This document shows positions 1 through 26,276 of a DNA stretch of 26,276 nt, in pieces. The notes beneath the pieces were generated by a model that was not told where the DNA came from, ran no database searches, and was given only the letters and a program-made list of their open reading frames with translations. The first letter of the stretch is position 1. Each line of letters starts with the position of its first letter. Made by a program: the position numbers and the translations under genes. The stretch covers positions 1 to 26,276 of the IMG/VR virus record IMGVR_UViG_3300048797_000008; one strand, given 5' to 3'. This DNA is from a virus.

Positions 1-2
1 GT

Positions 3-371
3 AATGGCGGCGGCTGGGTTGCTTGTTCCGCAAAAGTAGATGCAACTGTTTACGTGTCCGGCAATGCTCGGGTGTCCGGCAATGCTCGGGTGTTCGGCAA
101 TGCTCTGGTGTCCGGCGATGCTCTGGTGTCCGGCGATGCTCTGGTGTACGGCAATGCTCTGGTGGGAAAAACTCCAATTTGTATATCTGGAGCTCGTTGG
201 CATATCACGATAAGTAATAATTTTATTGCTATCGGTTGTGAATGTCATACCGCTAAAGAATGGGCTGAATTCTCAGATGGTGAAATTTCTAAAATGAATG
301 ATGGTGCGCTTGAGTGGTGGAATGAATGGCGTGGATTTGTACTGAGCGTGTCTTTAGGACATCAAAAATGA
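3..371 (+). CDS. Hexapeptide-repeat (beta-helix type) phage protein, 5' end outside window
   Basis: The reading frame is open from the first bases of the window, so the true start lies to the left; only the last 122 residues are seen. Residues encoded at 54-161 form six near-perfect six-residue repeats of the type V-S-G-N-A-R/L, preceded by more degenerate copies. This pattern is typical of left-handed or polymer-forming beta-helix proteins found in many phages and prophages. The C-terminal part (IGCECHTAKEWAEFSDGEI followed by an EWW segment) resembles the cap domain that follows such repeats in enterobacterial prophage proteins. Function is unknown. The stop codon overlaps the next start as ATGA (368-371), which places it first in the visible plus-strand operon. 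Confidence 0.75.
   Translation, partial: NGGGWVACSAKVDATVYVSGNARVSGNARVFGNALVSGDALVSGDALVYGNALVGKTPICISGARWHITISNNFIAIGCECHTAKEWAEFSDGEISKMNDGALEWWNEWRGFVLSVSLGHQK
54..161 (+). repeat. Six tandem 18-bp coding repeats
   Basis: Six consecutive 18-bp units with the core GTGTCCGGCAATGCTCGG, starting at 54, 72, 90, 108, 126 and 144. The first two are identical, and units 4 and 5 are identical. The unit is a multiple of three, so all plus-strand frames stay open across it; the frame used is the one giving VSGNAR/VSGDAL. Copy number could vary by slippage or recombination. Confidence 0.9.
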
Positions 372-553
372 CATTTGAAATTATCGACGAACACGAAGCA
401 CCATCCCTGATAAAGGCTGCTGGCGAAGTTACCTGTAGCCAGCAGGAATCGTATGAGAATCCCATTGACCCGTTTCTCGGACTGTTCGTGTGCATCGTGT
501 TCGGGATTGGGGCATTGGTTGGGTATGGTTTCTTATTTTTCGGAGGGGTTTGA
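368..553 (+). CDS. Small membrane protein, 61 aa
   Basis: Start chosen at 368, where ATG overlaps the upstream TGA (ATGA), rather than the longer frame from 326. The first ~35 residues are polar and acidic (MTFEIIDEHEAPSLIKAAGE). The rest is one strongly hydrophobic segment (FLGLFVCIVFGIGALVGYGF) running almost to the C-terminus, so one transmembrane helix is predicted. No family recognised. It sits between the hexapeptide-repeat gene and the conserved 98-residue gene and is probably translationally coupled to its upstream neighbour. Confidence 0.6.
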   Translation: MTFEIIDEHEAPSLIKAAGEVTCSQQESYENPIDPFLGLFVCIVFGIGALVGYGFLFFGGV

Positions 554-555
554 CT

Positions 556-852
556 ATGAACACTGCAATTTTAGTAAACGGTGAACCAGTCGATTATTCG
601 TTCAACTCTGGATTACCTGAAAGCGCACAAGGCTCAATGAAGCGATACATTGAACACGGTATTGAGCCGGGATCGTTCTTGATGTCGGTACTGCGCAATG
701 ACTTGAAATCAGCTTGCGAATGTGCAGATAATCAAAATAGATATTTACTTTTTGAATATGTCTCATGGCTCTATAACTATGCGCCTCAAGGGTGTTGGGG
801 AAGCCGTGAAGCCGTTGAAGAGTGGATCGACAAAGCTACGGGGGAAGCATGA
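556..852 (+). CDS. Conserved phage protein of unknown function, 98 aa
   Basis: ATG at 556 follows a strong ribosome-binding site (CGGAGGGG at 541-548), so this start is preferred over the in-frame upstream codon at 490. The protein contains GIEPGSFLMSVLRNDLKSA, then a Tyr/Trp-rich helix region (FEYVSWLYNYAP) and CWGSREAVEEW. From memory, this PGxFLxAVLxNDL ... WLYN.AP..CWGS arrangement recurs in small proteins from many proteobacterial phages and prophages, where no function is known. Its stop overlaps the next start by four bases. Confidence 0.75.
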   Translation: MNTAILVNGEPVDYSFNSGLPESAQGSMKRYIEHGIEPGSFLMSVLRNDLKSACECADNQNRYLLFEYVSWLYNYAPQGCWGSREAVEEWIDKATGEA

Positions 853-1022
853 TGCATGACCACCAACACATCGTCATGCGAATAAACGCGAAGCGCCGCA
901 ATCCCGCTTGGCTGCTGAAACTGGCGCAATGGATCGGCAAACTGCGCACAGACCGCCTGCGCAAGCGCGAGTTAAAAGCACAGGGGTTTTCGGATAAGGC
1001 GATACGGGGGTTATTGGGATGA
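849..1022 (+). CDS. Small basic phage protein, 57 aa
   Basis: Starts at ATGATG (849 or 852) overlapping the upstream TGA, and ends in a TGA overlapped by the next ATG. The protein is rich in Arg and Lys (RINAKRRNPAWLLKL, then RTDRLRKRELKAQGFSDKAI), predicted helical, with no cysteine motif or signal. The C-terminal segment could be a short nucleic-acid-binding helix, but that is a guess from charge alone. The double ATGA linkage to neighbours is the main support that it is translated. Confidence 0.55.
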   Translation: MMHDHQHIVMRINAKRRNPAWLLKLAQWIGKLRTDRLRKRELKAQGFSDKAIRGLLG

Positions 1023-1639
1023 ACTATAGCGACATGATGAAATTCTGCGATCCAGATGATACACGCTTGTATTGCACCAAGCCGTTTTCGATAGATGGCA
1101 AAGCCTACGCTACAGACGTGAAGATACTGATGCGCTTCGATGGTGTTACGGATGTTGATCCGCTATCAGCGGGTAATCTTGCAAATACGGAAATGATTGC
1201 CAGAAAAATAGTTGGTTTCTGTGAGGCTGGTAATTTCGTTGAGGGATTCATGCCGTTCAAGGTTGAAATACCTCCATACCCACCATGCCCTATGTGCCTT
1301 GGTGTCGGGAAAGTTGCCAAGGAAATCGAATGCCCAGAATGCGATGGCGAGGGTGAAGTCAATATCGGCAAGCACTGGTACGAATGCAAGGTATGCGATG
1401 GCACTGGAAACACTGACGATGATAATAAAGATGCCGAAAAAACTATTGACTGCGAAAAATGCAATGGTACTGGCAAAGGCTATCACGCTGTAGATGTGGA
1501 TGATCGAAAATTTCAAGCTAAGTATTTGGAAAAGATATTAGCTCTGCCAAACATCGAATATAAATTACTTGATGGCGAGCGTGAAATGATGCGTTTTAAA
1601 TTTGATGGTGGAGTTGGCTGTTTGATGCCCACAACATGA
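1019..1639 (+). CDS. Phage protein with DnaJ-type CxxCxGxG zinc domain
   Basis: A 206-residue protein with four complete CxxCxGxG motifs beginning at about C90, C105, C123 and C145 (CPMCLGVG, CPECDGEG, CKVCDGTG, CEKCNGTG). In DnaJ/Hsp40 these bind two zinc ions and contact unfolded substrates; here there is no J domain. The zinc region is flanked by an N-terminal part (KPFSIDGKAYATDVKILMR) and a C-terminal part ending in FKFDGGVGCLMP. Those flanks resemble a family of phage early proteins of unknown role, and loosely recall sliding-clamp strands (ATDG...; ...VMPM). The clamp resemblance is inference only. Coupled on both sides by ATGA overlaps. It may assist replication or folding. Confidence 0.75.
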   Translation: MNYSDMMKFCDPDDTRLYCTKPFSIDGKAYATDVKILMRFDGVTDVDPLSAGNLANTEMIARKIVGFCEAGNFVEGFMPFKVEIPPYPPCPMCLGVGKVAKEIECPECDGEGEVNIGKHWYECKVCDGTGNTDDDNKDAEKTIDCEKCNGTGKGYHAVDVDDRKFQAKYLEKILALPNIEYKLLDGEREMMRFKFDGGVGCLMPTT

Positions 1640-1728
1640 ACCAGCAAATCAGACACGCCGAGATTGACCGTCACGCTGATGCAGCACTGGCAGAAATCAG
1701 AATGATGGGGCAAATGGTGCGAGATTAG
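1636..1728 (+). CDS. Candidate micro-protein, 30 aa
   Basis: ATG at 1636 overlaps the stop of the zinc-finger gene (ATGA) and the frame runs for 30 residues, MNQQIRHAEIDRHADAALAE followed by IRMMGQMVRD, to TAG at 1726-1728. It is predicted to be a single amphipathic, charged helix. Support is limited to the overlap style shared by confident genes in this operon. No homologue is recognised. Confidence 0.4.
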   Translation: MNQQIRHAEIDRHADAALAEIRMMGQMVRD

Positions 1729-1779
1729 ATGCGCGATCTACAAGAAAGCCAGCGATGTGCTGGGAATATAGATTTTTAA
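1729..1779 (+). CDS. Possible micro-ORF, 16 aa
   Basis: ATG directly abuts the TAG of the preceding 30-codon frame and encodes MRDLQESQRCAGNIDF. It fills the space before the ribosome-binding site of the gene at 1798. This could be chance; adjacency is the only evidence. Confidence 0.15.
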   Translation: MRDLQESQRCAGNIDF

Positions 1780-1797
1780 CCAAGAAGGAGAAACATC

Positions 1798-2049
1798 ATG
1801 CACTATCGTAACGGATGTGAAGCAAAGAATGGAGATATTGTACTTAGCCTAGCTGGATATGGCACTACAGTTATCAATGGCCTTGGTGTATTGCATAGCG
1901 CAACAGCGGGTAATGATTATTCCAATGGTGCTATTGCACCAATTCAGCCAGTTAATCTTGGGGCTTGCATGTGCGACTGCCTGCACATTGATGACGTGTT
2001 GGCAATTCTGGCAGAAAAAGGCTTGGATAAGCGGCCGGCTGGTAAATAA
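1798..2049 (+). CDS. Conserved small phage protein, 83 aa, function unknown
   Basis: Preceded by a strong ribosome-binding site (AAGAAGGAG at 1783-1791) at good spacing from ATG 1798. The N-terminus MHYRNGCEAKNGD, a central AGNDYSNGAIAPI segment, and a C-terminal CMCDCLHIDDVLAIL motif match, from memory, a small family seen in many phages (RNG.EAK.GD ... ND..NG.IAP ... C.C.H.DD). The closely spaced cysteines and histidine could bind a metal, but this is not demonstrated. It is followed after one base by a small membrane-protein gene. Confidence 0.75.
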   Translation: MHYRNGCEAKNGDIVLSLAGYGTTVINGLGVLHSATAGNDYSNGAIAPIQPVNLGACMCDCLHIDDVLAILAEKGLDKRPAGK

Positions 2050-2050
2050 A

Positions 2051-2170
2051 ATGATTTACATATTGTGTATCGTAGCAGGATTGGTCGTCGGCATCGCAAT
2101 AATGTGGGTGCTGGCTGAGAGTGTTCTGAGGAATTCAGGAATAAATAAACATCGTGGCAGGTTGTTCTAA
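2051..2170 (+). CDS. Small single-span membrane protein, 39 aa
   Basis: ATG at 2051 comes one base after the upstream TAA. Residues 2-23 are a hydrophobic helix (IYILCIVAGLVVGIAIMWVL), followed by a short basic tail (NKHRGRLF), which predicts N-out/C-in topology by the positive-inside rule. No family recognised. A longer frame reading in from 1859 overlaps the gene at 1798 and is rejected in favour of this start. Confidence 0.5.
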   Translation: MIYILCIVAGLVVGIAIMWVLAESVLRNSGINKHRGRLF

Positions 2171-2181
2171 AAGGCGACGTG

Positions 2182-2232
2182 ATGAAAGACCTCTTCCATA
2201 AAATCGTGAAGGATTTCTTCATTTTGCCGTGA
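2182..2232 (+). CDS. Possible micro-ORF, 16 aa
   Basis: Encodes MKDLFHKIVKDFFILP. Its TGA is overlapped by a GTG (GTGA at 2229-2232). It is an amphipathic aromatic/basic peptide by composition. The 2171-2472 interval otherwise holds only small overlapping frames; this is the first link of that chain. Low confidence. Confidence 0.2.
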   Translation: MKDLFHKIVKDFFILP

Positions 2233-2300
2233 GTATTGGCTGGCACATCAGATCGACTGCTCAAATCAGACGGCACAGGAATGCAAGTAAGCGAAGTTGA
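2229..2300 (+). CDS. Possible micro-ORF, 23 aa (GTG start)
   Basis: GTG at 2229 overlaps the preceding TGA, and its own TGA (2298-2300) shares a base with the ATG at 2300. The peptide is basic (IRSTAQIRRHRNASKRS). A competing frame in the same interval (ATG 2281, stop ending at 2421, 46 aa) cannot be excluded, so only one of the two is likely to be real. Confidence 0.18.
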   Translation: MSIGWHIRSTAQIRRHRNASKRS

Positions 2301-2476
2301 TGCGCTATCTAGCCGCCCTGCTGATGCTGTATGCGTTAAATACCAACGAGGCGGTGATGGTAAGCAAACCATTCGATGCGGAGCATTTTGGAGCGCCTGG
2401 AAGCACGGCGACCGATATTAAAGAAGGCACATGCCAGTTAGATGTGAAATTCAAATTAAGAGTGAGAATGAAATGA
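2300..2476 (+). CDS. Small protein with signal-like N-terminus, 58 aa
   Basis: The frame encodes MRYLAALLMLYALNTNEAVM and then a polar region ending KFKLRVRMK. The first ~18 residues look like a short hydrophobic anchor or signal. Its stop TGA is overlapped by the ATG of the next gene (ATGA, 2473-2476), the commonest junction in this operon; this is the main reason to prefer it over the competing frame from 2281. The Shine-Dalgarno site is weak. No family recognised. Confidence 0.4.
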   Translation: MRYLAALLMLYALNTNEAVMVSKPFDAEHFGAPGSTATDIKEGTCQLDVKFKLRVRMK

Positions 2477-2682
2477 AAAACAGAATTTACGGTTTTGGAA
2501 TTGTAGATAAGGCGGGCAACCCATATTGGGATGAAGTGTGCGTATGTGAAGACCGTGAGCCGCTTGATGATATTTGCGCTGACTTGAATAGTTGTAATGG
2601 TTCAGCAGAACACGATCATAGAATTCCATATCGTGTTGTCAGACTGTATTTCCAAATGGCGACGAAACGGAACAAATTATGA
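2473..2682 (+). CDS. Conserved phage protein, 69 aa, function unknown
   Basis: Start chosen at ATG 2473 (MKNRIYGFGIVDKAGNPYW), overlapping the upstream TGA. An in-frame ATG at 2431 with an AAGAAGG site three bases away would add 14 residues and remains possible. The protein has YWDEVCVCEDREPLDDICADLN, then a short region ending in YRVVRLYF, suggesting a small alpha/beta fold. Comparable short phage proteins (xIVDxxGNPxW...CVxED) exist, without known role. The stop overlaps the next start as ATGA. Confidence 0.65.
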   Translation: MKNRIYGFGIVDKAGNPYWDEVCVCEDREPLDDICADLNSCNGSAEHDHRIPYRVVRLYFQMATKRNKL

Positions 2683-2882
2683 GTCGCATAGCTGAAGTAT
2701 ATCAAGAACAGCAAGAGCAAGATACCAGAGAGAATCTATCTGGACTTGAAAATACTGCTTATCTTGCGGGGAACTGGCATGAATACACCAGAAGGTTATT
2801 GGCTGAGCATGAATTGATCGGTAGGAAGGTTCAATACGAACGGAAACAATTACAAAACTTAAAGGAGCAACATCATGGGTAG
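2679..2882 (+). CDS. Helical charged phage protein, 67 aa
   Basis: ATG 2679 overlaps the upstream TGA. The sequence is dominated by Glu, Gln and Lys and predicted helical throughout (MSRIAEVYQEQQEQDTRE; then RRLLAEHELIGRKVQYERKQ). No motif or family recognised. The last codons overlap the start region of the SSB-like gene (ATG 2875), whose ribosome-binding site AAAGGAG lies inside this coding sequence, so the two are probably co-translated. Confidence 0.6.
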   Translation: MSRIAEVYQEQQEQDTRENLSGLENTAYLAGNWHEYTRRLLAEHELIGRKVQYERKQLQNLKEQHHG

Positions 2883-3498
2883 ACATGCAACTGATACAGG
2901 TGGAGGTGAGTTTCAACAAGCTCCATCAGGAAGCCACATTGCAAGATGTATTCGCATCGTGGACTTGGGTACGCAAAAAAACGAATACCAAGGCGTAGTA
3001 AACCACAAGAGTCAAGTGTTGGTATCGTGGGAACTTTGCCATGAAATGATGGAGATTGAAGGCCAGCAAAAGCCATTCATCGTTTCCAAGTTTTACACGA
3101 ACAGCCTGAATGAAAAAGCCAATCTTCGCCATGATTTAATCAACTGGCGTGGACGTGAATTTTCCCCGGAAGAGCTTGTCAAGTTCGACTTGCAAAGCAT
3201 TCTCGGTGCACCGTGTATTTTGTCAGTGGTACACAATGAAAAGGGCAAGGCGAAGGTTGAGGGTGTGCTTAAACTAACCAAGGGTACTGTTGCGCCGGAT
3301 GCACAAAACAAGCCTTATGCTTTCTGGCTGGATGAATTCGAGCGGAGCGTATTTGATGGGCTAACCGATGGCATCAAGGCGATCATCGAAAAGTCACCAG
3401 AATATCAAGCGATGGTGAAAGCAACTACCCAAGAGTTGGCAAAAACTCTGCCGGGAGCGCATTCGTTTAGCGATTTCGACGATGATATTCCGTTCTAA
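2875..3498 (+). CDS. Single-stranded DNA-binding-like phage replication protein
   Basis: A 207-residue protein with a strong ribosome-binding site (AAAGGAG at 2861-2867). The body contains GSHIARCIRIVDLGTQ, KANLRHDLINWRGREFSPEE and a strand-rich region, consistent with a phage OB-fold protein. The C-terminus HSFSDFDDDIPF is almost identical to the acidic tip of bacterial SSB (xDDDIPF), which in SSB recruits replication and repair enzymes. It lies directly upstream of a 3'-5' exonuclease gene, consistent with a replication/recombination role. The specific OB-fold family is inferred, not proven. Confidence 0.75.
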   Translation: MGRHATDTGGGEFQQAPSGSHIARCIRIVDLGTQKNEYQGVVNHKSQVLVSWELCHEMMEIEGQQKPFIVSKFYTNSLNEKANLRHDLINWRGREFSPEELVKFDLQSILGAPCILSVVHNEKGKAKVEGVLKLTKGTVAPDAQNKPYAFWLDEFERSVFDGLTDGIKAIIEKSPEYQAMVKATTQELAKTLPGAHSFSDFDDDIPF

Positions 3499-3509
3499 AG
3501 GAGCCATCC

Positions 3510-4214
3510 ATGAATCTATATCTCGACATCGAAACACTTCCCTGTATTGACCCTGCAATAATCTCTGAAATGGGAAGCACCATCACGGCGCCAGGCCAGT
3601 ACAAAAAGCCAGAAAGCATCGCTGAATGGCTTAAGGACAATAAAGAACAGGCAGTTAAAGAGCTTGTATCCAAAACTTCATTTGATGGCCTATATGGGCG
3701 TATCGCGTGTATTGCGTGGGCATTTGATGATGGTGATGTCTATTCAACTTGCGCCAGTGATACTGAGTTGCAGGTTATCAATAGCCTGTATGTCGCTGTT
3801 GCTGGACACCTTGAAATTTCCTATCACGGCGGAAAGTCATCTGGTGCGCTTACTGTAGTTGGGCATAACGTAGCTGGATTCGATCTGCCATTTCTCAAAC
3901 ATCGTTCTATCATTCATGGCATTAAACCTGACCCGAGCATTCGACGTGCCATGCTTGCAAAGCCGTGGGATGAATCCATTGCTGACACGATGTTGATGTG
4001 GTCTTCCGAGCGTGAAAAACGGGTAAGCATGGATAAACTATGTAGAGCGTTTGGAATTGAAGGGAAAGGAGATTTTGATGGATCAATGGTTGCCGATACG
4101 TGGCCTATTGATCCAGAAAAGGTAATTAACTATTGCAAAGCAGATGTGGAGCGTACACGCGCAATTTACAAACGCATGACATTCGCTGCCAATCCCGTGG
4201 CGGTGGCAGCATGA
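3510..4214 (+). CDS. DEDDy 3'-5' exonuclease (PolB exonuclease-like)
   Basis: A 234-residue protein starting 11 bases after the SSB-like gene with AAAGGAG upstream. It carries the DEDDy catalytic motifs: Exo I LYLDIETLP near residue 3 (Asp and Glu metal ligands), Exo II GHNVAGFDLPFL in the middle (Asp ligand), and Exo III YCKADVERT near residue 210 (Tyr and Asp). This matches stand-alone exonucleases related to the proofreading domain of family B DNA polymerases (DNA_pol_B_exo2 type), common in phages. Expected reaction: metal-dependent removal of nucleotides from 3' ends of single-stranded DNA. Adjacent to the SSB-like gene, it probably serves replication or recombination. Complete, with all key residues seen. 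Confidence 0.88.
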   Translation: MNLYLDIETLPCIDPAIISEMGSTITAPGQYKKPESIAEWLKDNKEQAVKELVSKTSFDGLYGRIACIAWAFDDGDVYSTCASDTELQVINSLYVAVAGHLEISYHGGKSSGALTVVGHNVAGFDLPFLKHRSIIHGIKPDPSIRRAMLAKPWDESIADTMLMWSSEREKRVSMDKLCRAFGIEGKGDFDGSMVADTWPIDPEKVINYCKADVERTRAIYKRMTFAANPVAVAA

Positions 4215-4357
4215 CTGATGCCATGACCGACAAAGCCTTCGTGCTGGAGAAGTATCCTGATGCTGTTGCTGAGAAAAATATCTTCCCTAAAGCATGGACT
4301 ATTTTATCGCATCAGACTTGGTGGGAAAGGCGAAGTAATGGCAAAGAAACGTACTGA
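4211..4357 (+). CDS. Small phage protein, 48 aa
   Basis: ATG 4211 overlaps the TGA of the exonuclease gene. The encoded protein begins MTDAMTDKAFVLEKYPDAVA and ends in a Trp-rich stretch (WTILSHQTWWERRSNGKET). No family recognised. Short proteins with a ..KYPDA.A... segment occur in phage early regions, but no function is known. Confidence 0.55.
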   Translation: MTDAMTDKAFVLEKYPDAVAEKNIFPKAWTILSHQTWWERRSNGKETY

Positions 4358-4415
4358 GGTTGGCCATGACAAAGCTGTATCTGCTAGTAAACACATTGGA
4401 TGGGAGGGGAGATGA
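4338..4415 (+). CDS. Candidate micro-protein, 25 aa
   Basis: ATG 4338 lies within the end of the upstream gene, after a GGAAAGG-like site, and the frame ends in a TGA overlapped by ATG 4412 (ATGA). The product is basic: MAKKRTEVGHDKAVSASKHI then GWEGR. The ATGA junction fits the operon's style, but the length makes this uncertain. Confidence 0.35.
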   Translation: MAKKRTEVGHDKAVSASKHIGWEGR

Positions 4416-4807
4416 TTGATTATTGGTTTGATAATTTTTTTATGCTTTTATGCGAACTACCAGATCGCAATAGTCCAGAAGGTGAACCTAATGCAATAGT
4501 AGCAACGAAGCGCGAATTGCGTAACTGTTTGGAAAGTGCAATGGAGGCTCACAAAAGTACACTTACAGATGACCAATGCAATGATTTTCGACGCTTGCCA
4601 TTAAGCTTTAACGATATGGTTAGGGCAATCTATAACTCAGGAATTCAACAGGAATTTGATGCAAAAGAGTCTGTAGGTAAAGTAATTCAGATGCCAACTT
4701 TTGATGGTCATTCCGTTTGTCATGTGATTCTGAATATAGATATGCCAGAGGGGACATTGTTATATAAGCGGCCCGTGAACATTCCCGCCACTATCAACGC
4801 AGCATAA
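4412..4807 (+). CDS. Hypothetical phage protein, 131 aa
   Basis: ATG 4412 is preferred to ATG 4400 because GGGAGGGGA (4402-4410) would be its ribosome-binding site and because it overlaps the upstream TGA. The protein has no obvious membrane segment beyond a short hydrophobic N-terminal stretch (FDNFFMLLCEL). The middle is helical and the C-terminus strand-rich (VCHVILNIDMPEGTLLYKRP). No family recognised. It is the last protein gene of the plus-strand unit, followed by a 51-base spacer with an imperfect hairpin and then the tRNA. Confidence 0.65.
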   Translation: MIDYWFDNFFMLLCELPDRNSPEGEPNAIVATKRELRNCLESAMEAHKSTLTDDQCNDFRRLPLSFNDMVRAIYNSGIQQEFDAKESVGKVIQMPTFDGHSVCHVILNIDMPEGTLLYKRPVNIPATINAA

Positions 4808-4820
4808 AGCAAATGAACAA

Positions 4821-4850
4821 GGATGTGTGCCTAACCTAAAGCAGACACCC
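4821..4850 (+). other. Imperfect hairpin upstream of tRNA
   Basis: GGATGTGTGC (4821-4830) can pair with GCAGACACCC (4841-4850) around a 10-base loop, giving eight of ten pairs. There is no U-run after it, so it is not a standard terminator. It may be part of the precursor-tRNA leader or an mRNA 3'-end stabiliser. Confidence 0.3.
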
Positions 4851-4858
4851 TAACTATC

Positions 4859-4934
4859 GCCCTTGTAGCTCAGTTGGAAGAGCGCCTGCCTTGTAAGCAG
4901 GATGTCGGAAGTTCGATTCTTTCCGGGGGCACCA
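4859..4934 (+). tRNA. tRNA-Thr (anticodon UGU)
   Basis: A full 76-base cloverleaf can be folded by eye: acceptor stem GCCCTTG with CGGGGGC (two G-U pairs), D arm GCTC/GAGC, anticodon stem CCTGC/GCAGG with loop CTTGTAA, variable loop ATGTC, T arm GGAAG/CTTTC with loop TTCGATT, discriminator A and encoded CCA. The anticodon TGT reads threonine ACA (and other ACN by wobble). It is the last element of the plus-strand unit, 25 bases before the converging end of the spanin gene. Encoded CCA is common for phage tRNAs. No integrase or flanking direct repeat suggests that it is an attachment site. Confidence 0.95.
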
Positions 4935-4959
4935 ATAACTTTGGACACAATGGACGTTC

Positions 4960-5424
4960 TTACGGAGCCTTGGCGATCTCCGAATGACACGCCCACTCTT
5001 TCACCGTCCGGCAATCTGTCAATTCTTGTTCGGCGTCTGCGACAATGCCTTTAGTTCGTTGTCTGTCTGAGTCCATGACTCGTCCAATCGCTTCAGATAA
5101 AAGCCCGTTGGATTCGATGGGCTGCACGCTAGAGGCGGAGGCGACGGTTGGTTTAGCACAGGATGCGAAGCGCACCCTTGGCACAACAGGCACAGGAGCG
5201 TTGCGTAGATTAGTAAGTTCGGTTTGATGTTGTACACGTTGAACCTCCAGTTTGTTGATTAACTCAGTATTGGCTGTGGTAGCCTTGTCGAGCGCAGCTT
5301 TATCGGACTTGATTACCTCTTCCTTGCCACTTAAATAGCCTTCATGGTGAATATATGACCCTATGCCCCCAAGAGATAGCAGAATGGCTATAAACGCGGC
5401 AATTTTGATTTCAAGTGCGGTCAT
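4960..5424 (-). CDS. Rz: Rz-like inner-membrane spanin (i-spanin)
   Basis: 154 residues: one N-terminal membrane helix (IKIAAFIAILLSLGGIGSYI), then a long charged coiled-coil region (KSDKAALDKATTANTELINK and following), as in i-spanins. A complete second frame with lipoprotein features is nested inside it (5019-5237), the classic Rz/Rz1 architecture. I-spanin and o-spanin together fuse inner and outer membranes at the last step of lysis of Gram-negative hosts. The ATG at 5424 shares a base with the TAA of the 25-residue membrane peptide (TAATG). It is the last gene of the minus-strand late region. Confidence 0.85.
   Translation of the reverse strand: MTALEIKIAAFIAILLSLGGIGSYIHHEGYLSGKEEVIKSDKAALDKATTANTELINKLEVQRVQHQTELTNLRNAPVPVVPRVRFASCAKPTVASASSVQPIESNGLLSEAIGRVMDSDRQRTKGIVADAEQELTDCRTVKEWACHSEIAKAP
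5019..5237 (-). CDS. Rz1: Rz1-like outer-membrane spanin lipoprotein, nested in Rz
   Basis: 72 residues from a GTG at 5237, entirely inside the Rz gene in another frame. The N-terminus (LLIYATLLCLLCQGCASHP) is a signal sequence with a lipobox-like end. Lipidation would be at C22, although Cys at -3 and Gln at -2 are atypical; C19 is an alternative. The region after it is Pro-rich (LNQPSPPPLACSPSNP), typical of o-spanins. The nested arrangement makes the assignment much safer than sequence alone. Confidence 0.8.
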   Translation of the reverse strand: MYNIKPNLLIYATLLCLLCQGCASHPVLNQPSPPPLACSPSNPTGFYLKRLDESWTQTDNELKALSQTPNKN

Positions 5425-5501
5425 TATGGTTCCCTCGATTCTATGTAGATCAGGAAGATTGCGAGAAAAATGACAGCCAAAAGTAAGTATCCGTCATACA
5501 T
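5424..5501 (-). CDS. 25-residue single-span membrane peptide of the lysis module
   Basis: A frame too short for routine calling: MYDGYLLLAVIFLAIFLIYI then ESREP. It is one transmembrane helix with a short polar tail. A good ribosome-binding site (AGGAGA, inside the end of the holin gene) precedes ATG 5501. The start overlaps the holin stop by eight bases, and the TAA shares a base with the Rz start. Overlap at both ends plus the ribosome-binding site argue that it is translated. It could modulate the holin or be an accessory lysis peptide; function is inferred from position only. Confidence 0.6.
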   Translation of the reverse strand: MYDGYLLLAVIFLAIFLIYIESREP

Positions 5502-5706
5502 TTTTATTCTCCTGTGAATTCTGCCAAAGTTTGCAAACAAAAATTGATGTCGTGATGACTTGCACCCCCAACGGGATAACTGGAAACTTGCCGTCGAGTA
5601 GGGTGAGGTAAACCATCAGGATCAGGATTGCGGCTACCCACGACAGCATGAGCACCCGTACTGAACTGGTGTTGCCTTTCCCATCTTGAATAGCCGAGTC
5701 TGCCAT
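5494..5706 (-). CDS. Putative holin, two membrane helices, 70 aa
   Basis: Start chosen at ATG 5706 (MADSAIQDGKGNTSSVRVLM), which overlaps the TAA of the upstream gene (TAATG), rather than the longer frame from 5742. Two hydrophobic segments are seen: VLMLSWVAAILILMVYLTLL and VIPLGVQVITTSIFVCKLW, separated by a short loop (DGKFP). Size, topology and position between the endolysin-like gene and the spanins fit a small class II-type holin, which would permeabilise the inner membrane. The exact family is not recognised. Confidence 0.65.
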   Translation of the reverse strand: MADSAIQDGKGNTSSVRVLMLSWVAAILILMVYLTLLDGKFPVIPLGVQVITTSIFVCKLWQNSQENKNV

Positions 5707-6035
5707 TATGCTATTACCCCATTCGTGATGAATCCATGCCACCCGCAGCCGCCAGTAGGTTTCCCATCTTCATCAACCGTCACGCAGTTGATAGAAGGAG
5801 TGATAGTGGGGCTATCACGGTTACCGTCCCAAGCCCAGATGTTGCTCTTGCCTTTCTCTGGACGTTTCACGAATTGCGGGCCGAGCAGTACGCCACAATG
5901 TTTGTTGTTCGGGCATATAAAACCGATATGACTCGTAGAGGCTGGGTAGTCACTTACGCCATGCTCACCCATAGTAAACGTTCCAACAGGTGCATCATCA
6001 GGCCAAACGTCGTTCTCGTTTCTGGTCATTTTCAT
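5706..6035 (-). CDS. DUF6527-type phage protein, 109 aa
   Basis: Start at ATG 6035, overlapping the stop of the endolysin-like gene as ATGA. It contains IGFICPNNKHCGVLLGPQF, WAWDGNRDSPTITPSINC and GCGWHGFITNGVI. The CPN..HCGVLLG, W.WDGNR..PT..PSI and GWHGF..NG patterns are those I associate with the DUF6527 family of phage and prophage proteins. The paired Cys/His positions suggest a bound zinc. The family is often found close to lysis genes; its biochemical role is unknown. Confidence 0.7.
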   Translation of the reverse strand: MKMTRNENDVWPDDAPVGTFTMGEHGVSDYPASTSHIGFICPNNKHCGVLLGPQFVKRPEKGKSNIWAWDGNRDSPTITPSINCVTVDEDGKPTGGCGWHGFITNGVIA

Positions 6036-6415
6036 GCCGACACCTGCACCGATAGCGTGTGGTCATCAGAAGCCCACATAGCTTCACGAACCGTTCTTGG
6101 CATGATGATACAGCCCTCGGAAGCGTTGCCAGATGGGGTAGTATCACCGTGGCAGAAGAAGCCGCCGCGCCCAAACATCTCATTGGCCGGGTCAGGTATC
6201 AGTGGGATTGCGAACGGGCCAAGATGCGAGTGCTCTACCGGCTCCCCAAAGGTGTAAGTCCCGCATGGCAGCGGCCCGACACTCTTGACATTCTGCATAT
6301 CGTGGTTGTTCACGCCTTCAGGGTTCTTGCCCTCATTGCCGCCAGCGTAGCCATTGCCTGCCAGGGCTCCGTCCGGGTCGTTCATCTGTCCCAAGTCTTG
6401 TAAATATGTCCACAT
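6032..6415 (-). CDS. Putative endolysin/peptidoglycan enzyme, L,D-transpeptidase-like (DUF2778 type)
   Basis: Start chosen at ATG 6415 because AGGAGAG lies just upstream; the frame extends further (to 6586) but overlaps another gene. The resulting 127-residue protein begins MWTYLQDLGQ and has GPLPCGTYTFGEP, NEMFGRGGFFCHGDT (His89) and ASEGCIIMP (Cys102). The HGD ... SxGCI pattern is the catalytic His/Cys signature of L,D-transpeptidase-like folds, and the layout matches DUF2778/Tlde1-like proteins. Such enzymes cut or exchange peptidoglycan cross-links. With holin and spanin genes downstream, and no lysozyme or amidase in this module, it is the best endolysin candidate. No signal peptide is seen, so holin-dependent release is expected. 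Confidence 0.7.
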   Translation of the reverse strand: MWTYLQDLGQMNDPDGALAGNGYAGGNEGKNPEGVNNHDMQNVKSVGPLPCGTYTFGEPVEHSHLGPFAIPLIPDPANEMFGRGGFFCHGDTTPSGNASEGCIIMPRTVREAMWASDDHTLSVQVSA

Positions 6416-6516
6416 TACATCTCTCCTGTGCGTTTCATCCCACTCCCGATGCGAACTGCGAATAGATCTGTCAAGCCGCTGCTCATCGGACAAATAGTGG
6501 TGCATTGCATGACATC

Positions 6517-6654
6517 TCAGCCAAGCGGCAAGATTCTCAGCAGTTCTACTATGCACAGCAATACAACGGCTACCCATAACGGGCAATGCCCCATTGCAGA
6601 CACGATAGCGGCGATGAATGCTGCAATTACTAGAAATCCGATTACTGTAAGCAT
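6517..6654 (-). CDS. Small two-span membrane protein, 45 aa
   Basis: Start chosen at ATG 6654 with AAGGAG upstream. Almost entirely hydrophobic: LTVIGFLVIAAFIAAIVSAM, a short GHCP turn, then LWVAVVLLCIVELLRIL. This is a hairpin of two helices, an alternative holin or antiholin candidate beside the 70-residue protein at 5494-5706. It starts ten bases after the coiled-coil membrane protein. The 100 bases between it and the endolysin-like gene hold only short or weak frames. Confidence 0.6.
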   Translation of the reverse strand: MLTVIGFLVIAAFIAAIVSAMGHCPLWVAVVLLCIVELLRILPLG

Positions 6655-6664
6655 GTGATACTCC

Positions 6665-7078
6665 TTAGTTAGGGTCGGTCTTCCGACGATGCTCAGCAAA
6701 CTCTACACGATCTACTTTTGTGTGAAGCAATTTCTCAATCTCACTTAGTTTTTCGAGAATTGGTTTGGTGATTTCTTTAAGCAATGCTGTGGTGGTGTAT
6801 TCCTCAGCGACTTTGATTCTAAACATAGTAAATTTTTCATCCAAGCTGTTATGGTCCTGTTTGAATGCATTGGCTAATTTATCCTTTTCATCTAGTACAA
6901 GTCTGGCAGTCTTGTCCTTCTCGTCCAGTACCAACTTAGCCGTCTCTTTTATCAGTGCTTCCAACTTGGTAATGTCTAACTGGCGTTGGTTGTCGCGCTG
7001 CACCATCAGGTACGCGACCATACTGAAGATCAAACCGCAGACAATGGTGATAATTGCCGCAATAATTGTTGAGTCCAT
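6665..7078 (-). CDS. Membrane-anchored coiled-coil protein, 137 aa
   Basis: The N-terminal membrane helix (STIIAAIITIVCGLIFSMVA) is followed by about 100 residues of charged heptad-like sequence, including an imperfect internal repeat KLVLDEKDK / RLVLDEKDK near residues 48-66. GAGGAA precedes ATG 7078. It resembles the membrane-bound coiled-coil proteins often seen at the start of phage lysis modules, but I cannot assign a family. The anchored coiled coil could regulate the holin or organise the lysis complex. Confidence 0.65.
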   Translation of the reverse strand: MDSTIIAAIITIVCGLIFSMVAYLMVQRDNQRQLDITKLEALIKETAKLVLDEKDKTARLVLDEKDKLANAFKQDHNSLDEKFTMFRIKVAEEYTTTALLKEITKPILEKLSEIEKLLHTKVDRVEFAEHRRKTDPN

Positions 7079-7118
7079 TATTTATTCCTCGAAAACACAC
7101 CAATGAAAATGCCGATCA

Positions 7119-7178
7119 CTACAAAGTCGTGGCAAAGGCTAAGAAGGCCAATCCGAAAGATTTAAGAAAAATCAGCAT
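7119..7178 (-). CDS. Possible short hydrophobic peptide, 19 aa
   Basis: ATG 7178 follows AAGGAAG and is the first start after the terminator at 7197-7218. It reads MLIFLKSFGLAFLAFATTL and then TAG TGA. In the -1 frame the DNA continues with another hydrophobic stretch (VVIGIFIGVFSRNK), so this may be a small membrane-protein gene broken by a one-base deletion. The 165-base interval between 7078 and 7244 holds nothing else apart from the terminator. Confidence 0.3.
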   Translation of the reverse strand: MLIFLKSFGLAFLAFATTL

Positions 7179-7196
7179 TTGCTTCCTTACCCAAAT

Positions 7197-7218
7197 AAAA
7201 AAGCCGCTCGATGCGGCT
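7197..7218 (-). terminator. Intrinsic terminator after the tail-spike gene
   Basis: On the minus strand AGCCGC, loop ATCGA, GCGGCT, then a run of T (complement of the As at 7197-7202). It lies 26 bases after the stop of the tail-spike gene and separates the tail genes from the lysis module. Confidence 0.85.
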
Positions 7219-7243
7219 GTGTTTGTTTGATGAGATGACTCTA

Positions 7244-9115
7244 TTACATTGTCGCAGGCATCGAGAATGAAATCTGTTGACTGACTATGAAACTACTAAC
7301 CACATTTAGCGTGATTTGTCCCGCCACTGAGACCGAGATATAACTTACAATAGCGTTGGTATCCAGACGCACAACAGCTATTCCGGTATAGCCCTGCAAT
7401 CCTCCTATGGCAGATTTGACCGGCCACGAATCCTGTAGAACATATCCGTTAGCAACAGGGAAAGGACTAGCCGCCATTCGTACATAAAGTCTTACCAGTA
7501 CCTCTGAACCATTTAATTTGTAGCTGGAAATGGTGTAGTCATTATTTACGTTATAAACTAGAGTCGCGCTCTTTAATGCCAGAGGCATCCAGTAATCATG
7601 GTAATAGAGGGCATCGTATTTTGAGCAGCAACTTAGCCCCAGTCGCTTGGCGATTGTTTCAGCAATCCACTGGTGTCCGTATTTATTAGGGTGACTTCCA
7701 TCTAACCACATTGCTATCGTGGTGACATAATAATTAGGTCTATCGGTGATATTTCCATTAGCCGGAGTCCATCCCTGTAGAGATTCGTGGTTTTTGAAAA
7801 TCTCTCCAGGTAAGTCAATATAAATTCCTGCCGTATCCGCTGCGAGCTTTCTCAGAAGTTGACGAGTTCGACTGGACGTATCTGCGTACCAACAGAAATC
7901 AGGCACAACAATCCTTACACCGTATTGTTTCGCGTAAGTCGTAATCCACCCACAGACTTGTTGCAGTAGCGCATAGTAGGCATCATTTGCGCCTCCTGCT
8001 ATAAAGTCGCCAGAACCAAAATCATTATGTCCCAATGCTACAATCATCATGGAAGATTCTTGCATCAAGGTTTGAATAAGAGCTTGACTCGTATAAGCCA
8101 GTCTGCGACCACTCTCTGAGAAGTTATTTAAGACTGGCGTAGTAAGAGAATTAAGATAACTTATGCCAATAATGTCAGGTTGAACAGACCCTGCTGTAGA
8201 TTGAATTAAAATGACTGTCGAACCATAGCCATTATCAGTAAGAGTTACATCTTGATAACTGTATGAAGCTGCCCCTGCTGTTGTTACTGTTGCAGCAAGA
8301 ACACCAGCGACAGTAATAGTAAAGGGAACACTACTTGGACGAATGCCGTAGAAAATACGGGCATACCGAGTAAATGACGGAACAGTGATAGTAATAGTGC
8401 TGGTAGCATCCCCTGCACGTTCAGCCACTCCTGCCGGATAGTTATTTGCTTCGGTAGGTATAAGTGCTGGGCTGATTCCTGTCCATGCAGTTCCGCCAAA
8501 AGATACTTGATGAATGTCATTGGTAGTGGTTCCGCCACTACCAAGCGTAAGCATATTTACAAAACCATAGTTCTGGGCGTAATCAGTTGGCTCAACTTCT
8601 GCATTCCAACATCTCTGGAAAATTCGTACCCAACCATGTAGAAATGTGTTTAGTGATTCATAGCCATGCGAAATAGAATCCCCAAGAATAGTACAATTTT
8701 TATTGGCAGCAGTAGCGTTGTTTGGGATAACTCCAAACGGCAAATCCATGTTTAACGCACGAGTCGCCTCTTGTACATTCGTCGCAATCGCATCGCTTGC
8801 AGGGTCAATGTAGCCGATTATGGATGAACCGGAAGAGGCGGCAACATCTTGCAGAAGAACATCGTATGTTGTATATGATGTTCCGTTGAAAGTTGCGACA
8901 ACATCATATCTACCATCAGCCGCATAGAAGAAATATCCACCTAGATTTGTTCCGTTAATAAGTGGAGCGTTTGGTAGAAATGGTTGTGGAATGACTGATC
9001 CGGTATTATTGCTATAAACTACAGCACCACCACCACCATGAATGTTTACCGTTATGCTTGCTGTTGGCTGAATGGTTCCGCGTGAATCTATTACTACATC
9101 GTTATATCTTTGCAT
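7244..9115 (-). CDS. Tail spike/fibre with SGNH (GDSL) esterase domain
   Basis: 623 residues. The first ~95 form an N-terminal virion-attachment-like region (MQRYNDVVIDSRGTIQPTAS; GYFFYAADGRYDVVATF). An SGNH hydrolase domain follows: block I TILGDSISHG with Ser147 as nucleophile, block III ALGHNDFG (N364), and block V LDGSHPN (Asp472, His475). A strand-rich stretch at about 200-330 is inserted between blocks I and III, possibly carbohydrate-binding. The C-terminal ~120 residues are strand-rich and probably trimeric or receptor-facing. Such spikes de-O-acetylate surface polysaccharide during adsorption. Weak AGAGAA site before ATG 9115. Terminator downstream. Confidence 0.85.
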   Translation of the reverse strand: MQRYNDVVIDSRGTIQPTASITVNIHGGGGAVVYSNNTGSVIPQPFLPNAPLINGTNLGGYFFYAADGRYDVVATFNGTSYTTYDVLLQDVAASSGSSIIGYIDPASDAIATNVQEATRALNMDLPFGVIPNNATAANKNCTILGDSISHGYESLNTFLHGWVRIFQRCWNAEVEPTDYAQNYGFVNMLTLGSGGTTTNDIHQVSFGGTAWTGISPALIPTEANNYPAGVAERAGDATSTITITVPSFTRYARIFYGIRPSSVPFTITVAGVLAATVTTAGAASYSYQDVTLTDNGYGSTVILIQSTAGSVQPDIIGISYLNSLTTPVLNNFSESGRRLAYTSQALIQTLMQESSMMIVALGHNDFGSGDFIAGGANDAYYALLQQVCGWITTYAKQYGVRIVVPDFCWYADTSSRTRQLLRKLAADTAGIYIDLPGEIFKNHESLQGWTPANGNITDRPNYYVTTIAMWLDGSHPNKYGHQWIAETIAKRLGLSCCSKYDALYYHDYWMPLALKSATLVYNVNNDYTISSYKLNGSEVLVRLYVRMAASPFPVANGYVLQDSWPVKSAIGGLQGYTGIAVVRLDTNAIVSYISVSVAGQITLNVVSSFIVSQQISFSMPATM

Positions 9116-9127
9116 TTCTATTCTCTG

Positions 9128-10699
9128 TTAAAGGTTAGTATCTGCCAAATCAGTCCAGCCAAGCGTAACTATTCCATAGCCTGTTGCTGTGTTATTTTCA
9201 CGATGCCGTATTCGTCCGGAAGTGTCCGTCCAACATGACGCTTGTCCTGCTCCGTTACTGCCAAATGCAACGTCTTGACCATAACCAAAAGAGGATAATG
9301 GTGATACAGATGCACTTACTGCAAGATCAGCATTAGCAGGATCGGATATGTAAATTCCACTTGAAATATTATTAGGAGCCAAACCAAGTGCGAAAAATCC
9401 TTTTACTTTCCTGCCCAACGGAACAGTACAAGTAATAAGAGCGGCTGTTGCTGAACCACTGTAAGTTGCACCACCTTCAAGAATGGGAGTTGACCAATAG
9501 AACTCTCTGCCCATCTGAGTAAAGGCTGTCCAGTTCTTTCCGCCATCCAGCTTGCCCGCTCCGATGTAACGATATTGCGTGTAAGTAGCTGGTAATGTAG
9601 GTAGAGAAGAAGATAAACTGAAAATCAAATCCACATTTTCCGAACCCAAATCAGACGCGGTTCCCGACCCTGCCCCAACATCTGTAGCAGTAAATACCAA
9701 ACCTACAGTATTGTAAGCAGCCCCGATCAGGGTGAAATCTGTTGTGCCAATCGTGAGTATCCTATAGACATGAGTTCCAACAAATGAACCTGCCGTAATG
9801 GTTTGATAATGTTTACCGATCAAATACCAGTAATACCATGTAGAAGCCGTTCCACCTGTTGCTCCTGTATCCAAAGCACCACCCGCAGACCCTACCGTCC
9901 ACGAAGCTGTCGATTTAGTGAAGGCGGCAATGTTTAATATCGCAACTCTTGTGCTATCAAGAGCAAAACCGGAAGCGATAGACATGGTTGTAGAACTACC
10001 AGCAGTTGACATTCCCAATCCGTTTATGTTCGACCCAACAGCAAGCGCAGCATAGTTGGTTGTGGCAAGGTTTGCGGAATTATCCCCGAGTGCTTGAGTA
10101 GTTCCTGTTGTTAAGTTTGGTAGTGCAGGTGTTCCTGATAAATTGGCTGCTTTAGTAGATGAAGTGGCTAAAAAAGGAACTACTGCAAATAACTGACAAG
10201 TTGAAGTTGTATCCAACAATATCTCGTACCAACTATTAGCGGCTATTTCTCCACCGATACAAGCTATTCCATTATTCTGAACAGCGATTGTTGAAAGTGC
10301 TGAGATCGCTACAGTCGTAGCTCCACTATTAGGAGCAGCCCCTGACTTGAATCTGAATACTTGTCCAGCAGCATAAGCGGTAATCGCAGGTAATGCAGAA
10401 AGCGTCAGAGCATTCGCAGTTCCACCAGCAGTGCCGCACCATGAATAATACTCAGCCTGGACTTGACCTAAATTTACTGAATCAGTAGCAACAGTTCCCG
10501 GAGCCAGGCCAGTAATCTTGAAGTTGTTAAACGGGATATTAGCTGTTATCGGTGTCTCTCCATTTGCCGCTACTGAGCCGGTCAAGGCTGTGGCTATATC
10601 CGTCATGGTATTGTTTTGCGTAGTTGACGATATGACGGTTCCTGTTACAACAGGGTTGCCTGCTGGCAAACTATATGTGCCTGCGCCGTTACGAGCCAT
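9128..10699 (-). CDS. Tail fibre protein with inserted repeat module
   Basis: 523 residues beginning MARNGAGTYSLPAGNPVVTG, a start I recognise from many phage tail-fibre proteins. A collar-like Gly/Ala/Thr-rich region follows, then FNNFKITGLAPGTVATDSVN, again typical of fibre proteins. Residues ~303-349 are a foreign-looking module (see separate feature). The surrounding domain (TWYYWYLIGK, then ENVDLIFSLSSSLPTLPATY and YRYIGAGKLDG) resembles a fibre domain that is normally uninterrupted. Good AAAAGGAA site upstream. It starts only 17 bases after a terminator and is followed by the esterase spike gene, so both probably form one adsorption unit. Confidence 0.8.
   Translation of the reverse strand: MARNGAGTYSLPAGNPVVTGTVISSTTQNNTMTDIATALTGSVAANGETPITANIPFNNFKITGLAPGTVATDSVNLGQVQAEYYSWCGTAGGTANALTLSALPAITAYAAGQVFRFKSGAAPNSGATTVAISALSTIAVQNNGIACIGGEIAANSWYEILLDTTSTCQLFAVVPFLATSSTKAANLSGTPALPNLTTGTTQALGDNSANLATTNYAALAVGSNINGLGMSTAGSSTTMSIASGFALDSTRVAILNIAAFTKSTASWTVGSAGGALDTGATGGTASTWYYWYLIGKHYQTITAGSFVGTHVYRILTIGTTDFTLIGAAYNTVGLVFTATDVGAGSGTASDLGSENVDLIFSLSSSLPTLPATYTQYRYIGAGKLDGGKNWTAFTQMGREFYWSTPILEGGATYSGSATAALITCTVPLGRKVKGFFALGLAPNNISSGIYISDPANADLAVSASVSPLSSFGYGQDVAFGSNGAGQASCWTDTSGRIRHRENNTATGYGIVTLGWTDLADTNL
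9653..9793 (-). other. Inserted ~47-residue module in the tail fibre
   Basis: Codes for residues ~303-349 of the fibre: AGSFVGTHVYRILTIGTTDF, then TLIGAAYNTVGLVFTATDVG and AGSGTASD. The pattern YxIxxxGTTDFTxIGAxxNTVGxxFTATxxGxGxGTA recurs, from memory, in unrelated phage structural proteins. Here it interrupts a domain that would otherwise read WYLIGK ... DLIFSLSSSLPTLP. Boundaries are approximate. Confidence 0.55.
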
Positions 10700-10715
10700 A
10701 GTGATTCCTTTTCAA

Positions 10716-10738
10716 TAAAAAACCCGCCGAAGCGGGTT
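10716..10738 (-). terminator. Intrinsic terminator with TTCG loop
   Basis: On the minus strand AACCCGC, loop TTCG, GCGGGTT, then TTTT (complement of the As at 10716-10722). A C(UUCG)G tetraloop makes a very stable hairpin. The stop codon of the 48-residue membrane protein lies within the 5' arm, and the fibre gene starts 17 bases after the T-run. Confidence 0.88.
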
Positions 10739-10883
10739 ATACTTTCCAACTATAGAATAAAATTCGCTTTAAGCGAGAATCAGGCATTGTTCTCCATAGC
10801 CATTTTTTAATCGGACTACAAATTAGCCAAAGAATAAGTAGGGCGATAAATGGACGAAGTAAAATTCCTGCTAACCAAATCAT
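10737..10883 (-). CDS. Small membrane protein, 48 aa
   Basis: A short frame not reaching 60 codons: MIWLAGILLRPFIALLILWL, then ICSPIKKWLWRTMPDSRLKR and a basic/aromatic end. One membrane helix is followed by a basic cytoplasmic tail. The ATG at 10883 overlaps the TGA of the upstream internal-protein gene (ATGA). Small proteins of the form ...LLRP..ALL.L.LI..P.....R..PD.R.KR... are familiar from podovirus-like phages, so conservation is likely. The TAA is part of the terminator stem, which marks it as the last gene of its unit. Function unknown. Confidence 0.7.
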   Translation of the reverse strand: MIWLAGILLRPFIALLILWLICSPIKKWLWRTMPDSRLKRILFYSWKV

Positions 10884-12544
10884 TGTGAGATAAGCCCCGC
10901 TGTTCCTGCACCCAATGTTCTGCCTGTATTTTGCAGTAATTTTGCAATCAACGCAGCATTCGGACTTGATGCTTGGTTTACTAAATAATTCTGGATTGGT
11001 TTATTGTTTACAAGAGTCTGGATAAGTTTAGGTAACGCTAAACCTGCTCCAGTAGTAGCAGCACCATACAATGCTCCCTCCATCGGATCGTGACCAGTCA
11101 AACCAGCAGCCAAAGCCCCTACTCCACTACCACCACCAGTTAGCAATGATTGAATCATAAGCCTTTGAGCCGTTCCTGAATCCTGTATTTGAGGACGTAC
11201 AAATAAATTACCTGCTCTTACTAAATCATTCAACGAACCTTTACCAAGTGCTTTACCCTCTCTACCGATATTTTGTGACAAAGCCATTCCTAACTGTGCT
11301 GGTGAGATGTTCCCGGCTAAAGTAGATGGTGAATTTCCACCCATTGAACCAATGACAGTTTTAAGGTTTGCATATTGCCCACTCAAGTCGCGGAACTGTT
11401 GACCTGTATCGCCAGGCAATTGATCTCTGAAAGCACTGTCTAAAGAACTCTTGATCTGTCCATAGTAACTTGAAAACTCATCGCCTTTTTTAGCCAATAT
11501 ATTAAGTGGTTGCCGCCATCCCTGATAATTAGAGCCTGACATATTTCCATCTTTACCGACCTGAGAAAGTATCTGGTCAACTTGATCGGCTATTTGACCG
11601 GCTTTTGCTGGTGGAAGATGCTGACTGGCATTATCAACAATCGACGCAAGTTTATCAATAAGACCTTGGTTGAAATCCAGCACATTGCTTTTTGCAATAT
11701 CGCCGAGTTGAGAACCTACCGTTTGTTTACCAGCAGCTAGAACATCAGGTGTTGCAACATCAGCAGTTATTCCTGCTTTGTTTAACACAGCACTATTAAA
11801 CGCGGACTGTTGAGCATTCCTTTGAGCAATCTCTGAACCGGATGTAAGTGGTAGATTTTCTAATACTGAATTAACTATCTTTAACGGCTTAGAGCCAATC
11901 TGTTCAGCAGCATTCAACGGTATCCCGCTATCGGTAGCAACTTGCGCCAATCTACTTTCTTCTGGCGAAAGATTGCTTTTGAAAGGTCGTACTATTTTCC
12001 CTAGAGTATTTCCGATCCCTTGACCAACTACCCCTGCTCCACCACCCAATAGGGTATTTCTAAGACGTTCTGAACCGTTGACTGTTGGTTGAATTGCGCC
12101 AAGAGTAGCACCTAAAGCCGCTGCTCCTGTATAAGTATTGACTCCTGGTACTGTCATAGCCGGCAAAGTAGCAGCGATGTTCCCAGTCAAATTCCCGCCC
12201 ATACCAGCTTTGGTATTCATTAGTGGAGCGTCAAGTTGTCTGGTGTTGGATACATCTTGATTGGTAGAAGAACCGAGTCCAGTAACTTGTCCAATTCCTG
12301 TACCTAAATCAGAAAATGCCTTGCCCGCTCCAGCAAGAAAGTTCTGAGTATTTTGGGAAATTGGAATATGCGTATCCATACCAGCAACATTCAGAGTGTT
12401 GTTATAACTTTGTGTTGGACTACTAGCAGATTGTAACTTAGAAATATCGTACCCATTGGATGAAAGTTTAGTCGTTAAATCGGCTTTACTCATACCATCA
12501 GGTACGTTCTGGATAACGGTTCCATCTGGAAGACGAACATCCAT
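10880..12544 (-). CDS. Putative internal virion / DNA ejection protein, 554 aa
   Basis: Begins MDVRLPDGTVIQNVPDGMSK, an N-terminal segment I recognise from internal virion or ejection proteins of podovirus-like phages. The region to ~190 is Gly/Ala/Thr-rich with hydrophobic stretches (TGAAALGATLGA, LLGGGAGVVGQGIG). The middle (~190-430) is helical and polar. A second Gly/Ala-rich hydrophobic segment (LTGGGSGVGALAAGL) lies near the C-terminus. Such amphipathic/hydrophobic helices would suit a protein that leaves the capsid and inserts in the cell envelope. The ATG shares a base with the upstream TAA (TAATG at 12542-12546). Confidence 0.65.
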   Translation of the reverse strand: MDVRLPDGTVIQNVPDGMSKADLTTKLSSNGYDISKLQSASSPTQSYNNTLNVAGMDTHIPISQNTQNFLAGAGKAFSDLGTGIGQVTGLGSSTNQDVSNTRQLDAPLMNTKAGMGGNLTGNIAATLPAMTVPGVNTYTGAAALGATLGAIQPTVNGSERLRNTLLGGGAGVVGQGIGNTLGKIVRPFKSNLSPEESRLAQVATDSGIPLNAAEQIGSKPLKIVNSVLENLPLTSGSEIAQRNAQQSAFNSAVLNKAGITADVATPDVLAAGKQTVGSQLGDIAKSNVLDFNQGLIDKLASIVDNASQHLPPAKAGQIADQVDQILSQVGKDGNMSGSNYQGWRQPLNILAKKGDEFSSYYGQIKSSLDSAFRDQLPGDTGQQFRDLSGQYANLKTVIGSMGGNSPSTLAGNISPAQLGMALSQNIGREGKALGKGSLNDLVRAGNLFVRPQIQDSGTAQRLMIQSLLTGGGSGVGALAAGLTGHDPMEGALYGAATTGAGLALPKLIQTLVNNKPIQNYLVNQASSPNAALIAKLLQNTGRTLGAGTAGLISQ

Positions 12545-13905
12545 TATTTCAGACTCCCAAAGTCAACTACTTTATTTTGCCCTGATGAATCATTTTGCAT
12601 AGGAACCTGCTGTGTATTTGTAGTTATCCCCGGTTGGTTAAGGGCAGGAACCACATTTTTAGCTGCTGCCACATTATCGAGAACCATTTTTCTTAAATCT
12701 TGAAGTGCTTTCAGTCTAGCAGCAGGGTGACTTTCCATAGGAATGCCACGTTGTTCCTTAATAGCATCTATCACTCCGCCGCTCATTCTTGGCGCACCAG
12801 CGCCTTGCATATCCTGAATACCATTCAAAATAGCCGTTCCAGTCAACTGTTTCCATCGTTCTGCTCCTGTTGCTGCTTTACCACTTCCACCTCCACCTAA
12901 CCAATCAGGTAAATTTATATTCGATGCTGTTACTTGAGCATTCGCACCTCCCAATGATCCATAAGGTACTGAAGGATTTAATTGTATTGCTTCATCAATA
13001 GCAGAGAGTAAAGGCTTTGATTTTTCCTGTATATTAGCTGCTTGGATAGCAGCAGTTGCCTTTGCCTCATTAACTTTAGCTTGATCTGGGGAAAGAACTG
13101 CACCACCTGGAGGTTGCGGGTTGTTACTTGGACTGGTAGGTTTTGGGTTTGACAAACCTCCGCCAGCATATTTAATTTTTTGTGCTGGTGTCATCAAGCG
13201 AACACTTCCGTCTGGCATAGTAACTTGTGTAGGCTCTCCGTATGGAAGTTCTGCACGTTTTATTTCTCCAGCTTTTTGAACATCTATCCCAGCTAGTGCT
13301 TGAGTTAAACCTGACCTATAGTTTTTCTGTTCAGGAGTTGGAGTATATTGGCTGGCATAAGCATCCCCCATTCCTTTACCACCAAGATCGCTGATGATAC
13401 CTGCTCTAATCAGATTGGACATGCCAAAAGGCGTTTGACCTTGTGGTTGCTGAGGTTGTTGTGGAAGTGGTAGTGGTTGCTGAGGTTGTTGTGGAAGTGG
13501 TAAACCACCGCCCTGCGATTGAGGCATATTAGCGATGGCTTGATTAGTTAAACTTCCGGTCATAGGTGCGCCAGAGTTCATTGATTGCTGTGGATAAACA
13601 GGCAAAGAGGTTTGTGGTTGTTGATTTCCATTTAGCATATCCATCAAAAACTTCATGTGTTGTTGTCCAGCCTGTAACCGTTCATCTTTGTTTTTTGTAT
13701 CAAGATGATTAGAAGCAAGAGCCTGACCTATTTTAGCCATACCCTCCCAAGGGCTTTGCCTGATCGCTACCCCCCCTATGGCTTGTGTTGGCCCCATAGA
13801 TGACATGGACTGTTCCCTTAATGCTTGGGCGAGTGCCATCCTTCTTTGAAGGTCAATCTGGTCTGATGCGTATTGCGGATCTAGTTGTGAGAGAATATCT
13901 GACAT
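12544..13905 (-). CDS. Putative structural/internal virion protein, Pro/Gln-rich, 453 aa
   Basis: The helical N-terminus MSDILSQLDPQYASDQIDLQ followed by RRMALAQALREQSM resembles proteins encoded beside ejection-protein genes in podovirus-like phages. Residues ~100-155 are low-complexity Pro/Gln, including two exact copies of a ten-residue unit encoded by a 30-bp tandem repeat. The second half has a helical region ending in VVDFGSLK. It starts eight bases after the previous gene and is coupled to the 554-residue gene by TAATG. Assignment as internal virion protein rests on N-terminal resemblance and gene order. Confidence 0.6.
   Translation of the reverse strand: MSDILSQLDPQYASDQIDLQRRMALAQALREQSMSSMGPTQAIGGVAIRQSPWEGMAKIGQALASNHLDTKNKDERLQAGQQHMKFLMDMLNGNQQPQTSLPVYPQQSMNSGAPMTGSLTNQAIANMPQSQGGGLPLPQQPQQPLPLPQQPQQPQGQTPFGMSNLIRAGIISDLGGKGMGDAYASQYTPTPEQKNYRSGLTQALAGIDVQKAGEIKRAELPYGEPTQVTMPDGSVRLMTPAQKIKYAGGGLSNPKPTSPSNNPQPPGGAVLSPDQAKVNEAKATAAIQAANIQEKSKPLLSAIDEAIQLNPSVPYGSLGGANAQVTASNINLPDWLGGGGSGKAATGAERWKQLTGTAILNGIQDMQGAGAPRMSGGVIDAIKEQRGIPMESHPAARLKALQDLRKMVLDNVAAAKNVVPALNQPGITTNTQQVPMQNDSSGQNKVVDFGSLK
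13443..13502 (-). repeat. Two exact 30-bp tandem copies
   Basis: The 30 bases at 13443-13472 are repeated exactly at 13473-13502. They encode two copies of a Pro/Gln-rich decapeptide (LPLPQQPQQP-type register), in frame. The identity suggests a recent duplication. Confidence 0.92.
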
Positions 13906-13913
13906 GATTACCT

Positions 13914-14711
13914 CTATGCAAATGCGGCAATAGCCGCTCCACCCAAACCGAATAAACCCTGATTCATGGAGTTTTGTTGTCCAACCTGTGCGTTGTAAGT
14001 ATTCATCAAACCACCATAAAGAGCGTTTTGCGCGCCGGTTAAATCTGCTCCAGCGGTATAATTTTGCTGTGATATGGCCGGGTTCTGGATTTGTCCACCT
14101 TGTTGAAGCCCTTGCAAGGCTGTAATAGGCATCAGTTGTTGTTGTAGTGCGTCTTGACGCGCTTGTGTATCCAGTCCTATTCCCTGTAATGCAGCTTGCG
14201 ATTGAGCGTCATTTTGACGCTGGCTGTTTAATGTCTGGGCTGTATTGTAGGCTTCCGATCCAATTCCTATACCTTGATTGGCTAATTGAGTATTCATGGT
14301 GTTTGTGTCTCGTTGTTGCTGTGGAGCAAGTCGAGCCATGATTGCATCTTGAGCGGTTTGTCCCGGATTGATAGGAGCCGCAGGAGCGTTGTTTAGATTA
14401 AACCCAGCCCCTTGATTGTATAACCCCTGCATCTGTGGGTTAAGTGATGTATTTTGTGTCCATTGCGGGTTTTGAGCAGTTCCGCTATTTACCCATTGAA
14501 CACTACCATTAACGCCGTTCTGGTTCGGTCTGTTGGCTTGTGTCGCAGTGGTGGCGTTTGCAAGATTGCCAGCAGCAGTTTGTTGAGCAGCACTTGTATA
14601 ATCCGGTGGTGCAGGCGGTTTGCCACCTTTCCCGCTCATGCCACCAAGAACATTGGGTACGCTGTATTTATTTAATACAGCAGTTGGATCAAGTGAATTT
14701 GAACCTGACAT
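13914..14711 (-). CDS. Putative structural/internal protein, Gln/Asn-rich, 265 aa
   Basis: Contains KGGKPPAPPDYTSAAQQTAA, then a long Gln/Asn/Ala-rich helical region (APQQQRDTNTMNTQLANQGI; SQRQNDAQSQAALQG), ending in a hydrophobic Gly/Ala tail (GLFGLGGAAIAAFA). The K-PPAPPDY start is familiar from podovirus-like virion proteins encoded next to ejection proteins. A strong AGGAGA site overlaps the stop of the GNAT gene. The hydrophobic C-terminus could contact membrane or a partner. Specific role not known. Confidence 0.6.
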   Translation of the reverse strand: MSGSNSLDPTAVLNKYSVPNVLGGMSGKGGKPPAPPDYTSAAQQTAAGNLANATTATQANRPNQNGVNGSVQWVNSGTAQNPQWTQNTSLNPQMQGLYNQGAGFNLNNAPAAPINPGQTAQDAIMARLAPQQQRDTNTMNTQLANQGIGIGSEAYNTAQTLNSQRQNDAQSQAALQGIGLDTQARQDALQQQLMPITALQGLQQGGQIQNPAISQQNYTAGADLTGAQNALYGGLMNTYNAQVGQQNSMNQGLFGLGGAAIAAFA

Positions 14712-14720
14712 AACAATCTC

Positions 14721-15113
14721 CTACATGAATTTAATGCAATCTTGCTTATTCAATGAAAATATAACCATATCCCCATCCGGCATGGCATGAGAAATCACTC
14801 CGATCTGTTTAGAGCCGAAGTGTTTTACTAACCTCAAACTTTTATGATTTTTGCTTGATACCGTAGATATGATGCAATTTACTTTTGCAACATTGAAAGA
14901 AAAATCCAGTATCGCTTTCAGGAATTCTCTAGTGATCCATGTACTACAAGCTAACGTGCAACACATAGATGCTTCGTTATATTTGTCGAATATGACACCA
15001 GCAGTTATATCTCCATTCTGTACTTGACCTATTGCTCTTGAGCTATTAGGGAACCAATCACCATTGACTTCTTTAGCTACCCAAAGTCCCGCTGCATCTC
15101 CTGAGATTATCAG
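14721..15113 (-). CDS. GNAT-type acetyltransferase, apparent CTG start
   Basis: The frame is open from 15140 to the TAG at 14721, but the only ATG (14966) would remove the first half of the domain. Read from CTG 15113, which overlaps the upstream TGA (CTGA, where other genes have ATGA), it gives 130 residues: (M)IISGDAAGLWVAKEVNGDWF, RAIGQVQNGDITAGVIFDKY, TWITREFLKAILDF, VSSKNHKSLRLVKHFGSK and HAMPDGDMVIFSL. This is the full pattern of small phage GNAT proteins (RAIG ... AGV.FD.YN ... S.N..S.R...H.GF ... MPDGD). They would transfer an acetyl group from acetyl-CoA to an unknown target. A rare start, or an inactivating ATG-to-CTG change, are the two readings. Confidence 0.7.
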   Translation of the reverse strand: MIISGDAAGLWVAKEVNGDWFPNSSRAIGQVQNGDITAGVIFDKYNEASMCCTLACSTWITREFLKAILDFSFNVAKVNCIISTVSSKNHKSLRLVKHFGSKQIGVISHAMPDGDMVIFSLNKQDCIKFM

Positions 15114-16624
15114 AGGACGCTTCCCAACTCGAATACGACATCAGTTGCTACCCAATGAGTTTCTATTCCATTAGCTACAACTTGCAACTCTATTCCACCG
15201 GCCATTCCTATTCCTGTAACCCCTTGCCATAAACGAGACAACCCAAGATTATCAGCCCATACAGCCATGTCCTCGAGTCCTGTATCCCAAGTACCGTAAG
15301 TAGTTGCCACAACTGAAAGAGGTTGATAATTGCTGTTAGTTGTAAAATCAGTGTTCATTTTTGCAAATATCGCGGGAGTGCCATTTGTTATTAGAGTGGG
15401 TCTAACCATCGTGAAGCGTTTTTGCTTCCCTGGCTTACTGAAATAATTAAACGCCTGTGCAGCATCAGCTTGGATATTGGTCGCGTTATCGCCAAGGGTA
15501 TTCCATGCTTGTCCTACATACCCATTACTACCAAAATAAAGATTATCATTCCAGACTACCCAACAATTAGCATTCCATCCGGTAAACCGCGCCCATGCTT
15601 TTGTAATGGTGTTCATTACATACTGCTCCTGACTTCCTACTGCTACAGGAACATTCAAGACGAGCATATTGGCCTTGGCGAAATACTGTGTTTCCCAACC
15701 AAATGTTGCACTGTAAAGAGTTACCGCGTTTGAAATGGCGTATTGAATCTTGTCGGTTAATGAGACTCTCGGATCAAGTCTGGATGATTGCAGGGCAGCT
15801 GCAAGAGGTAGCAGACCGTCTTGTGAGATGATAAGTAAGTCTCCTCCATACTTCATCAGGCATCTCTTCCCGACTGGAGAACCTAAACTCCATATTCCAG
15901 CCAGAAACCATGTAGTCGCACTAGCTGGGTCGGTTCCTCTGTAAACAATGACATCGCCTTTATTGGTAATAAAGACCAACATATCATCGACACCGTAACC
16001 GGCATCTATAGTCCATGCACCCATAGCGACTAAATAACCGCCATTGCGGGCTACAGATTGAAGCGGAAATTGAACTGCTGCACCTGCGATAGCTGAAGTG
16101 GGAAGATACCAAGCATTAAGGGTGTTTTTTTCAATCATCCAGACTCGGTACTTGAATACCGAAATATCTGAAACATTGGATGTATCAAGGACGCTTATAT
16201 CGTGTGCGCCGTCACCGTCTTTCCACCAGTTAGTACCGTCATATCCTTGGAGCTTATCATTGCCATTTATGTTGAGCATGAAGTTACCACCAGAGGTAGC
16301 AATGTTCACAGACTCAAATCTGGCATTACCCAATCCTGTAACCACCGCTGCACCGACCGCGCCACCAGCAGAAACATTAAAAATCTTAGTACCGGCTGCT
16401 GCAAACAATTTATTGGAATTACCGCCAGCATAAGGGAGCAGGCTTTCAACCTGATTTGTCAGACCTGTAGCGAATTGTGTGTAACCTTTCCTGACTATCA
16501 GGTCAGAAGTCCCAGGCCACCAGTTCGTCATGGACACAGCATCAAGAGGATTCATTTCTCCCCAAGCATCACGCGCATTCCAGCCGCCCAAAGGTGCAGG
16601 CAATGAAGTTGATATGGCAGCCAT
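15110..16624 (-). CDS. Tail/packaged-DNA stabilisation-like protein, 504 aa
   Basis: Starts MAAISTSLPAPLGGWNARDA, followed by NPLDAVSMTNWWPGTSDLIV. This PAPxGGWNARDxxxxMxxxDA...NWxP pattern is common to a large family of phage head-completion or tail proteins encoded next to adaptor genes. The rest is strand-rich with repeated Trp/Tyr/Gly motifs (KDGDG; WVVWNDNLYFGSNGYVGQAW), consistent with a beta-propeller-like fold like P22 gp10. Probable role: sealing the portal-tail channel after DNA packaging. Three bases separate it from the adaptor gene. Function by family resemblance. Confidence 0.65.
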   Translation of the reverse strand: MAAISTSLPAPLGGWNARDAWGEMNPLDAVSMTNWWPGTSDLIVRKGYTQFATGLTNQVESLLPYAGGNSNKLFAAAGTKIFNVSAGGAVGAAVVTGLGNARFESVNIATSGGNFMLNINGNDKLQGYDGTNWWKDGDGAHDISVLDTSNVSDISVFKYRVWMIEKNTLNAWYLPTSAIAGAAVQFPLQSVARNGGYLVAMGAWTIDAGYGVDDMLVFITNKGDVIVYRGTDPASATTWFLAGIWSLGSPVGKRCLMKYGGDLLIISQDGLLPLAAALQSSRLDPRVSLTDKIQYAISNAVTLYSATFGWETQYFAKANMLVLNVPVAVGSQEQYVMNTITKAWARFTGWNANCWVVWNDNLYFGSNGYVGQAWNTLGDNATNIQADAAQAFNYFSKPGKQKRFTMVRPTLITNGTPAIFAKMNTDFTTNSNYQPLSVVATTYGTWDTGLEDMAVWADNLGLSRLWQGVTGIGMAGGIELQVVANGIETHWVATDVVFELGSVL

Positions 16625-16626
16625 GT

Positions 16627-17583
16627 TTAGCCGTAACCTGAATCAGGTACGTTTTGTATGCCGAGCAACGAGGAAGATAGACGCGGAGCAAATGAAAGAG
16701 TAGGAGCGCCGGAATCGGTAGCTTTGGAGATGCTTAAATCAGCGTTATATTCTGCCCTTAATACAGTTGCATCGAATCCTTTAGCCTCAAAATACTTTTT
16801 CTTGAGACCGAGAACCATTAGCTGATCGGGGAAAATACATTTATCAGTGTCAAGGGTAAAAGACCTCTTGCCCGTTCCGTAGGAGTCAGCAACCCAATTC
16901 TGGCTTACATATTCTATCCCTATGGTATCAGCAACAGCTTGAGGCGGCCATATTTGAAAGTACCCTCCCATGACGCGGAAACGCAATCTAGGACCGGAAG
17001 AAATGAATCCTGATTTAAGCCATTGCCATTGCTGAGAAGTATCCGGCCCTAACATTTCCCAATGCTTAGACTTATCCCACTGAGTTCTGTCTACAGGTCT
17101 GTCATAGTCATTAGGCATCTCATACTTGGTTTTGCAGAAATTCAGCGTAACCGTTCCTGATACTGAAGCTGCTTGGGTTGCGGTGACTTGGACTGAGCTG
17201 TCATTGGTTGAGATGTAGGTATCTTGCGGAAAGTTGGTATTGATAATCGAGTATGTATTATCCAATCCGGTTGTTGAAGGAATCCCGGTTATTACTGCCG
17301 ATCCTTTGGTAGTGGTTCCGGTTGTGGTTACAAACTGAGTCACATATCTATATTCTATGAGCAAATTCTGCCAGTCATATTGACGTTGCAACTCATAACC
17401 AACCGCGTTTAGAAGTGCTAACTGTTGGGTTACATCCTGTGTTGTATTTCCACTCACATAAGTTGGGACGTTTAATCCCAACTCTCCGGTAGCTTGCTGG
17501 ATCAACTGCAACATCGAAGATGCAGATTGATTTATCAGCACTACCGGAGTGGTAGATGATGGTGGATTTACAATAATAGGCAT
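16627..17583 (-). CDS. Putative head-tail adaptor/tail accessory protein, 318 aa
   Basis: The N-terminal half has ASSMLQLIQQATGELGLNVP and QQLALLNAVGYELQRQYDWQ, a two-helix pattern seen in P22 gp4-like tail accessory/adaptor proteins. The middle is strand-rich, and the C-terminal half includes RLRFRVMGGYFQIWPPQAVA and IGIEYVSQNWV. AAGGAA precedes ATG 17583. In P22-type phages the equivalent protein binds the portal and begins the tail; position directly before the stabilisation-like gene fits. Confidence 0.65.
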   Translation of the reverse strand: MPIIVNPPSSTTPVVLINQSASSMLQLIQQATGELGLNVPTYVSGNTTQDVTQQLALLNAVGYELQRQYDWQNLLIEYRYVTQFVTTTGTTTKGSAVITGIPSTTGLDNTYSIINTNFPQDTYISTNDSSVQVTATQAASVSGTVTLNFCKTKYEMPNDYDRPVDRTQWDKSKHWEMLGPDTSQQWQWLKSGFISSGPRLRFRVMGGYFQIWPPQAVADTIGIEYVSQNWVADSYGTGKRSFTLDTDKCIFPDQLMVLGLKKKYFEAKGFDATVLRAEYNADLSISKATDSGAPTLSFAPRLSSSLLGIQNVPDSGYG

Positions 17584-17586
17584 GGT

Positions 17587-18213
17587 TTATTCCTTGTCAG
17601 CTTCCTTAACTTTTGGCTTCGGGCCGCGTCTCTTTCCAGCAGGTTTGGTTTGCAAAGCATTAGTCAGTGCTGCTAATTGATCTTGCAATGCTTTCAGCGA
17701 TTGCTTGTTTTCAGAAAGTTCCGCTTCCAATTTCTTGGTCTTATCGTCAGTTTCAACGATATGTGCATCTTCATTGGCAATCTTCATAAACCGTTGTGCG
17801 TGTTCCCTTAACTTGAATGGTGACATTCCAACAATCATTTGAATACTTCCAAGTTGAGCATCAGAAGCATTTGCAATGGAATCGACAGTAAAGAATTTCA
17901 GAGCCTTTAATTCTTCTACCATCGCAGGAGTGAGTCTAGGCCATTCAGCTAATGGAGTCCCAATCTCTCGTTGATCGCCTGCCATGTTATTAGCGTAATG
18001 CGCCCATTGTTTCGGCCAGCGTTTCTTGTGGTCTTCTCTTACAGGCTGGTCTAATTCTGTTGCTATGTCTCCGGGAATCATAATTTTCACGAAATCAACA
18101 TCAACATAAATTTCCCTGCCTTGTTTCTGTGATTCAAATTCATGTTTGATTGCTTTTTTATAGAATACTGCGGGTAAACCTGCATCTCGTACATCTGTTT
18201 GAAGTCCTGCCAT
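17587..18213 (-). CDS. Phage head-module protein with coiled coil and basic tail, 208 aa
   Basis: The N-terminal part (LPAVFYKKAIKHEFESQKQG; YVDVDFVKIMIPGD; WPKQWAHYANNM) resembles small conserved proteins in podovirus head operons. Residues ~155-190 form a coiled coil (KTKKLEAELSENKQSLKALQ), and the end is very basic (KPAGKRRGPKPKVKEADKE) with an AT-hook-like GRP-type core (RRGPKPK). The tail could bind DNA. Good TTAGGAG site before ATG 18213. Exact function unknown. Confidence 0.65.
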   Translation of the reverse strand: MAGLQTDVRDAGLPAVFYKKAIKHEFESQKQGREIYVDVDFVKIMIPGDIATELDQPVREDHKKRWPKQWAHYANNMAGDQREIGTPLAEWPRLTPAMVEELKALKFFTVDSIANASDAQLGSIQMIVGMSPFKLREHAQRFMKIANEDAHIVETDDKTKKLEAELSENKQSLKALQDQLAALTNALQTKPAGKRRGPKPKVKEADKE

Positions 18214-18262
18214 TTTAATGCTCCTAAGTAGTTAGGTGCGCGAAATGCGCCTTACGATGAAA

Positions 18263-18430
18263 CTATACGACTGGAGGAACACTACCTTTGAAATAATTTC
18301 CGATAGCGTGCCAAAGCGCACTCAACTCTGCCTCAGTCTTCCCAACAATCGCTGCTGGCAATGCGGCTACCTCAGCTTCCAATCTAGTAACTTCAGCCTT
18401 TGCTGCTTCCAATTCTGTTTGTAAGCTCAT
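18263..18430 (-). CDS. Small coiled-coil protein, 55 aa
   Basis: A short frame below 60 codons: MSLQTELEAAKAEVTRLEAE, then VAALPAAIVGKTEAELSALW and HAIGNYFKGSVPPVV. The N-terminal half is a leucine-zipper-like heptad pattern (L3, L7, V14, L17, V21, L24). AGGAGA lies upstream of ATG 18430, and one base separates it from the stop of the glycosyltransferase gene. The 49 bases between it and the 208-residue gene show nothing else of note. Likely a real small virion or assembly protein, function unknown. Confidence 0.65.
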   Translation of the reverse strand: MSLQTELEAAKAEVTRLEAEVAALPAAIVGKTEAELSALWHAIGNYFKGSVPPVV

Positions 18431-18431
18431 A

Positions 18432-19817
18432 TCATTCTCCTAGTAAGTTTTCCTGCGTTGATTTGACCCATGCCAAGTAAGGGAGTAATCCATCGCCATG
18501 CACGGTTATATTGCATCCTAATTGCCTTAGTTGATTCGATAACTGCTGCCACTGATTCACTTGCGTAATCATCCAAGGTGTAGATTTGAACTTACGTCCC
18601 TCGACTTCAGCTTCTACAACATCGCTTTCGTCCTCTTGCGGATAAGCATGTCCTTCATCTTCACGGATACTTGAATCATAGCCATAAAGATGAATGTCCC
18701 TGAAACCTTGTGTATAGGCTAGACTCATCGCAATAAGCCCTACAGTAGAACCGCCTCCTATTGCCTGGATGGGTCGATCCCCTGGTATGTATTCTCCGAC
18801 ATGAGGAATGTCAATGTGGAATAAGGTTGTCGGTTCATCCTTGAGCCAAGAAAAAATAATTGGAGCGCACTGAGATGCAATAAAATACTCTTGTGCAGGA
18901 TAACCAGAGACAAATGGTGCATTACTCACACGCGAGTCAATCATCACTAACCAATCTGGAGGTATGTCATTCTCGACCAAGAACTCAGCCGATCCATTAA
19001 GCCCAACTATCAAAGCTCCTTCTTGCTGCAAGTCTCTAATTTCGCCCAGCGAGTCTTTAAGCGAAGGCGCACCACCACAGAGAACAATTTTTCTGTCTGT
19101 CGCTGGTTTAATTTCTAGCCAAGGCAAATCAAGGCTAGATGAATATCTGATGTTTTCTTTTACCTTAGTCAATTCCGTGTTACAGATCACTTCAAAATCA
19201 GTCGTAGCATAAGGGTCTTTTTTCCAGAACAACTTTACCCATCCGTCTACTTGATGAGGTCTGGGTAGTCCATGAAAACATACTATGGAAGTCTTAGGCG
19301 GTATCCCCAAAGTTGCGTGTGCTTTGTAAGATATAATTTTCTCAGGAAACAGGTCTTGCACATAATCCGCTCTTACCATGCTTTCAATATAGACTTGGTC
19401 GCCACCTTCAATCTCAGGTTGACCGTCTGCGATGAAAGAATCCGTGATTTGATGCCCATAACCACCTCTCCATAACATCACGCCTGACCCATATCCATCG
19501 GGTTTGTAGAAGTCTCGGAGAAGCGCAAAATCACCTGTATATTCCGCCAGATGATCTATATTGCCTGTAATGACAGTATCAAGGTCAAGGAAAATCACTC
19601 TCCCCTCTGTGAATTCCTTAAACAAGAATAGTTTGGCAAACCATCCGTTCCCCTGAATAGGTCGAGTTTCGCACTCTATCCCATCTGGATTGTCGGTAAA
19701 GCATACAAACTTGTGAGGCACGGAAAGATTCAACTCAACTGCTTCATACAGGATGTTCACATACTCAGCCCCGCATCCGGCGTAGTTGTTATTCATCACG
19801 CAACAGACTGTCAGCAT
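18432..19817 (-). CDS. Glycosyltransferase (GT-A type) fused to a DUF115-like domain
   Basis: 461 residues from ATG 19817 (a TTG at 19835 would add six). The N-terminal ~205 residues look like a GT-A glycosyltransferase: LTVCCVMNNNYAGCGAEYVN, the metal/sugar-binding DxD in VIFLDLDTVITGN, GSGVMLWRGG, EGGDQVYIE and VCFHGLPRPHQ. The C-terminal ~240 residues (RKIVLCGGAPSLKDSL; PDWLVMIDSRVS; IGGGSTVGLIAMSLAYTQGF; DIHLYGYDSS) match DUF115/MptE-like proteins, which bind phosphorylated sugars or pterins. The start overlaps the end of the methyltransferase-like gene by seven bases. It probably adds or prepares a sugar on a virion or host surface component; the acceptor is unknown. Confidence 0.8.
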   Translation of the reverse strand: MLTVCCVMNNNYAGCGAEYVNILYEAVELNLSVPHKFVCFTDNPDGIECETRPIQGNGWFAKLFLFKEFTEGRVIFLDLDTVITGNIDHLAEYTGDFALLRDFYKPDGYGSGVMLWRGGYGHQITDSFIADGQPEIEGGDQVYIESMVRADYVQDLFPEKIISYKAHATLGIPPKTSIVCFHGLPRPHQVDGWVKLFWKKDPYATTDFEVICNTELTKVKENIRYSSSLDLPWLEIKPATDRKIVLCGGAPSLKDSLGEIRDLQQEGALIVGLNGSAEFLVENDIPPDWLVMIDSRVSNAPFVSGYPAQEYFIASQCAPIIFSWLKDEPTTLFHIDIPHVGEYIPGDRPIQAIGGGSTVGLIAMSLAYTQGFRDIHLYGYDSSIREDEGHAYPQEDESDVVEAEVEGRKFKSTPWMITQVNQWQQLSNQLRQLGCNITVHGDGLLPYLAWVKSTQENLLGE

Positions 19818-20248
19818 TTGAAAACCGCCGTCCAAGGGGTATGTTTAGCGTGTATTACACAATCTAATCCATCAGTCATTGATTCATATTCTGGACTACA
19901 CATAGCCGCATCAGCATCGTGCATCACGATCACTTTTGCAATCTTCGCCAGCTTTGGAATCCATTTAATACGGTCAGATGTTAATTGTTCATTATCTAGG
20001 AATACCAAACCATATTTCCCTTCTGGTTCCCATGTAGCCCAATCTACTATTTCAACTTCTGCAATATCACGGAATCGGTCAGCCCATACAGGGTCAGACG
20101 ATTTAATCACCAAACGATTACCGCGATGTTTGGCAATAGCTGATAACAATGGAGTAGAGTAATCACCACTCCCCAATTCCAGAATATCTCCCGTTGTTGC
20201 AAGTGCAGCCTCAATCAAGGCGTGTTGATGCGTTGCGTATGCGTCCAT
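19811..20248 (-). CDS. Class I SAM-dependent methyltransferase-like protein, 145 aa
   Basis: The Rossmann-like pattern starts with motif I ILELGSGDYSTPLL (residues 22-35), then RLVIKSSDPVWADRF, GLVFLDNEQLTSDRI (motif IV-like) and VIVMHDADA (motif V-like). This is short for a methyltransferase but matches a compact phage family that I associate with glycan-modification genes. The residue after beta-2 that usually binds the ribose (Asp/Glu) is replaced by a KSSD region, so activity should not be assumed. Coupled to the glycosyltransferase by a seven-base overlap, suggesting a shared pathway. Confidence 0.6.
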   Translation of the reverse strand: MDAYATHQHALIEAALATTGDILELGSGDYSTPLLSAIAKHRGNRLVIKSSDPVWADRFRDIAEVEIVDWATWEPEGKYGLVFLDNEQLTSDRIKWIPKLAKIAKVIVMHDADAAMCSPEYESMTDGLDCVIHAKHTPWTAVFKC

Positions 20249-20280
20249 TCAAGTATCCCAAGTGGTTGGTAGGCTTTAAG

Positions 20281-20302
20281 CTGCCCTCCGCGAGAAGGGC
20301 AG
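20281..20302 (-). other. Strong hairpin between decoration and methyltransferase-like genes
   Basis: CTGCCCT (20281-20287) pairs perfectly with AGGGCAG (20296-20302) around an eight-base loop. No T-run follows on either strand, so it is not a typical terminator. It sits in the 68-base gap that divides the abundant head proteins from the cargo genes, and could act as an mRNA stabiliser, a processing site or a weak attenuator. Confidence 0.55.
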
Positions 20303-20316
20303 ACAAAACCTACTAA

Positions 20317-20868
20317 TCAGGTTACTTGAGACTGAAGGTGAGGACGGTGTATCGTCACCAACACAGTAGCACTTGCAGAGGCAGTTGTTAGCAACTGTGA
20401 ACGGCAAGCAACCACTTGAAGACCAGCCGAGGCCAAAGCCTTGACTTGTCCGGCAGTTGCAGAGATATAAACAGCCACATTCGGGAGAATGATAACTGCT
20501 GTCTTCGCCAGTTTCGCTGAACCGGAGATTTGATACCAGCCCCAAGTCGTCCCTACGATGTTCGCTGACATTGCCACAGCAACCGGCATAGCCTGAACAG
20601 CGGTATTGACAGCAAGAACAGTAGCAAAACTCGCCGAGTTGTAACGCACCAACGAACCGACAATGGTTGATGCTACCCCAGCCAACAGGATAAACTCACC
20701 CATACCCAAAGTAGGATCTTGCGCTCTTACGATCATCCCTGGATACAAGGGTGGAGATGGTATCGCAGTAGTGCTACCACTGGAAACGGTTGAAGGGGGC
20801 AGATAGCCAGAATCAAAACTGGAAATCGGCAAAACATTTGCAAATGCTTCGGTAATTGTATAAGCCAT
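20317..20868 (-). CDS. Putative capsid decoration/head protein, 183 aa
   Basis: Encoded directly after the major capsid gene, 12 bases apart, with AAAGGAA before ATG 20868. Ala/Ser/Thr/Val-rich, strand-dominated sequence (MAYTITEAFANVLPISSF; SFATVLAVNTAVQAMPVAVA; AKTAVIILPNVAVYISATAG) with no charged coiled coil. This composition and position fit a capsid-surface decoration or head protein. Family not recognised with certainty. Confidence 0.6.
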   Translation of the reverse strand: MAYTITEAFANVLPISSFDSGYLPPSTVSSGSTTAIPSPPLYPGMIVRAQDPTLGMGEFILLAGVASTIVGSLVRYNSASFATVLAVNTAVQAMPVAVAMSANIVGTTWGWYQISGSAKLAKTAVIILPNVAVYISATAGQVKALASAGLQVVACRSQLLTTASASATVLVTIHRPHLQSQVT

Positions 20869-20880
20869 GATTATTCCTTT

Positions 20881-21876
20881 CTAGGCAATTAGGACACCCT
20901 GCAAGCTCGAATTGGAGCAGGTCAAATTCCCGGCCCAACCATAGAGTCTTACAGTAGCGTCTTGATTCACGGCTTCACGTTGACCGCCGATTGCCTCAAA
21001 ATTACGATTTGCATGAGGACGCAAATAAATGTAGTCCGTATTCAGGAACCACATGTGGTTAGCTGTAGCAGCCGATCCGATACCACCACCCATCACTACA
21101 TCAGCAGAAGTCCCGCCACCGTAGAATTTCAGGGAGGCAAAACCTGCCCCTGCTTCGTCGGTAGAAGTCACACGCTGGATAGCTTGGAGGGAATTGACAT
21201 AGAGACCGTAGTAAGTCGCATCCGCCACAATCAGGTCAGCATGATCGGTATTCCGCACTAACTTCAGTGCGAGAGTCGTCATATATTGCTGAATGTTCGC
21301 TGCTGAAACTGCCGCGCCACCGTCTGTCACACCTGAGTATTTCTGAGATTGCCAGAAACTCCAGGTAGTACGAGAGATACCGCCATAAGTACCGGAAGTA
21401 GGTGCATCTGGTACAGCAGCAGCTAGCCCGGTGATGTTCTTACCAGAGTTGCCAGTACCATCCAGATAAATGTCCCCATTGATACGATTGGTCAGGCGCG
21501 CCTCTGATACTTTCATGCGTCCTTCCATCAGGTCAATGATCTGTGCTCTGCCGCTATTCTGCAACATTTCCAAGCCACTGATCGAAACTGCATCGGCATA
21601 TTGGGTCAGTGCAAACTGTGCGGCAGAAATTGGGCTATCGGGCGTAATGTTAATTAGCTCGTAACCACTGTAAGAAGCTGAGTTGTCCGTTGTGGTGTCG
21701 TTGTAATATATTTCTTCAAATATAATCCGACCTCCACTGAACGGCTTAACATTCCCGCGCTGATTCAACCGCTTCAGCAGGGGACTGTTGTTTGTCATGT
21801 TATCCGCCAACACGCCATTACGAGCTTCAATCGTAGTGGCGATTATGTCGGAAACACTGCTATTCGCAAAGCTCAC
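20881..21876 (-). CDS. Major capsid protein
   Basis: 331 residues, GTG start at 21876 with AAGGAG upstream. Motifs typical of the phage coat family used with P22-type portals: SVSDIIATTIEARNGVLADN, PLLKRLNQRGNVKPFSGG, RIIFEEIYYND, RLTNRINGDIYLDGTGN, TYYGLYVNSLQAIQR and NMW-type NHMWFLNTDYIYLRP. It lies between scaffold and decoration-like genes, the standard order. Expected HK97-like fold forming the icosahedral shell. The GTG start is unusual for a highly expressed gene but has a strong ribosome-binding site. Confidence 0.85.
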   Translation of the reverse strand: MSFANSSVSDIIATTIEARNGVLADNMTNNSPLLKRLNQRGNVKPFSGGRIIFEEIYYNDTTTDNSASYSGYELINITPDSPISAAQFALTQYADAVSISGLEMLQNSGRAQIIDLMEGRMKVSEARLTNRINGDIYLDGTGNSGKNITGLAAAVPDAPTSGTYGGISRTTWSFWQSQKYSGVTDGGAAVSAANIQQYMTTLALKLVRNTDHADLIVADATYYGLYVNSLQAIQRVTSTDEAGAGFASLKFYGGGTSADVVMGGGIGSAATANHMWFLNTDYIYLRPHANRNFEAIGGQREAVNQDATVRLYGWAGNLTCSNSSLQGVLIA

Positions 21877-21896
21877 GATAATTCTCCTTAATCAAG

Positions 21897-22937
21897 TTAA
21901 ACCCTTTGCTCGGCGTGTTGGTCATATGCTTCTTCCAACATTCCACGCAAATCCTTTGCCGGTGTCTTCGCTTTTCCCCTCGGTGTAGAGGATTTGTTAG
22001 AAATCACTTTGGCTTTGGCCGCTACTGCAACTGCTATAGCATCGGGCTGTTGAACCTTGACTTGTGAAAGTCTGGACTCAATCAAATCCTCAATGGGTTT
22101 AGCAGCCATTGCATAGGCCGTTTGTGGATCGGGGGCTGTACCTGATTCGAGTAGTCGAGCCATGTTGCTCCTTACCATTTCAAAATGCGGGTATTTATCC
22201 ACATTCTGGAATTCTGATAAAACTTTGTTTACTTCGTTTTGTTCCTGTTGCTGCCTCCATCCCGTAACCTCAGACATGCCAGTCTTGACCTGTTGGAGTT
22301 CGTTCATTAAAGCAGTGATATTAGGATCGAGTTGACCCTGTTGAGCTTGAGACACAGCATTGAGAGGAATCCCGTAGGACTGTGCCAGTTGTTGAAACAT
22401 ATTCAATTTCTGTTCTGCACTTCCCATAGATAACATCCGATGGGCGTTAAACAGATTTTTCACCATATCCACAGGCTTGATATTGTGTTGCTGTAGCTCT
22501 GGAATGTAAGGTGCTATTGCGTCTTTCAGTTCTTTTGCTGAATCAGCTTCAGCCTTGTAAGTCGAGACTCCAGACTTGAATTCGTTTTCTCGCTGGTTGG
22601 TATATTCAGCTAGTTTCTTGGCTTCTTGAGCATCCAATGGAAGACCGGCTGCGAGTTTGTCCCAGACTGGTAAATAGTCCTTTTTCCAAGTGGTGGGACG
22701 CTGAATCGGCTTGACTTCAGGTATTGCCGCTACAATCGGTTCTGGAGTAATGGCTTGTGATTCGATTGGCTTTTCTTCGGCTTTAGCGAATTTTCCATGA
22801 TAGTCTCGCACCCTCTCCGCTTCAGGTGTTTCAACAATAGGCTCTGCTGCTGCTTCTACTATTGGTTCTGGTGTATCCGGTACGTCGTGTTTATCGAATG
22901 CTGCTTCCAACTGTTCACGCAAAGTAATCTGCGACAT
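21897..22937 (-). CDS. Capsid scaffolding protein, 346 aa
   Basis: Highly charged, mostly helical, immediately upstream of the major capsid gene. Residues 20-90 are Pro/Glu/Ala-rich and disordered (DTPEPIVEAAAEPIVE). The middle is helical with Gln-rich coiled coil (SEVTGWRQQQEQNEVNK). The C-terminus is basic then helical (RGKAKTPAKDLRGMLEEAYD). A short helix motif LRxxLExAxDxH appears at both ends: residues 6-18 and 330-342. AAGGAG precedes ATG 22937. Scaffold proteins direct capsid assembly and leave or are degraded before packaging. Confidence 0.8.
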   Translation of the reverse strand: MSQITLREQLEAAFDKHDVPDTPEPIVEAAAEPIVETPEAERVRDYHGKFAKAEEKPIESQAITPEPIVAAIPEVKPIQRPTTWKKDYLPVWDKLAAGLPLDAQEAKKLAEYTNQRENEFKSGVSTYKAEADSAKELKDAIAPYIPELQQHNIKPVDMVKNLFNAHRMLSMGSAEQKLNMFQQLAQSYGIPLNAVSQAQQGQLDPNITALMNELQQVKTGMSEVTGWRQQQEQNEVNKVLSEFQNVDKYPHFEMVRSNMARLLESGTAPDPQTAYAMAAKPIEDLIESRLSQVKVQQPDAIAVAVAAKAKVISNKSSTPRGKAKTPAKDLRGMLEEAYDQHAEQRV

Positions 22938-22956
22938 GACTGCTCCTTATCAATGA

Positions 22957-23016
22957 GCCGGACTTCCACCGGCCCCCAGCGTCTCACGACGTTAGGATTT
23001 AGCTTAAAATTAAGCT
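22957..23016 (-). other. Structured leader upstream of the scaffold gene
   Basis: The 86-base gap before the scaffold gene holds two hairpins: GCCGG/CCGGC (22957-22961 with 22969-22973, loop seven), and AGCTTAA/TTAAGCT (23001-23007 with 23010-23016, loop two). The second is AT-rich. Neither has a proper T-run for termination. They may set the ratio between the upstream small head gene and the scaffold/capsid genes. Promoter elements were not clearly identified. Confidence 0.35.
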
Positions 23017-23023
23017 GATTAAA

Positions 23024-23395
23024 TCAATAGACTAAAACAAGATATTGAGTACTTGTAATACGGGTAAATAGAGCGCCTTTATATGTCAGCACAGAAAAAG
23101 CAGCCGCAGCCGTTCCCACACCAGTACCTGTTACTGCGATACCCGCTACACTCTGAGGCCATACTTTCAATGTCGATCCAGAGTTATTAAAAACTTGCTG
23201 AGAATCGCCAACCATACAAGTCAATGCCACTCCTTTTGTATTATCACCACCAGCCACTACACAGTTAGATGATGTTAGGGGAGCGGCATCCCCGATTACA
23301 CTTCCAGTTGCCGTGATAGCAGCATAACCACCACCTATTGCTGCAGCTTGACCAGCGGAAAGGCCGCCACCCATTAATTCTTTTGCTAGTGCCAT
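23024..23395 (-). CDS. Small head-module protein, 123 aa (decoration-like)
   Basis: Begins MALAKELMGGGLSAGQAAAI, a start I recognise from small conserved proteins in podovirus head operons. The rest is Gly/Ala/Thr-rich and strand-like (VALTCMVGDSQQVFNNSGST, LKVWPQSVAGIAVTGTG), compatible with a capsid-surface or stabilising protein. TAAGGAG precedes ATG 23395. Located between the 101-residue gene and the scaffold. Role inferred from context. Confidence 0.65.
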   Translation of the reverse strand: MALAKELMGGGLSAGQAAAIGGGYAAITATGSVIGDAAPLTSSNCVVAGGDNTKGVALTCMVGDSQQVFNNSGSTLKVWPQSVAGIAVTGTGVGTAAAAFSVLTYKGALFTRITSTQYLVLVY

Positions 23396-23406
23396 GATAA
23401 ATCTCC

Positions 23407-23712
23407 TTACTTTGTTGAATAAACCGACCGCTCGATTGCTTCACGCAAACCCTTGGCCGGTTCAATGGGTTTGGTTGTTACTTTTTCGTTGCCTACTTCC
23501 GTACAGTTGTGATCTCGCAAGTGATTACGATGCTTTGCACGGCTATGAATAATCTCGCCAGTTATCATGCTTTTATAAGGCTGAATATCAGGGATGATTA
23601 CCAAGGAAGAAGAGGCATAAGTCATGGATTGCTTGGCCTTCCATGCTGCTTCAGCTTCTTCCGTTCCTATTTTGTATCCCCAATAATTAAGAAAATGCTG
23701 CTTTTCAGTCAT
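23407..23712 (-). CDS. Conserved portal-adjacent phage protein, 101 aa
   Basis: ATG 23712 overlaps the portal stop (ATGA). It contains SLVIIPDIQPYKSMITGEII, then HSRAKHRNHLRDHNCTEVGN, a pattern (I.DI.PY.SM..G..I.SR..HR.HLR.H.C.EVGN) common in small proteins encoded next to phage portals; function unknown. The C-terminal PAKGLREAIERSV strongly resembles the C-terminal PAKDLRGMLEEAY of the scaffold, also at DNA level. This suggests a shared binding partner during capsid assembly. Confidence 0.75.
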   Translation of the reverse strand: MTEKQHFLNYWGYKIGTEEAEAAWKAKQSMTYASSSLVIIPDIQPYKSMITGEIIHSRAKHRNHLRDHNCTEVGNEKVTTKPIEPAKGLREAIERSVYSTK

Positions 23713-25958
23713 ACTTCCTCACCACGCACAATAGTCTTTGGCTTTGCGATTGCTTGCATGGCTTCGGTTATCTTGCCCATTGCGTCAGTGTGCATCTTTG
23801 CCATTTTGTCCATCTTCTCACCGCCCAAGTCTTGATCTACCTTCTGGGCTGCGTCACTCTCAGCCTGTAATTGTTGGGCATTAGCTTGGGTTTGTGCTGC
23901 TATTTCAGCAATGATTATCTTGGTGGAAGCGTCCAACTCAGCCTTGTATTTATCAAAAGACATCTGCTGTTGAGCTAAATGATTGGCTTGTTGCATTTCC
24001 ATCTGTTTCAATGCCGCTTCGTGCTGTGAGTTCTGAGCTTCTCGTTGTGCTTCTATCTGGTTCTGTGCTTGGATTTGTTGGGCTTGGAGTTGTTGTTTAT
24101 GCTCTTCAAGTTGCATTTGTAACTGGGTCTTCTGTTGCTCTATCTGAAAGTCCATCTGGGCTTGCTGTTGATCGGCCTGGGCTTTCATCTGCAAAGTCTG
24201 TTGATCCATCTGACTTTGAGCCTGAATCTTCATCATTTCAGGGTCAGGTTTCGGCTGTGGGTTTTCAGCGTCTTGTTTGGCTTTTAGCTTGGCTTGGTCA
24301 ATGAATGTATCAAAAGACCCTTCGATAGTTTTCCCAACCTTGAACCCGGATACCCCGAATTTCAACATTTCACCCATTAAAGGGATAAGCTCTGGAGATT
24401 GTTGTCCGGCTTCTACTGCTTCCTTCAGGAATGAAGCGGAAGCGGTCAGGAAAGCAACCCTGTCATCTTTCTCCTGGTTCTCGTCCATCATCACCAAGGA
24501 ATCAGCTTCTACTTCGATTCTCAATGAGCTTGTGCCACCTTTCAAAAGCTGAATGGCAGGCTCTATAAATTGCTGATCGTCTTGGGATAGGCTTTTTACA
24601 TCTCCAATCATCATCAAGGTTTGTGGATCGAATTGCTTGCAGATGATTTGAGCTTTGATTTTTAGCAGGTCAGTGGCGAACTGGGCTACCGAGTTTTGCA
24701 TAGTCCGAAGCCTCATTGAACCGAATTGACCCTTTAATTTCTGCGCTGAAGCTGTTTCGTTGGGGTCAGTCGAAGCCCTGAGAATGTCGGATAGGCCGGT
24801 AATCTCATATATCTGGTTCTTTTGTTGCTCCATTGAACCGTAAGCCGCTTCCAAGGCTTGAAAAATAGGCTGTAGGTCAATTAAGTCAATCGCACCTTTA
24901 AGACCGTTCTTTTCGCTAAAAGCTGTCCAGTTACTTACGCCAATAAGGGTATTATTCTCGCCCTCAGTCAGTAAGCGTTTAAGTTCTGGTATCGCGGCAT
25001 CATAGACACCCTTGACCTGCAATGCTTTAATCAGGCCGTCAACACGATCACAAAGTATATCCAGAGCATTGGCCTGGTCTTGATACAAGGTGAAGTCAGG
25101 AACAGGTATAAGGCTATCAGTTGTCAGTGTGGCATAGAGAGGTCTAGGACAAGGCCAGAACTCATCCAGTCCTAATGGATCGTCCTTCTCATCCAACAGG
25201 TCAGGCATGGCCTTTGAAAGCCAATAAGCCTTACCTTCTTCCTTATCCCATATCTCATAGATACAGGCTTCATAATTCTTGTCCGAAGATTCTTTTTTCC
25301 CTTCAGGCTTGGTATCAAGTGGGATTTTCTCGCCCAACTCTTCACCAAAGCGCTCTACAAGAGCCTCTCTGCCCATATAGACCTTGCGCCAAACTCCGGT
25401 TACTTCTTCCCATGTCCTAGCGATGGTATGACCGAAGTCTTTCCAATGGACATAATCAACCGGCGCGCATTCATAATCCAGAACGTCATGCGTTTCTTCG
25501 TCAGTGTCTTCGGTAATTTCCAGACCATCTTCTAATGACGCATCCTTGAAATGCGGCTCATAACGTACCCAAGCCAGTCCTCTCCCACCCAAGAACCGAT
25601 CCTGGACACAGTTGACCATTGAACTGCGATAATTAGAGTAATGTTCAATCTCATATTCAAGCGCACGTTCAAGTATTAACGCCGCCACTCGTCCTATCGG
25701 GTCATTGTCGTTAAAACGCCGACTTACATCAGGTTTAGGCAATCGTGAAAATACAGCTGGAACTGCAACCTGAACATTAGACCAAAGGATATTGAATTTA
25801 CTCGTTACCGTGCTAGTAGTGGCTGAACGATTATCGTCACGATACCGTTTGAGTATCTTGTCAACACGTGCTTCCCACTTCTTGAAGTCTTTTTCATAGG
25901 ACGCAATGGTATTGAGCCAACCTGTTACAGTTGGGTCTTTTTCCTTCTCTTTAGCCAT
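23709..25958 (-). CDS. Portal protein (P22-like type)
   Basis: 749 residues. N-terminal WLNTIASYEKDFKKWEARVD, then NILWSNVQVAVPAVFSRLPK, RSSMVNCVQDRFLGGRGLAW, YECAPVDYVHWKDFG, ITGLSDILRASTDPNETASA and QKLKGQFGSMRLRTMQNSVA, the core of P22 gp1-type portals. Residues ~570-705 are an exceptionally long Gln-rich coiled coil, expected to form the barrel above the dodecameric ring. The portal is the DNA channel and packaging motor docking site. Weak Shine-Dalgarno (TAGGT) at ATG 25958, only 11 bases after a terminator. Confidence 0.88.
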   Translation of the reverse strand: MAKEKEKDPTVTGWLNTIASYEKDFKKWEARVDKILKRYRDDNRSATTSTVTSKFNILWSNVQVAVPAVFSRLPKPDVSRRFNDNDPIGRVAALILERALEYEIEHYSNYRSSMVNCVQDRFLGGRGLAWVRYEPHFKDASLEDGLEITEDTDEETHDVLDYECAPVDYVHWKDFGHTIARTWEEVTGVWRKVYMGREALVERFGEELGEKIPLDTKPEGKKESSDKNYEACIYEIWDKEEGKAYWLSKAMPDLLDEKDDPLGLDEFWPCPRPLYATLTTDSLIPVPDFTLYQDQANALDILCDRVDGLIKALQVKGVYDAAIPELKRLLTEGENNTLIGVSNWTAFSEKNGLKGAIDLIDLQPIFQALEAAYGSMEQQKNQIYEITGLSDILRASTDPNETASAQKLKGQFGSMRLRTMQNSVAQFATDLLKIKAQIICKQFDPQTLMMIGDVKSLSQDDQQFIEPAIQLLKGGTSSLRIEVEADSLVMMDENQEKDDRVAFLTASASFLKEAVEAGQQSPELIPLMGEMLKFGVSGFKVGKTIEGSFDTFIDQAKLKAKQDAENPQPKPDPEMMKIQAQSQMDQQTLQMKAQADQQQAQMDFQIEQQKTQLQMQLEEHKQQLQAQQIQAQNQIEAQREAQNSQHEAALKQMEMQQANHLAQQQMSFDKYKAELDASTKIIIAEIAAQTQANAQQLQAESDAAQKVDQDLGGEKMDKMAKMHTDAMGKITEAMQAIAKPKTIVRGEEV

Positions 25959-25970
25959 TATTTACCTAAT

Positions 25971-25992
25971 AAAAAACCGCCAGAAGGCGGTT
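25971..25992 (-). terminator. Intrinsic terminator before the portal gene
   Basis: On the minus strand AACCGCC, loop TTCT, GGCGGTT, then a T-run (complement of the As at 25971-25976). It lies 22 bases after the stop of the right-edge gene and 12 bases before the portal ATG, so it separates the two transcription units or attenuates read-through. Confidence 0.87.
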
Positions 25993-26014
25993 GGTTGTTA
26001 TACTGTCCATGATG

Positions 26015-26276
26015 TTATTTCAATCCGTACAGCCATTCAGTAGGAGTGCAGACTATCGCAGTCCCCGGTGCAACGTAATTGGTATTCAGCCAAGCAAGGT
26101 ACAGTTGGAAAGCCTCAAGATAAATTTGTGTTGCATTGCCCGTCGCGGTTGCACCGCCGTTGCTGCTACCGGCGATCAAGCTGTGGACGTAAACCATCAT
26201 GTCTGCGCCGTAGTTGATATGGCCTAGCGTCTGCGCTTGCCAAGTCGCCAGAACAGCACTGCCACCGCCGGCAGGA
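26015..26276 (-). CDS. 3' end of a gene of unknown function, 5' end outside window
   Basis: The frame is open from the right edge to the TAA/TAG-type stop at 26015 (about 87 residues seen). A Gly/Ala-rich stretch (GGGSAVLATWQAQTLGHINY) is followed by MVYVHSLIAGSSNGGATATG and ends with TAIVCTPTEWLYGLK. The Gly/Thr-rich, strand-like composition would fit a fibre or other virion protein, but no family is recognised. It is followed by a terminator. Terminase genes would be expected further upstream, outside the window. Confidence 0.6.
   Translation of the reverse strand, partial: PAGGGSAVLATWQAQTLGHINYGADMMVYVHSLIAGSSNGGATATGNATQIYLEAFQLYLAWLNTNYVAPGTAIVCTPTEWLYGLK

Follow-up and report, generated by a model that had tools for sequence, protein, structure and literature searches.

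A CTG codon inside a four-base stop/start overlap as the probable start of a phage GNAT gene

The stretch of DNA analysed here (the window) is the 26,276-base virus record IMGVR_UViG_3300048797_000008 of IMG/VR. It carries on the minus strand a gene for a GNAT-fold N-acyltransferase (14721..15113; 130 codons from a CTG to a TAG stop), assigned by a match to phrog_4470 and by the model of its product. The frame follows an in-frame TGA stop at 15143-15141, is open over 15140-14724 (139 codons) and closes with TAG at 14723-14721, as read from the sequence and from the list of open reading frames (ORFs). The proposed start codon, CTG at 15113-15111, shares the four bases CTGA (15110..15113, minus strand) with the TGA at 15112-15110 that ends the upstream 504-aa head-completion gene, STAB (15110..16624, minus strand; phrog_5107, E 3e-116, and the annotations of relatives). 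A reading made earlier from the sequence alone had placed the CTG at this position and in this overlap, and both were read directly in the DNA. The two genes have the co-directional NTGA overlap of a −4 nt coupled pair, but the first letter is C and not the A, G or T of a canonical start. A weak Shine-Dalgarno (SD)-like GGGAAG is located in the 3′ end of STAB (15117..15124, minus strand), with an anti-SD duplex of −4.2 kcal/mol. The next downstream structural gene, phrog_6121 (13914..14711, minus strand), has an ATG start with its own SD. The PHROGs name of phrog_5107 (window 15110-16624) is 'amidase, lysis', which RefSeq has copied, whereas relatives appear in other records as stabilization, head closure or neck proteins, and the lysis name is probably a misnomer.

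The sequence-only reading had also claimed that no ATG, GTG or TTG occurs between the upstream in-frame stop and the ATG at 14966, and the sequence, the translation and the ORF list all bore this out. This first in-frame canonical start (14964..14966, minus strand) lies 146 nt past the TGA, has no SD, and we judged it not to be the real start. The starts of the other structural genes checked in the window are all ATG, GTG or TTG. The related claim that other junctions of this genome use ATGA held for one gene pair, at 23712-23709, and for no more than that one.

The frame encodes a real small phage GNAT, as had been proposed. The profile phrog_4470, 'acyl-CoA N-acyltransferase', matched frame residues 15-135 with an E-value of 7.7e-26 (profile positions 10-132 of 146), which covers most of the protein, and homologues were found by tblastn in 27 phage records. 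The AlphaFold2 model of the 130-residue product read from the CTG has a mean pLDDT of 96 and its strands and helices in the full GNAT order, strand b1 occupying residues 2-4, and it matches GNATs in the PDB such as SpeG (Foldseek E ∼1e-7). A start at residue 50 (ATG 14966) would cost residues 1-49 of 130 and would remove b1, a1, b2 and b3 of the model, in agreement with the earlier expectation that part of the domain would be lost. In a leave-one-out profile score, the window protein ranked 41 out of 47 and that of the GTG locus L011 ranked 43; among 32 well conserved columns, the window protein departs at 13, more than most, and that of L011 at 10. The conserved residues F69, Y71, P72 and F101 are among those changed in the window. 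These values are compatible with a window protein that is divergent but working, and on the conservation scores alone early decay would also be conceivable.

We read the STAB/GNAT junction in loci obtained from MCP and STAB searches and in annotated phages. Most of the loci having a start in this frame showed the 4-base NTGA overlap, and in these the N-terminus lines up with that of the window protein as translated from CTG. The window CTG aligns base for base with the GTG, ATG or TTG of relatives at the same junction; the N-terminal alignment suggested earlier as a check thus gave homologues starting at exactly this position, mostly within GTGA. None of the homologues found begins at a codon equivalent to ATG 14966. 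Among the untargeted loci of the sample, the start within NTGA was GTG in 22, ATG in 15, TTG in 4 and CTG in one, the window itself, and in 64 further loci the GNAT gene starts elsewhere, for example at an ATG that precedes the stop by 13 nt. Scans with the GNAT or the STAB sequence by itself did not find close relatives; no relative with more than 58% identity in STAB was found for the window, and the best MCP matches in genome contigs were only 44%.

A targeted scan of viral contigs was performed with a degenerate DNA pattern, the STAB C-terminus followed by xTC|TGA, and ran to completion with 56 hits. STAB genes accounted for 35 of these, and in 28 of the 35 the CTG frame encoded a GNAT. 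With G in place of C, the pattern gave at least 124 STAB loci, at least 113 of them with both STAB and GNAT. We called a CTG strict when no ATG, GTG or TTG occurred from −20 to +29 nt, and counted after removal of duplicates. Besides the window, 18 loci from many metagenomes are strict, with the same base and an intact GNAT frame. The distinct loci with NTGA starts were at least 106 with GTG, 15 with ATG, 4 with TTG, 19 with strict CTG (including the window) and 6 with CTG and a nearby alternative, either CTGATG or a TTG two codons on; these numbers are not frequencies, because the pattern search enriches for CTG. One CTG contig, L137, was also recovered by an untargeted scan. Identical CTG junctions were present in contigs of different metagenomes (L140/L153/L175 and L156/L161), and their recurrence excludes an assembly error in general. 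None of the cultured phages among the records examined had CTG here; in Myxococcus phages Mx8 and Mx9, both cultured, the overlap reads GTGA.

Four of these junctions (L145, L138, L168 and L164) read CTGATG, with an ATG immediately after the CTG, which allows initiation to move to a TGATG overlap; CTGATG is possibly an intermediate route between starts.

To count changes of the start codon, trees were built on STAB minus its last six residues. Strict CTG required 8 changes on the FastTree tree (118 rows) and 7 on the IQ-TREE tree (mixture model, 66 rows), and strongly supported branches of both trees force at least 7. The window pairs with the GTG locus L011 (support 98-99). L158, L187 and L182 fall among GTG rows, the sister of L158 being L093 (GTG), and L137 adjoins L045, which has TTG. 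Two CTG lineages have GTG sisters at 83-90% nucleotide identity. The change count is unrooted and gives no direction, GTG being by far the commonest state. With GTG in the sister L011 and in most neighbours, the ancestral start of the window gene was probably GTG rather than ATG. At least seven switches to CTG at the same spot, with the gene kept intact, indicate that CTG probably functions as a start and is not the mark of a broken gene.

The sequence-only reading had asked for a test for purifying selection. In one CTG clade, F4 (8 sequences), such selection was found to act also on the codons between the CTG and the first ATG. Codons 2-17 have 8 synonymous and 5 nonsynonymous changes, against a neutral expectation of 82% nonsynonymous (p 0.0006); the whole GNAT gene has 56 and 34, respectively (p 1e-16). 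The pairwise pN/pS is 0.15 in codons 2-17, a value that takes in the two TTG+5 relatives, and 0.19 for the gene as a whole. No SD precedes the first ATG of F4. In the F5 clade, codons 2-11 are too little diverged for a selection test, and constraint is seen over the remainder of the gene. L158 reaches its first canonical start only at +224 nt, and the gene is whole (145 codons). The lengths of GNAT genes with CTG and with GTG overlap, and none of the strict-CTG loci has a broken frame. The two findings among relatives that had been named as refuting a CTG start, homologues beginning at the 14966 equivalent and frame-breaking changes before it, were looked for, and neither was seen among the relatives read.

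We also compared the context of initiation. The mean anti-SD pairing is −9.7 kcal/mol in the CTG class and −7.3 kcal/mol in the GTG class, compared to −4.2 in the window; kinship is uncorrected in these means, and the stronger SD of the CTG class was not counted as evidence. The G-rich DNA before the NTG comes from the conserved Gly-rich C-terminus of STAB, the end of STAB being the leader. The junction shows nothing unusual in its RNA folding (z 0.58 and −0.65). The window CTG lies inside a predicted short hairpin, GCGUC..UCUGA/UCAGG..GAUGC (15120-15094, minus strand), which overall is not better than shuffled sequence and would be opened by a ribosome finishing STAB.

That the gene has been newly silenced by a GTG-to-CTG change, its protein no longer made and its frame yet to decay, is in our view a rather unlikely account, at odds with several of these data. 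CTG persists through diversification in F4 and F5 with the whole gene under purifying selection, all the strict-CTG frames are unbroken, the window model folds confidently, and the GTG sister L011 is as divergent. In its favour are the poor start that CUG makes, the weak SD of the window (−4.2 kcal/mol), the changes at the four conserved residues named above, and the dispensability of GNAT, which is missing at 67 of the 286 STAB junctions listed. For the family, silencing appears unlikely on sequence comparison; for the window, it would still be the less likely reading. Initiation at another near-cognate codon, AUA (15110-15108), AUC (15107-15105) or AUU (15134-15132), instead of CUG is somewhat less probable than silencing. 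AUA and AUC are codons 2 and 3 of the window gene, and AUA, AUU and AUC are among the weak starts of E. coli (PMC12350097). Codon 2 is AUN in 12 of the 19 strict CTG cases as against 26 of the 106 GTG cases among the matches listed, an excess that may reflect kinship or a helper near-cognate start. However, AUN is absent from codons 2-5 of the CTGAGG lineages (the L149 group and L187) and from the codons before codon 4 in L158; GTG proteins, too, commonly have Ile at codon 2, and the CTG sits exactly where relatives have GTG, ATG or TTG.

An error of sequencing or assembly, the true base being G, is what a single contig with a GTG sister (L011) might lead one to suspect, but the same CTG occurs in 18 other loci, several of them identical across independent assemblies, and we regard it as very improbable. 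Still more remote is synthesis of GNAT as a fusion product of −1 frameshifting near the end of STAB. The GNAT frame is open for 28 nt upstream of the STAB stop and some relatives have G-runs near the end of STAB, yet no slippery heptamer is shared by relatives and none is present in the window, the homologues are stand-alone genes, and the relative frame of GNAT varies (TAATG, TAG+GTG, and gapped arrangements in L019, L021 and the Bcep and Erwinia phages).

The explanation we favour, at a probability of about 0.68 as judged from sequence comparison, is that CUG is the start of the window GNAT gene, used by termination-reinitiation (translational coupling), and that the gene is alive. An intact frame, homologues starting at the same position and the absence of any other usable canonical start come together at this codon. 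Of the two earlier options, a coupled CTG and an ATG silenced by change to CTG, the comparison favours the former, with the correction that the lost codon was more likely GTG. Ribosomes would end translation of STAB at the UGA within CUGA, and a post-termination ribosome that already covers the overlapping codon would take fMet-tRNA and restart one base back at CUG. Because the SD of the window is weak, initiation there most likely stems from coupling by the ribosome that ends STAB. The ancestral GUG would have tolerated the G-to-C change, which can keep the last upstream codon leucine (CTG to CTC). In this account the initiator tRNA would read the CUG itself, coupling would be what permits CUG, and the window copy would be expressed, at a level probably lower than with GUG. 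The family (L158 and F4) makes a stronger case for a CUG start than the window, which offers one contig, a weak SD and AUA/AUC at codons 2-3, and for which early silencing and AUA/AUC initiation are the next best readings.

CUG accounts for 0.024% of bacterial starts and gives 0.86% of the AUG level of expression in E. coli; why bacteria shun it is unclear, according to the same source (PMC11497404). In genome triplets, 1 of 5,080 GUG and 2 of 61,358 AUG starts had switched to CUG (Belinky et al. 2017, PMC5622118). Here, likewise, CUG replaces a canonical start, but those switches are few among thousands of starts, whereas here at least 7 occurred at a single gene junction, all in the coupled context. 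As CUG is so rare a bacterial start, its repeated fixation at one coupled junction was unexpected. Translational coupling by short overlaps is established, and the co-directional 4-nt stop/start overlap seen here is the commonest arrangement in prokaryotes (PMC10666635, PMC12548453). The survey in PMC10666635 describes ATGA and GTGA, while the overlap found here has C as its first letter, repeatedly and at one homologous junction. The same GNAT family, phrog_4470, lies beside a head-completion gene in Myxococcus phage Mx8 (p52/p53), in Bcep/Lessievirus phages and in Erwinia phage Pavtok; the gene pair of Mx8 and Mx9 has a GTGA overlap. The cultured phrog_4470 phages examined have GTG or ATG starts or a gap between the genes, in contrast to the CTG of the window.

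Since CUG is weak and rarely fixed, its recurrence requires either tolerance of low expression or a relaxed choice of start after termination, and the data fit either. A broader idea, which we offer only tentatively and consider doubtful, is that start choice after termination at 4-nt overlaps may be so relaxed that CUG works, with the first base of NTGA drifting among the four letters and setting the ratio of the two proteins. If so, annotation would generally underestimate CUG starts at 4-nt gene overlaps. A junction with at least seven moves to CUG is a natural experiment on whether weak starts become usable through translational coupling. Annotation is affected as well: a gene finder restricted to ATG, GTG and TTG would miss the window GNAT or begin it 49 codons late. 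When other CTGA junctions were counted in 2.9 Mb of collected loci, only noise-like shadow frames came up, which neither show nor exclude CTG coupling elsewhere.

Two further observations concern the neighbourhood. In five loci without GNAT (L020, L022, L023, L024 and L039), a conserved near-palindrome (TTTTTTAGTAAAAAATCAAGTAAA...TACTTGGTTTTTCTT) comes right after the STAB stop and looks like a two-way terminator, as far as its sequence suggests. In the window, 18432-19835 encodes a glycosyltransferase plus MptE-like protein among the structural genes and overlaps the preceding gene; the ORF tool gave it a TTG start, which has no SD, and an internal ATG nearby is the likelier start.
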